From Heliocybe sulcata (lineage: Eukaryota > Basidiomycota > Agaricomycetes > Gloeophyllales > Gloeophyllaceae), in NCBI GenBank assembly GCA_004369045.1, contig ML213504.1, positions 1,660,894-1,724,893 of the forward strand: a DNA stretch of 64,000 bases. The letters are read 5' to 3'. Within the stretch, counting starts at the first letter, position 1. The number at the start of each line of letters is the position of its first letter. A program made the position numbers and the translations under genes. The notes beneath the pieces were generated by a model. The model saw only the letters and a list, made by a program, of their open reading frames with translations, was not told where the DNA came from and made no database searches. Positions 1-64,000 of this stretch are shown here, in pieces.

Positions 1-1966
1 CTGAGCGGCACTCCAAGGAGGACGAGTAATCAAGTCTGAGACCGGCGGGTGGAGCGATATCCGCAGGGATAAGGTCCTCAGACGGAAGTCCGGATCGAAG
101 AGACGTAGGCGAGGCTCCCCGGGCAAGCGACGCAGAGCCAGACAGTCCAATTTGTGTATAAAGCGGAGTATCTCTCTCCGAATCCGAAGAGACAGCATTC
201 ATAAGAATAGGAGGGTGGTCGCCTAATTCCCCAATTGGGCCCGGAAATTCAGAATAGTCGGAATGGAGTAGCATTCCAGCGGAGCGCATAGTAATCGGAT
301 GGGATGGAGAGGTAACTTCTTCTTGACAGCATTTGAGATCAAAGAGTTCGACAGAGCTAGTGACATCACGTTCAGGAAGGACAATATAGTCAGAAGCATC
401 GATCACGATAGAGTCAGCATCCGAGATCATCGTAGCAGTTGACGGTCGAGATGTATCAGTAGCGTCCAAGAAAATTCCAGAATCTTCGACGGATAGAGAG
501 GACTTAGATGTATGTGCGATGATGGTTGGTGGAAGCGACGTCGCGCCATCACAGTTAGTATCGTCGAGGGCGTCTCCCGGCGAGCCAGGGAACTGGTAAG
601 TTAGTCGTGTGACTACAAGAGAAGCCGCCAAAGAATTATCGTCCAATATACGTGTCGCGTTCGCCAGCTCGGCGCTCGAACAGACATTCGGCGCGCCAGG
701 ACCGCTCTGGAGATGCATTGTTCCGTCGTCCCAGGAGCTTCCATCAACGTCGAGAGCAGTAGATGAAGCTTTTAGCAGAGTCAACTTGGAATTAAGGACA
801 CCCATAAGGTCTGGGGAAGCATGATTCTTTTCGGAAGTGAGCGATCCGCAGGTAATGTGACCGGTATCAGAATTGGAGATCCTTATATGCGCCCTATTTT
901 CCAGTGAACAGTCCGGAATCGCGTGAGGGAGGCCCCCAGACGTGGGTATATGCGCAGGAGAAATGACGAAAGGATCCGAAGGAGATCCTAGGTCGCGCTC
1001 TTGGTCTTGAATTTGTTGATGATTATCATCAATAAGCGGAGGAAGCAGGCCAAAGGTACCAGGAGCAACAGCGGGAGTAGAAGGTTTAGGGATGGTGCCA
1101 TAAGTTGCAGCATTCGAAGCAATGTTAGTCTGGGCTTCATCAGCTGTCTCGGCGGACGTACGAATAGACAGTAAGAGCGAGATAGGAGGAGAAGGAGTTG
1201 GAGCGTGCAGAATAATTGAGGCACCTTGGTCTTCGGTGGATATATGCGCAGTAGAGCCGGGGGTCGTAGCCGGAGCCGATCCCGAGTTAGTCAGATGAGC
1301 AGAGTGAGCAATGGCACCGTTGTTTGGAGCATCAGCAATTGTTGAATGACCATTAAGAGAGTTTTGAGAGATCAAAGCATTCGAAGTTGGGGGCTTGTCT
1401 GCAGAACTTGATCCAGAGATTACCCGAAGAGCGCCATGCGACTCGCCGTTTGTGTTAGGGACCTGGAGATCGCAGGCAGACGCGGCGGATCTGGAGTTGG
1501 TTGAATAAGCCCAGTTACTGACTTGCGGAAATGGGTGTATCGGATAGTCGTCGATTGGAGTGCCAGGTCCAGCAGTTTGGAGTCCACTATCCGAATCCTT
1601 AGGCTTCTCTTGTAGGAACGAATTCCCAGCTGCCTTGACACCCGATGCTCGGTCGCAGCCTAGTGGTGCTGCAACGTCAAAGAAGACAGGCTTATTTGCA
1701 TCAGTCGCCGAAGCTATGATGAGATAGCCATCCGAGCCGCCCGCTAAATCATGATCGAGACCAGGCTTGTCCTTGTTAGGAATCTCATGGGTGAGAGCAT
1801 CACACTGGGGACGACTTTCCGTAGAGTGCAGTACACGATCGGCATTATCTGGCGTCAAGGACGGCGATTGGGAGGCAAGAGCGGTTTTGCACTGCTTGTA
1901 TGCGTGCTTATGGGAACGTTCGACATCCAAGCGAATAGGGACGTACCTCATTATTCCGCCCATCAT
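1..1966 (-). CDS. Large Ser/Thr/Asp-rich protein, 3' end off the left edge
   Basis: One uninterrupted minus-strand frame runs from two adjacent ATG codons (first at 1966) to the left edge, at least 655 codons with no stop. An in-frame TAG lies just upstream at 1976-1978, which bounds the start. The protein is rich in Ser, Thr, Ala, Pro, Asp and Gly and looks largely disordered. I see no transmembrane segment, signal peptide or catalytic motif. Near the N-terminus there is a short basic stretch (RSHKHAYKQCK), followed by mixed polar sequence. Lack of introns over about 2 kb is unusual in this window. I do not recognise the family, and the C-terminal part that might carry a domain lies outside. 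That it is coding is well supported by frame length; its function is unknown. Confidence 0.7.
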   Translation of the reverse strand, partial: MMGGIMRYVPIRLDVERSHKHAYKQCKTALASQSPSLTPDNADRVLHSTESRPQCDALTHEIPNKDKPGLDHDLAGGSDGYLIIASATDANKPVFFDVAAPLGCDRASGVKAAGNSFLQEKPKDSDSGLQTAGPGTPIDDYPIHPFPQVSNWAYSTNSRSAASACDLQVPNTNGESHGALRVISGSSSADKPPTSNALISQNSLNGHSTIADAPNNGAIAHSAHLTNSGSAPATTPGSTAHISTEDQGASIILHAPTPSPPISLLLSIRTSAETADEAQTNIASNAATYGTIPKPSTPAVAPGTFGLLPPLIDDNHQQIQDQERDLGSPSDPFVISPAHIPTSGGLPHAIPDCSLENRAHIRISNSDTGHITCGSLTSEKNHASPDLMGVLNSKLTLLKASSTALDVDGSSWDDGTMHLQSGPGAPNVCSSAELANATRILDDNSLAASLVVTRLTYQFPGSPGDALDDTNCDGATSLPPTIIAHTSKSSLSVEDSGIFLDATDTSRPSTATMISDADSIVIDASDYIVLPERDVTSSVELFDLKCCQEEVTSPSHPITMRSAGMLLHSDYSEFPGPIGELGDHPPILMNAVSSDSERDTPLYTQIGLSGSASLARGASPTSLRSGLPSEDLIPADIAPPAGLRLDYSSSLECRS

Positions 1967-3179
1967 CCAAAAATCCTACTTCCAGCAATGCATGAGATGA
2001 ACCCTATCATAGTGCGTGAGCCATTCAGTCGTAAAGGGAGCGAAGGAGAACCGAGTACAGCGTCGTCAAGCCTTCTACTCGTCAACCCAGGCTGTTCGGA
2101 CACTTCAGGGTATATCTAGTCTCCAAGTCAGTAGTCTGCGTAGGCTGTACCAGCTAACATACAGGCTTGAGGTACGACATGGGCCGGAGGCCAATACTGT
2201 TCGAAGATGGTGGGCAACTGGAGAGCGGTCGGAAACGTGACCGCGACGGACATTGTTATACTGGTCACGTGATCGTGACATTTGATTCGTGATCGAATCT
2301 GTGGCTGCCTGAAGGTTTCATGTCTCCACCGTTCCAGTCACACTTACAGTGCCTGAGACTCCATCAACTTTACGAGATCAATACTCAGAGTAACAGAGAT
2401 TGCGCGGAAGCTCGCCTGTCTTACCGTCTAACGAAGTTGGAAATTCCCTCAGGCTCGGTTTCTGAATGGTGACACATCAGGCCGCAAGTCGTCTGCCAGC
2501 CATGCAGAAACTTCACCGCTTGCTCGATCCACAAAATAGTGTCATTATGTACTTGTCATCCTCATACCTCGTACACTGCTTCTTATCGGCTGGCCGCTGG
2601 GTATCGTAGTTCGCGGTCCTGGGGCATCAAGGGGTTCTGACCTTGCGTTGCACTTCGAGTCGATCTCCCAGCCATGTACAAAGGAATTATGCTAGAGCCG
2701 CTCCTACCACATCGTTCGTGCAGTGGAACTCACCAGGTTACTCCGACAGCGGTGATCTTGTCACCAATGCCAGCAAAGGTCATCTCGGGTCCGACGCAAA
2801 TTTGCAGATCCTCCAGACTGCGACTTAGCAAAGATTAGCAGTGCTGTGCATCTGCGGCGTGCTGCTGACCGTCGAACACGTCTCACCTGGCAAGACGTCG
2901 CAAGCTGCTGAGATCCCGCTGATTCAGTTTGGCTCAACCTTTGGTTTCGATTTTGGAGAACTATGTCACCTTCGCGACCCTATCGTAGTTGTAGCCACGC
3001 AAGATGTCGCGCCATGATGCGGATGCGTTATCTTGACAGACTCTGACATCGCGCGTATCAAGTCATCCATAGTGAGCTTGCACGCAGCACTTTGGGATAT
3101 ACCCTATATTGTCAGACTGGAAATTCATTATACAATCCTTTTGAGATAACGGAACCATATATCTTTGGCATATAATGGA
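1967..3179. other. Intergenic, about 1.2 kb
   Basis: This stretch holds the promoter of the left-edge gene and the 3' flank of SND2. No long frame with sensible protein content is present. A short minus-strand segment near 2750-2800 reads MTFAGIGDKITAVGV and is followed by a GTGAGT donor-like site, but I could not extend it into a gene. No tRNA or repeat was seen. Confidence 0.4.
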
Positions 3180-3884
3180 TCACTTGCGTTGCTGTGTCTT
3201 CACTCTCGGGTCTCCGCGCTCATTCCGCTTGCGCAGTTTTTCTTGACGCTTGCTCGTGGGCTCGACCGGTGGGACATCATCAGCGCCAGCTGCGGCAGGC
3301 CTGCCAAGCAGGAACGGTGATACAAGGTTGTAACCTCTGTATCCAGCATACAGAGGAATCTAATCGGCGGATATGTTAGACCGTGAACGCTTAGATACCG
3401 CAAGGCTACCTACAACAGCATATGACCACCAAACCCAGTCTCCCACCGCGGCGCTACCAACCTGGCAACCCCCTTGATAGGCTGTAAGCTAGCTTCCGCT
3501 TGAGCAGAGCCAAAAAGGCGTACATGTGATGTATAGTATGTCGAATAGGTACTCGGTCATGCCAGCCTGGCTTAGATCGTCGCCAGCCGAGAGAAGGTCA
3601 CCGGAAGCGCTGCGCTTCGGTGTTCCAACATTTGTAAGGAATCGAGAGATGTAGAACGTGATAAGATATGTCGAGGAGGTCAGCAATGTGCGGAAGGACA
3701 GCGTCAAAGTGTTCCTGCGGAATAGAAGTCGGAGGAGGATGGACAGCAAGGAGGCTACCAGCATGCCTAGCTGGATGTTTTTGATTGTCTTCTCATTTTG
3801 GGCAGCTGTGCTGTCTGTATGAGTTCAATGAAAATTCTACTTTTCGTAAAGCTCACCAGTCTTCTTCGCGGAGGCGTTCGCCAT
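3180..3884 (-). CDS. SND2: SND2/TMEM208-like ER membrane targeting protein
   Basis: Four minus-strand exons (3857-3884, 3524-3805, 3414-3472, 3180-3359) give 182 aa with consistent phases and GT-AG introns. The start MANASAKKTAAQNEKTIK leads into hydrophobic helices. The fungal signature MTEYLFDILYITW spans an intron boundary, and YAVIPLYAGYRGYN follows another intron. The C-terminus is basic and polar (KRQEKLRKRNERGDP), as in the family. In yeast Snd2 belongs to the SRP-independent route that brings membrane proteins to the ER; TMEM208 is the human counterpart. It is divergent from the Myb-type gene at 4049, with only 164 bp between the starts. Identification rests on the conserved core and topology. 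Confidence 0.85.
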
Positions 3885-4048
3885 GAGCGCACTCTGCTGT
3901 AGAAGTGATCGAGGAGAGAGGTGTCACACGTGATCGTATTAAATGAAGCAGCGCGTCTGACGCGCACCGCCCACTTGCATGTCGCACTCGACTGCGCTCA
4001 CATATATATTTGCGGAGGACGACTATTGAACCAAAATTGCAGCTGAGA

Positions 4049-6637
4049 ATGGCGGACTCGGACTCGGACCCAATAAAAGAAATCGCTCAGAAGACCCTTC
4101 AGGCCAACAAGAATCATCAGTACGCCTTAAAAGTTTATACGGAACGTCTAGAGGCTGAGTTGGCTACAGTCGATAAACTGCTGGTAAGTATGGCGTTTAC
4201 AAGTGAACGAATCTCGACTAAGTCGTTAACTAGACGTCTGCAGATTGGGACGAGCAGGAAGAGGAAGCGGATCTGGATGCGGGCGGGTTCGTCCTGATCC
4301 CTGGCTCGGTCAAGCCTTCAGGACCCGTTGCTCACAGTGAGCTACTATCCAAGGTACGAAGGTGCAAAGCATTCAAAGGGATGTCTTACAATTTGCTGTA
4401 CAGGACTCGCCCTTCCTCGAGGATGCCAGTAGACGCCAAAGGTACCTCGAGTTGACGACTATCCATCCCAGTAAGCCACCCCTAGTTTCTCATCTGTAAC
4501 CACGATCAAACCTACGACAGTGAAGAACAAAGAGCTGGATGCATTAGCAGAAGCTGTCCGCACAGAGAACTACCGTATGCACGCCTACGAAGCTCAAAGA
4601 CGGTTCGTTCATGTCCAATTGGTTTGTTCCTTGACTCTAATTACACTCTTCAGTGGTCAAAACGCCTTGACGAGTCTTAATCAACAGCCTCAAAGCTACT
4701 TCGAAATAAACAAAGAAGGTATCGACTGGGACCGAGTTGCTTCTAAGGTGCAATATCGTTTTGGATTACGCTCTGGTTATACGCTAAGCTTTACTCACAT
4801 AACATAACTACAGGTCTCTTCCTCGATATTATCCTCTGTACAACGATCCGCAAAGGAATGCGAGATCCGGTGGCTAGGAGACCGTCACCCCGAAATCAAT
4901 CATGAACGCTGGTCAGACACTGAGATCGCCCAAGCCAAAGCCCTAGCCGCAAACTATACCGACGGCCGTGTCAACTGGGTCAAGGTTGCGGAACAGCTCG
5001 GTGTATGTATATGCTTTACTCTGTTCCGCTAACTGGCTATACTCATGCAATGTCATGCACTCAACAAACCCAGACGAACCGTACACCTATGGACTGTATG
5101 CGCAATGTCGTTCCCAGGAAAATTCACACTTGGACAAACGAGGCTGATGAGCGTCTCCTCGAGGCCGTCAAGATCTACGGCATTGACAACTGGCTCTTAG
5201 GTGCGCATGCGCTTATGCTGTTATTTCAGGACTTTCCTCATTATAAGCCGGTGCATATAGTCGCGCAGTACGTCTCTGAAGATGCCACCGCCCAGCAATG
5301 CCAGAACCGCTACAACCGCACGCTCTCCCCAGACCTCGTACGCGGTCCATGGACAGAAGAGGAAGACAACAAGCTCCGCCGCGCGGTCGAGGCATTCGGC
5401 AATTCCTGGCTGGAAGTCGCCGCGTGTATTCCTGGGAGGAGCAACGAACAGTGTAGGGATAGATGGAGTGAGAGATTGAATCCGAAGGTTACGAAAGGCA
5501 AGTGGACGAATGAGGAGGACAGGAGGCTGCTTGAGACTGTGGAGCGCGTTGGAGAGAAGTGGAAAGAGGTCAGTGACAGCTTGGGCAGTGGAAGGACGGA
5601 TAAGATGGTGGGTTATATTCGTATATGCGCCTCTAGTTGGGGTTGTTACTGACAGTGGCGTGATGTAGTGCCGAGCCAGGTACGACAAGCTGAAGAAGGA
5701 GCAAGGGAGGGAACAAGAGAGGATAGCCCAGCCAGAGCCAACTTTGGAGACTTCGCAGAGCCTGAGACATCAAGAGGAGCCGAATTCTGGGCAGGAGATC
5801 GCCTTGGAGCCTGGTACTGCCAACGAAGCCCAGCAACCTTTAAGTGTACCTAACGTGCCTGCAGGAGCGACGCGGCCCAAACCCAAACCACGGCAGAGGA
5901 AGAAAGGAAAGGAAACTGTTTCAGCCTCGGCAGGATCGGCAGAAGGTGCTACAGCGCAGGAACCCTCTCCTGCAGGTAATACTCCCGGTGAAGCAGATCC
6001 TGAGCCAGCCCAGGGCTCCAGTCATGCAACTGCGCCTGCGAGTAAAAGATCGCGCAAGAACACCGCTCTGGCACAGGATGCGGACGCCCCTGCACCGAAA
6101 CGAACAAAGCCGACCAAGAAAGCCGCGGCTACAGCTGGTGCGCCTGCTGAGACCAGTCAAGTCGGCGAGGTCCAGGAGACTCCGGAGAAGACAGGTGGGC
6201 ATTTCCACCCTCAGCGTTGAATGCTGACCTGATAAGTGCATTCAGATAATCCTGCTCTTGCCGAAGGGGAGACCATGCCAGTTCCAGTGATTGGCACGAA
6301 AGGCAAAGCGAAGGCACCTCCCAAGCCTCGAACTAGAGCACGAAAGAAGAAAGACGTCGAGTCAACTCTCGAGAATGAGCATCTCGCCTATCGAGAGACA
6401 ACTGGTCAGTCACAGACGGTCGATGCGACGTCTACTGGCCCTGCTGCTCCGGACGCTGAAGCTGTTACATCTGCAACTGATCCTGGCCCGAAAGGGGAGG
6501 CCTCAGGAGTCCAGGAGGCGACCAGCGCCAAGGCGAATGAGGAGGGACAGAAATCTGCAGGGACGAAACCGCGATCTCCTACGCGAGCCGGCACACGTCG
6601 GTCGACCAGGTTGAAACAAACCACAGAGCAGTCTTAA
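4049..6637 (+). CDS. Multi-repeat Myb/SANT protein, SNAPC4 (SNAP190)-like
   Basis: Ten exons (4049-4183, 4234-4353, 4404-4470, 4521-4602, 4654-4747, 4814-5002, 5074-5200, 5261-5607, 5669-6194, 6246-6637) give 692 aa in a consistent phase. The start is the ATG of MADSDSDPIKEI; an upstream in-frame TTG is not a likely start. The middle holds at least three Myb/SANT repeats with spaced tryptophans: HTWTNEADERLLEAV, RGPWTEEEDNKLRRAV and KGKWTNEEDRRLLETV, preceded by a weaker one around NHERWSDTEIAQAKAL. The C-terminal third is low-complexity, rich in Ala, Pro, Lys and Glu with AT-hook-like or nuclear-localisation basic patches (RPKPKPRQRKKGK). Repeat number and layout fit the large subunit of the snRNA-activating complex or a related nuclear Myb factor. 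The exact orthology is inferred. Confidence 0.8.
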
Positions 6638-6901
6638 TGTCCCCATTCTTGCGATCGCTTCTTACGAATCACACCGTAGCAGTACGTATCACCAGCCACA
6701 CCATCACCTCTTCCATCACGTTCCACAGTACATACAACATTACAAACGACTACGTGATGTTGTCCATCCTCGTAAACAAGTAATCCCAACTAACGCTTAA
6801 AAGACCATGACAAACAGCTACGACGGCAGCAAGAGCATTGCGGAAAAGAACGAAATCGGCAAGACCGAGACTTTTAAAAATATACTCGAGTCAAGCCTGA
6901 A

Positions 6902-9066
6902 TTATGCCACGGCCGCCACAACAGTGGCAGCAGCAGCCGTCGTCGCCGGGTCCACGAAAGCGCCTCCGGTCCTCATCTTCGGCACGCCAACCTCCGTCTC
7001 CTCGACCTTGCCCAAGAGCCTATCGAACTTGCTCCGAGTGATCTTCACGGCCTTGCTATCGACGTAATGCTTCTCGCCAGCCCTGAGCTGCTTCGGCGCA
7101 GTCCCGTCAACAACACCAAGCTGTTCGTCATTCCAGATATCCGGGATGGCCTGCACCTGCTCGTCCGGCAGACCGACACCAGCGCGGCCGCCGAGAGCTT
7201 TCCACTCCTCCGTGCGCTTGATCCCGAATGTGTTGAACGTATCATCGACAGCCTCGACAAGGTTCTCCATCTGCTCCGTCGTGTGCCGGGGAGTGATCGT
7301 GATGCGCAACCGCTCCTCACCCCGCGCGACAGTCGGGTAGTTGATCGACTGCACGTAGATGTTGTGTTGAGCGAGGAGGTAGTCCGATGCCTGCTTCGCA
7401 AGCGCAGCGTCGCCAACCAAAACCGGAGTAATATGCGAGGGGCCAGGTACGACAGGAATATCCCTCTCATGGAATCGCTTCTTCAGGGCGCGCACATTCA
7501 TACCGAGCAAGCGTCTGTCACCCATGAACTCCATCTGATAGCGGACGCTCGCATGGACGCCAGCGACAGTGACAGGGGGAAGGGATGTCGTGAAGATGAA
7601 ACCAGGAGCGTACGAGCGGATCGTGTCGACGAAATCCGTGGAACCAGCGATATAACCGCCAACACCGCCATATGCCTTTCCGAGTGTGCCAGTGATGATG
7701 TCGATGCGATCCATGACAGTGCCGGGTATGGGTGCGGGGGATTGGCCGGCTGCGAGGTGTGCCTTAAAGTCGAGGTGCTCGGCGACACCGGCACCGCGCG
7801 GTCCGTACAAACCAACAGCATGAACCTGGACAGCGCGAGGTCAGCATGGAGATACTCATAACAGTACGCATATACACAAACCTCGTCCAGGAAAGTCAAA
7901 GCACCGTACTGATCCGCCAAGTCGCAAATCTCCTTGATAGGCGCAACAGAGCCGCACATCGAGTATACACTCTCAAATGCGATAACCTTCGGCGTCTCCT
8001 TGGGCCATTGCGCGAGCTTCATCTCCAGATCCTGGAGGTCGTTGTGCTTGAAAATAACCTTCTTCGCGCCCGAGTGCCTGATACCTTGGATCATAGATGC
8101 ATGGTTCATGCTATCGGAGAAGTATACACAGCCGGGCAGTTTGGAACCGAGGGTAGCCAGAGTCGCGTCGTTCGCAACATAGCAGGAGGAGAAAACCAGG
8201 GCGGAAGGCTTGCGGTGCAGGGAGGCAAGCTCGGCTTCGAGGCCCAAGTGCCAGGCACCGTTCCCTGCAATGTTGCGGGTACCGCCTGCGCCGTGGCCGT
8301 ATTTGTCAAGGGTGCGGCTGCAGAGTAGAGATAAGCGGCAAGAATTTTTCGAGCGCTGGGGATATACGTACTGCATGGTCTCAAGGACAACGGGGTTGTT
8401 CCCCATGCCGAGGTAGTCGTTGGCACACCACACTTCGACTTCATCAGTGGGTTCGCTGGTGTGGGCGATTGGGAACTTCTTGGCGAGACGGTTAATGTTG
8501 TTGAAGTAGCGGTAGGAGGCATCCTGGTGCTTCTTGTCGATCTCAGCCGCATAGAACTTCTCGTAGTCGAAGAGACCGGGCTTGGCCTCTTTCTTGGGAG
8601 CCATGCTCGCCTCAGCGGCTGCATGGAAGGGGCACCCGGCGGCAGCAGCGGCGGCAGCGTCACCTTTGGCGTGAGCAACATGAGCGGTCTTTGCAGCCTC
8701 TGCCTTGCGCTTCGCAGCAGCAAGGTCGTCCGCCATGCGCGCAGCCCTGGCGGCGGCGGAGGCATGGGGACACATGCTGATGTCGGCGGCGGCAGCATCG
8801 TCGGGGAGGTGCACGCCCTTCTCCTCGTGAATTTTCTTGACGTCGGCCGTACCGGCGACAGAGGCGTAGCCTGCTACGACCTGCTTGGAGCGCACGGACA
8901 GAACTGGCCCGAGGACGGGGCACTGGGTCGCCTTCTCGGTGAGCCTATTCAGCGCCGGGTAGCGGGGGGACGTCGAGGTGCACAGCGAGCGCAGGGTGGA
9001 CTGCTTGGTGCGGCCCAAGTAAGGGCACATGCCTTTGAAGCGGCCCAAGGACGAGAGTCTGTCCAT
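6902..9066 (-). CDS. HEM1: 5-aminolevulinate synthase, mitochondrial
   Basis: Three exons (8372-9066, 7882-8317, 6902-7825) give 684 aa. The enzyme condenses glycine and succinyl-CoA with PLP to make 5-aminolevulinate, the first step of heme synthesis. Core motifs are intact: [49 protein letters not shown] and, for the PLP lysine region, [16 protein letters not shown]. The N-terminal leader of about 150 residues carries four Cys-Pro heme-regulatory motifs (MCPYLG, QCPVLG, MCPHAS, GCPFHA), separated by a very Ala-rich basic linker. In other eukaryotes such motifs let heme control import or turnover; that use here is inferred. The C-terminus has a short Ala/Val-rich tail. The gene is tail-to-tail with the Myb-type gene. 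Confidence 0.96.
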
Positions 9067-9760
9067 GGCGAAAGGTACGGGGCCAGAGAGTTGGTAACAA
9101 GGAGGGGACTAGGTTGCCCTCTTATAGTAATTTTACGAGCATTGGCGTCCGCGATTCGCCGAGTAATTGGCGCGCCTTGATTGGCTCGCTTATTGAGCGC
9201 CTCATTAGTCACGTCACCCGTCACGACTTTTCCTTTGCATTCGGCCGGTAGCCACATGAGCGCTGTGCCAGCATTCGATAACTTTATTATTACTCTCGGT
9301 GTCCGGACTGTAGACTGTCATCGAGTGTTACATCGATTCGCCGGTCATGTCGCACAGAAGTGCAGCCATGGAATGATATCAAACGGCCGCAGTCCGGACT
9401 TACAGGGGCGCCACGTAGCCGGTCAGACTTTCTTTCCGTGCATAAACAACTCCTCTCACCGCTCGGCCTCTCCATTATCCGGCGTAAGTGGGCCATGATA
9501 TCAAACATGCATCATGCATATGCAAGTCATATCCTGAATCCTATAAATTCATGGATCCTATAAATTCACTCGGCGGCCGAACAACGCTATCGAGCTGTAG
9601 TCACAGGAATAGAAGTCTCCAACTCGTACGCCTGGAGTTACCATCTGACGAGAAAGGTCTGGAATCATTCCCAGATCCAATTGAATACCATCGCAGCACA
9701 CCGCTCGACCCGTCAATCTCCCATCAGCTGATTCAATCCAGTGTATTGATAGTGGGCTGT
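9067..9760. other. Intergenic with short direct repeats
   Basis: Promoter side of HEM1 and 3' flank of ARG8. A 15-bp direct repeat (ATCCTATAAATTCA) occurs twice in tandem around 9536-9566, and ATGATATCAAAC-like words occur near 9373 and 9494. No gene is supported. Confidence 0.4.
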
Positions 9761-11701
9761 TCACCGTGCCTCCTTTTCCGCCACGCTCAAAGAACTCTCC
9801 AATACATCAACCGCAAAGTCCACTTCCTCCTTCCCGACATTCAAACTCGGCACGAGCCTCACTGCATCGTTGCCTGCGGTCAGCACGAGCAAGCCCCTTG
9901 CCCTCGCCAGCTCCGCCACCTTCCCGGGTGCGACCCTCTCCTTCATCTCTTCCTTCTTGCCATCGTTCCAGAATCCCAAACCACGCATTAAACCCCGGCC
10001 CCGGACTTTTGGTTGCAATGTGTTCGGGAACCAGCCTGGCAGCCGTTCCAACCGCGATTGCAGGTAAGCCGAGATGTCGGCGATGTGCGCCGTGAACGCT
10101 GGATCAGAGACACGAGACAGGACGTAGTGCCCCAGCGCGCAGGCTAGTGGCGAGCCCCCAAACGTCGTGCCGTGTGCACCTTGATAGCGTAGCATTGGAA
10201 TTGAGTTTGAGTTCCAACGGAACGCTATATTAGAATGAGGCTACGCACCCGGTCCCATTGGCTTCGCCACCTCGTCCTTGGCCATCACTGCCCCGACAGG
10301 ATAACCGCCCGCAAGCGGTTTCGCCATCGTGACAATGTCAGGATGGCAGTCGACCGGGAGCTTTGAATGAGCCCATAAGGTACCCGTTCTGTACAAGCCA
10401 CACTAGTAATCATGCATACGCATCAATTCACTTCGAATGAAACGGAGATGACACAGAAAACATCCGACGCATTTTTGACACTCACCTGCACCTCATCATA
10501 TATCAACGTCGCGCCCACCTCGTCACACCGCTTCCGCAGAGCCCTCAACCACTCCGTCTCAATGACATTCACACCTCCCTCGCCTTGAATAGGCTCCACG
10601 ATCACCCCGCAGGTATCATCCTTGATCAACTCCTGCAACGCCTCCACCTCGTTAACCCTGCCCACCCTGACATTCCCTACCAGAGGACGGAATGGCGCTT
10701 GATATTTAGCATTGGGCGTGACACTCAGGGCACCCATCGTGCGCCCGTGGAACGCGTTCTCGAAGCATACTAGGAACGTCTTGGAGGTGGAATCGGAGTC
10801 GCGGGCGCGGGCGAGGCGCCTCGCGATTTTGAGTGCGCCTTCGTTCGCCTCTGTGCCGGAGTTGGCGAAGAAGACCTTGGCTCCTGGGGAGCTTGACGTG
10901 GTACCAGGTGCAAACCCCAGGCCACCTTCTTTCCGGGTGAGGGAGACGAGGAGGGAGGCGAGCCGCGGGGACCAGGCGTTGTGGTAGACGTTGGAAGCGT
11001 GCAGGATTTTGCCGGCTTGGTCTTTGAGCACCTGCGTGTAGTGATGAGTAGTTGTAGACGCTTGTACTGACGGAAAGCAGGCAGAACGAGCAGCAGGGGC
11101 AGGGCTATCGCAGGAGACTGCGCGTGCTCAAGATCACGATGTACCCACCGAGACATTAGCACTCGGAGTCTCCGTAATACACCACAAACCTCGGTAAACC
11201 GGTGGTAACAAAAACAGCAGGGGACAGCGTATAAAGGAACTACATACCTCCGCCATCCCCTCATCACCATGTCCCAACGCATTCACAGCAATACCAGCGC
11301 AAAAGTCCAAGTATTTCCTTCCCTCAAGGTCCCACACCCAGCTGCCCTTCCCATGGCTCAAGACGATATCGGGGCGTGCGTACACACCAAGCAGATACTC
11401 CTCCCCAAGCGCGAGGAGCTCCTCCGACTCCGCGCTCAGATCTGATCGGGAGAGTGTATGCGTTGGTTCGAGGTAGGATGTGGACGGTGATGCGGAGGCA
11501 TGCGACGCCGAGGTGGATGAGAAGGAACGGATGGGGATGACTGTGTAAAAGAGAGTTGTTGAGAGATGGAAGAAAAACAGAGTAGATGGGCATACCGGCG
11601 GATCTCGTTGATGGAATGCGCCTAAGGCTCCCCAGGCCGAGCTGGGCTCTTGGAACTGCAGAGGTCAACCGTCCAAGTCGTGCAGTACTGGTCCGTATCA
11701 T
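9761..11701 (-). CDS. ARG8: Acetylornithine aminotransferase, mitochondrial
   Basis: Five exons (11596-11701, 11248-11540, 10486-11031, 10249-10402, 9761-10179) give 505 aa with matching phases. It is a class III PLP aminotransferase that converts N-acetylglutamate semialdehyde to N-acetylornithine in arginine synthesis. Motifs seen in order: WVWDLEGRKYLDFCAGIAVN, FFANSGTEANEGALKIAR, FENAFHGRTMGALSVT, GVIVEPIQGEGGVN, TLIYDEVQCGLYRTG, then the PLP-lysine segment TMAKPLAGGYPVGAVM and HGTTFGGSPLACALG. The N-terminus (MIRTSTARLGRLTSAVPRAQ) is basic and Ser/Arg-rich, as expected of a mitochondrial leader. It is slightly longer than bacterial ArgD because of that leader. Identification is firm; ornithine aminotransferase is the nearest alternative. 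Confidence 0.93.
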
Positions 11702-12104
11702 CCTGATCGCTGAGCTCGAGTTTCGTCTCGTCTGGTGGGGGAGATCCAGCAGCAGAGTCCTAGATAGGCTCAGATTATAAGCAAGTGAGCAAATGAAGAT
11801 CTCCGCTCCAGTGTTAGTTGGGGGTTATATAGAGCACATGAACAGCAAAGCAGAGCAGCTGTGAACCGGTGCTGAGAGTGCTACAGCAATTTTGACTCGA
11901 GGGTTCTGAGCAAGTCATTTTAGGCGCCTGGTAATTTAGCCGGCGGCGGCACCAATTCACTCAAGGTCACAGCTGACGGAATCGCGGGTCCATCTCATGG
12001 TAGAATTACATAGCATTGCAGACGCAGTACACATAGCAGTGATACGATAGCGTGGATACAGGCTTTTGCACGAAGGTGGCGAAGTATAGGATAGCAAAAG
12101 TCGA
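11702..12104. other. Intergenic, ARG8 promoter side
   Basis: About 400 bp between ARG8 and CWC21. A TATA-like word on the minus strand lies near 11827-11833 (reads CTATATAACC on that strand), about 130 bp upstream of the ARG8 start. Nothing else was recognised. Confidence 0.4.
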
Positions 12105-13534
12105 CTACTCCTGGCTGCTCGACCTCGAACTAACTGACATTGAAGAACCCGACGAGGCAGATCGCGAACGACCACGGCGAGGAGGAGGCGACGGAGAGCG
12201 CGTATCCTTTTCACTACCCTGATCTTTCCTAGGCGGCGACCTCGACTCGAACCTGCGACGCTGACGAGGAGGAGGCGACCTCGAGGGGCTGAGGCTGGGA
12301 GAGGGTCTGCGGGCACGCGGCGGCGGAGACCTCCTACGAGGCGAAGGGGAGCGTGAATCGTCACGCGGAGAGGGCGATCGCATACGCCTAAGATGAGGGG
12401 GAGGAGACCTACGAGGAGGCGGCGACATCGACACGTCCCGGCCTCGTCCTCTGAAGCTGCGAGGCGCGTGCGGAGAAGGAGAGCGAGAGTAACCGCGAGG
12501 GGTAGGAGCCGGCGAGCCAGAACGGCGGTACCTTGCAGGAGGAGGAGTGCGTGACTCGCGCTCGGGGGAACGAGAGTCGTAGCGGCGGCGTGGAGGTGGG
12601 CGAGGCGGAGGTGAACGTGCCTGCATCGGAGAAGGAGAGCGGGACTCGGAGCGTCCTCTACCTCGACCGTATCCGCGGTCTCGAGCAGGAGGCGGCGGCA
12701 TCGAGCGCCGCGGAGGGCTCCTACTGCGCCTATCTCGGTACCCACCACCTCGTCCACCGTCCCTATCCCGTGGAGGCGGCGGAGGCATGACGTCCCTCCT
12801 CCTCCTGTCGTTCTCCTCCCTTTCCTTCCGCAACCTGTCTTCCTCTCTTCTTCTAAGTCGATCCTTCTCCTTCTTCTCGGCTTCCCACTTTTCCTTCTGC
12901 GCCTGGTACCGCGCTCTCTCCTCCTCCCGCCTCCTGTCCTTTTCTTCCCTTTCAACCATCCGTTTCATCTTTAACTCCTCCTGTTTCTCTCTGTCAAAGG
13001 CTTCTCCTTCCGTATAGTCTGGCCTGGTGCCTAGTGCCCTAGCCATTTTGTTCAACTCATCCTTCTTGGCGGCAGCGATGCCATGCGTGTCCGACGATCT
13101 CAAGCTTTTGGCGGCGGGTGCGAAAGAGGCGAGATTCGCAAGTAGCTTTTCTCTTAATGCACTGACTTGTTCTTCGATCTTATCTTCTTCCAACCTGGAT
13201 ACATTATCAGCAGCTACAAAGTGTTGCGCAGAATGGCAGACTCACCCTTGGTCCTCCAATTCCAATTGTAATTCCAAACACTTGACCTCCACTTTTCTCT
13301 TGCGCTCGTGTTCAAGTATCTCCTGGTCAGGCTCATGATGTTTGGGCGGCGCTACATCCCAAGCGCTAGCGCGTTCCGCTGCCGTTTCATGCGAACGGAG
13401 GTAGGACAAGTTACGCTGCACGTAACCATTGGTACCACTGTCATTGCAAGGTTGAGTTGGGAGTCCTTCATAAAGGGTAACGACGAGTATTCGCACCTGC
13501 CACGGGGAGTTGTGAGACCAATACCGTTGTACAT
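12105..13534 (-). CDS. CWC21: CWC21/SRRM2-like spliceosomal protein with long SR tail
   Basis: Three exons (13497-13534, 13246-13437, 12105-13194) give 439 aa. The N-terminus is diagnostic: MYNGIGLTTPRG, then GTNGYVQRNLSYLR, then the cwf21 domain ILEHERKRKVEVKCLELQ continuing into LEEDKIEEQV. Residues of about 80-190 form a charged Glu/Arg/Lys coiled-coil-like region. The last 250 residues are dominated by SR, SP and RSPSP dipeptides with Pro-rich runs. Yeast Cwc21 lacks such a tail, while human SRRM2 has a huge one, so this protein resembles a shortened SRRM2. It should act in the catalytic spliceosome near the 5' splice site and exon, through the cwf21 domain (family knowledge). The antisense frames here are shadows of the biased SR codons. 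Confidence 0.92.
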
Positions 13535-14578
13535 GGCTGTCGAACTCCAAGCAGCAAGTTGCAAGTCGCGAACTACGAATGCCTGTCGGGAGTTGCCGTG
13601 CTGAGTTTCAGGTTGATCAAGATCAGGACAAGTTCCCCCTGCGTATACAGTGTACACAAGCCCTACGAACTCGTCTGCTATGTTGGAATTACAGAATTGA
13701 CGGTTTCCAGGTACGAGCTCGCAAGCTCGCTGATAGGGGGAGGGGGCCGCCGGAGGCGGCCGTGGCTGAATATTTTCGCGAGTATTGTATATAATCGCTG
13801 TATTTCTACAATATACGCTACGCGATTGCCCTGAATTCGGGCAACCGAACGCTCGAGGACAAGCGCGCCCGTTCTGAAGCCTTTCGATTATTTCTTCATG
13901 CTACTGCCGCACGAACATTTGGAGTGCCTTTAATACCGCCGTCACGGCCGTAGAGTCTCCCTACGATGCTACCTGGGTTCGCGCAGAAGCTAGCGATCTC
14001 ATATGACAATCTCCTACCTGGCTTATGACTTGATGCTCGTGTCTTCATTCCCAAGGACTGACGAGGGATATCTGTACTACACTGCAAACATGAATACATC
14101 CCTTCGAAGCACAGCTGAATCTTGTGAGCAGTCGCAGCCCAATGACCGTGTCTCATACTGCAATCCTCATATTAGCCGAGCAGACGGTAAGGGTCCGGTC
14201 CTGTGCATTTTGATTCATTCTGTCGCACTTCTCATTCCATGATGGCAGGGCCAGAATCTTTGTGCCATTTCTCAATAGTCAGACCTAGGCGCCTTCTTTC
14301 AGGATGGCACTGCGCTGGAAACGTTTGAGGGCGACAGGATATAAGTTCAAAAAGCGATCCATTATCTAACAAGAGTTATACATACATCAAGTGAGTCGAC
14401 TATGTTTATGAATATTTGCGATGTCACGCTTATGGAAGATTACTGTCCATCCCCTGATTATGTTCATGTCCGTCTCATTTACCTTCGAAGACTGGCTACG
14501 CGGTGTCGGACGCTACAGCACCTGGGAGCTCTGCAAGCATCTGCGATATCACAACTTGGCTCAACGTCCGTCGTCCCC
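13535..14578. other. Intergenic, about 1 kb, with a hairpin cluster
   Basis: Lies between the start of CWC21 and the 3' end of BNA4. Frames here are short and show no recognisable protein. Its main visible structure is the cluster of small inverted repeats at 13711-13844, listed separately. Confidence 0.4.
13711..13844. repeat. Cluster of short perfect hairpins
   Basis: Several inverted repeats sit side by side. GAGCT-CGCA-AGCTC; GGCCGCC-GGA-GGCGGCC at 13745-13761; TATTGTA (13783) paired with TACAATA (13807); and TTGCCC-TGAATTC-GGGCAA at 13826-13844. They lie about 180-310 bp upstream of the CWC21 start. They could be transcription terminators, protein sites or debris of a small mobile element; the sequence alone does not decide. 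Confidence 0.5.
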
Positions 14579-16403
14579 TTACGCCCTTGTGGACAAGTTG
14601 CGTGATCCAATACCTAGGCCCGGAGTCATCGTCTGTCCGCCCGTCACGGGAACAAAGGTACTCCATGCCGCCCATACTATCAACGCCATCATCAGCATTG
14701 CAAAGAACTGGACTAGCTGGTCCTGGCGCCGGATCTTGTTGACAACCTCCGCGTACGGCGTCTCAGTGTCAAACGTGATGGCAGCATAGAGGGTCGACCA
14801 GCGCCCACCCAGCATCCGTGCCAGCAAGAAGTCGAGACGCTTGCGGAGGAGATAGGACGGTTGAAGGACGTGTTCTGCGAGTTCCTGGGCGAAGGCTATG
14901 TCAGGATCACGGGCGTGTTCTATCAGCGAACTCGTACTTACATGGATGTGCGCCCATGAAACCCGGTCTATGGCTTCCAGATCAGCAAGACGGGCGCTGT
15001 TGAAATTAGCGAGTGCTTCCTCTTGGCGCGGGTCTTGCTCTAGGCAGCTTAGAAGCACGCGCACATCCTCGTATCCAACGTTCGCCCCGTCTATCGGGAT
15101 GACAGTACTGTCAACTGGTGCGACGGGTAACGCTCAGAAGGTGGACTTACGGCCTAAGTAGGGCACGATGACGTGTGCGGCGTCGCCGATCAAGACGCAA
15201 TGTTCATTGTTCAGCGGCGAGCACTGCTCTTTCGATCAGCTTGGATCAATAAGGATGGCTCTGGGCGTACCTTGATGGCGCACATCGGCACGACGGGGTT
15301 CACCTTGAGCTGCGCCAGCACATCCTCGATGGAAATCGCGCGCATGAAGGACGGGAACGTCCTAGGAAAAAAATCTCTCGCGAAGTCTTCATCGCGCTGC
15401 AGGCGCTCCAGGAGTGCATCGGGCGCCCAGAGGACACAGGTGAAGGTCTTGTCCTGGAATCCATCAAGTCAGCGAGTGCATACGGTCTGTGAAAGAGTGA
15501 CCGCAAACCGGGTTGCTTGGGGCGATAAGCAGAAATTCCTTGCGTGGCCAGATATGTAGCACGCGCGGGTCGAATGCGTCTTCCACCTCGCCATTGGGGA
15601 GCCGGCGTGGCACAACCTCGATCTTCAAATAAGAGAGCGGGGCCCAGCGCGTACTCGTGTCCATTCTACAGCGGGAACCATGTCAGCTAGGCATATGTGC
15701 GGCTGAATCCGAACTAGTGGCTACACACTTGACCTGCCGCCGCATCTGCTCCCTTAGCGCGCTGTAAGCGCCGTCAGCGCCAATGATGAGATCCGCGTGC
15801 GCGACAATATGTGCTCCGCTGGCAGGGTTGTCAAACTCCATTCTTGTGCCGCTGCAGCGAGCTAGCTTGTGGCTGAAATGCATCTTGATCAGGGGGCATT
15901 CCGCCACCGCGTCTTTCAGGAGATTGATCATGGTGACGCGGTTGATGGAGAATATAGCCTACGAGATGCTCGTCACGTGGTCCTCGACGGGAAATGACAA
16001 TCAAGAAGATGAACGGACTTGCCTCGTTATGCGGTCCGTACGGCTGGAAATTCGCGTTGCCATGGAGGTCATGCACCATTCGGCCATTGAGAGGGACTCC
16101 GATGCGCTTCATCTCAGCAGCTAGTTCGGGGTCAATTTCGGCGAAAGCTCGCAAACCCCTCGCGCTGAGTGCAAGGTTAATCGTCTTTCGGTCGTCGGCG
16201 GCTTTGTCCGTCTCTGTCATGACCATTAGCCATACACCATTGAAGGGGTTATAAAAGGGCATAGGAAATGCACCACTGCGAGAATCATAGATGTCGACTT
16301 GCCAGCCAAATTTGTTGGCGATACCCAGAGCAGCTAGACAGCCAACGAGACCGGTACCTATGACCGCGACGCGTTTGGTCGGCTTTTTCGAGAGGTCAGA
16401 CAT
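14579..16403 (-). CDS. BNA4: Kynurenine 3-monooxygenase
   Basis: Six exons (16023-16403, 15729-15958, 15509-15665, 15271-15453, 15151-15223, 14579-15090) give 511 aa. The FAD-dependent enzyme hydroxylates kynurenine on the route from tryptophan to NAD. The N-terminal dinucleotide fold reads VAVIGTGLVGCLAALGIA; the typical NLALSARGLRAF and MVHDLHG follow, then LIIGADGAYSALREQMRR. The C-terminal half has DPRVLHIWPRKEFLLIA, KTFTCVLWAP, CVLIGDAAHVIVP and a hydrophobic segment (FFAMLMMALIVWAAW) that fits the known outer mitochondrial membrane anchor. The first intron reads GC-AG (donor GCAAGT). Where relatives usually have GQG after the PY/FF-G motif, this model gives GHGAN. A TATA-like word on the minus strand near 16444-16451 precedes the start. 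Confidence 0.93.
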
Positions 16404-17544
16404 GATGGACAGCGCGGCTTTCTCTGATGGCGAAGCGCAGGGGTGTTTATAGTGGGTGAGGGCGAATTACTTGATGTCTATCCCATCTTATAGCCAACCA
16501 TCCGCGCAGCAGAACTCTAGAATGCTACCCGTCGCGCCTCCGTTCCAGCTAGGCTGGATTCCATCATTGGCCTCCGGGTTAGTCTGGCAAACTCTGTGCC
16601 TGACTTCGGTACTCATGGCTGCAGCATTGCATCACTGTGATCTCAGTTTTACCACAACGATGGGTCAGTCCCGAGAAGAAGAATCCACTGCGCGCCCCGC
16701 TGTCAACTAACACCATCATCGCCTCACACGAACGGTGAATGGTTCATACCATTTGTTTCTCCCAGCGACCCAAAGCGCGACGCATGACTCGTCTACCGGC
16801 TCTGGCACACTGCTCGGATGGCGCGACGAGAGCGCGCGGTAGGAGCTTAACCGGAGAGGTTCAAGCGAAGTTGTGACGATTCGATGTCAAAACACCTGGG
16901 TACCGCGGACGCAATATCAAGAACTGAGAAGCATGTCAGGACCGTCTCCTGAATGAATGCGAGGCGAGGGACGGGATAATATTTCGCCAGCGTTCTTGGC
17001 TCATATGCAATTTCTGTGTACCTTAACGTCAAGTGCGAACCCTTAACTTGTCGCCGGTGATGGCCCTATGAAGTCATCATGGTGCGATCCCTGCATTCGA
17101 CTAAAATTTTGATCATCAAGTCATTGGATGGGCGCAATGAATATACATAACACGGTGTCTGAAGGACGGCCTCAGGATCGTGGTGCGCCAAGTAGAAGTC
17201 TGCCCAGTAGTACTTCCAGGAAGAAGCTCGTTCTATCAAGTTTAGGCGGCATCTGACGGTTAGCTATCTACTGACCGGGATCTGACGGAGGCATAATACT
17301 GACCTAAAAGTGTTTGTGGCAGTGTCGCGGACTTGCTTCCTCCGGACAGATGGACTCGCAATCATGTACGCAGCATCATGATGTTGCGTCGGTGGCGTTC
17401 AAAAAGCAAATACATGATGCAATGCAATCACAATGCTAGTCACCCTGACTGCCAAGTCTTCAGGCCTTTTCGTCGTCCCTGAAATGCCCCCGGGTCCCGT
17501 TCAGTCTCCCTCAGTTTGTTACTGATCAATCCTCCTGGCCAACG
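16404..17544. other. Intergenic, about 1.1 kb, between divergent BNA4 and MFS gene
   Basis: The two flanking genes point away from each other, so both promoters lie here. The strand-specific TATA-like word for BNA4 is at about 16444. I see no supportable gene, tRNA or repeat in the remainder. Confidence 0.4.
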
Positions 17545-19791
17545 ATGAACGAACCCAGACCATCGCCACCATCGCCTACCCGGGACACAACTTCGGACTT
17601 GTTTACGAAGGATGACAGGGCGTCAAACAGCATGGCCTTGTCGCAATCCAGCTCATTGTCAGGCTGGAGGGCCTACACGATGATTGCAGCTACCTCAGGA
17701 TCGACGTTGCTGAACGTATGTTACAGCCAAGGCCCTGCAGACCGATGATCTGAGCACTGAATACGCCAGGTATTCTCGGGGGGCGCATTAACGGTTGCTG
17801 TGCCTTCCATCGGTCGCGACCTCAGATTCACACAATCTGACCTCTCATGGCCATTGCAAGCATTCAAGTGGGTGGTTTTTGCGCTTGCAGATTTGTAGTG
17901 CATAACACAATGCATTGTCAGTCTCACCTACGGATGTCTTCTTCTCCTCACCGGACGTCTTGCAGATAAGTACGGGCGTCGGACCGTATTCTTGCTCGGT
18001 ACAGCTTTGTTTGCCTTGCTAAGTGTGCCTCCAATATTCTGTCCCGGTATGTCAGGCTCCATGTGTTTGATGACCTCTAGTGCAATGTCCCATTCACACA
18101 AAACTTGCCAGACTCTGTCTCTTTCACGGTCGTCATGGCGGTCTTGGGGATCGCCGCGTCACTGATGACTTCCTCTGGTGCGTACGACCCGCCAGGCTGC
18201 CGTACCTGCAGACTTAAGACTATGTTTTGGACACAGCCATGGGTCTCATTGGCGGTAACCTGGAAGGTGCACTCAAGAACCGCGCCATCGCCGTACTTGC
18301 TGGCGGTCAGAGTATCGGATTCATCCTTGGGCTCCTGGCCTGTAGGTATATTTGTATACTTCCACCATGGAGTGAACCACTCATTGCGGCGGGCAGCCGG
18401 ATTCCTCTGTGATCTCCACCGAGGCTGGCGCTGGATCTATGTCATTCAATCCGCCCTTGGAACTCTCTTCTTTCTCATCGGTCTGGCGAGTATCCCAAAG
18501 GACAGGGTCAAATACGAGCGGGAAATGGACTGGGTCGGTGTAGCTCTCAGTACCACTGGGCTCGTTCTGCTCATATTTTCTCTATCGTACGTGTCTCCTT
18601 TTGTATTGCTCCTTTCGTCTGTTCACTTACTTGGTTTGCAGGCAATCGCAGAATGTCGGGTAGGAATCATACGACACATCACTGGGCGGCGCTCACTGAC
18701 CCTTCTTTACAGGTGGGCGACAGCTTACATCCCAGCTCTTTTCGCAATCTCCGTGGTTGTCCTGGGCTGCTTTGTGGCATGGGAACATACTCGTGAACGT
18801 GCCGGCCACGCGGTACTTCTCGCGCCGAGTGTATTCATCAAAGTGCGGTTCAGCGCTATGATCCTCCTTACATTCTTTGTCTGGTGGGCTTTCAACGCAC
18901 AAGAATATTTCATTACGCTTTAGTGCGTCTCTTTAACCAACATTTGCGAGACGGATGTGTAGCTAACGAGCGTGTCCAACAGCTATCAAGATGTCCAGCT
19001 CCTCTCTCCCTCCCAGACTGGACTCCGTTTCATCCCCGAAGCCATATCTGGAGTCGTGCTCAATACACTGATTGGTTGGTTGGTCGAATACGTACCCGGC
19101 CAGTGGTTGAATGCCGTCGGTGCCTGCGCTATCATTGTGCGTTACCGTCTTACACGGTCATTAGTTACAGCTGACGTCTAAGTCCTTGCTCGTTAGGCAA
19201 GTGCGGCCGTCTTTGCAACCATGGAGCCATCGACATCGTACTGGCTCAGTGCCTTCTGGATCATGATCCTAGTCTGTTCGTGTTCTTTCCTCCTGTTTGT
19301 GTACGATGGTAAGCTGATACTCAAGATCATGCCACGCATTCAGCAGGAGCCGATGCTATCTACACTGTCGGAAATCTGTATACGCTTACCAGCATGGATG
19401 AGCGATCGCAGGGCCTTGCCGGAGGATTGTTCGGCACGACGACTCGTGTAAGCCCTCCCGACTCTGTGCACCTTGTCATATATCATGACCATACGTCTAC
19501 CATTAGCTTGCGACGTCTGTCGGACTTGCAGTGTCCTCTGTACTTTCGACCGCTGTCTCCGTCGGACGGTCTCCGGACGCTGCGTCACGTCCTGCACCAG
19601 GCGAGTTACTACGCGGGTATCACGCCGTGGGCTGGCTCGCTCTCGGGATGGCTGCCGTTGGACTCGCGCTTAACATCATCTTTTTACGGAGACTTGGTGT
19701 CTTAGGAGGGAAACGCGGAGCGCGACTGAGGAAAGGAGAGGTAGAAAAGGATAGAAAGGTGGACACAGCGGGGCAGATAGCTGCTTCCTAA
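17545..19791 (+). CDS. Major facilitator superfamily transporter (DHA2-like drug/solute exporter)
   Basis: Twelve exons (17545-17715, 17770-17867, 17922-18046, 18112-18177, 18237-18341, 18397-18586, 18642-18659, 18713-18922, 18983-19136, 19197-19275, 19344-19447, 19507-19791) give 534 aa in one phase. MFS motif A is clear: LTGRLADKYGRRTVFLLG. Other hydrophobic helices include SFTVVMAVLGIAASLM, AVLAGGQSIGFILGLLA, WRWIYVIQSALGTLFFLIG and the last helix WLALGMAAVGLALNIIFL. The pattern suits a 12-14 helix H+ antiporter of the DHA2 group. The middle exon of 18 nt is a microexon required to keep frame. The N-terminus is polar (RPSPPSPTRDTT) and cytosolic. Substrate cannot be read from sequence; no biosynthetic cluster surrounds it. 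Confidence 0.9.
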
Positions 19792-20290
19792 CTTTGTAAT
19801 ATCTGGTCCTAACCTTAGTTATCTCTGGCTGAATACGGTACTGCTGGCGGTACCAATGGACAGCTCTGTGTGGAACATCAGTGGGGTTGACTGTTGTGAA
19901 GGTAGTCCCGGGTTCATGTGACGGAGCCCGCACTGACCACCCACCGGGGCCAGTGTTGCAGGTGTGGAAAGAGGTCTGTCGAGATCATGCCGGAAATCAG
20001 TAGCCCATGCGATCCGGGCGTGATGAATCGTCGGATCAGCGTACCAACGGATGGCCATAACATACACCAGAACGTACAAAATCAGGCACATACAGGTCAA
20101 TAGGTATGGTTAAGTGGTTGATAAGGTAACACATTATGGAGGAATTCAGAAATACTGTCAGTTGGGCATAGAAGACCGAAATGTACAAAAGGATTGCCCT
20201 AGAAAAATCATGTCAGCGACAGCCTCGAACAGTGCAAACAAGACTCACTACGAACCAGCGTAGGGGAAAGCGAGCATGCGAACGTAAATA
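19792..20290. other. Intergenic, tail-to-tail
   Basis: About 500 bp shared by the 3' ends of the MFS gene and of the intronless gene at 20291. No other feature seen. Confidence 0.4.
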
Positions 20291-22132
20291 TCATGCAAGA
20301 GTCATAGGTGTGGATGGGGCAGTCATCCACGCCTCTGAAGGCGCGATGCTGCTCGGTGTCGTCGCCTCTCGGGGAGTTTCAGGAACCTTGAGGCCTTCTT
20401 GACCACCATGGGCCTTCGCAGCATCAAAATAACCCTTCTTCTCCTCGTTCTTCGGCGTCGTCTCTGGCTCCTGAACTGTCACGGGGGTTAAAGACGTAGA
20501 GGGCGTAATCTCCTGCGGTTCGGGCTGGGGCGTGGCCTCCTCCGGACTCGTCACGCTCTGTTCTTTCCCCTTCGCCTCTGCTGATGACGGAGGCAGGTAC
20601 AAATGCTCTTCCGTAGCCGAATCATTCGTCACGCGGTCCTCATCCCCAGCAGACGTACTCGCCCGCGCATTCGACTCCTGCGTAACGGCGTCTTCATCAT
20701 TCACACCCTCGTCAATCGTCACCTCCTCGTCGACCTCGTTGTCTCCCCCGAGCAGCACTCCAGTCCGTGCGCTATATGACGTCCTGAAGCTCCTATCGCG
20801 CAGCATCGATCCAGGACCCGTCCCAACCTTCGCGCTCCACTCACTTGCCTCGCTCTCCCAGCTCCCGCGACGCGAGCTGCGAGGTCTGAGCGCGCGCACA
20901 CTAGCGTCTACATCCCGGTCCTGATCGTCACCGACAAAATGGCTGAGGCTGTCGACCGTCCCAACTTCGAAGCGGGAGATTGAATCTTCAGCATGGCCAG
21001 TAGTGGACCCGCCTGCGGTCATCAGTGCGTTTACCCCAATACGGGCACCGGGCATGCCAAAGGCAGACGATGCCAACGTCAACAGTGAAGCATCGTCTTG
21101 AGGCGGGGATTGCGGTCTCGGATTATCTCTTGGGTGATGTGTCGTATGCAACGGAGCCTGGAACGGTCCCATCGCCTCACCTCTCGGCATACTAGCCACA
21201 TTAACAGCATTCAGTAAGCTTGACGGCGTAGACGGCGACCCGCTACTCAACGGGACCGAAAACGTGATCGAGCCTCCAGCAGAAGAGGCGCGGCGGTGCG
21301 GCGGCATGCGTGGGTGCGCGAGCGAAACCGGCGTAGGTGGGGCCTGTGCAATATGTGCCATACCGTTCGTGGTCAGATCAACGCTCAGGAGAGTAGTGGG
21401 CTTGGTACTCGCGGCCATGCTTCTGAATGTACGTGGGTCCGACAGGTAGGACGAGGACGAGCGGGAGGGCGAGGGCGAGGGCGGGCCGCTGGGCGGGATG
21501 GGCCGCACCGAGGCGTCCTCGTCTGCTTCAACGGGGCTGGAGGGGGACCACATCGAGTCGCGCGCGATGGACGAGCGGCGCGTGCTGCGCTCGTCTTCGT
21601 CTTCGTCGTCTTCATCGCTGTCGAGCACTCGCGCAGCAAAGTCGTCATCCCCATTGAGCGAAATCGTATTTGCCCTCGTGGCGTGCCCTCCATACTCGTA
21701 CGGCGTGCCCGTGCTATTTCTGTTCGTGGGCAGCGACGGCGTCGAGGGGATACGCTTCAGGCTCCCGTCCCTCGCAGCGCCCCCACGCCCCTTCCCATCC
21801 CTCGTATGCGCGCCATCCGACGTCGTCCTCGGCCTTCCTGCCCACTTCTTTTGCAGCCAACTGATGATAGGCTTGCTCGAGCGACGATACGCCTTCTTCG
21901 CTCTCGATGACGGCTGCTGCTGTTGCGAGGCCGGCTGCTTCGACAGACTCTGTGGGTGCCTCTGCACTGGAGCTACCTGCTTCTTCGGAGGCGGTTTGGG
22001 CTCGTCTTGTGAGGGCTGCCGCTGCTTCTCCTTCTCCTTCTCCTTCTGTTTCTGGGTAGGACTCGTATTGCTGATAGTGGAGCCATTAGGGGTGTTGGTC
22101 TTGCTCGGCGCGGGGGCCAGTGGTGCAGTCAT
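20291..22132 (-). CDS. Intronless disordered Ser/Pro-rich protein of unknown function
   Basis: A single open frame of 613 codons on the minus strand, starting MTAPLAPAPSKTNTPNGS. It is Ser, Pro, Thr and Asp rich and mostly disordered. A conserved-looking basic block near residue 85 (RRSSKPIISWLQKKWAGR) is the only compact segment and could be an amphipathic membrane or protein-binding helix. Acidic runs (DSDEDDEDEDERSTRR) and Glu-rich C-terminal parts follow, and the end is EAWMTAPSTPMTLA. There is no signal peptide or transmembrane helix. A TATA-like word on the minus strand lies near 22203-22209, about 70 bp upstream. I do not recognise a named family. It is notable for having no intron among intron-rich neighbours. 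Confidence 0.75.
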   Translation of the reverse strand: MTAPLAPAPSKTNTPNGSTISNTSPTQKQKEKEKEKQRQPSQDEPKPPPKKQVAPVQRHPQSLSKQPASQQQQPSSRAKKAYRRSSKPIISWLQKKWAGRPRTTSDGAHTRDGKGRGGAARDGSLKRIPSTPSLPTNRNSTGTPYEYGGHATRANTISLNGDDDFAARVLDSDEDDEDEDERSTRRSSIARDSMWSPSSPVEADEDASVRPIPPSGPPSPSPSRSSSSYLSDPRTFRSMAASTKPTTLLSVDLTTNGMAHIAQAPPTPVSLAHPRMPPHRRASSAGGSITFSVPLSSGSPSTPSSLLNAVNVASMPRGEAMGPFQAPLHTTHHPRDNPRPQSPPQDDASLLTLASSAFGMPGARIGVNALMTAGGSTTGHAEDSISRFEVGTVDSLSHFVGDDQDRDVDASVRALRPRSSRRGSWESEASEWSAKVGTGPGSMLRDRSFRTSYSARTGVLLGGDNEVDEEVTIDEGVNDEDAVTQESNARASTSAGDEDRVTNDSATEEHLYLPPSSAEAKGKEQSVTSPEEATPQPEPQEITPSTSLTPVTVQEPETTPKNEEKKGYFDAAKAHGGQEGLKVPETPREATTPSSIAPSEAWMTAPSTPMTLA

Positions 22133-22593
22133 CGTAGGGGGCTTCGAGGACAGCGATGAGGTTCGAGGGTAATTACAAGGGGACGCGCTGTGCTGTGCCG
22201 GGTATATAAAGCAGTATCGTGAAGACAGGTCGAGAAGAATGACGACCCGCTAAGGCATCGATCATTCTCCCACGTGGTTACCGCGACGGAGGCGCATTCG
22301 AATTCGCCTCCCGTCAGCACACATCATTCGTCCATGTCAGTGATATGATGCGGTCGTCAGTTAGAGCAGATAATGGTGGAGTAGGACATAGCACTCCTGA
22401 TTGATTCTGGGGAATGAGACTGAGAGGTCTCGAGTGTACAGACCATGCCACAGACCCCATAACTCGACGGAGGGGTGCACCCTAGTATCTGCAACGCGGC
22501 CTTCATTCCCTTACTCTAGAATACCCGGGAACAGCGAGATCCTGCATAGTATGATCCCCTGTATAATTTTGGCGAGACACACCATACCTATCC
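22133..22593. other. Intergenic, promoter of the 20291-22132 gene
   Basis: Holds the TATA-like word at 22203-22209 and the 3' flank of LYS12. No other gene is supported. Confidence 0.4.
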
Positions 22594-24203
<1,610 letters not shown>

Positions 24204-24377
24204 CGACCGCAAGAGCGGCTTTTGTAATGAGCGGACAGGAAGTCTGTACATACCGTCCTATACTGGAAGTCGTCGAGGGTAAAGCAGCAAGTGACTCGAA
24301 ATTCTGCAGTGGCCTCGATCAAGCTTCAAGTCGGCCGACGCGTGCCGATCTGGGCAGATCTCCATCACGTGATGTAT

Positions 24378-24406
24378 CGCGTTCGCGTTGATTGAACGCG
24401 AACGCG
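24378..24406. promoter_or_regulatory. Perfect palindrome of AACGCG motifs, candidate MBF (MluI box) site
   Basis: CGCGTTCGCGTT, a 5-nt loop (GATTG), then AACGCGAACGCG: two perfect 12-bp arms. Each arm holds two AACGCG-type cores, the motif bound by the fungal G1/S factor MBF. It lies 73 bp upstream of the chosen CDT2 ATG (24479) and about 175 bp upstream of LYS12. Fission yeast cdt2 is known to be an MBF target, which makes the position meaningful. Confidence 0.6.
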
Positions 24407-24478
24407 GTAATGCCACGCAAGTATAACAGACCTTGTCACGCTCAGTCCTTTACTCCGTGTCAAGAGTCAACTTCAAGC

Positions 24479-26520
24479 ATGCTACCCACCCCGTATACCA
24501 CTCCTCGCCCTGCGCTCGCCATCCGCACCAATATCCCCTCACGCGTCGTGAAAGCCACTCCTGCGAAACCGCTCGCCTCGATATTCTGCCTGCCCACTCC
24601 TGCTCCAGACAAGGAAAATCGCAAGAGACCATGCCCACACGACGAGGAAGAATCCAAGAAGCGAGCGAAGGCGAAGACGGAAGACGAGGATGAGTGGGAA
24701 GACGAGACGGACGAGGATAGTGATGTGGAGATGGAGGACGGTGCTCGACGACGGAACAAGACGGTGTTCGAACTTTCGAGGCAGAGGGCTATGGGCGGGA
24801 CCAGGATGCACAGCCTAGAACCAAGTACGTGTGTTTCAACTATTTGCGTAACGATAGAGCCATTGCTGGAGTTGGCTCGTAAGCCAAGCAACCATGAATG
24901 CCAGGCGAAAAGGCTCGGAAGGCGCACAGACGACCTTCGAGGGGTGGGAGCGCCCATCTTCGAAACACAGATGGTGTTCACTCGCTGAATGGGAGGGGCT
25001 ACCTGTTGCTTTAGATCGCTCGACGTGACTGGGTCTCCATATCAGAAATGTACCGATGGCTCTATCGTTCCGCAAACAGCTACCATGGGCCGATGCGTGG
25101 GCGATGTATTGACCTTCTTTGCAGTCAACACACGCCCTATCCTTCAATCCTTTGTCTCCTCCCACAAATCAGACACCTACAAATGCCTATCCGTCCTCCC
25201 AGAGTGCGACCTCACGCCTCCCTACGCATGCCAATACTCTCATGGTCCGTACCCTTTCCTCTATACTCCTCGTAATACTCATTCTTCATCTTCCTATAGC
25301 TGCGAAAAATGGCGGCACCCCCCACCTCGCTGTAGCCACCGAACAAGGCACCGTCTACATCTACAACACCGCCAAACGGCAAGATTGGGAGTACGAACCG
25401 CAGCGCACGACCCTCCAGCCACACCATAACGGCATCTTCGCGCTATCCTGGTCGCCCTCGGACGAGCTCCTCGCGACGTCGTCCGGGGATCACCTGACAC
25501 GCGTTAGCGACGTCGCCACCTGTAAGACCTTGTACACCCTGCAGAAACATCTTGCCACGGTCAAGTGTAATGCTTGGGACCCGAGGCAGGAAAAGGTGTT
25601 GAGCACAGGTGGCAGGGACGGGAGTATATGTATCTGGGATCTCCGGACGAAGGCGAAGAAGTCCAGCAAACAGGATGGCGATATTCTGAAACCTGTGATG
25701 GAGATCATGACTGCACACGGAGGATCGACACCGAAAGAGAGCGGGAAGAAGAGAGCAAAGAACGCCCGCCCCGAGCTGGGAGTCAGAAGCGTCACCAACA
25801 TCCTCTACCCCGAGACGCACCCATACGGGTTCATCAGCAGCGGCTCCTTCGACGGGTAAGTCCCCCAAAGCCCCGTCACCCGGAAACTGAGTCTGACCAT
25901 CTCTCAGCATCCTTCGGCACTGGGACATCCGCGCCCTCCCGCCAAAGCACACCCACTCCCTCGCCTCCACCTTCGACTCCCCCTCCGACCCAACCACTTC
26001 CACCTCCTCCCGCCCGCGCGGCATCATCTCCCTCGCCGCCTCCTCCGACCTCCTCTTCGCCCTGGGCATCGACTCGAAGATCCACACCTACTCCCTGCCC
26101 ACGCTCGCTCCTCTCTCCTCCGGAGGGGGGAAGAGTAGGAAGGGATGGGCGTACGAACACCCGCACATGCGGACGAACGACTTTTACGTGCGTGCGAGCA
26201 TGAGTCCGTGCGGGAGGTGGATGGCGTGTGGAGGGGCGAGCACGGACGGGCGCGCGTTCCTGTTTGACGTGTCCTCGGCTGGTTGTTCCTCGGCAAGGTA
26301 TAGAAGCCACGGAGGACCGAGTCCTGGGATCGAATTGAAGGGAGCGCAGGCTGGGAATGTCGGCGCGCTCGATTGGGCCGCGGACGGGATGCTCGCGACG
26401 TGTGCGGACGATGGGACGGTGCGAGTATGGAGGCCGGATCCGGAGGTGTGGAGGGAGTGCAAAGCGGATCCGGAGGAGGCGAGGTGGAATTGGAGTTGGG
26501 CGGTGGAAGACAGGAGTTAG
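24479..26520 (+). CDS. CDT2: CDT2/DTL-like WD40 substrate receptor of CRL4 ubiquitin ligase
   Basis: Four exons (24479-24824, 25125-25244, 25300-25855, 25908-26520) give 544 aa. An upstream in-frame ATG at 24410 is less likely because it sits 3 bp after the palindrome. The N-terminus is polar and basic-acidic (SKKRAKAKTEDEDEWEDE). The WD40 body starts at PPYACQYSHAAKNGGTPHLA and continues with EQGTVYIYN, HHNGIFALSWSPSDELLAT, LATVKCNAWDPRQEKVLST, DGSICIWDLR, GFISSGSFDGILRHWDIR, FYVRASMSPCGRWMACGG and DGTVRVWRPD. This order and the PPYAC opening match Cdt2, which recruits PCNA-bound proteins such as Cdt1 to Cul4-Ddb1 during S phase. The first intron (300 nt) is long for this genome and carries an inverted-repeat element. 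Confidence 0.82.
24843..25076. mobile_element. MITE-like element with terminal inverted repeats inside CDT2 intron 1
   Basis: The left end TTTGCGTAACGATAGAGCCA (24843) is matched in inverse by the right end TGGCTCTATCGTTCCGCAAA ending at 25076, with one mismatch over 20 bp. The 234-bp span has no plausible coding content and fills most of the abnormally long intron. A clear target-site duplication was not found, so a plain inverted repeat of other origin is possible. Confidence 0.5.
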
Positions 26521-26758
26521 CGATACAGTGAATGTAATAAAGACGTAGCCAATGTAGTGCGATACCCGCAATTGTAACATACCCATCAGATGTCGGAATT
26601 TGCAGCTTGAAGCCGAATTGCTGGAAGGCATGCACAGATGGTGGGACGCCGAAGTGAACAGTCCTGATGATTACAAATTATGTAGCGGTATAGATAACAG
26701 CATGAATGCAGGTCCATGCGGGAGGCGATGAGATATGCAAGACGATGACTAGAGCGTA

Positions 26759-27672
26759 CTATTTCTTTTGGATAGCGTTCACAAGCCTGCAGAACACCAT
26801 GGATCAGTACTCCATCCAAGGTACTCGAAAGCACTCCTCCTATACAACACCAGAGGCTCGACGTACCAATCCAGCCCATCCTCCAACCCCTCCCCCTTGG
26901 TCGCACAGCTCCCTCTGACACTCCACGCCCTTCCCTTCTCCTGGCCGGCCAGCCCCAGCTGCTCGCTAATCTCCTCCGGCTTCATCGCGCCCGCAACGTC
27001 TTGTTTATTGCAGAACACTAATAATGGGACGCCGTTCAGCTCGTCTTCTGATAGCATCGTGAGGAGCTCTGAACGCGAGGTGGGTATCCGTGAGTGGTCG
27101 GACGAGTCGATGACGTAGATGATGGCGGAGGTGTTGGGGAAGTAGCAGCGCCAGTATGGGCTGGGGAATGCGTGAGGACGGGAATGGCGGAGGATGAAGA
27201 CGTGAAAGGGAGGGAGGACGTACCGAATGGACGACTGACCACCCAAGTCCCATACTTGGAATTTGATGTTTTTGTACTGGGGTCCGTTCAGAGTCTATCA
27301 CGAGTCAAACGTCACCAAAACACGCACTGTTACTGTCTCGACATTGAATCCAATCGCTGCGCTCAAATTAGATCGCACGTTCCGGGACAAGGCCGGAGGA
27401 CGTACTCGGTATTGTCGAGACAACTTCACCGATCTACCCGACCTCTTCAGCGCTATCGTCCAGTACATACAAGACATCACTCACCTGTAGCCGGTACAGA
27501 ATCGTCGTCTGCACCGCAGGAGAGCTCAGCATACATCCCGCACACTGCACACCGCTCCGCGCACCTTGCCAGCTGAATCCAGCCCGAGCATCAAGATCCT
27601 CACGTCCTGGCCCTTGCTCCACCCAACCAGCGACGAGATAGACTGGAACAGCGTCGATATTGAAAGGCCCAT
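26759..27672 (-). CDS. ARL1: ARL1-type small GTPase
   Basis: Seven exons (27565-27672, 27485-27508, 27406-27433, 27328-27356, 27224-27276, 26867-27160, 26759-26786) give 187 aa. It starts MGLSISTLFQSI with Gly2 for myristoylation. The G1 loop GLDSAGKTTILYRL spans an intron; switch I gives IPTIGFNVETV; switch II gives WDLGGQSSIRPYWRCYF; NKQD gives base specificity; SCATKGEG is G5. The PYWRCYF stretch and DLGGQ are typical of Arl1 rather than Arf. Arl1 acts at the trans-Golgi to recruit GRIP-domain tethers. Several exons are only 24-29 nt long. It is divergent from the WKF-domain gene (196 bp apart). Confidence 0.93.
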
Positions 27673-27868
27673 GATAGCGGTCGTGTGTAAAGTCGTAGAG
27701 TCAGAAGTAATCAGGGCACCCTGCCCGGCATGGCACTTGTAATACGACAGGCCCCGGGGAATGCTATGCTGGTCGATCCGGCGGTTGCCGCGCGCGGACC
27801 GAGGTGGTTATTTCTGTGTCTGAGTCTTGACTTGGTCTTGATTGGTTATACACTTGCGCTGCTGAGAC

Positions 27869-29063
27869 ATGGCTGTGGAACTCGCTGAGACTGCCGACAG
27901 ACGCTCGAAGAGGGCCCGAAAGGACAAGACATCCGAAGGGATGGAGAAGGAGTCCAAGAAGGATAAATCTGAGAGGAAGCGGAAAGCGCGGGCGGAGGCA
28001 GGTGACGGGGAGAAAGAGGATCGGAAGGAGAAGAAGAAAAAACGTAAGGTAGAGGAGGAAGGGTGGGCCTCTGTGGAGGACCGTGGAGAGGAGAAGAAAA
28101 AGAAGAAGCGCAGCAGGCACGACGACGAGGCGGCCGAGGTTGCAGCTGATGGTGAACCCGCTGAAGAGGCGGTAGAGGCTAGCGCGGAACCGACCATGAA
28201 AAAGAGGAAGCACAAGCGCAAAGATACTGATGCTGATATTCCTGCCCCTCCTGAAGGGCTCGTCGAAGATGTGAAGAAATCCAAGAAGAAATTGAGATCG
28301 AAAGAAAACGCTCTTGAAGACAAGGAGGCCCCAGTAGAGAAGAAGAAGCACAAGAAATCTACCAGCGACACTCATGGAGATGAAGAGGAAGGTGAACGCT
28401 CGAAGTCTAAGAAACGCAAGCGTTCGAAGAACCATACGACTTATCCTGACCCAGCAGAGGATGGCTCCCCAAGTGAGCAGGCGTCTAAAGGCGAGAGTTC
28501 TCGCAGATGCTATGTGGCCACGGAACGTCTGATCTTGCAACATCCTTAAGCTTTGGGCTATGCTCGTTCCCAATTCTCTGACCCTGAGACGTGGAAATTC
28601 AACAAGGCTAGGCAGAATTGGCTCATCCGTAACGTCTGGTCTATAGAATCGGTAAAAACTCCCAAAGCCCTCCATTGCCGTCGAACATCGAGCCCATTTA
28701 TTATCCTTCAGGTACCCGATGCGTATATGCCACTAGTAGCGCACTACCTATCCAAGGTGCAAGGAGGCGTCCGTGAGGTAAGGTGATCCTCCTCAATAGT
28801 CTATTCAGCCCGTCTGATCCCTTCACGTACACTATCAGAATTTATTGGAAGTCTGCAGCAAGACTCTCACTGCTGCCGGCCCGTCCGATATAATAGCAGA
28901 GTTGTCAGAGAAGCCTCCACTGAAGTCAATTCTCAAGACGAGCAAGCCAGCTGAAGGAGAGCAGGCTACCCCCAGTGCTGTTGAGCAACCTGAACCTTTT
29001 GCGCCAGCTGTTGATGAAATCAAATGCGCTCGAGCTCAGGTGTTATTACAGGCACTTTCGTAA
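27869..29063 (+). CDS. WKF-domain protein, C7orf50-like nucleolar factor
   Basis: Four exons (27869-28496, 28551-28651, 28712-28777, 28839-29063) give about 339 aa. The first 200 residues are extremely Lys/Glu rich with many basic clusters (KEKKKKRKVEEEG), as in nucleolar proteins. The WKF domain follows: SQFSDPETWKFNKARQNWLI, then a helix reading DAYMPLVAHYLSKVQGG. The C-terminus is Pro/Ala rich. The human homologue C7orf50 is linked to ribosome biogenesis; function here is inferred from that. The donor of the first intron (GTTCTC) is weak, so that boundary could be a few bases off. Confidence 0.8.
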
Positions 29064-29291
29064 GAAGGTGCGGACGCGACTGCGGCGTCTGGACTGCCGA
29101 CATGATGTATGGATCATCTTTTGTTTTATGTTCTTGATACATAGCAGCGAGGAACTGTTGTGCGAAGGTATCCAAGAGGCCTTTTGTAGCTGATGAGAGG
29201 CGTCTAATTCGAAATCCCACGTCAGATAGCACGGTACTACAGTTACAAGTGGTTATACATCTGGCAGTTAAGACCGAGTAGCGCGAACGAG

Positions 29292-30358
29292 TTAGACACC
29301 GACTCTCCATCGTTTTCTGGGATAGACGTGGGCCTCCCAGTTCACGATATGGCCCAGCAACTCTCCGTCTTCTTGACCTGTCGTGTCCTCCGTCGCTAAG
29401 AGCAGATTCTTCAGCGACTCTTGGACGAGACCGGCGTTCTTGAGTTTCTTCTCCAGGGAGGAGGGTGCGGCTTTTTTGGGTGGAGATGGCTACGGAGAAG
29501 GAGTGTTAGGTCAATATACAAAATAAAATTACAGATATTCATGACGTACCGGTGTCTTTAGATATGTATGTTTCGGCGGTAATTTTGGTAAATTCTCGTA
29601 CTTGAGCGTAGCGAGCGTGGTAGGGACAAGCACGCCTGAGCTTTCATCATCTGAGGGAAGCATTTTTGGTGGGTTGTCCTCCGGCGGTGCGGATTCTAGG
29701 ATAACCGGGGAGTACCCCTCCTCTTGCTCTACAGAATTGTTGGGTAAGTCAGGTATGTAAGTAGGATGTAGTCGAAGACGCACGTTGTTTCCTTTTCTTT
29801 GTCTTCCTGGCCACCTGTCTTAGCTCAGCCGTGTCCATACCGACTTCGGCTTGCGCGAGTAAGAGGTCTTTCGCCATGGGCCTCGCTCGGTTGGCAAGGT
29901 TGGCAAATTCATGCGCGCGCTCATACATAAGGGTGATAACTGAGCTCATCATTGGTTACAAGGGTACCGAAACAACAATGGACACGATGCATACCGTCGA
30001 TGACCCCCTCCTCCAGCTTCTGCAAAGCTTCTGGTTCCGCTGCGTCGAACCCCGCGCTCTTCAGCTGCGTAGTGACAAGTCTCCGGATGACATCGCATGC
30101 CATTTTTGGCGTAATCGCAGAAGTCAAATCCGGGGGGTCGTTTGGCTTTACGGAGGGCTTGGTATCCGACAAGTAGCTCGAAGCAAGCGGGTACACGCCC
30201 GGAAGTGGGTACTGTGAATACGATCCATACTGACTTGCTGGTTGGCTTCCTTGCGAATATTGAGAGCTCTGGTACGGTGTCGGGGTATACTGAGAATATG
30301 CCTGAGATGGATAATGGGTATATGACTGAGAGTAGTTTGGGTCTGCAGAGTAGGACAT
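29292..30358 (-). CDS. TAF8: TFIID subunit TAF8-like histone-fold protein
   Basis: Four exons (29995-30358, 29784-29939, 29550-29728, 29292-29489) give 298 aa. The N-terminus is Tyr/Gln/Ser rich (YSQSYTHYPSQAYSQY). The histone fold runs from about MACDVIRRLVTTQLKSAGFD through ALQKLEEGVIDVITLMYERA to ARPMAKDLLLAQAEVGM. The conserved TAF8 C-terminal motif appears as YENLPKLPPKHTYLKTP. A short C-terminal helical region ends RKRWRVGV. TAF8 pairs with TAF10 in TFIID. The start at 30358 is the ATG of MSYSADPNY. It is divergent from FMN1 with 173 bp between starts. Confidence 0.87.
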
Positions 30359-30531
30359 TGTGGCTGAGGACAAGAGGACAAGAACCTTCTCGCTCAATCC
30401 CCCAAGTCGGACGCGGGCATGCTATTTTTGGACTCTGCCTGACATGACTCTCAGCGCGATGGCCTTATCTGCGCTGCTCTCTCAGACGGCTCGACGGACT
30501 TGTATCATTATTCTAATCAACACTCTATGCT

Positions 30532-31305
30532 ATGGCTACCGCAACTGTCGCCTCCGCTGCTGAGACCGTCCAAGAACGTCCTTCTGCACCCATTCGGACG
30601 GAGACATCCCGCAGAAACCGGCCTGCAGTCGTCGGTCCAGAGTCAGGGCCAGAGCCACCTTTCCCAATTCCCTTGTCAGGTGCCGTGCAGCGCGGCTTCG
30701 GTAGAGGTGGAAAGGACTTGGGCTGTCCGACTGGTAGCTTTCTACTGGCATCTCAGCCGTACTCTATGCGCTCATACGGTGTTACGCAGCCAATCTTCCA
30801 GATGAATCACTAGCGCATATGAGCCAGATCACGCAAACAGGGGTATACTATGGATACGCACGTGTTTATCCACCAGAAGACGCGGAGAACCTGTCAGGAC
30901 AAGACGTGAAGGTACTGCCTATGGTTATGAGCTTGGGCTGGAATCCCTTCTACAAGAATGAACGGTTGACTGCGGTATGTGACATCCAGTACAACAAGAG
31001 ACCTGTTGCTGGATTTACTTGAACGTTGGCAAAATACCAGGAGGTCCACATCATGCACGACTTTGTATCCGATTTCTACGGGTACCACTTGAAAGCCCTC
31101 GTACTTGGTTACATCCGACCAGAGTTGGATTACATTTCACGAGGTGAGACCGCGTATACCCCTTATTTACAATATCTAAACCCTTCTCGTGCTACTAGAA
31201 GCACTTATAGACGACATCGAGACAGACAAGAGGGTCGCCCTCAATTCGTTAGCACGTCCGGCATACGAGAAATACCAAGAGGACCCCTTCTTCCAATCAC
31301 CATAA
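30532..31305 (+). CDS. FMN1: Riboflavin kinase
   Basis: Four exons (30532-30733, 30790-30974, 31041-31143, 31199-31305) give 198 aa. It phosphorylates riboflavin to FMN. The family signature is complete: [69 protein letters not shown] and YIRPE. The catalytic Glu lies in the [16 protein letters not shown] region (family knowledge), and the PTAN motif binds ATP-Mg. The N-terminal 40 residues are polar and could be a weak mitochondrial leader. Length is normal for a monofunctional fungal enzyme. Confidence 0.95.
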
Positions 31306-31599
31306 GCTATAGAGCACCGATAGACAGAATGTTAGAGGGCCGTCGAGGCATATGAGATTAGGATAGCGACCACGCCCTCAGATACGGCGCCTAATGTACA
31401 GGCCGTGGTTTTGAAATCGACAGGTCGACCTCTAGGATCCGACTAGCCTCGTAACCATTTATGAAATCAACAAGTAGGCTGATGCGGTCCTTGTCATGAT
31501 GCTATCCACATGCAACTAGCGCAAGTATGAGTTCCTCAGCCGCCCACTGTCTTCCGACGGAGCTACTAGGATTCATAGCTCTGGCGCTGCCATCCTCTC

Positions 31600-32877
31600 T
31601 CAGCGTACCCGCCCGTGTCGCGCTAGTTTTTGCTGCTCCTTCTTTTGCCAACTCCTCCCGTAGCGTTTCTTCGGTGAGAGCTCAAGCCAATCAATCCGAG
31701 ACATACCGCCGGAGCCCGGAACAGGCTTGGACAGTTCATGAGACCTCAGTCCAGGTGGAATCTCATGCTTGCTCGCTCGGGAGAACTTAGTGGGAGCGTT
31801 AGGAAGGCCTCTAATCACCTCCCCGCCAGGTGTGTGAGATGTCAGTCCAGGTGGCATCGCATGCTTGCTCGCTCGGGAGAACTGAGCGGGAGCGTTAGGA
31901 AGGAGGCCTGTAATCTCCTCCTCCTCATCGACAGGTGTTTGAGGCAGCTGGGGGACTTTGTACTTTAGCGACTCCTTGGCGGAGAAAGCGATGCGGAGCT
32001 TGGCAGCGCCGAAAGCCCCGAATACGACTTTATCGTCCATTCCTTCAAGGAAACGTTTCGCCCCCTCGACTGTCTTGAAATCGATGTGCCCGTGAATAAC
32101 ATTTTCTTGATCGCGCACGTCACCTAGGGAGTGTCTATCGTCAGCCTCTTTCTCTCCTGATCGTAGTCAGATACAACCACTCACGGGTTTGGAGTCTCTC
32201 GATCTGCGACTGGTACGGTGAGAGCAACAAGTCAAGGTCCTCTCGTGTGAACCTCATGGGACTAAAGTACAGGCGTTCTTTGAGCTGGCGCGTGGGATTG
32301 AATGATTCGACTTGTAACATGTGGTTATTTTCAATGTAGAGTGGTTCTTTCTCGCAGACTGCGATGGCAGCCTGGGCTGAGTCTGTGGTTCTGAACTTAA
32401 CGAAGGCGCATCTGTAATTCCCAGGTCGCCTTGTCTCGTCTATGCGTGGTTTCAGTAAGAACGACGGGACGAGCGAGAATCGTCGAACGTACCCAGTTCA
32501 ATAGATAGTACTTCTCCGAAGGGAGTAAACATCTCGTGAAGCTTGTTCTCAGCGTCCCAGGGCTCTACAAAGTCCGGTATGCCTCTGACGAATATGCGTC
32601 CCGAAAGCTTGTACGGTCTATACGGTTTTTCAGCCTCTCGGGCGAGAGGATGACGTGCCGTCCGCAGATACTTCTCTTCGTACGCCTTCTGTCTTTCCAA
32701 CCGATCTATAACCCTTTGCTTGGCATAATCTGACTTCACGGCCAGCGGAGGCGTTGAGGCCAGTGTGCGATGCAAGATGAGCCTCGGGCAGACCCTACGA
32801 GCATGCCCGCTCGTACTATGGGACGTGCAAATCGCGGACAGAGGCTGCGCACCACTAAAGAGAGCCTTTTTAAGCAT
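31600..32877 (-). CDS. RRM protein with probable mitochondrial leader
   Basis: Three exons (32493-32877, 32185-32439, 31600-32123) give 387 aa. The start MLKKALFSGAQPLSAICTSH with later Arg-rich sequence fits a mitochondrial leader. The first RRM runs from GRIFVRGIPDFVEPWDAENK to CAFVKFRTTDSAQAAIAVC, with RNP-like motifs. A second, weaker RRM starts at ERLYFSPMRFTREDLDLLL and ends near GAAKLRIAFS. The C-terminus is basic (KKRYGRSWQKKEQQKLARHG). Just before it, a unit with FSRASKH and PPGL is present twice in tandem. A role in organellar RNA handling is inferred only from leader plus RRMs. Confidence 0.75.
31738..31906 (-). repeat. Imperfect tandem repeat within the RRM protein gene
   Basis: Two units of about 100 bp share TGCTTGCTCGCTCGGGAGAA and neighbouring sequence (near 31768 and 31863). 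They encode two copies of a peptide with LPNAP..FSRASKH..PPGL..SH. Confidence 0.75.
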
Positions 32878-33386
32878 TTTCAGGTGACCGAGTCGGAACA
32901 AATTGACAAATCGTTGCAGTTTCAGAGGAGAAAGATCTGGGGCACTTGAATTACGACGCAGCGTTCTTCAGCACATAGAGAGCGATAAGATAGATATACC
33001 GTCGAGTGTGAGATATATGATCAGATATCCAGCCGAATGCGTGCGCAAGCTGGCCAGCAAGGGGAGGCTTCGAAGTTTGACACTGCCTGAGGGAACTTGC
33101 AGACGGAGCAAAAGTTCCTGCCGCCTCTTAGACGGAGTGTGACAAGAGATCACATGAGCGTTATATGTTACGTGGCGGCAATCATTAATCAAACGCGGCG
33201 CGTCTTCGAAACCTTGCAAGTGACGTTGAGCAGTCCAATTCCAGGCATCACGCGCACGCTGTGGTCTCGTGAATGGTCCCGCATGCATTCTCCTGGCGCG
33301 GTCCGACTGCAATATATAGCTGCTTCGCCGACCTTATAAATGGTTCGCCCTCGCCCAATCGTTTCCTGTCGCCCGCCGCGTGCGCT
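32878..33386. other. Divergent promoter between the RRM gene and GH125
   Basis: About 500 bp without a gene. TATATA at about 33312 and TATAAA at 33335-33340 precede the GH125 start at 33387; the second is only 47 bp away, so the first may be the working one. Confidence 0.45.
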
Positions 33387-35880
33387 ATGAAGGCCCTGCT
33401 GAAACTCTTGCCTGTGTTTGGTTCTCTGACCATCGCCGTTTACGCACAATGCCCAGATTATACCACTTACTCGCAGGTGAGTGTATGGCGAAACTGCTGG
33501 GATAACGTGGGTCGTGCGGCTACTGATCTTTGATCAGAGTCCTCAAGGAAGCTTATCAACTGGCCCTCTGGCATTGCCATACATGCGCCCAGCACCGGCA
33601 TGCCGAACGTTCAATAGCACTGCCGTTGAGGTAAATAGCAATAGAGAGAACACGACTCTTGTAAATATTCACGACTATACAGGACGTCATAGCGAACATG
33701 ACAGCTCGCTTGAAAGATCCTGACATCGCCCGTCTATTCGAGAACACGTTCCCCAACACCCTTGGTATGCCTGATCTGATTATAACCACGTGTGATGACC
33801 ATACAATTATCATACAGACACAACTGTGAGATATTACAACTCGGTAGGCAACCATTCACTACTTCAAATGACTCTAGACCTCTTGACCTGGCAATAGACC
33901 GAAAATCTTGCTTTCATCATCACAGGAGTAAGTCCCAGACATGACCATGTTTTGGCGCTAGGGATACATTGAGACATTGCAATGGGAATTCACCAGGATA
34001 TCACGTATGTTCTATGTGGCTTTATGGAATCTACGTTACTGACACTAATTTGATAGAGCCCAGTGGCTTCGGGACACCGCAAACCAGGTACATGATCGCG
34101 CTGACGAGGCAGTATATCATCGCTGACATGTCTGCAGTTCGCGCACTACCACACCCTCTTGTCCGTTGACAAGGACCTGGCAGCTCTAGTGAAGGCTGTC
34201 ATAAATAATGAAGCACGATATGTCTCGCAGTATCCGTATTGTGGCGCTTTCCAGCCTCCTCCAGAGAGTGGGCTAAGCCCTACAGTCAATGACTGGGCGC
34301 TGGGCGTGACGGTTAACCCGTAAGTCTCGTTGCTGATGTCTGCAACTGTGGAAGACTTTGATTGGCGTGCCCTAGACCGGTAGACAATCAAACGGTGTTC
34401 GAGTGCAAGGTCAGCACATACGATTCTCGTTGACAGCCAGCCGATTTGGAGAAAATAAACTGCAATAGTACGAGCTCGACTCGTTATGTGGATTCATCAA
34501 ATTGTCAAGGTCATACTATAAGGCAACAGGAGACGACTCCATTATGAATGATAATTGTAAGAAGTGCAACCATCTTGACGGGGTGTTGACTGTAAAAATA
34601 TGTGCAGGGTATGCTGCCATCGACCAGATCTTCCGTGTCATCGACGAGCAGTCTCAAGCATCGTTCGACGAGGACTTCGACTGGATCTCCTATTACAACT
34701 GGACGGGCGGGAATGGCGCTCTGTCTCCTGCAGTTAATAATGCTGGCAACGGCGAGCCCAAGGGATACACTGGGCTTGTGGGCACTCACCATAGACCTTC
34801 GGACGATCTCAGCACATTTGGTAGGTCTTCTACAAGAAGGGTGCGCGAAACTGACTGAAATAATCCACGCAGCCTTCCTGACACCCGCGAACGCGATGTT
34901 GAGTGTCGAATTGAGCTACCTGGCTGAGATACTTGACGAGGTGGGTCAAGCTGAGAATATCAGCAGCCTGGCAAGACAATGGAGCAGTACCATCAGCGGC
35001 GCCATATGGGACACAACCGTTCGTATCCTTTCACAATGTACTCCGCTCACCCTCTCATCTCGTACTCGGCCCTTCCAGATTGTAAACAACATTTTCGCCT
35101 ATGAAACTAATGGTGAAGGACGGAGCCCCGCACCAGGCGGAAGAAGTTAATTGATAGAACTCTCCTCAGGTTTGGGCTCACGCTATGTTATGGATGATGC
35201 AAACCTCCCGGTAGGTGTCGTTTCGCGACCACGCTGCAACTGCGTCCCTGATCAGGAGTATCGATTGTTATTGTCGACAGTCCCTGCTATCCCTGCCCTA
35301 TCTGGGCTTTTTGAACAAGACGCACCCCGCCTATGTAGCGACGCGCAAGGTTCTTCTGTCGAGATATAACCCCTACTATGCGGCGGGCAAGAACTTCAGC
35401 GGGATCGGGTGAGCATAAGTTCAAGATTTGGCTCAAGCTCGCCGTCCAGTACGCTGACCACGCCATGGCAGAGGACCACATGTCGATGCCTGGAATCCAT
35501 GGTAAGTGGCTGCTGGACCACGACCTTGCTGGCGCTTAACACCTTGTCAGGCCGATGTCGCAAGTTTCTGCGATCTTCGGGACGGACGACGATGCGGAAA
35601 TTACGAACGCGCTCTATCTCATTGCCAACGTGGGTGCATTCAAATAGTGGCGAATTACTTCGGGACGTGTATCATACTGATATTGATGATCGCTCTGGGA
35701 CAGAATACCAATGGGTTGGGTCTGATCCACGAGTCGCAGTCGATATACAACGCGACGGATTATACTCGGCCATGGTTCGCGTGGGCAAACAGCTATTTCG
35801 CAGAGATGTTACTGGACCTTGCGCAGCGCAAGCCTTACCTCATCTTCAAAGAAAACGTTTCGTATACTCCTGGACAGTGA
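33387..35880 (+). CDS. Secreted GH125 exo-alpha-1,6-mannosidase
   Basis: Eighteen exons give 503 aa: 33387-33476, 33538-33630, 33683-33764, 33818-33843, 33898-33927, 33997-34004, 34057-34087, 34138-34319, 34376-34409, 34469-34556, 34608-34820, 34873-35018, 35079-35112, 35170-35210, 35281-35408, 35472-35501, 35551-35629, 35704-35880. A signal peptide is plain (MKALLKLLPVFGSLTIAVYA). Family motifs follow: CRTFNSTAVE, RLFENTFPNTLDTTVRYYN, NLAFIITGDITAQWLRDTAN, YELDSLCGFIKLSR, AIDQIFRVID, PSDDLSTFAFLTPANAML, DDANLPSLLSLPYLGF and LGLIHESQSIYN. The Asp of YELDSLC and the Glu of LIHES are likely acid and base (from family knowledge). Exon 6 is only 8 nt. It likely trims mannose from glycans outside the cell or in the wall. 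Confidence 0.92.
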
Positions 35881-36300
35881 TGGGATGCTTGTACTGCCAT
35901 GACTCCGGGAGACTTGCGGCTCATGGAAGACGGGCTTGATTAACCGTCAACCTTGCCAGAGAATTGACCATACTTCTGTCGAATGTGTCCGTCTGTCCTG
36001 AGCAGTGTTAACAATTAACATGTCGGAGGTCCTTGGCGGTTGTTGTGTGGTTGTGTGAATACAGAAAAACAAAGCCTAAATAAGTGTTGTTTTCGACTTC
36101 TTGATGGAGCGTAAGCGGCAAACAACGGAAAACGTAATGTGAACACAAAGGCTACCCCTTTCGGAAGGCAGGGCGGACTGATCACCGCCAAGTTCATGTA
36201 GAGACGCTCTCCGCCGGTACCACTGCTTTACTGCTCCCAGCTCCTACGTGTCTTTCGTTCTCTACCGCCACGGTATAGTTGCAGCTGACTTGCAAGTTCA
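35881..36300. other. Intergenic, promoter of the C2-domain gene
   Basis: About 420 bp after GH125. No feature recognised apart from the region directly upstream of the ATG at 36301. Confidence 0.4.
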
Positions 36301-38664
36301 ATGTCGGATACCCCTCGCGAAATTGGCACACTCATTGTTGTGATATTGAAAGCGGTGCGCGTCGAATGTGCAGTGTCTCCTAAGTATGCTAACCTGACTG
36401 CGCACCTGCAGAGAAATCTACCGAATAAAAGACATATCGGAAAACAGGATCCTTACTGCACTGTGTCATATAATAATGAAAGACGAAAGACGAAGGCGAT
36501 CAAACGAGGCGGGCAGCATCCAGAGTGGGACGAGGAAGTCCGATTCACATTATTTGAGGATGCGGAAGACGAATCAGCTCGAACAGTCAATGGGGACGAG
36601 TCGCCACCACCACCACCGCCTAAGGATGGCAGAGCTCCTAGGGGAGTGAAGGGAGGCAAGATTATGAAGCTCGCCTGCTATGCCGACGATCCCAGGGAAC
36701 CTGATCTGATTGGCGAAACAAACGTGGATTTGACGGAGGCCCTAACCAAGGGAGAGACTGATGGTCAGTGGGATTGCCATAGTATGCCGCTTCAGTTTGT
36801 TGATCCTTCTGCAGAATGGTTCACGCTCATGCACAAGGACCGGTACAGCGGAGAAGTGTATTTGGAATTGACGTTTTGGTCGAATGTATGTGGTTCGTCG
36901 GCGTCAGTTACTATGCAGTGGTCCTAATATTACAGCCAGGCCCCTCCCCCGAAGAAGAAGTCCGTTCCGAAGCCTGTCGTGAACAGGAATCAATACGGCG
37001 GTGCAGGTTCATTTGTCCCCGCGGAAGAGATGCGTTCAGCGTCGCCCTCCCAGAACGATACTGTCACTCAGTACTCCCCGTCCTCGTGGGCTTCAGTAGC
37101 AAACGACGATGCATCTTCCTATACTACGTGGCGGCCAGACTCCGCTTCCGAGTCTTTGAGGCCATCGGGGTCTCATGCGCAACTCGACCTCTATGTTGCT
37201 CCTTATGAACGCGCTAATCATCCGAATGGTACCGAAAGCTCATCTGCCCTGGACCAACTGACAAACGACTTCGCCGAATTCGGCGTTAACGGACACCGAG
37301 GGAGGACCGAGAGCTACCCGGTATGCATCCTGAATTTTGATATACGCTCGTTGTATTGACATCACAACTGCAAGCCGGTACGAAACGGATATCCGCCTCG
37401 ATCAGCCTCCTTGAGCGGCATCTCGAATCATGAGTCGCTTGGTCATCACCCTCATAGTTACAACGGCAGCACCTATTCCGATGGCGGGTCGTCGTACTAC
37501 GGACAGCCCTCTACTCTGATGGGACACCCAGGAGATAATCAAAGCTCATTCTCGACTCCGCCTCATGTGCCGGCTCCCTCAGGTTTCCAGACCCCTTACG
37601 ATGCCACATCTAGCTACCCGCAGTATCGGACTCCGACACGTGCAGGCGGACGCTATAGCATACCAAGTTCTTCGTCCGGTTTCATGCCTCTTCCGGGACC
37701 TTCGGGCTTTATCCCATTGCCAAGTCACCCGTCGGAATCGTCTGGGTTTGGTGCACCGCTGCCTGTGCCTACACCTATGCCGTCTGGTTTTATGCCGGTG
37801 CATAGTCCTGCACCGTCTGGATTCATGCCGTCGGCGCCATCATATACGGGCCCACTGTCATACGGCTATAATTTGTACCATCCGCCTCCAAATAGTGCGA
37901 CACCACCGCAACATTATACGCCGCCTCTACCATCAGCATCTGCTCCTCCTCAACAGCATCCGCCACCTCAGCCTTCGACCTCTGCACCTCCCCTAACTCA
38001 CTCGTCTCATTCCGCGCCTCCCCAGTCTTACCCCGTCCATGCACAAGCACCCTCTCCTTCTAATGAGCAGCTGATATTGCCCCAGAGCACATCAAATTCT
38101 ATTAACTCCAACGGAGGATCGAGGCCCCTTCCACAACAACCCCAGCCCTACCCTCCTCCTCAGCCCCCGTCTCACCGGCGCATTTCGCTACCCGTCCCCC
38201 CTCCCCCTCCTCTACAGGGACAACATCAGAACGCCGTTGCCTTCCCTCCTTCGCAGCCGCTAGGGCATATTCCCCCTCCGCCTCCATTGCCTTCGCAGGA
38301 GGGAACCAACTCGTATCTATTCAACGTTCCGCCCCCGCCCCCATTACCGTCTTCGCAGCTGACGAGTAGCCCCATCAACATTGGTTTTGGGCGGCCACCC
38401 TTGCCACAGCCTCCTATCAGTTATGGAGGAGCTACACCTCAACCCATATACCAACCCATACCTCCTCCTCCCCCGCCGCCTATGATCCCAGGAGCGCAGC
38501 ATCCGACGGTACCGTCTCATAGTCCTATCACGCAGGCACCCTACCCTGGACCGCCACCTAGGCCCCCGCAAATGAACGGAGAAAGTGGGCTCTCACAATG
38601 GACACCTTCGGGTCCTTCTCAGAGCAGCTTTCCACCTCAGTGGGCAGATGTCACTCAGCAGTAA
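36301..38664 (+). CDS. C2-domain plus proline-rich protein, Fic1/Inn1-like (cytokinesis)
   Basis: Five exons (36301-36354, 36412-36763, 36815-36885, 36940-37320, 37375-38664) give 715 aa. Residues 1-150 form a C2 domain: EIGTLIVVILKARNLPNK, KQDPYCTVSYNNERRKTKAI, HPEWDEEVRF, MKLACYADDPREPDLIGE and GEVYLELTFWS. A linker rich in Ser/Pro follows. The last 400 residues are a long Pro-rich tail with repeated SGF[MI]P units and many PPPPP and PxxP stretches. This architecture matches Inn1 and Fic1, which bind SH3 proteins of the contractile ring and help primary septum formation. Assignment by architecture and the C2 sequence; PxxP partners are inferred. Confidence 0.82.
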
Positions 38665-38983
38665 CCAGCATCATCACCTTCACAAATGCCATCCATGCCG
38701 CCTCATAAGTGGACCTGTAGCCATATCTTCTCGAGCTTCATCTTGCGTCCTTCAGATCAATTCACGGACTTCCAAGTCGTCTTTCACGCAGTTTCCGTCG
38801 CATACAGTAATGTCTAGCTTTCACAATGAGATGATCCATCTGCAGCATATTGTAGCGTAAATGAAAAGTTGTTGTTTAAACGGTTACGAATCTAGTGATG
38901 CATGCGGGTCTCGTATAGCTGATTAGCACTTAGTGGCACTGAAGTTGTGGACTTCAAGAGGAGGTGGGCGTACCGGGTTACTT
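38665..38983. other. Intergenic, tail-to-tail
   Basis: About 320 bp of 3' flanking sequence. Nothing recognised. Confidence 0.4.
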
Positions 38984-39528
38984 TTACGATGGTTGCTCAG
39001 CCTTCAGAGCTGCTTCCCTCTCCGCCTTCCATTTCGTGATCTCTGTCTCAGTCGGCACAAGTCCTCTACGGGCCAGATCCAGCCTGGCCTCCTTCCTGAG
39101 AGCTTGCTCCGCCATGCGCCTATCTGCTTCATGCGAAAGAAGGGCACTATCTGCGTATACACAGAGGCCGTAGATAGTGACTATGGCAGAACTTTAGACA
39201 GACTTGATGGAGATATAATCACAGAAGTCGACTCACAGCCTGATGTCAGGAAAGCTTTGAAAGGTAGAGTCTGTCTCCTATCAAGCTCGTTCAATACCGA
39301 GAGGACATAGCAGGAAGCGTACGAGTCGCACCGGAAAGCGGGCCATGCATAGTGAGCAAGCGTTATGACACCTAGCCCTATGCACGTGTAACGCAGTGCT
39401 CCCTGCAAAGTATCGAAGTTCGCATCTCTGTAGGAATGTCCAAGTGCTTAACATACTAGAGTGGCTGCCTGTGCCTGTAGTCGATATGCCGTGTCGACAT
39501 CCTGCCGCCTTCGAGCACGGTCGGTCAT
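38984..39528 (-). CDS. Small two-helix membrane protein, HIG1/Rcf2-like
   Basis: Four exons (39457-39528, 39332-39402, 39237-39277, 38984-39180) give 126 aa with consistent phases. Two hydrophobic segments are seen: LGALRYTCIGLGVITLAHYA and FKAFLTSGFTIYGLCVYA, joined by a short basic loop (WPAFRRQTLP). After the second comes ADSALLSHEADRR and a charged helix ending KWKAEREAALKAEQPS. The arrangement recalls HIG1-domain proteins of respiratory supercomplexes (Rcf family), which have two helices with a short loop. The match is from layout and flavour, not a diagnostic motif. An extra upstream exon cannot be excluded, because a possible coding start lies near 39655. Confidence 0.5.
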
Positions 39529-39722
39529 TCGTGCACTGGAGATATCCGGTTGAGAAAGTCGACTGAACGCATATAGCCGCCGTTGCGGTGCCCCTTACCA
39601 TATCTTAGCTTCCTTAAATGATAATTCACGGCAATGTTGGCCGGAGGACGGTCAGCTACCATAGGCACACCGACAACTCGGGGGATATAAGGACGGAAGT
39701 ACACTAGTTAGACTCTACAATA

Positions 39723-42194
39723 CTATGTGTCAGAATTTCTACGCTGCTGGTAGCCGGTGTCCAGGTTCAAGGTCGCAATTTCACTCTCCTCTGAACATGC
39801 AGTGAGTCGGTCCGCGCCGCTGAATGCCACCTGCACGACCTTACTATCATGGAAGCACGACATCTGAAACAATTAAGACCGTCAATGCCATGTGCATCAT
39901 CTTCGGAATCATAACTGCGCACCGACAACGCCGTGGCCTGGGTATTTCGCAGGTCCCACAGGCGGATGGAACCCTCACGGTCACCACAAGCAAAACTCGA
40001 AGATCGAATGGCAGCTTCAGCATGCGTTCATACTTTGTGAAGGAGATCCAGAGATCGAAACCGAGCAGTCGCACCTTTAATGTATCTCCCGTTGGTGTGA
40101 GTACTTGGATAGCCGAAGCGCTGCACAGGTTTTTCCGGGACCAGGCGGTGGTCCTGGATTTCGAACTGCTGCTCTCGATGGCCGACCTATGCGCAAATGT
40201 CTGAGTTGGGAATGGAGTTTTCGTATCCAGACACCTACCTCGAGCAAATTACAGAACGGGTTCTCCAATTCATGCACATGATACACTGAATTAGACAGCT
40301 TCAAAGACCGTACGACTCGTTCAGACGACATGTCCCATAGGTGGACAGAACGATCTGCGCTCGCAGAGATCAGCTTATGACTGGTATCGTGTATCGCGAG
40401 TAACGACTGGATCATAGACGTTTGGTTTATCGAGACTAGACTGGGCTTTGCATAAGTCAAAGAGGTCGCATCCCGTAAGAACCATAGGTGAATGGAGTGG
40501 TCGTAGCCTCCGATAGCAAAAGCGCCTGGCTGATGCAGAGGACAGACCGCGCTTGCACCACTTCCCGTCTTCGTATCGAGTCGACTCGGCTTGTCAATTG
40601 TCACCGCATTGTGGGCCTTGACGAACGCGTCAGATTCGGCCCCACCGACCAGTTATGGAGGTAGTACTTGTCCTACCTTGCCCTGAGAAGTATCGAAGAG
40701 AGATATTTGCTTTTTCTCTCTGGCATGCGCCAGCATTATCAGACGGCAGCCTGCAATGTTCAAGAGACAAGCGTCGTCGACGAATTCCTGGCAAGGACTT
40801 TCCGACGCTCGCAGACAAATGGGTGCTCTACCAGAGTAGGATGATCAATCCAATGCACAAACGAGGGGAAAGGTCACATACGTCGAGTGAAATGTCTCCA
40901 TCGCATATAGGAATCCGTGCATAGTGACAGCATAGAATACTTCTTGACGTGTGCTCGTGCAGAGAGGAAACATAAGACGACGAGGTTTGTCGCGCTGATG
41001 CTTTGGTAGGAAGAACCTTATACCTTCCCGTTCTCGACCTCTGGTATAGGGGTCGGCCAGATAATTAGGTGCAGAAGCGAGGGAGGCACGTGAGCCCGAC
41101 GTATCTGGCAACACCAGCGACCTTTGAAACTGCCTAGCATGACTGAGTGGTGCATCTGAAGAAGGGGCAATACAGGAGGAAGCAGAATCGGGGAGGCGGT
41201 GAATTCGTAGTTTCTTAGATGTCCATTTGGAAGTTGAAAGCAACAGTGTAGCCGTCGCTATCCCACAGCCATGGTATCGGGCGCCCTCCTGCGTGCCCAA
41301 ATTTATGTCATCAGGATGCCTATCTTCAATGGCCCCTTCTTCAAGGTCGTCCGTATCCCTAGTGAGGTCGATGAGCACTATATCCGGAGACGAAACAGGC
41401 TCCAATGTCGGGCTCATATGTTCCGAGAGGGGCAATTCCCCACTCGGTCCAGCATCCTCTACATCAACGGCAGCAGAGTAGGCTGTGCCCTCTCGCGCAT
41501 CTTCGGATGGTGTACCATGAGATTCCGGGCCTTGGGACTCAAGTTGTACTTCTGTTCCTATATCAACAGTACAGGCGCCCGGATGCTCGGAGGGATATTT
41601 GAGGAAAGTGAATGAAATGCTGTCGTCGCGAACAAGGTACTGTATGAACCTTAGCCCATGCTGCTTCTGCAGTATCTTCTTATTCTTGTTGATCCAGTCT
41701 TGGCGAAACTTGTTGCAGTTCGGAGCTCCCTTTCGGCAGCTGTACGGCAGATGCACCAAGAAGTTGACATACTCCTTGCTAGCTTTGTCTGTCTTGGTTC
41801 CATGCGACATGCTTGAAGATGAACAGACAGAGGCCTGAGGTCCAGTCCAGTGCTGAACATCGTATTCGACTTCTATCTTCCGCCTTTTGCGAGGTCGACT
41901 GTGATCGGCGGCTGGAACAGCAGGTCTCTGCGAGATATACGCACAGCCGGGGGAATCATTGACAATGCGAGAGCTCTCCCCAGTGAGTCCCTGCACAGGA
42001 TGGCCTCCATAGACCAATGACGAGTGCCGCCGGAACGACTTGTGAGTATTGGACGGACGACCCCAACCCCTTCCACGACCCTGTCCCCGACCCCTTGAAC
42101 ATACATTGGTGCTGCGAATCAGGGGCACTCCTGCGCCTTTACCTGCTAAGCGGACTTCGTTCGGTTGCGAATCTTCGCTGCTATTAGGAGGCAT
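39723..42194 (-). CDS. WD40 protein with long disordered N-terminus, member A of a divergent pair
   Basis: Six exons (40882-42194, 40677-40827, 40239-40616, 40075-40186, 39923-40014, 39723-39863) give 728 aa. Residues 1-120 are basic and contain RGRGQGRGRGWGRPS and a likely nuclear signal (RPRKRRKIE). A small compact region around WINKNKKILQKQHGLRF may be a domain. A long acidic, Ser-rich region follows. The C-terminal 300 residues are WD40-like: FAIGGYDHSIHLW, LISASADRSVHLWDM, FACGDREGSIRLWDLRN and LTACSEESEIATLNL. The start region faces a paralogous gene transcribed the other way from 42488. No named family was recognised; a nuclear scaffold role is inferred from the nuclear signal and WD repeats. 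Confidence 0.75.
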
Positions 42195-42487
42195 GACGCA
42201 GTCTCAGAGCGTATGAGCAGTCAATGCAGCAGACAAAGCAGGATGTGATGGAAATATATAGGGAGCGCATATATTCAATATGATGGGAGGATCTACATGC
42301 AACGCGACGCGCCCGTGCGAACTGTCACGCTCGCGTCCTTCTCCGCACTTTAAACGTTCAACGTTCAACGTCGAGCTGTGCAGGACGGCGCCGCTGATTT
42401 GGTCTCTTGCTCTGCTCAGTGCTTAGGCCTTAAGACTCTCTTCGTGGGCTGTTAGCAGCTGACTCTTCTCGTGTCTCGACACATTCA
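42195..42487. promoter_or_regulatory. Shared promoter of the divergent WD40 paralogues
   Basis: 293 bp between the two starts. It contains tandem AACGTTC words near 42353-42371 (AACGTTCAACGTTCAACGT). Expression from one promoter would let the pair be co-regulated. Confidence 0.5.
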
Positions 42488-45356
42488 ATGGATACGCTGT
42501 CTGCGAAAAGCCTCGGGAAACGACCCGCGGATACTTTGGCTGGCAGTCCTGTGAAGGAGCCTTCAGTTATACCGCCGGGCCTAACGGTAGAACGGTCGGG
42601 GAGCAAAAGGGTGAAGATGGACTATTCCGTGTCTGACAGCATAGGATCTGAGCTGCGTTTCGACTCCAGCACCTCTTCGAGAGCTCCAACCAGGGGCGTG
42701 GAGAGGCTTTCGCTCGATGTAAGAGCAGTCGACCAGGCAGCTCTGGATAAATTAATTTGGGATGCCAAAGACCGCCTTGCTAAAGCCCATAAGAGGGTAG
42801 ATGGCAACCAAAGGATCTGGTATGTCACGATCTTGCTATCCACTTCCACGGCAGACTCATCTTGACGAGCAACTCAGTGAAGACGGAGTTGCCATCGATT
42901 GGTGCGGAGATATGTTGATCGCTCTTTCCGAAATTCACATATAAAATCAGGGTCCTTGACCATTCAAAGTACGAAGAGAAAGGATCATTGCTACCTATAC
43001 TGCAAGGGTCTCAATCGAACCATACCGGGCTCTCTTGCAGTAGACTCGGACTAGTAGATGAAGTTCCGGTTGGTTGTGATCGAGAGCATGCCATAATGGT
43101 CTCTGACTCGGAAGAGGAACTAGGCAACGACGTGAATCCAATTACCTCGGCCATCGCTGGGTCGAGAAAGGAAGCCGAGCCTATTTTCTGCGCAGGAGGT
43201 GGGCCGTCGCCTCATGGCTACCCTTACCGTGTGGCGAGCCGCAGACCCATAAGTCCAACTACGTCTGGTGTTGGCATCGAAGACTCTTGTGCTCGACGAG
43301 CGCGGGATATACACGCGCTGGTGGGGACGTCTACGCACCACGTCACGGCGGCCCCGGAAGCAAACTCTGTCCACCTCATGGCTGCTGGTCCCGTAGAACA
43401 TGATGTGCCTGGATCTGCAATAAGTTCAGCATTACTATCTCCAGCATGTCACATGACGGCGCTACCAGGACTCAACAATGCTTACCACCCCATGGTCATT
43501 GGTAGCGGACAACCCGACGTGCTCCAACGTACAGAAGCACAGTTTCAAGTGCCGCGAGTGGCTGGATTGGACCCGTCTGGCGCTGATGCTAACGGTAACC
43601 GCTCCTCTTCACCGGAGAGCCTGCGCGTCTCTGACTCCAGTGGTTCCGGTTCTGAGGATGGGACGTCGGAGGGCGACGAACCTGCGGAACGTCTCAATCC
43701 AAGCTATGCCCGTCAATCTACTGTCGAGCGAATTGCGGCACAGATCAATGCTAGCGACGTTACTTCTGGCGGTCCTGCAACATGTTCTGGGCAGGATAGT
43801 GCGCCGCTGTATGGCAGTGAAGAGTCTGAAGAGAGAAGTCTATCGAGCTTGGGCAAAGAGGAGCAACCACGAACTACCGGCATTATCCCCAAGTCAGAGC
43901 GCCGCATACAGCAACGTAATCTGCTACGGGACGATGTTGGCAACACTATTTCTGGCAGTCGTGCACCCCGTGGCATATATAACAATGCATTGTCGGATTC
44001 CAGTGACGAGTCTGCTGAAGGAAGTCTGTCAACCTCGGACGAAGGAGAACCACCACAGATTACGCACACCAGCTGCCGATCTCGCCATAAAGTGCGACAA
44101 ACTCGGTCCGGCGGTGGTCGACCCGTCGCATCTGGTAGTGTATCGCCGACTCCAGAAGACGATGGGAAGCATGTCGTTATCCCTAAGGCCAATAAGTACA
44201 CCCGCGGACGAAGGATGCTCGTACCCGGGGATCCAAGTGAGCTCGTGGTCACAGTTGGTATGCGTGGCGACATTCAGTATCTTCGGAATAAAGAATGGTG
44301 CGCCCTGAAGGGAAGAGTCTCAGGATCTGTGCTGATCCGCTCCTGACAGGGTTTCTACGTGGTCTACGCCAGCGGATAATTACCGTCACGTAGACGATGC
44401 CATCCTAATGGGCGATACTGTCGTGGTCGGCTACTCAGCCGGTCCATGCCAGATAACACTCACGCCTCTTACCTCCGCTTCGACAGTAGGTGTGGGTATA
44501 TCAGTGTAATGTCGAAACTTATATTCCCTAGAATCAAAAACCTTTCGGGGAGGACCTGGACCAGAGGCCACACAAGAACGCTGCAACTGCACGTACTGAC
44601 AGAACCTATGACCTGAGGATCAGCTGCCTTGGCCCAATGGGCCGACAACGGTCCAGTTTCCTCAGTGGCGGCTACGACAAGTCGGTGGTGCTATGGAACA
44701 TTGACGAGGCAGGGGACGTAACCACCGAACGCCTGCGAGTATACCACTCTGGACCTGTCCACGCCGTTGCGTATTGCGATAAGAACAGGACTGTCCTCTC
44801 CTCCTCGGGCCGAAAGCTATATGAAACTAGTATAACGGGCAAAGGTTTCAAGAGTCTGCCAATGAAGATGTCCACGTCCATTCGCCACATCCAGGTTCAT
44901 CCACAAGAACCGAATCTCGTGGTCCTCGAGGTGGGTCCACGGATCCAACGCCTCAGACCGTCTCTGACTTTCGGATCCACGCAGATGGGGGATTTGGATG
45001 ACCAAATTCACATATATGATATTCGACAGCGCTCCTTCGATCGGACGCCATGTGTGAGATTTGGTCGGGACGAGCACCGCTCGGAGCTGGTATCAAGGCG
45101 TTTCCGGCGGGGGAGTATATTCATGACCTACATGTGCCTCGGGTATGCAGATGGGCGGATGGTGCTTTGGGATTATCGTAACCCCAAGGTGTGTACTGCT
45201 CCCGATTTTGCCATGGCCGTTTCATTTACCGTTTTATGGAAGAACGTTACCATTAAGAAGGAGCGACAGCGGGGAGATTCAATCGAGCACACGGCTCTGT
45301 TCCACTCAGACGTGCTCGCCTACGGAGGACGCACCGTTACGTTCTGGCAAATGTAG
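42488..45356 (+). CDS. WD40 protein with long disordered N-terminus, member B of a divergent pair
   Basis: Five exons (42488-42819, 42878-42901, 42951-44297, 44350-44485, 44532-45356) give 887 aa. A further intron at 45189-45242 (GTGTGT...AAG, 54 nt, no stop) may remove 18 residues. The N-terminus has a helical segment DKLIWDAKDRLAKAHKRVDG, then about 400 residues of Ser/Asp/Gly-rich disorder (SDSSGSGSEDGTSEGDE). The C-terminus aligns with member A: RRMLVPG, RHVDDAILM, FLSGGYDKSVVLWNIDE, TVLSSSGRKLYETSI and CLGYADGRMVLWDYRN. Sequence has drifted far, but motif order and spacing agree. Function unknown. Confidence 0.75.
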
Positions 45357-45494
45357 ATACTTCTGTTAGAAGCGTTTGAGAACAAGGATGTCCCTGCCAT
45401 CTGCCAAGTATACCTGTTGGCGCTGTGAGCCCAGACGCCAGGCTATTACGTCCAAGAATTGCACAAAAAGTGGATACGTTGTCGTCGGAATACT

Positions 45495-47457
45495 TCACGC
45501 GTTCCATCCTCCCAATTCAATAGCGAACGCCACGACGAATTTAGAGAATTGAAGCATGTGGTCAAAGCTGAACTCAGGCGAGATGTCGATACGACTATCG
45601 GACAGGACCATCAGCGGACTATCATGATTAAGCGAGGTGCCGACGTACTCGTTCCCGGTATGAATGTTCTTGTTTGAATTCTCAAAAGCGCTCTCTGTAT
45701 ACCGAATCAGATCATCTTCTCGCAAATCAGCAATCGAGGAATTAACGCCGCACCCTGGCTGTAGGAGCTGGCATAACCAGCCTTTGCCCACGAGGCGCTG
45801 CGGAAGTGGATGTTTAGCCATGTGCTCGGGAACGCCTTGAGCGAATTCGCTCACTGGTCGCTGCAGGCGTACCCGCACTCCGTCTCAACGTAAGGAATAT
45901 CGAGGTACGTGTCGACAAGCTTCTTATTAAAGTCTGTAAGCCTGTCGAAGAAAAGCCAGATGTCAGAACGACTATCTCATTCCTGAAAGTAACGCCATAC
46001 TCTGGATCTACGAAGTCAGTGATTATCCCGACCTCCTCGCGAGTGCCTCGCTTTACCCACGCTGTCATGTCGAGCTGCGAAACCGGGTCAGCACCGGTGG
46101 CAAAACATGAAATCGAGAATACTCTCGATACCTGAGTCGTAGCAATGACATTCCGCGATTGGGCAGCATAGAACTTTGCCACGGCTTGTGACCCAAGCAG
46201 GCCCCCTTCCTAGATCGAGAGAAGCATCTGTTAGTTCCTAGATGGTACAACGCGGATATGAAGCGAACCTCTGCTGAATACCAGTGGAACTCGACAGTGC
46301 GGACCGGCGTAAAGTCTGCAGCTATGAGGGCACGATAGCTCTCGAGGATGGTCACAGAACCGCTGCCATCGTCATCAGCACCCGGTGCCGGCAAAAAGGG
46401 CCACAGATTTGTGCTGAAAAGCACATCAGTCAACGCGAGCAGAATTGGATTGGATTTAATTTACCTATCTTGGTGGGCACTAATAATTATGACGCTGTCA
46501 TCCTCAGTTGAAGAACCGTTGATGCTGGCAATCTAGACACGATGATGGATAATACGCTGATTTGCTCCCTTCTTACACGTACTATAGAGTTCTGGCCCCA
46601 GGAGTGACTAAATTCACTGATACTGATACGTTCTTGGAGTGATTCTGAGGCATACTTGGCCGTAATCTATGAAGGGCGAGTCTGAGGGGCGGTACACCAT
46701 TCAATCCTAGGAAGGTACCTCGGAAATCGTGGACAAGAGCCATTGCTGTGACTGACGACCAGTCTACCAGGAGGCATCTGTCAGATAATGATATAGCAGC
46801 AAACTTGACAGCAAATACATCACTCCGGTAGTCTGATATATGCGTTAGCAGGAAGACTACGAGGGAGTCGGCAGGCCCGCGTACATCTGGTTCGGAAACT
46901 AGTGAATTTAGCGAGATTCTCCTTAGGTCCGGCCGTGGACAGGGTCTTGAGCACAGGTTTAACCTGCTCAGTTGAATTAGGGGATGGGAACGACGCTACC
47001 AAGAGTCATAATTCAAGTCAATGAAACATAACGACATTCAGACATCAATGTAACCGTACACTTGCGCAGCTCCTTTGGGCGAGCAAGGCTGTCCAGGTCC
47101 TGTGTTTCGGTGCTGACAACACAATTTATCAACGAATAAGTCCTCTGCCCAACATGAGCAGATGATATCACATGTCGAAGAATCTAAGTCCTTGAGCTTT
47201 GGCCTCGATCTTGCAAACAAGTAAGCCTCGCGATGACCGCGCAGGTCATGAATGGAGAAACCTTCTCTAGCTCGGTCATCCATCTAGGGTCCTGACCGTG
47301 CAGTTGCACGAGACGGCGTTCATTAAGGTCCAGCTCAATTCCCGGGTAATTGAGATCGCCCTCGACGAGGGGCAGCTGCACAGCGGTCTCAGATCTAGAG
47401 AAGGGCGTAGCGAGCACGGCGTACGCGCCAACTATCAAAGCAAAGCAGCACTTCATG
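45495..47457 (-). CDS. Secreted M28 leucine aminopeptidase
   Basis: A many-exon minus-strand gene (about 14 exons, roughly 400 aa), starting [16 protein letters not shown], a clear signal peptide. A propeptide follows ([17 protein letters not shown]). The mature enzyme has [26 protein letters not shown] with the first zinc His, [18 protein letters not shown] with the bridging Asp, [20 protein letters not shown] with the catalytic Glu and a zinc Glu, [20 protein letters not shown] with another zinc Asp, [16 protein letters not shown] and [20 protein letters not shown] with the last His. All five ligand positions are present. Such enzymes clip N-terminal residues from peptides outside the cell. 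It is divergent from mitochondrial uL11 (156 bp apart). Confidence 0.9.
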
Positions 47458-47613
47458 ACGGCCAGGGGTAAGAGGGCTCTAGCACTGCAGAAGCGGCGCA
47501 TACGAGACGCGTCCCTCACGTGGGGCGGATGTGGCGTTGTTTGTTCCAAGTTTGTTCCGCTTTCCCTCGAAGCTCTTTCAAATTGCGGTAAAGCCGGTTC
47601 ATGCAGCGCCAGC

Positions 47614-48114
47614 ATGTCCAAGGCAGCAGCACAAAAGGCGCGGGCGCAGGTTGTGGTATGCCCGTACCTTCTCTCTTTGCGACATTAAACTGATAGTCTG
47701 CGCAAGCGCATCCTGGTTGCAGCGGGCAAAGCGGCGCCGACGCCACCTGTTGGCCCTGCTCTTGGTGCTCGTGGAGTGAAGTCGATGGATTTCTGCAAAG
47801 AGTTCAATGCTCGAACAGCGCACATCGAGCCAGGCGTACCTACTCCCACTCTGATCACGATACAGCCCGATCGTACATTCACCTTCATAACCAAAACTCC
47901 CCCGACCACCTATTTCCTGAAGAAGGCTGCTGGAATCGAAAAGGGCACAGGCCGAGCCGGGCATGAGATAGTGGGTACCATTAGTCTGAAACACGTGTAC
48001 GAGATTGCGAAAATCAAGGCCACGGACGAGCACCTGAAACATTTGCGGCTGGAGGCTATCGCGAGTACGATCGTTGGTACAGCGAAGACGCTCGGGATCC
48101 AAATCGTCCCATGA
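47614..48114 (+). CDS. MRPL19: Mitochondrial ribosomal protein uL11 (MRPL19-like)
   Basis: From about 47729 to the TGA at 48112-48114 the frame is clear: [80 protein letters not shown] and a terminal helix ending TLGIQIVP. This is the uL11 fold of the stalk base. The likely N-terminus is [12 protein letters not shown] at 47614. The join between these parts is not settled: KLIV, expected next in the family, is encoded at 47689-47700 but no canonical intron ends there. The alternative frame from 47601 ([10 protein letters not shown]) joins with a good GTATGC donor and TTGCAG acceptor. Identity is sure, the 5' structure is not. Confidence 0.85.
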
Positions 48115-48120
48115 TCCGTC

Positions 48121-49022
48121 ATGTCTTCTGGCGGACTGTCGACGGGTGCGTGCCATTCATTTTCGTGCTGCTCTGATATTGCATGTTAATGTCGACGACA
48201 TCGTCCGGCCACAGTATCTGACTCTGAATACCGCAGCTTGCCTGCCGAGGAATCGCGTCCCATAGGTCAGTTGAAGTACGACTCTTGACTACACCCGACG
48301 CACATGTACGGTTTTGTTTCGCTTATGCAATGCCAAGGGCTTCTGATTGCTACCGAATGCGGATTGTCGACCCAGCCCTCAGATTCAGTTTGCTTTCGTT
48401 CTGGATCGGATGCCTGTCAGTTGATGCCGGCTCTGCATCTGCAACTGGACCTGACAGAGTTGGGTTCATGAAGATGAAATTAAATGAATTTGTGGAGATC
48501 GATAGAGGGAGTCTCCGTACTTTGTGTACAGTCGTGCCATCTTCGCTTAGTGCGGTTCCGCAGCCTCGCACCGCCTTCGCCTTTTCGACAGACGATGCAT
48601 CTCCGGAGAGCTCCTTCCCGAGACCGCCTGTCCTGTATGTTCAACTCTTACCTGACACCTCGTTATCTCTCACCCGTTGTACTGTGAATGGTATGCGACA
48701 CGCCGTGGACACGCTCTGCTCAGCTGGGCCGCACAGCCGGGTACACGTTTCCGCTCTTCTACAGAGTCTTGAGGACCTCCAATGTGTCGCGCCCAAACTG
48801 CCTAATCAAGTGCACATCAAGCACTTCCTCCACCACATGCCTGCAAGCAAAATCCAGTGGATGACACAAATCTTTTGTTTTTTGGGTACTGACTGTCGTG
48901 TGGCGGATTTAAGCCTTTATTCCTGAAGGCAATAATTTCACTCTCAACAATAGGCGAACCTGAAGCGAACCCGTTCTATCAAGACTTATGGCCCTTGGTT
49001 TTCAAGGGCTCATGCAGGATGA
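48121..49022 (+). other. Coding-like segment, unresolved
   Basis: An open frame with ATG at 48330 runs to 48926 (198 codons). It can be joined upstream, through an intron ending near 48207, to MSSGGLST at 48121, which lies only 6 bp after the uL11 stop. A piece reading NPFYQDLWPLVFKGS follows at about 48967. Composition is mixed, with no domain I know. Either a real lineage-specific gene with a hidden promoter or a long 3' region with chance frames; I lean slightly to the second. Confidence 0.25.
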
Positions 49023-49307
49023 GCTCCCAGCTGGCCTTCTCCGCGTCAATTCGCAGATTGAAGGGGACAGCGAGCGCTTGCGGATCTCCTCGTGTCCTCC
49101 TTCGATCACGCCTCGACCCCAAAGCAAACCGGAGGTTCGCTCCACTGTACAAGGCCTCACAAAAGTCAACATCATCACGGATCCTTCTTCATTCCCTCGA
49201 CACGTTCACTCGTCGTATACACTCGAGATGTCACCATGACCACGTTTTCGATCGAACATTTCGCCTCGACATATGGGACACAACAAATCTGGTCCGGCTT
49301 AAATTCG

Positions 49308-49314
49308 TATAAAA
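49308..49314 (+). promoter_or_regulatory. TATA box of the DUF6593 gene
   Basis: TATAAAA, 93 bp upstream of the ATG at 49407, in a region otherwise poor in A/T runs. Distance fits a short 5' leader. Confidence 0.65.
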
Positions 49315-49406
49315 GGCTACTCGCCTCGACCAGTACTCCTCACTACTCCTCCAACTCCTGAACAACCCTCGACAGCCTATCCCAACCTTCCCAGAGATCC
49401 ACAGAC

Positions 49407-50221
49407 ATGGCCGCATCCTCCGACATCCTTCACTGGACCTCTCAGGATCCCCGCGACAGCTCGCTCTTCAATGGCTACGGGGTGGCATACCGATTCCATG
49501 TATGTTCGCTACCGACCGTGTGCGATATCTGATACTAACCTGAAAAATGCTAGACTGAGGTGGCGACGAGTGGTTTGAACGTCACAACACTCTGGAGGAC
49601 AATCCGACCCGGGAGGGAGGACCGAGTGGCCAAGCTCGAGTGGGCGCCGAACGGTGGCCTAGGTCGTGTAATCATCGGCAAGGTTCGCGCGTTCAGTAGA
49701 CCATCATGATATGCATGTATCTGACCTCCAATCAGACGACCTTCCCGATGGCAGATCTCGTCCGACCCGATCCTTCAGTGCAGGTGCGTTTGAATCTCGA
49801 TTGGCGCAGCGTACAGGAGTACTCATGCTGACTATAGGGAGCGAGGATATTCAATGGCCCCGATGGTCTGCCCTACAAGTGGCGGCCCAGCGGGCGTGGC
49901 ACGCGCGATATTACTGTGAGCTCCTATCCCATCCGCCGCGAAAGTCGGTAACTTACAACATATGCCACAGCTGCAAGACCCGCACAACAACACCATCGCT
50001 TTCTTCCGCCCTGTCACTCCTCAGCGCTACCAGCTTGGCGACGTGTATACGGAGCTGCACTTCATTCGCACCGCAGGCGCTGGTACAGTGGTACGTCCTG
50101 GCTATAGCCCCTCGGTGTCTAGAGGCTAAATTTGCTCTATCGATAGACGCACCCGCCCTTCATGGACTATGTCACAGTAACAGCCACGCTATACCGGTTT
50201 GTCATGGCTTTCGGCCTATAG
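49407..50221 (+). CDS. DUF6593-type basidiomycete protein (copy 1)
   Basis: Six exons (49407-49499, 49554-49682, 49736-49783, 49838-49915, 49971-50090, 50147-50221) give 180 aa. Visible family blocks: FNGYGVAYRFHTEVATSGLN, VTTLWRTIRPGREDRVAKLE, GRVIIGKTTFPMADLVRP, RIFNGPDGLPYKWRPSGRG and NNTIAFFRPVTPQRY. The central FxxxDGxxYKW pattern is shared with copy 2 at 62114. The fold is expected to be a small beta-rich domain; function is unknown. No signal peptide. These proteins are common in mushroom genomes and rare elsewhere, which supports the lineage call. Confidence 0.8.
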
Positions 50222-50534
50222 TATTTTGACGCATATCTCGATCGAAACTTCATTATTTGAATATCTTAACTGGCTTAAGATTCTATCATCTTAATCGCGC
50301 ATCAATAACACTATACCATCATGCACTTCTCCTATGTACAGCATATGTAGCCTTCACGCACTTACCTGCTTTCATGCATTGTACCTACTTCATGCAGATC
50401 TTCTGGTATCTTGGCGGTTAATGCGATTGTTCTGAGTCAGAGCACATGGTCAGCGAGTGCGGTGAGGCTACCCGTATGATACACGTTTCCCGGATGCAGT
50501 GCTACACTATCGATGACAATCTGATGCTCGATCT
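50222..50534. other. Intergenic, tail-to-tail
   Basis: About 310 bp, A/T-richer than the genes. Nothing recognised. Confidence 0.4.
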
Positions 50535-51679
50535 CTACAGTTTGGCACGTTCCCCCTCCACTACGTCGAGGATGCTGTCGATCGTACGGATCACCCATTC
50601 CGTCCCCTCATCACTCGCCAGCCACTTATCTTCCTCGTTCAGCCCCTCCTGCTCGTACCGCGCTTTCAAGAGCCCGAACACATGGCTCGTAAGTTGAGGG
50701 ACCACCCTGCTTTCAGCGCGGAGAGTGGCAATGCCTACGATGGACCCCATGGCGCGGCTAAGGTTTCCTTCGATTGTTTCCCCTCCCGGGAGGGGAGAGA
50801 GTACAGCACCGTATGCCTGGATGATAAATGCTACATATGGTTCAGTTTAATATTTAACAAATCCAATCGAATCGCAGATTTGATATGACGATGCCAAACG
50901 AGCCAGATCGCTGGACGAGGTAAGATGGGACAAACGGAGAACTCACTAATGAAATCGGGATGCAGTGCTCCCAACTTATTGTACAGTTTCACATCATGCG
51001 GTGCATAGATCGACTTCCAGAGGGCTCTTCCGCGAGCGACGATCTGGTCTATATTGTCCGGGTTCGCTTCTCTGGAGTGGAATCGTCAACACTTATCACT
51101 GCACAGCTCTAGGATGTAGAAGCGGTTCTCGAACATATAGCGGTGCAGTACCTGATAGAATTCTTGCGAAGGCCGTCCTTGACATCTTGCTCCATGACTT
51201 CTTGCATAGCAGTCATCGACAGAATGACCTGGGCAGAGAAATCAGTGACAGGACTGATATATGTAGAGAACATCACATACTCTAGGCACTCCGACGAAGA
51301 TTGTACTCTTGAGCGCAGACTCTCGCATTATGGCTGCCTTTTTGACAGCGTCGGCCAAACTCTTCCGTGTAGACGCATTGTCGGGATCGCTTCTCGTGGC
51401 GAAGCGATAGAGATGACCAACGGTGGGCGGAGAGTTGGCTGTCAGTAAAGTGCATGTCTGCCACGACGGGGAGGCGTCAGAGCGCATACTCGGATAAGGT
51501 CCGCCGTGATTGACGCGTACCGAAAGCACCAGCCATCCGGTCTCTGCGCGTCTTTGTTTCGCGTCATTGAATGTCCTGGAAAGGACGCTTTGCAATCTGG
51601 CTGGGGATGGCGGTGGGAACGGGTGCGGGTTCCGTAGAGTCAGCAATTGCTTGACCGCAGGTGGCAAATGCGCGACCAT
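50535..51679 (-). CDS. AhpD-like (carboxymuconolactone decarboxylase-like fold) protein
   Basis: A multi-exon minus-strand gene starting MVAHLPPAVKQLLTLRNP and ending VVEGERAKL. Other segments: VLSRTFNDAKQRRAETGWLV, TANSPPTVGHLYRFATRSDP, KKAAIMRESALKSTIFVGVP, NSYQVLHRYMFENRF, IVARGRALWKSIYAPHDVKL and SHVFGLLKARYEQEG. The VGHLYRFA..AAIMRESALKSTIFVGVPR order fits a fungal family with the AhpD-like fold. The catalytic Cys pair of bacterial AhpD (CxxC) is not seen, so peroxidase activity is doubtful. Length about 260 aa. Function unknown. Confidence 0.65.
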
Positions 51680-53973
51680 CTTGATGCAGTCGATTGAATT
51701 GATTCAGCCAACGGCGAAAGTGACAGTCCGGGAGGAGACGTGGGCGGTCGATAAAGTGGGAATATTCGCTTTGAATTAAACCTACAGAGTTGTGAGAAAC
51801 GCCACAATCAAGGAAGAATGGGAAGCAACCTGCATTCCGGATACTCTTATAGCTGGTGCTTCGAAGCAGAACGGAGACCCGATTGTGTCCGTGCTGGGGT
51901 TAAGTCGGACATTGCACGTGGCTCACGCGTGTCCGAGTCCGCCACTTTGCATAGCGTTCGTCCCAGAATATTGGCTTCCCATCTCAGGGCTTCATTCCAC
52001 GCCCGATTGACCCTAGCTCGCAAAGGGACGATCACTACGAGGCCATCATTCTGCACAGCACTCAAACCCGAATGAATTACTTCCGATTTGTATAGAATGC
52101 CGTGTCCTTTTCTGGCTCGAGAAGAGAAGCTCCAGATACCACAGATCGCACCGGGGAACAAGTTCCAGTAAACACTATCTCCGTCTACCGCGCTGCTGGC
52201 GTACTGCTATTTTCTACGGGTTGGCAGATGAATGATGTGTTCCACGTGAGCCCCGGAACTTGCAACGCAGCACGAGTTACCAAGATCCGGACTCCATGGT
52301 TTCTCAAGACACCAGCGCCTGCCGGGACAGAAGAATTTGAGTCCATGATCAGGGGAAGCAATGCGGCGAATCCAATGCAATGGGACGCGATCCGGTATCA
52401 CCGAGAGGCGCGTGGCGTTGAGCGATGCTCGAGACAACCCAAACCTTCGGAAGCTCAAGGGTCCTGCGCGTTAAAGTCAGTCAGAAATCACGACACGAGG
52501 ACAATGACAGCGAATTAATCAAGGGGCGAGCTACAGCCACTGCCCGTAAGCGTTGCTCGAAGTAGAAGTCTCAGAAAGCATGGTGTTGTGGCTCTTGGCC
52601 TCCTTCGTCGTGCGGATAGTGTATTCGTCTTTCTTGAGCGCCGGGCTATGGATAGAAATGATCAGGTCCCGAAGACCAATCACAGAGCAGGCGCGCAGTG
52701 TCTCACCTTTTCTTCTGTGCTCTCCGCGTACGCTGTGTTGAGGAGAGGCTCCGCCCTGAGCCTAAAAAGCATATTGGTCAATGATCATAGTGGTTGACAC
52801 CCTCTGATTTTTCCAGCGGAGTAGGATCATGTGTCAGAAAAGGAGAGCATGACTTGTGGGAGCGGGATTGTATTCCAGTTCACGGGGACCCACGAATTAA
52901 ATATCAGCTCATCCGTACAAATGACTGCAGCATGAACAATCGCAAAGGCCCACGAGTTTAGTGTATCGACTTTATCCTGAAGCATATACTTGTCATGTTA
53001 TGATCAGAAGGCCGTACACGAAGACAGCATCTGCAGGCGTAAGTTCTAAAATCCAACAGAAGAAATCAGATTAACGCTTCTGCTTCCTTCATCTATAAAC
53101 TAAAGCCGTCAAGAGAGCAGCACCGTCGACTTTACCTACGAGATATCCAATCAACAGGCACGCTCCTGTCAAGATGAGCGGGCAAGACATACCATGTCTG
53201 GGAACCCCCGCGTCTCTTCAGCAGGACAACGACTGGCCGTGCGGACCATCAATCAGTAACGCTAGTGGACATCAAGCGGCAGACATTCATCACGCATCAT
53301 AGATGCAACAGACACTAGCGAAAGTCGCTATGTAGCGCAGAGAAGGGCACGATAATGACTGAGATGTTTATTCATCCGAGGTGTGGGATAATGATCGCTG
53401 CCAGCCTGCGAATGCAAGTGGCGTCGACTGTGGCTGCAGAAAGAAGAGCTCTTCGTACGGTTTCTGGCACCGTACATCTCTCGAATAAATTATAAGTTAT
53501 GTCTGACAGGCAGCTGCGCTTCTAAGTGGCCTGCCTGAGCCATGCCCAACTTCCGCGTCCAGTATGTTTCTGTATCGATCCCTATTTCTCGAGCAGACCT
53601 AACCCAACATGTTTCGAATACCGCAGCGCCATCAATTTTGCGCTTCGCTCGCCACCGTAGTAACCGATCATGATCATAACGGTCAAACACAAAATGCACA
53701 AGATGCCCATTGAACCCAAGCTCTACAGATCCAGCACTTACACTTCTCCAGCGAAGTAATTATTCAACATCTGTGAACATTCGATTACGCACACGATGGT
53801 GGCATGTATCAAGGAAAGCTAGATGAATAGATTGACATGCACAACCAGCGCCCGACCTGCAGGCAGAAACCGCCCACAGGACGGGTGCTAAAAAAACAAG
53901 ATATGATGATGGTGGGGTATATGGCAGTGAATAAGAAACTCCTCCGTTATGACGAGAAACATCTAACAGGACA
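51680..53973. other. Gene-poor region, about 2.3 kb
   Basis: Holds the promoter side of the AhpD-like gene and the 3' flank of GH128. Frames in 51.7-52.5 kb reach about 138 codons but have no protein-like features that I can support. The minus-strand part 52531-53190 looks coding in pieces and is listed separately. Confidence 0.4.
52531..53190 (-). other. Membrane-protein-like gene or remnant, unresolved
   Basis: Three coding-like pieces lie in order on the minus strand. MSCPLILTGACLLIGYLV from 53190, ended by a donor-like GTAAAG; LTPADAVFVYGLLIIT and DKVDTLNSWAFAIVHAAVI in the middle; and a hydrophilic tail with DEYTIRTTKEAKSHNTML ending YGQWL and a TAG at 52531-52533. The first two are hydrophobic like membrane helices. 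I could not connect them with canonical introns in one phase. It may be a small multi-helix protein with unusual splicing or a decayed copy. Confidence 0.3.
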
Positions 53974-55262
53974 TTACGCGTTGATGAACTGGTAGCCCAG
54001 GTTCGTGGGTGCACCACTGCTAGCCATAAGCTGGTTGCCCTGGTTGACACCCTGCATGTCGTGCATGGCACCGAACCACATGTAAGCTTGGACATAGTCA
54101 GCATTGTTCATGAAGGACGTTGTCTGGCCCATGAAGGAGGCGATGTCACTGTCGGAGCACTGAGCACCGCCGTTGAAGTTCTGCAGGATACGTTGTGAGT
54201 AACTCGCATCCGACCTGCATGGTCTCTGAATCGTACCTGGCAAGCGTACTCGGTGACCCAGATGGGGAGGTTGAAGGTGTTGTGGAAGTCCTCGACGTAC
54301 TTGATGAACGCGTCGGCGCTCACGTCGTACCAGTGCATGGCAAGAGCATCGAACTGTATGTCGATCAGTCTATGACCGAACAACTTGGGCGCAAAATACG
54401 CACGTGGCAGCTATCGCAAGCAGCGAAGAACTGCTGCATCCAGGTCTTCCCGTAGGGAGCAGAGGTGACGGCAGGGGAAATCAGCTTGTAACCCTGGTAC
54501 TGGAGAGGGTCGATGTATTGCTTCCAGAGATCAGCAGCACGCTGGGGGGTCATGTTGGACTGGCCAGACTGGTCGGGCCTGTTCATGCAAGGGTTAGGGG
54601 TCAAGTCCAAACACAAGGAGCCTTGCATACGCACTCGTTGAAGCCAAGGACGTAGTTAGCGTAGCCCTTAACAACCTTCTGCGAGAACTCGGACACTTGG
54701 TTCTCACCCCAGAGCATGGGCACGACCTCGAAGCCGAGGGAACGAGCCTCGTCGGGGATATCGGGACTCCAAGTGTACAACCTGCAAAGACAATGTAGTG
54801 ATTCTTCCCCCTTCCTCAAAAAGGGATGACTTACCATTTGGTCTTGTCGGTCTTGTAGTTCTTCAAGGAGTCATCGCCTCCGTTGGGCCAAGCGAGACCG
54901 ATCTTGCCGCTGCCAGTGTTTCCGCTGCTGACAACAGAGGTGCTGGGGGCAGGAGCCTGGGAAGAGCTCGCCGGCTGGCTGGGAGCGGGGGCAGGGGTGG
55001 TAGCAGCGGGAGCGCTCGAGGGCGCCTCGTAGGAGCTGCTAGACGGAGCAGGGGCGGCGCTGCTGGAGGGGCGAGCCTTGCAACGCTTGCTGGCAGCGCT
55101 GTCGCGCTTCCTCCTGGCAAGGCCTTCATGGCCATGGGCGGCATGACGGGCAAACTGATAATGCTCCGTCGCGAGCGCGTTGGCGGGAGTCGCGCCGAAC
55201 GTGCAGGCGACGATGGCAAGAGAGGAGATGGCAAGAAGGTTAAGGAGTTTGACGGGAGCCAT
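53974..55262 (-). CDS. Secreted GH128 endo-beta-1,3-glucanase
   Basis: Five exons (54835-55262, 54635-54781, 54404-54578, 54237-54353, 53974-54180) give 357 aa. A signal peptide (LLNLLAISSLAIVACTFGAT) is followed by a basic KRDSAASKR stretch that may be a processing site, then a Ser/Ala/Pro linker of about 60 residues. The catalytic domain starts near KIGLAWPNGG and has LYTWSPDIPDEA, FEVVPMLWGENQVSEF, YVLGFNEPDQSGQSNMTP with the likely acid/base Glu, FDALAMHWYDVSADAF, LPIWVTEYACQ with the likely nucleophile Glu, and YVQAYMWFGAM. This is the GH128 fold of fungal wall glucanases. It probably acts in wall remodelling or fruiting-body softening. Confidence 0.9.
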
Positions 55263-55944
55263 GTCTGTCAGAAAGTGTGTGCTGGGCCTTTATGGGTTAA
55301 GAGGGGCAAAGGACAAGGAGCGGGAAAGGCAAATGAATGTGGTGGCCCTGAGGAAGGCGGAGGAGGAGGTAGACTGCAGGCGGTGCTGGTCGTGGTTGAA
55401 GAGGAAAACTGGTAAATAGGGTGAGAAGGCCCCTTATATAAGCCGTCGTCGCCAAGACGTCCGGGGGCGGCTTCGATGCACGGACCACACTGTCAACTGC
55501 CACCCCATCTTGGTAGACGCGACAAGGGCTCTGTACGCCGTCTTCTGCGGTAATACAGGTACCATCGCAGGTTTGAACGTTGTGTATATATTTGTACGGG
55601 CTATTTACGCCGGTGTAGCCCCGATTACAACGTCGGCCAAGGTTACAATATTCAATGACCCCGCGCCCTCAATATTTCTGAAGATGCCCGCGTAATTACA
55701 TACCGCCGTTCGACTGCCCTCGCTGTGTAGGACTCGCTGTGTAGGACAACAGGTTCGTTGCCGCCATGACAACTGCCCAGTAGGCCGTGGCCCAGTGCGG
55801 GGCGGAGTTTGGACTTTAAATCAGAAAAGGAGGCAGCCACGCCTGCGGCCTTTTCTCTCAGCCATCAAGTCAAGCAAAAGAAACGGTTCACAGAGTTCGC
55901 GTTCACGTTCGTCAACCCAACACCCTCCAGTTCCACCGCTCAAA
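55263..55944. other. Divergent promoter region of GH128 and the two-RRM gene
   Basis: 680 bp with the GH128 TATA box and, from about 55880, the leader of the RRM gene. A word GACTCGCTGTGTAGGAC-like is partly repeated near 55730-55745. No gene supported. Confidence 0.4.
55434..55441 (-). promoter_or_regulatory. TATA box of the GH128 gene
   Basis: The minus strand reads TTATATAAG here, about 170 bp upstream of the ATG at 55262. Confidence 0.6.
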
Positions 55945-57167
55945 ATGTCTGACGCCCCCGCCGCCCCTGTCTCCGAAAACGGCGTGCCTCCGGCTACCCA
56001 GGACAAAGTCGAGGAAGAGGTTCCTGGCTTCAAGGTGCGCGTCCGCGTGCTTAATCGTGCGCGTGCTATAGCTCATTCCGACGCGTCAGGTCTTTGCGGG
56101 TAATTTGTCCTACTCCACTACGGATGAAGGGCTGAGGACATTCTTCGCGCCGGTCGAGAGCGAGATGTACGTGGCGGCCTTTCTTGTCAATGTGCTGGCA
56201 TGCATACATTTCATGTTCTAACTAACGTTTGTCTTGTTCTGCAGCGTTACTGCTCATGTCATCCTTCGAGGCACGCGCTCGAAGGGATATGGGTTTGTCT
56301 CGCTCACCTCCGCCGAAGCCGCAGAGAAGGCTGTCGAGCTGCTCAACAAGCAAGAGCTCGATGGCCGCTCTGTGATCGTCGAGGTGGCCAAGCCGGCTGG
56401 TGAGAAAGATCAGGAGAAGAAACAGAGAAAGAGGCGTGTTGGCAGACGCGGCTCCAAGGCGCCCCGTGGCGAGGTCACGGACGCCGAGGCCAGCGGCGAG
56501 GCCACCGAGAAGGCTGAAGGCGCTGTCGCCGAAGGCACTGAGGTGGCCAAGCCGAAGAAGAAGAAGAAGTCTAGTGTGAGTACATCCTGCGAGTGTGATC
56601 TGCGTCCTTCCGTTGACTGTCCCGACTCTGTAGGGGAAGAAGCGTGCGGCCAAGAAGGCTGCTGCCGCTCTCAACGGCGAAGCTGCTGATGGTGAGGCCA
56701 CCGCCGAGGGTGAGGGCGCTCCCAAGAGGGAGCCCAGGGCCAAGAAGCCCAGGACTCCCCGTCCCCGTCGTGCCCCTGGCGAGGAGCCCGCTGGCGAGCC
56801 CTCCAAGAACATGCTCTTCGTCGCCAATCTCGGTTTCAGCGTTGACGATGAGGCCCTTGCGACCCTCTTCAAGGAGGCCGGCATCGAGGTCGTGTCTGCG
56901 CGCATCATCCGCAAGCGGCGAAAGAGCCAGGGCTACGGCTTCGTCGATGTTGGCAACGAAGACGAACAGAAGAAGGCGATCGAGGCCCTCGATGGCAAGG
57001 ACGTGGGCGGCAGGGCCATCGCAGTTAAGGTTGCGGTCAACACCCCTCCTCCCGCGGAAGAAACGGAAGGCGAGAAGTCAGAAAACGTTCCCTCGACCGA
57101 GGCGCCTGTGGTCGAGACATCTGTCGCGGGTGATGCTACCCCTGAGGCGGTCGTCCTTGCGTCTTAA
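55945..57167 (+). CDS. Two-RRM RNA-binding protein with basic-acidic linker
   Basis: Four exons (55945-56034, 56090-56166, 56245-56575, 56634-57167) give 343 aa. The first RRM has VFAGNLSYSTTDEGLRTFF (RNP2) and SKGYGFVSLTSAEAAEKAV (RNP1). A linker rich in Lys, Arg, Ala and Glu (KPKKKKKSSGKKRAAKK) follows. The second RRM has NMLFVANLGFSVDDEALATL and KSQGYGFVDVGNEDEQKKAI. The tail is acidic and Pro/Val rich. The design resembles nucleolar or mRNA-binding proteins such as fungal Rnp24; exact orthology is uncertain. Confidence 0.85.
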
Positions 57168-57547
57168 GGATGAAGAAAACCAGCTCATGAGTTCTCAAAT
57201 TAATACAGTATTGCTCATCTTCCTGACTTAAAGTTCTGCTATTTGCTGCGCCCCCTGTTTATTCTTCCGAGCGTCTTGTGGACTTTAGTGTCTCACATCT
57301 TCCCTACGCTACTTTACGTTCCTCCAATGATCGCTCTAGCCAATTATTGAGCGGACTGGTGCCGTTTTCTCAGTCGATAACTTGTTGTGTATCGCTTGCT
57401 CTTTAATGAAGCGATTCATTTTCCTTTACGCAGTATGTTACGAATGTCATGAATGTCCAGGTTTAATGGGATTGGGTCGCTGCAGACAGTCGCTGGCATG
57501 GGTGCATGCTAAATATAGAAACAATCGAATGCACACTGTATCCCGAC
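57168..57547. other. Intergenic between two plus-strand genes
   Basis: About 380 bp: 3' flank of the RRM gene and promoter of the G-patch gene. Nothing else recognised. Confidence 0.4.
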
Positions 57548-58800
57548 ATGGCTGATGAGGAAGATGACTACCTCTCCGATAAGTTCCTCTTGGACGCGAA
57601 TGCTGCGTCTACCTCGAAGCCCAAGACGTACGCGGAGCGACGGAAGGAAGCCGAGAGAAAATCCAAGTTGAAGCAGGAGCAGAACCGGCTGAAGAGTCGC
57701 AAGCAGCTCGAGCTCGAGTCTCGGGAGGAGGGTCTGAGCAAGAGTCTGTTCGAGAGGGCGAAGGAGGAAGAAGCTTTCCATGGCAAGGGAAATAAAGCGC
57801 TTTCTATGATGATGAAGATGGGGTTCAAGCCTGGACAGGCCCTTGGTAAGCAGGAAGACGAACCTGTGCCGGAGGATGTGTCGGGCACATCTGAACGCGA
57901 TGCCTCCGCTACTCCGACCAGGGAGGTGTCGACCGAACCGTCAGGAGATGGCCTGCCTTTGGAGTCGACAACGAGAGGTATTGGGTCCGGTACGAAACAT
58001 AGGATCGTGCCTTTGCCTCTGAACGAATGGACTGGTGCGTCCAACAGAACCTCCCGTGAGTAGCCGCCCTCGCTGACCATGATCTGTAGGAAAGCATGGT
58101 ATCGGCACTCTAAAGCGCGGTCCGTCCCCCACGGAATTGGAGCGCCTAGCCAAGATGGCAAAGAAGACTGCAGAGGTCGACCAGGACACCTTCCGTAGTC
58201 GTGCCAGGGAGGACTACCTCGAAAGGCGCGCGGAAGGGAGACTAGGTCCTGCACAGACGACCTGCGCTAGTCTCGACGAGAAGGCTGGAAAGACTGCAAG
58301 TGTCCTTCGATGTATCCCTGCTGGTGGCTCATACGTCTGCCACAGTTCAATATCTTGTGGCTCAACCCGAGCCACCCGGATGCCTTCCCAGAAGGCCTTA
58401 TGGACGCATTGCCAGATGACCGGGTAGTTGCCATGACCCGTTGGCGGCGAGACCAGGACGACGCCGAAGCCCGCCTGCGTAAGCAAATGAAGGACGACGC
58501 ATTGCAACCTCTGCCTGACGATGATGCGACCCCCGCAAAATCGTCCACGCAAGAGAAAGCACCGCTTTCCCGGGAGGAATTAGAAGAAGCTGTCCGGTTC
58601 CTAAGCCTAAGCGTACGCGTGGTGTCCTCTGTTGCCTCGCATTTACTGAGACGTCGCCACAGGCACACGAGCGACTGGATACCGTGCTCGAATACCTTCG
58701 ATCGGAGTACTCGTATTGCTTCTGGTGCGGGACGCAGTACGACAGCCCGGAGGACCTGCAACAGAACTGCCCAGGGGAGAATGAGGATGACCACGACTGA
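57548..58800 (+). CDS. GPATCH11-like G-patch protein (DUF4187)
   Basis: Four exons (57548-58034, 58090-58295, 58346-58612, 58663-58800) give 365 aa. A charged N-terminal coil (KTYAERRKEAERKSKLKQEQ) is followed by the G-patch ALSMMMKMGFKPGQALGK, interrupted later by an insertion before KHGIGT. The C-terminal DUF4187 has ERLDTVLEYLRSEYSYCFWC, GTQYDSPEDLQQNCPGE, with the paired cysteines expected. The second intron reads GC-AG. The family is linked to spliceosome or splicing helicase control; that role is inferred. Confidence 0.87.
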
Positions 58801-59113
58801 TCTATGACCACGTATGCAGTACGCCCCTTGTATTCGTAACGCAATACGGATGGTGTCTCCAGACGCGGACGAGACAGGTATCGATTCGAGCAAAAATACA
58901 GTGAGCGCTTACTTCTACAACTAGACCCGACAAACGAGCGTGACGCGCTGAATCAACAAACGCACGTCTCGGAATATCACGCAGTGAAAATCAAGACGGA
59001 AAGGAGTCCTCAAAGTCCCTGGTCAAAATGAGTGACGAATAGGTTACGGAATAAAGCAGTCACAGCCAAGCGAATCCGAGTCCATGAATGAATGGAATGG
59101 TGGCGTCTAGAAT
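58801..59113. other. Intergenic, tail-to-tail
   Basis: About 310 bp. Nothing recognised. Confidence 0.4.
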
Positions 59114-59955
59114 TCAAGCAACTGGGGTGACGTGCCGACTCTGATGTGGATTTATGTTTATTCCTGACTTGTGCCATTCTGGTGAGGGAGGGGAGGCGGA
59201 TCCAGACCGTGGTACCGGTGAGGCGGCGTATGCGGCTGTCGGTGGGTAGTTGTAGGACATGGGTGGGAGCGGTGGGAGGGAGGGGAGTGTGACGGGTGCT
59301 GCTGGGTTAGCGGGAGGTGTGCGGACGAAGCGGTGGGGGAAGTTGGGTGTCGTCGGGGACGCTGATGGCGTCTTTCGCCGGACGTAGGTGGAGATAGGTG
59401 TGTCAGCAACAGTCTCTGAGTGAAGCGTTAAGGCTCTTCGCCTAGAACCCTCCTTCAGAGCAAGGGGTGCCGGTCTGGCGCGAAGCTCGGCCAGGCGCGG
59501 GGAGGTGGAAACAGGCTGGAGATGTGATTCGTGAACAGCAGCGATGGAGGGAGGGCAAAGTAACTCACTCGGCCAGGGCCCTTTGCGACGCCACCGCTGA
59601 AAGGCGCGGGCACGCTCCTAGTCCTCACGTGCGACTACGTACAGTTCAGTAAGCCAATGCTGCATATTCTGCAGCAGATACTTACGATGCGCGGAGAGTA
59701 GGGAGCATATCGGTGGATGCGTTGTGCAGCGCCGAACTGGAACGCATCTGGGTCGGCGTTTGGGGCGTCATGATCTGATGTGACTATCGTCGGCATAGAG
59801 GCAGGCCCGCTCAAGGAACGGGGGACGCTTGGGAAGTGGGGACGAGATGAAGATGGGCGTAAAGAACGGGGACAGGAAGGATCTGAGCCGCGGTCTATAT
59901 TGTTCTCCAGACCCAGGGAGGCCATGAGCTCAACGAAGGAAGGAAGGGTTGTCAT
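59114..59955 (-). CDS. Pro/Ser-rich protein of unknown function
   Basis: Three exons (59686-59955, 59569-59634, 59114-59515) give 245 aa in one phase. The N-terminus MTTLPSFVELMASLGLENN is a compact amphipathic helix; the remainder is Pro, Ser, Arg and Thr rich and probably disordered, with several SP and TP sites (TPISTYVRRKTPSASPTTPN). A short helix-plus-disorder layout suggests a regulatory or adaptor protein. I do not recognise the family. Two canonical introns in phase and a sensible frame support coding. Confidence 0.65.
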
Positions 59956-61553
59956 CTTCGAGGAAGAACAGGCAGGGACCGGTCAAGCCTAAGCTTGAGA
60001 TGGTCGACCCCATGGAGGGTTATTATATCAGCTGTGGAAGATGTGATAGGTGTATCTCCGATGTTAGCACGCGTTGTCAAGTCATTGCATTCATTGTCAG
60101 GGAAAAGCGCTGTGGAATCTTCTTTCATTTTCCTCGCAACCGGTAGTTTAGAAAGGAGGACTGGGGATGGACAATCAAATGGTGGTTGGCAAGGAGATGC
60201 GCTCGATTGGGAAACAGGCCGAGACGGCTTGGCCATCGTCGCAGTCTCCGGCGGCTATGCATGTCAGAGAGCAGCTACTAGTTGTAGGCAACTGGCATCA
60301 AGCCAGCTCCAGCTTCTGGACGGGTTGACTGCAGGCTGACTGCGTGGATACGGTAAACAGGATACTATGGCTCTGAGATTGTTGTTATAAATGTTCATAC
60401 CATCGTCGACAAGTCCAGAGATCCGCAGCAGCCGGGTCGCCAGGTTTGCGTCCCGATGCTGCGGGCCCCGGGCGTAGAGTCCGCTCCGTCGATACTGTAG
60501 ACAAGGCCCTCACATCGGAGCCGTGCAATTCAAAGTTGGCCTGTCGACACTCTGGAAATAGCGGCGTCGTGGGTGCGATGCTTGTAATAGTATGGTGTAC
60601 TCGAGTAGCACCTGAGGGAGCCGAATATACGTGATCGCTGTAAATGCCGACCTAAATTGAGATGTGGGCTTTGATATATAATATTCACCGGAAATGGCAG
60701 GTTATTTTTTATATATGTTATATTGTGTATAGGAATTTATATATATGAAATACATACGAAGCTACACTATGTTGGAATATGTTGAAGTAAATTATAAATA
60801 TTGTCCGATGTGTGGTTATAAGTATAATTCTTATTTGTATTGAGGTTTTTGATCGACAACAATTTCGAATATTTCATTGCACTGGGATTATCGCCCATAT
60901 CTGGTATATCTTCCGAGATATGCTTGATGTGTGGAATTTCAAATTTACTTCAGGATACCCCAACAGACCCGAATGGGAGCCCATATATGGAATATATCGC
61001 CATGACAAATGTTGGTCCCCGGTTTCGTTTTGACATTTGTCCCACTGGTGCTGGAAGAAATATTAGCCATCATCATTTCGAAGCAGAAAATTTGAAATGT
61101 CCAACAAACTTCTACTGTATATGGATATGTTTTACTATATATGTAATACAGACAGAACTACGTGAGAAGCTAATATTTAAAATTTTTACTTTCTGCCGTA
61201 GCTTCGGCCAAATATGAGATCACCATTCACCTTAACCTTTGCACGTGAATAACAAATATGCCTTGCAAGTCATAGAATCACACAAATTGTAGATATATGT
61301 TCTCATTTTAACGATATGTGATATATCAAATAGATAATCATGTATCCAATTGCACGGATATTTCAACCGTGACTTCCCGATATTGGGCCACATTTACAGG
61401 GCAGTCATATATTCGGTTACTGGAAGTGTAGCGCAACGATCAAGCCATCGTGGCCGGGTGTTGCGCCGTTGCAGCCACGCGCCCTCGCGGACGTGAAATG
61501 CGCAGCCACCATCAATTGCCTCCACGTGCGCCTCTCTTGCTTTTTCCGTCACC
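59956..61553. other. Long intergenic region with an AT-rich island
   Basis: 1.6 kb. The first 700 bp hold the promoter of the Pro/Ser-rich gene and look like normal host sequence. The 60650-61420 part is very AT-rich and is listed separately. The last 130 bp before 61554 form the RPB12 promoter. Confidence 0.45.
60650..61420. repeat. AT-rich island, possible small mobile or foreign insert
   Basis: Base composition shifts sharply to A/T runs such as TTTTTTATATATG, unlike all neighbours. A near inverted pair is visible: GGAATTTCAAATTT near 60940 against AAATTTGAAATGTCC near 61090. A near direct pair, TATATATGAAATAC and TATATATGTAATAC, lies 396 bp apart. One frame at 60840 stays open for about 125 codons but has no recognisable protein. 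Edges and terminal repeats are not sharp. Confidence 0.5.
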
Positions 61554-61869
61554 ATGAACCAGCCTCAGCAGCCCGGGCAGAACTCAAACCAGGGCGGCGG
61601 CTACGGACAGCCCAAGCAGGACATGGAATACATTTGCGCAGGTGCAGAACGAGGTATCCCCTGCCTTGGCTCGAGGTCCCTTACCTCTTCTTAGATTGCG
61701 GCGCGAAAAACCAGATCAAGTCGAGAGAACCGATTCGTTGCCGCGAGTGCGGGCATCGTATCATGTACAAGAAGAGGACTAAGCGAAGTAAGTCCGCAGC
61801 TTTTAATACACTGTGGACCCGTGACTTACCTTTGACTGGTCGCAAGTGGTGCAATTTGAGGCTCGCTGA
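61554..61869 (+). CDS. RPB12: RNA polymerase subunit RPB12 (ABC10-alpha)
   Basis: Three exons (61554-61641, 61695-61787, 61847-61869) give 67 aa. The N-terminus is Gln/Asn/Gly rich ([20 protein letters not shown]). The zinc ribbon has [20 protein letters not shown] and [15 protein letters not shown] with four cysteines in the CxxC..CxxC pattern, ending MVQFEAR exactly as in the family. The subunit is shared by RNA polymerases I, II and III. Splice phases agree at both introns. Confidence 0.96.
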
Positions 61870-62113
61870 CAAGTCGCGCTGAACCTCGTCGTTAGAGCAC
61901 GGACCGCGTTGATCTGGTGATGTCTCAAGCGTAGTCTGCTTGGCGCTCGATTACTGGAACTTGGAAAAATTCAAAGGGACCTATGCGTGCCGCCAAATTG
62001 TATCAATAGTATCCATGTATTTCTTATGGTCATCGCTTCATCATCAGAATTATCCAGTGGTATCATGTGAGGGTGCAGGATCTGTGCAGTAAGGTGATCT
62101 CGAACGACTCGGG

Positions 62114-62865
62114 TCACCAGCGCCCTGACTGCCTGACCCAAAGATGCAGCAAACATGTCACCACGATATAGTCAAGGATATCTTCAACTCCGGCGACAAC
62201 ACTCAGTGTTAGCGCAGACTGTCTCCATGTTGCCACCGTCCTCCCACGAGCATCCACGCACTAGCGGAGGTAATGAAATAACTGTCAATCAAAGGTAACC
62301 ACAGAATTCGCTGTAGACCTACGAAAAGGTCGGACTCATTCTCCGCGATTTTCCATTTGTATTCCGACCCTTTGGCTTTGAAGCGACGAGACCTGGAAGA
62401 CCCTTCGCAGTTAGACTAGTTCCAGTTGATGCGGCAGCAGAATGCTCACTGGCTAGTCGTTTTCTTAGCTCTCCGGAGGTCTCGAATATTAACCTAGATC
62501 AGTATCAGCAGGGGGGGCCAAAGGCAAGCCGCCACAATGTACCTGGTCCAAACCAAAAGTCACAGTCGCGTTCGAGTTCGAGGTCCAGTCAATATGCCCC
62601 GCCGTATCCCAAATCCCCGTTGTCAAGTTCCGGTGCTGAAAGGTGGTCACGCCGCTAGACAGCCCAGTCAGCGGGTGGTGGAACTGTCCGTGTATTAGAC
62701 AAGCGCAGGCGTCAGAGAGCTCCAGAGACTAGGTGGGCGAACCCGGTATAGCTCGGTCGACGTCGACGAGCCTGCGGAGAGTTGGTAGCCTCGGAAGGTC
62801 CGTATATCAGAGTTGGAACCCGAGGGCGGGTAGACGAAGAGGAGGACGGTGTTACCTGAGGACAT
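62114..62865 (-). CDS. DUF6593-type basidiomycete protein (copy 2)
   Basis: Five exons (62743-62865, 62543-62683, 62450-62493, 62323-62392, 62114-62260) give 174 aa. Motifs: FHHPLTGLSSGVTTFQHRN, GHIDWTSNSNATVTFGLDQ, NIRDLRRAKKTTSQSRRFK and GSEYKWKIAENESDLF. The DWTS..TVTFG and RRFKA.GSEYKWK blocks are typical of the mushroom DUF6593 group. The C-terminal exon is hydrophobic in part (LTLSVVAGVEDILDYIVVTC). No signal peptide. Function unknown. Confidence 0.82.
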
Positions 62866-64000
62866 GTCGACGGACTTGAGTGAGGAAAAAGCTAGAATTT
62901 CTGGTCAAGGGGGTGTTATAAGGTTTAGAGCTACAGAGGATCGAGCAGGAACGCTAGTTTCGTTACAGTATTGCCTGTTCGTGGAGCGAGAAGACGCGAT
63001 GCTGGAAATTGCGATCGGAGCAGCGTCTTGAGCTTCTAGCTGCGCATCTCATCTGTGTCAAGATCCAAGCAGAGGACGTCAACTTGCCAGAACGGCACGG
63101 TCAAACAAAAACAAAAAGGAGTCCGGATGTGGGTCCGAAAGTAGCGTGCATGTTGTACTTGCCCTCGTTGCGTCACCGATAAAAACGCAAATTGAGTGGC
63201 GAGTAGCACAAACTGTAAAAAAAAAGAGAGATTATACCTAAGTGCTCGGCAATGGCAGTCTCGGGCAGAGCCTACCTTATCGATTCGCAGCTAGTCGCGG
63301 AGTATAGATACACCCACTTGTCTTCCGCATCCCTCGGTTGTCCGGGGAGGTCTCTTGGGAGTCACAGGGAGAGCGCACAAGCCCGCTTTCGGGACGTGGC
63401 TTGCGGTAAAGGTGGAAACAGTCACTCCACTTCTTAGGGGATTTCGGTGGGCTAAGGGTGGATTGAAAGATATCTGGCTTTCGTTGCGGGGTAGAAATAA
63501 CTGAAGGACCATTACTACTTGAGTAGAGGGCATAGGATTCTGTGGCGTGCAGCTCGGACATCATAATCACGAGGAAACGGCGGTGGCGGTGTGAAGAATA
63601 TTCGGAGAACAAGATAGAATTTGGCGCGAGGACGATTGAAGCCAGGAGTCAGGACCGAGGAATATACCAGCCGTTATCGGTGCAGATCATGACGGGGACG
63701 CCGGGAATAGCCGCGAAGACAAAAAGCAGTGCTTCGGCGCCTCACTAATCACGATTGGTCAGCAATTGATGATGCCGGACTGAACCGTAAGCTGTCGGCT
63801 CCATACCTCTGCAAACGCATTCTGTATACGACACACTGGCTCTGCGTATTGGCATAACACCGTTACAACCGACGCTGAGGAACTGTGCACCATGAGCAGC
63901 CTGAGAGACCGCAGTGTTTCGCATGATGTGGACGTGAGTCGGAGCAGCCTACCATGATGAGCGGGAACACTGATGAATGCGGAGGACGATAGGAATCCGA
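62866..64000 (-). other. Promoter of DUF6593 copy 2 and possible partial gene
   Basis: 62866-63276 shows no gene; a run of nine A lies near 63218. On the minus strand at 63277-63612 there is an open, Ser/Pro-rich C-terminal-like segment (NGPSVISTPQRKPDIFQST) ending in a stop. Further right, short hydrophobic pieces such as ALLFVFAAIPGVPVMICT and SVVTVLCQYAEPVCRIQNAF could be membrane helices of a protein entering from beyond 64000. The pieces were not joined with confidence. Confidence 0.3.

Follow-up and report, generated by a model that had tools for sequence, protein, structure and literature searches.

WD40 proteins are ring-shaped and serve to dock other proteins. About one third of them are counted as DWD proteins (PMC5749748). 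In Neurospora, 3 of 16 putative DCAFs are reported as strong DDB1 binders (PMC2944796). DCAF26 of Neurospora crassa, which carries WDTA and WNVR in consecutive blades, binds DDB1 strongly, and a change of the WNVR arginine only reduces this binding (PMC2944796). The small share of strong binders and the mild effect of the arginine change make WDxR a poor predictor of DDB1 binding. Raf1 of Schizosaccharomyces pombe is described as having a helical domain at its N-terminus, one additional domain and a propeller of seven blades, in which WDxR motifs occupy positions 515-518 and 573-576 (PMC3271066). Dim-5, Cul4 and Dim-8 are described as conserved parts of H3K9 methylation, and Dim-9 has a recruiting role in Neurospora (PMC9676040).

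Here we describe two diverged WD40 genes, A and B, that lie head to head in the genome of the basidiomycete Heliocybe sulcata, within the stretch of 64,000 nucleotides of contig ML213504.1 that was analysed (hereafter the window). A literature search returned no account of this pair, nor of any head-to-head pair of Raf1/DDB2-like adaptors.

Layout and genomic environment of the gene pair

The splice models of both genes were built by hand from the sequence alone. The genes run back to back from a gap of 293 bp, exactly at the coordinates given by the first-pass annotation (Table 1). An extra intron in B, at the place where A has its fourth, was excluded by eye because its excision destroys the WDYRN reading frame.

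Table 1. Features of the A-B gene pair (positions in the window; propeller spans include introns; NLS-like stretches are given in the text)
Feature	Position	Strand	Details
Gene A	39723..42194	-	728 aa; hand-spliced, GT..AG introns of 52-60 nt, open reading throughout; stop codon ends at 39723
Gene A exons	42194-40882, 40827-40677, 40616-40239, 40186-40075, 40014-39923, 39863-39723	-	intron phases 2,0,0,1,0
SUMO-interaction-like motif IVLIDLTRDTDDLE, A from residue 272	41340..41381	-	pattern scan
A propeller, residues 381-728	39726..41054	-	seven WD40-type blades by eye
A WDLR, blade 6, residues 671-674	39947..39958	-	9/12 defined positions of the 16-residue DWD pattern
Start-codon-to-start-codon gap, presumed bidirectional promoter	42195..42487	.	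293 bp, from sequence
Gene B	42488..45356	+	846 aa; hand-spliced, GT..AG introns of 46-69 nt, open reading throughout; stop codon ends at 45356
Gene B exons	42488-42819, 42878-42901, 42951-44297, 44350-44485, 44532-44930, 44985-45188, 45258-45356	+	intron phases 2,2,2,0,0,0
SUMO-interaction-like motif IMVSDSEEELGN, B from residue 167	43093..43128	+	pattern scan
B propeller, residues 520-846	44152..45353	+	seven WD40-type blades by eye
B YDIR, blade 5, residues 757-760	45015..45026	+	9/12 defined DWD positions
B WDYR, blade 6, residues 808-811	45168..45179	+	6/12 defined DWD positions; aligned to A WDLR

Three ACGCG cores lie in the gap (at 42302, 42307 and 42332). An equal count was found in 106 of 2549 sampled 293-bp stretches along the window, so that the cores are only mildly unusual, and the full ACGCGT is absent from the gap. 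A reading of the promoter as a cell-cycle (MCB) promoter was therefore rejected. A TTCAACG repeat is also present within the gap.

To assess the genomic context, 20 of 130 retained ORF pieces were submitted to Pfam, and nine of them matched. The matches are GH125, C2, an M28 peptidase, glycosyl hydrolase (twice), an aminotransferase, Arf and G-patch, plus one isocitrate-dehydrogenase-type match below the cut-off. A mating-type or cluster context was rejected, with no homeodomain among the 20 pieces searched.

Homology and common origin of the two propellers

The C-terminal halves of A and B are homologous. They are co-linear over 309 columns with 24% identity (BLASTP, E 8e-12), and hhalign of the two single sequences gave 92.6% (E 4.5e-7). 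The local alignment scored 132, whereas the highest-scoring of 1000 shuffles reached 57, which places the block-by-block similarity proposed in the first-pass annotation far beyond chance. The scores of blades 3-5, and likewise of blades 5-7, were reached in 0 of 1000 shuffles; the score of blades 1-2 alone was reached in 56 of 1000, so the strength of the similarity is uneven along the propeller. For the linker repeat, 2 of 1000 shuffles came up to the score. Both C-terminal parts may adopt a seven-bladed fold; predicted single-sequence models of two pieces had pLDDT values of 32 and 38.

Among 667 ORFs from 41 fetched loci of the same genome, a set covering part of its WD40 genes, A and B were each other's best match (53.5 bits), with runners-up at 37.7 and 33.9 bits. 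The two genes also have four introns in common, alike in order and phase (2,0,0,0), one of them at an exactly equivalent residue (NLLE-VG and VVLE-MG, with the hyphen at the intron). An intron-anchored alignment scored 37, compared with a maximum of 5 from 5000 random anchor sets. One extra intron in A and two in B are not shared, and such gains or losses speak for an old event. Taken together, the co-linear propellers, the best match in both directions and the common intron order and phases point to an old inverted tandem duplication, and we consider it very probable that A and B derive from one ancestral gene. The paralogy of the WD40 halves, as first proposed, is in this respect well supported among the fetched loci. 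The pair is a well-supported yet unexceptional gene duplication, of an ordinary kind of gene.

Assignment to WD40 families

In Pfam, A matched the generic WD40 model PF00400 at 27.6 bits, against a cut-off of 27; this was the only model that it passed, the other propeller models falling below their cut-offs, and no named WD40 family exceeded its curated cut-off among the 25 of 26 models listed. For B, 0 of 10 models were over cut-off, all of them WD40 models, with PF00400 at 17 bits and one WD40 propeller model at E 9.8e-7. Membership among WD40-repeat proteins is thus given by PF00400 for A, and by the propeller model and the homology to A for B. Among the models listed, both lie under every named Pfam WD40 cut-off, in agreement with the initial remark that neither matched a known WD40 family, and separate known families for A and B were found neither in Pfam nor among the solved-structure matches listed.

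Neither Raf1 nor DDB2 appeared among the best 60 of 164 solved-structure matches for A, the best 60 of 109 for the B propeller, the best 60 of 305 for a two-sequence (A+B) profile or the best 60 of 84 for blades 5-7 of A. Blades 5-7 of B gave eight weak matches (E 0.081-1.5), including RUP2 and CAF1/RBBP4. Among the matches listed, blades 5-7 of A hit Sof1/DCAF13 (E 1.2e-5) and the denticleless homologue (E 0.063), and the two-sequence profile hit COP1 (E 1.2e-4). These three are CUL4-linked proteins, and such DCAF-type matches rank amid many unrelated WD40 proteins in the same lists. No relative was confirmed from 39 pattern matches in viral contigs or from 72 in prokaryote genome contigs, as expected for fungal genes.

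N-terminal parts

A crude count shows many disorder-type residues in the long N-terminal parts of A and B, and these parts had no match in Pfam, which is consistent with the disordered N-termini described at first. The helical region that was said to be common to both N-termini found no such support. Local alignment of the helical stretches gave a score reached by 182 of 1000 shuffles, and for the whole N-terminal parts this was 812 of 1000. The two 13-residue pieces that had been named score 8, a value reached by 2767 of 186,576 N-terminal 13-mer pairs. Likewise, no conserved N-terminal docking helix was found between A and B when alignments were compared with shuffles. Each protein carries an NLS-like stretch (PRKRRK in A, KRVK in B) and a SUMO-interaction-like motif, the latter found by a pattern scan.

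Candidate docking motifs and possible functions

A blade-end arginine of the WDxR/DxR type, a feature that is not specific, is present in WDLR of A and in YDIR and WDYR of B. The two motifs of B stand in consecutive late blades (757-760 and 808-811); A has a single one, its blade 5 reading FEIQ. The strict 16-residue DWD pattern, taken from PMC2944796 and PMC5749748, had no match in A or B. The top-scoring repeats, with 10 of 12 defined positions, are LISASADRSVHLWDMS in A and FLSGGYDKSVVLWNID in B, both without the final R/K.

Based on the WDxR-type motifs, the NLS-like and SUMO-interaction-like motifs and an architecture resembling that of Raf1 and DCAF26, our best guess, a tentative one, is that A and B could act in the nucleus as substrate adaptors for a ubiquitin ligase of the CUL4-DDB1 type. 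The same genome contains three clear cullin loci and one Pre-SET locus, as well as a DDB1-like locus on C16. The CPSF_A model, however, missed this locus and found C5 and C14 only. The ancestral gene would have encoded a nuclear protein that began with a long flexible stretch and ended in a WD40 propeller of seven blades, and an old inverted tandem duplication would have left both copies on one 293-bp promoter region. The face with the [WY]DxR arginines, in blades 5 and 6, may dock on DDB1 of the CUL4 ligase. Finding or holding a nuclear target may fall to the flexible N-termini, which bring NLS-like and SUMO-interaction-like stretches with them. After the duplication the N-termini would have been replaced, or have diverged past recognition, and the copies therefore probably serve different targets. 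A narrower version, in which two diverged Raf1/DDB2-like WD40 receptors under one promoter read targets for a single CUL4-type complex, either as alternatives or as a pair, guided by SUMO and linked to chromatin, appears very doubtful.

There is nearly an even chance that the pair is instead an old duplicated WD40 scaffold of chromatin, RNA processing or the cell cycle, unconnected with CUL4 and with WDxR as common WD40 sequence. The matches of A and B are scattered across splicing, ribosome, CDC20-type and further WD40 families with no named one over cut-off, [WY][DE]x[RK] occurs in 6 of 61 distinct other repeat ends of the fetched ORFs, and the motif's poor prediction of DDB1 binding (PMC2944796) points the same way. 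However, both proteins retain the arginine of the blade-6 WDxR motif at 24% overall identity.

The fixed head-to-head order with one short common gap and the strong divergence of the duplicates could also suggest an obligate heterodimer, or a recognition pair that changes fast, linked for joint inheritance and expression. This seems unlikely, as the divergence fits age equally well and compact fungal genomes contain many head-to-head neighbours. It is quite improbable that A and B are duplicated specific orthologues of Raf1/Dos1 or DCAF26/DIM-9, so that a complex of H3K9 methyltransferase and CUL4 would have two adaptors. The overall architecture is alike, the two DxR motifs of B lie in the penultimate blade and the one preceding it, a placement also suggested by the Raf1 positions, and the genome has the Pre-SET locus, cullins and DDB1-like gene. 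However, no solved Raf1 is among the matches listed for A, B, the profile or the sub-blades, and Dim-9 seems to be dispensable for H3K9 methylation (PMC9676040). Finally, that A and B are unrelated WD40 genes and neighbours by accident is scarcely credible: an exon-wise search with A put B last of six non-self matches (16.1 bits) and one with B failed to return A, but the full-length alignment, the reciprocal best match and the common introns argue against it.

Should the pair prove to be conserved in related fungi, it would provide a simple model of a duplicated docking protein dividing its work under one control region. The adaptor reading, if true, would identify new fungal receptors for targets of the CUL4 ligase.

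Comparison with known systems

A and B share the propeller sequence signature of generic WD40 proteins (PF00400; Prp19, THOC3, WDR3 and CDC20 propeller models), but both are far under the cut-offs of the specific Prp19, THOC3, WDR3 and CDC20 models. Like DWD/DCAF proteins, they have a WD40 propeller with [WY]DxR motifs, candidates for DDB1 docking; unlike these, they miss the strict DWD pattern, and no conserved N-terminal helix was found in them. With Raf1/Dos1/Clr8 of S. pombe and DCAF26/DIM-9 of N. crassa, they have in common a fungal origin, a long N-terminal part and a C-terminal WD40 propeller, and B also resembles them in having WDxR-type motifs in consecutive blades near the C-terminus (PMC3271066, PMC2944796). 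No sequence link to Raf1 was seen among the solved-structure matches listed, and the H. sulcata locus differs from Raf1 and DCAF26 in the single WDxR of A and in the presence of two diverged copies arranged head to head.

A divergent pair of WD40 paralogues

The window is part of contig C2 in a genome of 31.6 Mb and 51 contigs, and the introns are compatible with a fungus, being of GT..AG type, short and frequent. Genes A and B, as predicted here, lie head to head with 293 bp between the start codons and would stem from the duplication, long ago, of a WD40 gene. In both hand-spliced models the frame is open through all exon joins up to the stop; alternative splice choices are possible in the less conserved parts.

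Features of the gene pair and its surroundings (positions in the window)
Feature	Position	Strand	Description
Gene A	42194 to 39723	-	728 aa; five introns of 52-60 nt; predicted by hand splicing
Gene B	42488 to 45356	+	846 aa; six introns of 46-69 nt; predicted by hand splicing
Linker of B	43765-44100		residues 391-502
MCB-like cores in the 293-bp gap	42302-42336		three ACGCG, two adjacent
Tandem in the gap	42353-42370		AACGTTCAACGTTCAACG
M28-type peptidase gene	46068-46460 (gene extent by eye 45498-47684)	-	directly past B, tail to tail
C2-domain protein, then long proline-rich open frame	36289-38661	+	

The first-pass annotation had described the products as diverged WD40 paralogues, and the pair proved real and clean by BLASTP, shuffles, mutual best match and introns. 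BLASTP matched residues 388-675 of A to 521-812 of B at 24% identity (pairwise E 8e-12), the local score of 132 exceeded those of 1,000 shuffles (mean 34, maximum 57), and hhalign with single sequences gave a probability of 92.6%. Because WD40 domains all resemble each other, A and B were also set against other ORFs of the same genome. In a partial set of 667 ORFs from 41 loci (5 by similarity to A, 30 by WD40 family, 6 CPSF_A), each was the other's top match (53.5 bits), ahead of runners-up at 37.7 bits (A) and 33.9 bits (B). The 30 WD40 loci came from 149 listed matches, the scored part of 381 candidates; none of these 149 falls in A or B, whose repeats are too diverged for that list. Two results count against the pairing: the B exon came last among six non-self matches in an exon-wise search with A, and a search with whole B returned B alone. 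The A-B signal therefore comes from the co-linear domain as a whole; no one exon carries it. Blades 1-2 alone, the first two of seven WD40-type units read by eye in each C-terminal half, showed weak likeness (56 of 1,000 shuffles reach the score).

Intron phases in the propeller region are 2,0,0,1,0 in A and 2,0,0,0 in B, and the third intron lies at an equivalent residue (between NLLE and VG in A, VVLE and MG in B). With B's four introns anchored to A introns 1, 2, 3 and 5, the global alignment scored 37, against at most 5 for 5,000 random anchor sets; a free alignment scored higher (63). When single anchors were displaced by as many as 30 residues, the true positions ranked 11, 11, 1 and 5 of 61; introns 1, 2 and 4 thus match to within the uncertainty of the alignment, not exactly. 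On the basis of this comparison, we take the duplication to be old, with a little intron gain or loss.

The common N-terminal helical region also proposed at first pass was not borne out. The two 13-mers cited for it score 8, equalled by 2,767 of 186,576 pairs, and neither the helical stretches (182 of 1,000 shuffles reach the score) nor the whole N-terminal parts (A 1-380, B 1-519; 812 of 1,000) aligned above shuffles. In each N-terminal part there are basic stretches that are NLS-like, and one stretch resembling a SUMO-interaction motif; both proteins are probably nuclear. The linker of B is acidic and serine-rich, with an internal, imperfect repeat of some 50 aa (its score was reached in 2 of 1,000 shuffles).

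Family assignment and genomic surroundings

Judged by sequence, A and B could be assigned to none of the named families checked. In Pfam, only the generic WD40 model passed for A (27.6 bits, cut-off 27); none passed for B, which ten WD40-type models matched at E up to 1. Among solved structures, A retrieved mixed WD40 proteins led by a presumably MEP50-like protein, PLRG1 and U5-40K (best 60 of 164 matches), and the B propeller a mixed set led by Prp17 and RACK1 (best 60 of 109). A two-sequence A+B profile gave a further mixed WD40 set (best 60 of 305). Blades 1-2 of B had no match there, and those of A had 16, mostly helicases, with no WD40 protein. Blades 5-7 of A retrieved a mixed set with Sof1/DCAF13 fifth (E 1.2e-5) and a denticleless homologue at E 0.063 (best 60 of 84); those of B had 8 weak matches, including RUP2 and CAF1/RBBP4. 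Viral and prokaryote genome scans confirmed no relatives. Single-sequence AlphaFold models of a five-blade B piece (two introns read through) and one A exon were fold-uninformative (pLDDT 32 and 38).

The ACGCG cores in the gap, equalled in 106 of 2,549 window stretches of 293 bp, might drive G1/S expression; full ACGCGT is absent from the gap. TTCAACG occurs there twice, against 0.04 expected per 293 bp at the window's own rate. The C2-domain protein and the proline-rich frame after it presumably resemble the C2/proline-rich (Inn1-like) proteins of cytokinesis. Elsewhere, near-consensus WD40 repeats occur in four open frames on contig C17, each about 390-430 codons long (about 32-34, 93-95, 105-106 and 114-116 kb); they presumably resemble the WD40 repeats carried by NLR recognition genes of fungi.

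A possible DCAF-like adaptor role

We give a little under an even chance to A and B being another nuclear scaffold; this ranks first, but is a catch-all class, not a mechanism. The first-pass readings of the pair as partners of one complex or as a recognition system under pressure to change may apply, as may co-expression, but gained no support here. The best single mechanism, proposed tentatively and as less probable than the scaffold class, is that of DCAF-like substrate adaptors docking on DDB1 of a CUL4 ligase. It is suggested by blade-end motifs, by the comparison with Raf1 and DCAF26, and by cullin, DDB1-like and Pre-SET loci. Three cullin loci in the genome are clear and another is weaker, and there is a single Pre-SET match with, by look, a SET-like stretch close by. 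Rse1-type propeller loci lie on C5, C14 and C16; the CPSF_A model matched the first two and missed the third. We assume that the C16 locus resembles DDB1 and the C14 locus CFT1.

Blade 6 of A ends in WDLR, and blades 5 and 6 of B end in YDIR and WDYR. As published (PMC2944796 and PMC5749748), the DWD pattern spans 16 residues with 12 defined positions, of which WDLR, YDIR and WDYR match 9, 9 and 6; two repeats without the final R/K reach 10. Among 61 distinct repeat ends from the fetched ORFs, 6 have the form [WY][DE]x[RK]. Only 3 of 16 putative Neurospora DCAFs, DCAF26 among them, are reported to bind DDB1 strongly (PMC2944796). Because such ends are not rare, none of the three matches the full pattern and WDxR predicts DDB1 binding poorly, the motifs are a lead to DDB1 docking, not proof.

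In DCAF26, consecutive blades carry WDTA and WNVR; changing the WNVR arginine lowered DDB1 binding and deleting the region abolished it (PMC2944796). Fission-yeast Raf1, as described in PMC3271066, combines an N-terminal helical domain, an extra domain and a seven-bladed propeller with WDxR at 515-518 and 573-576.
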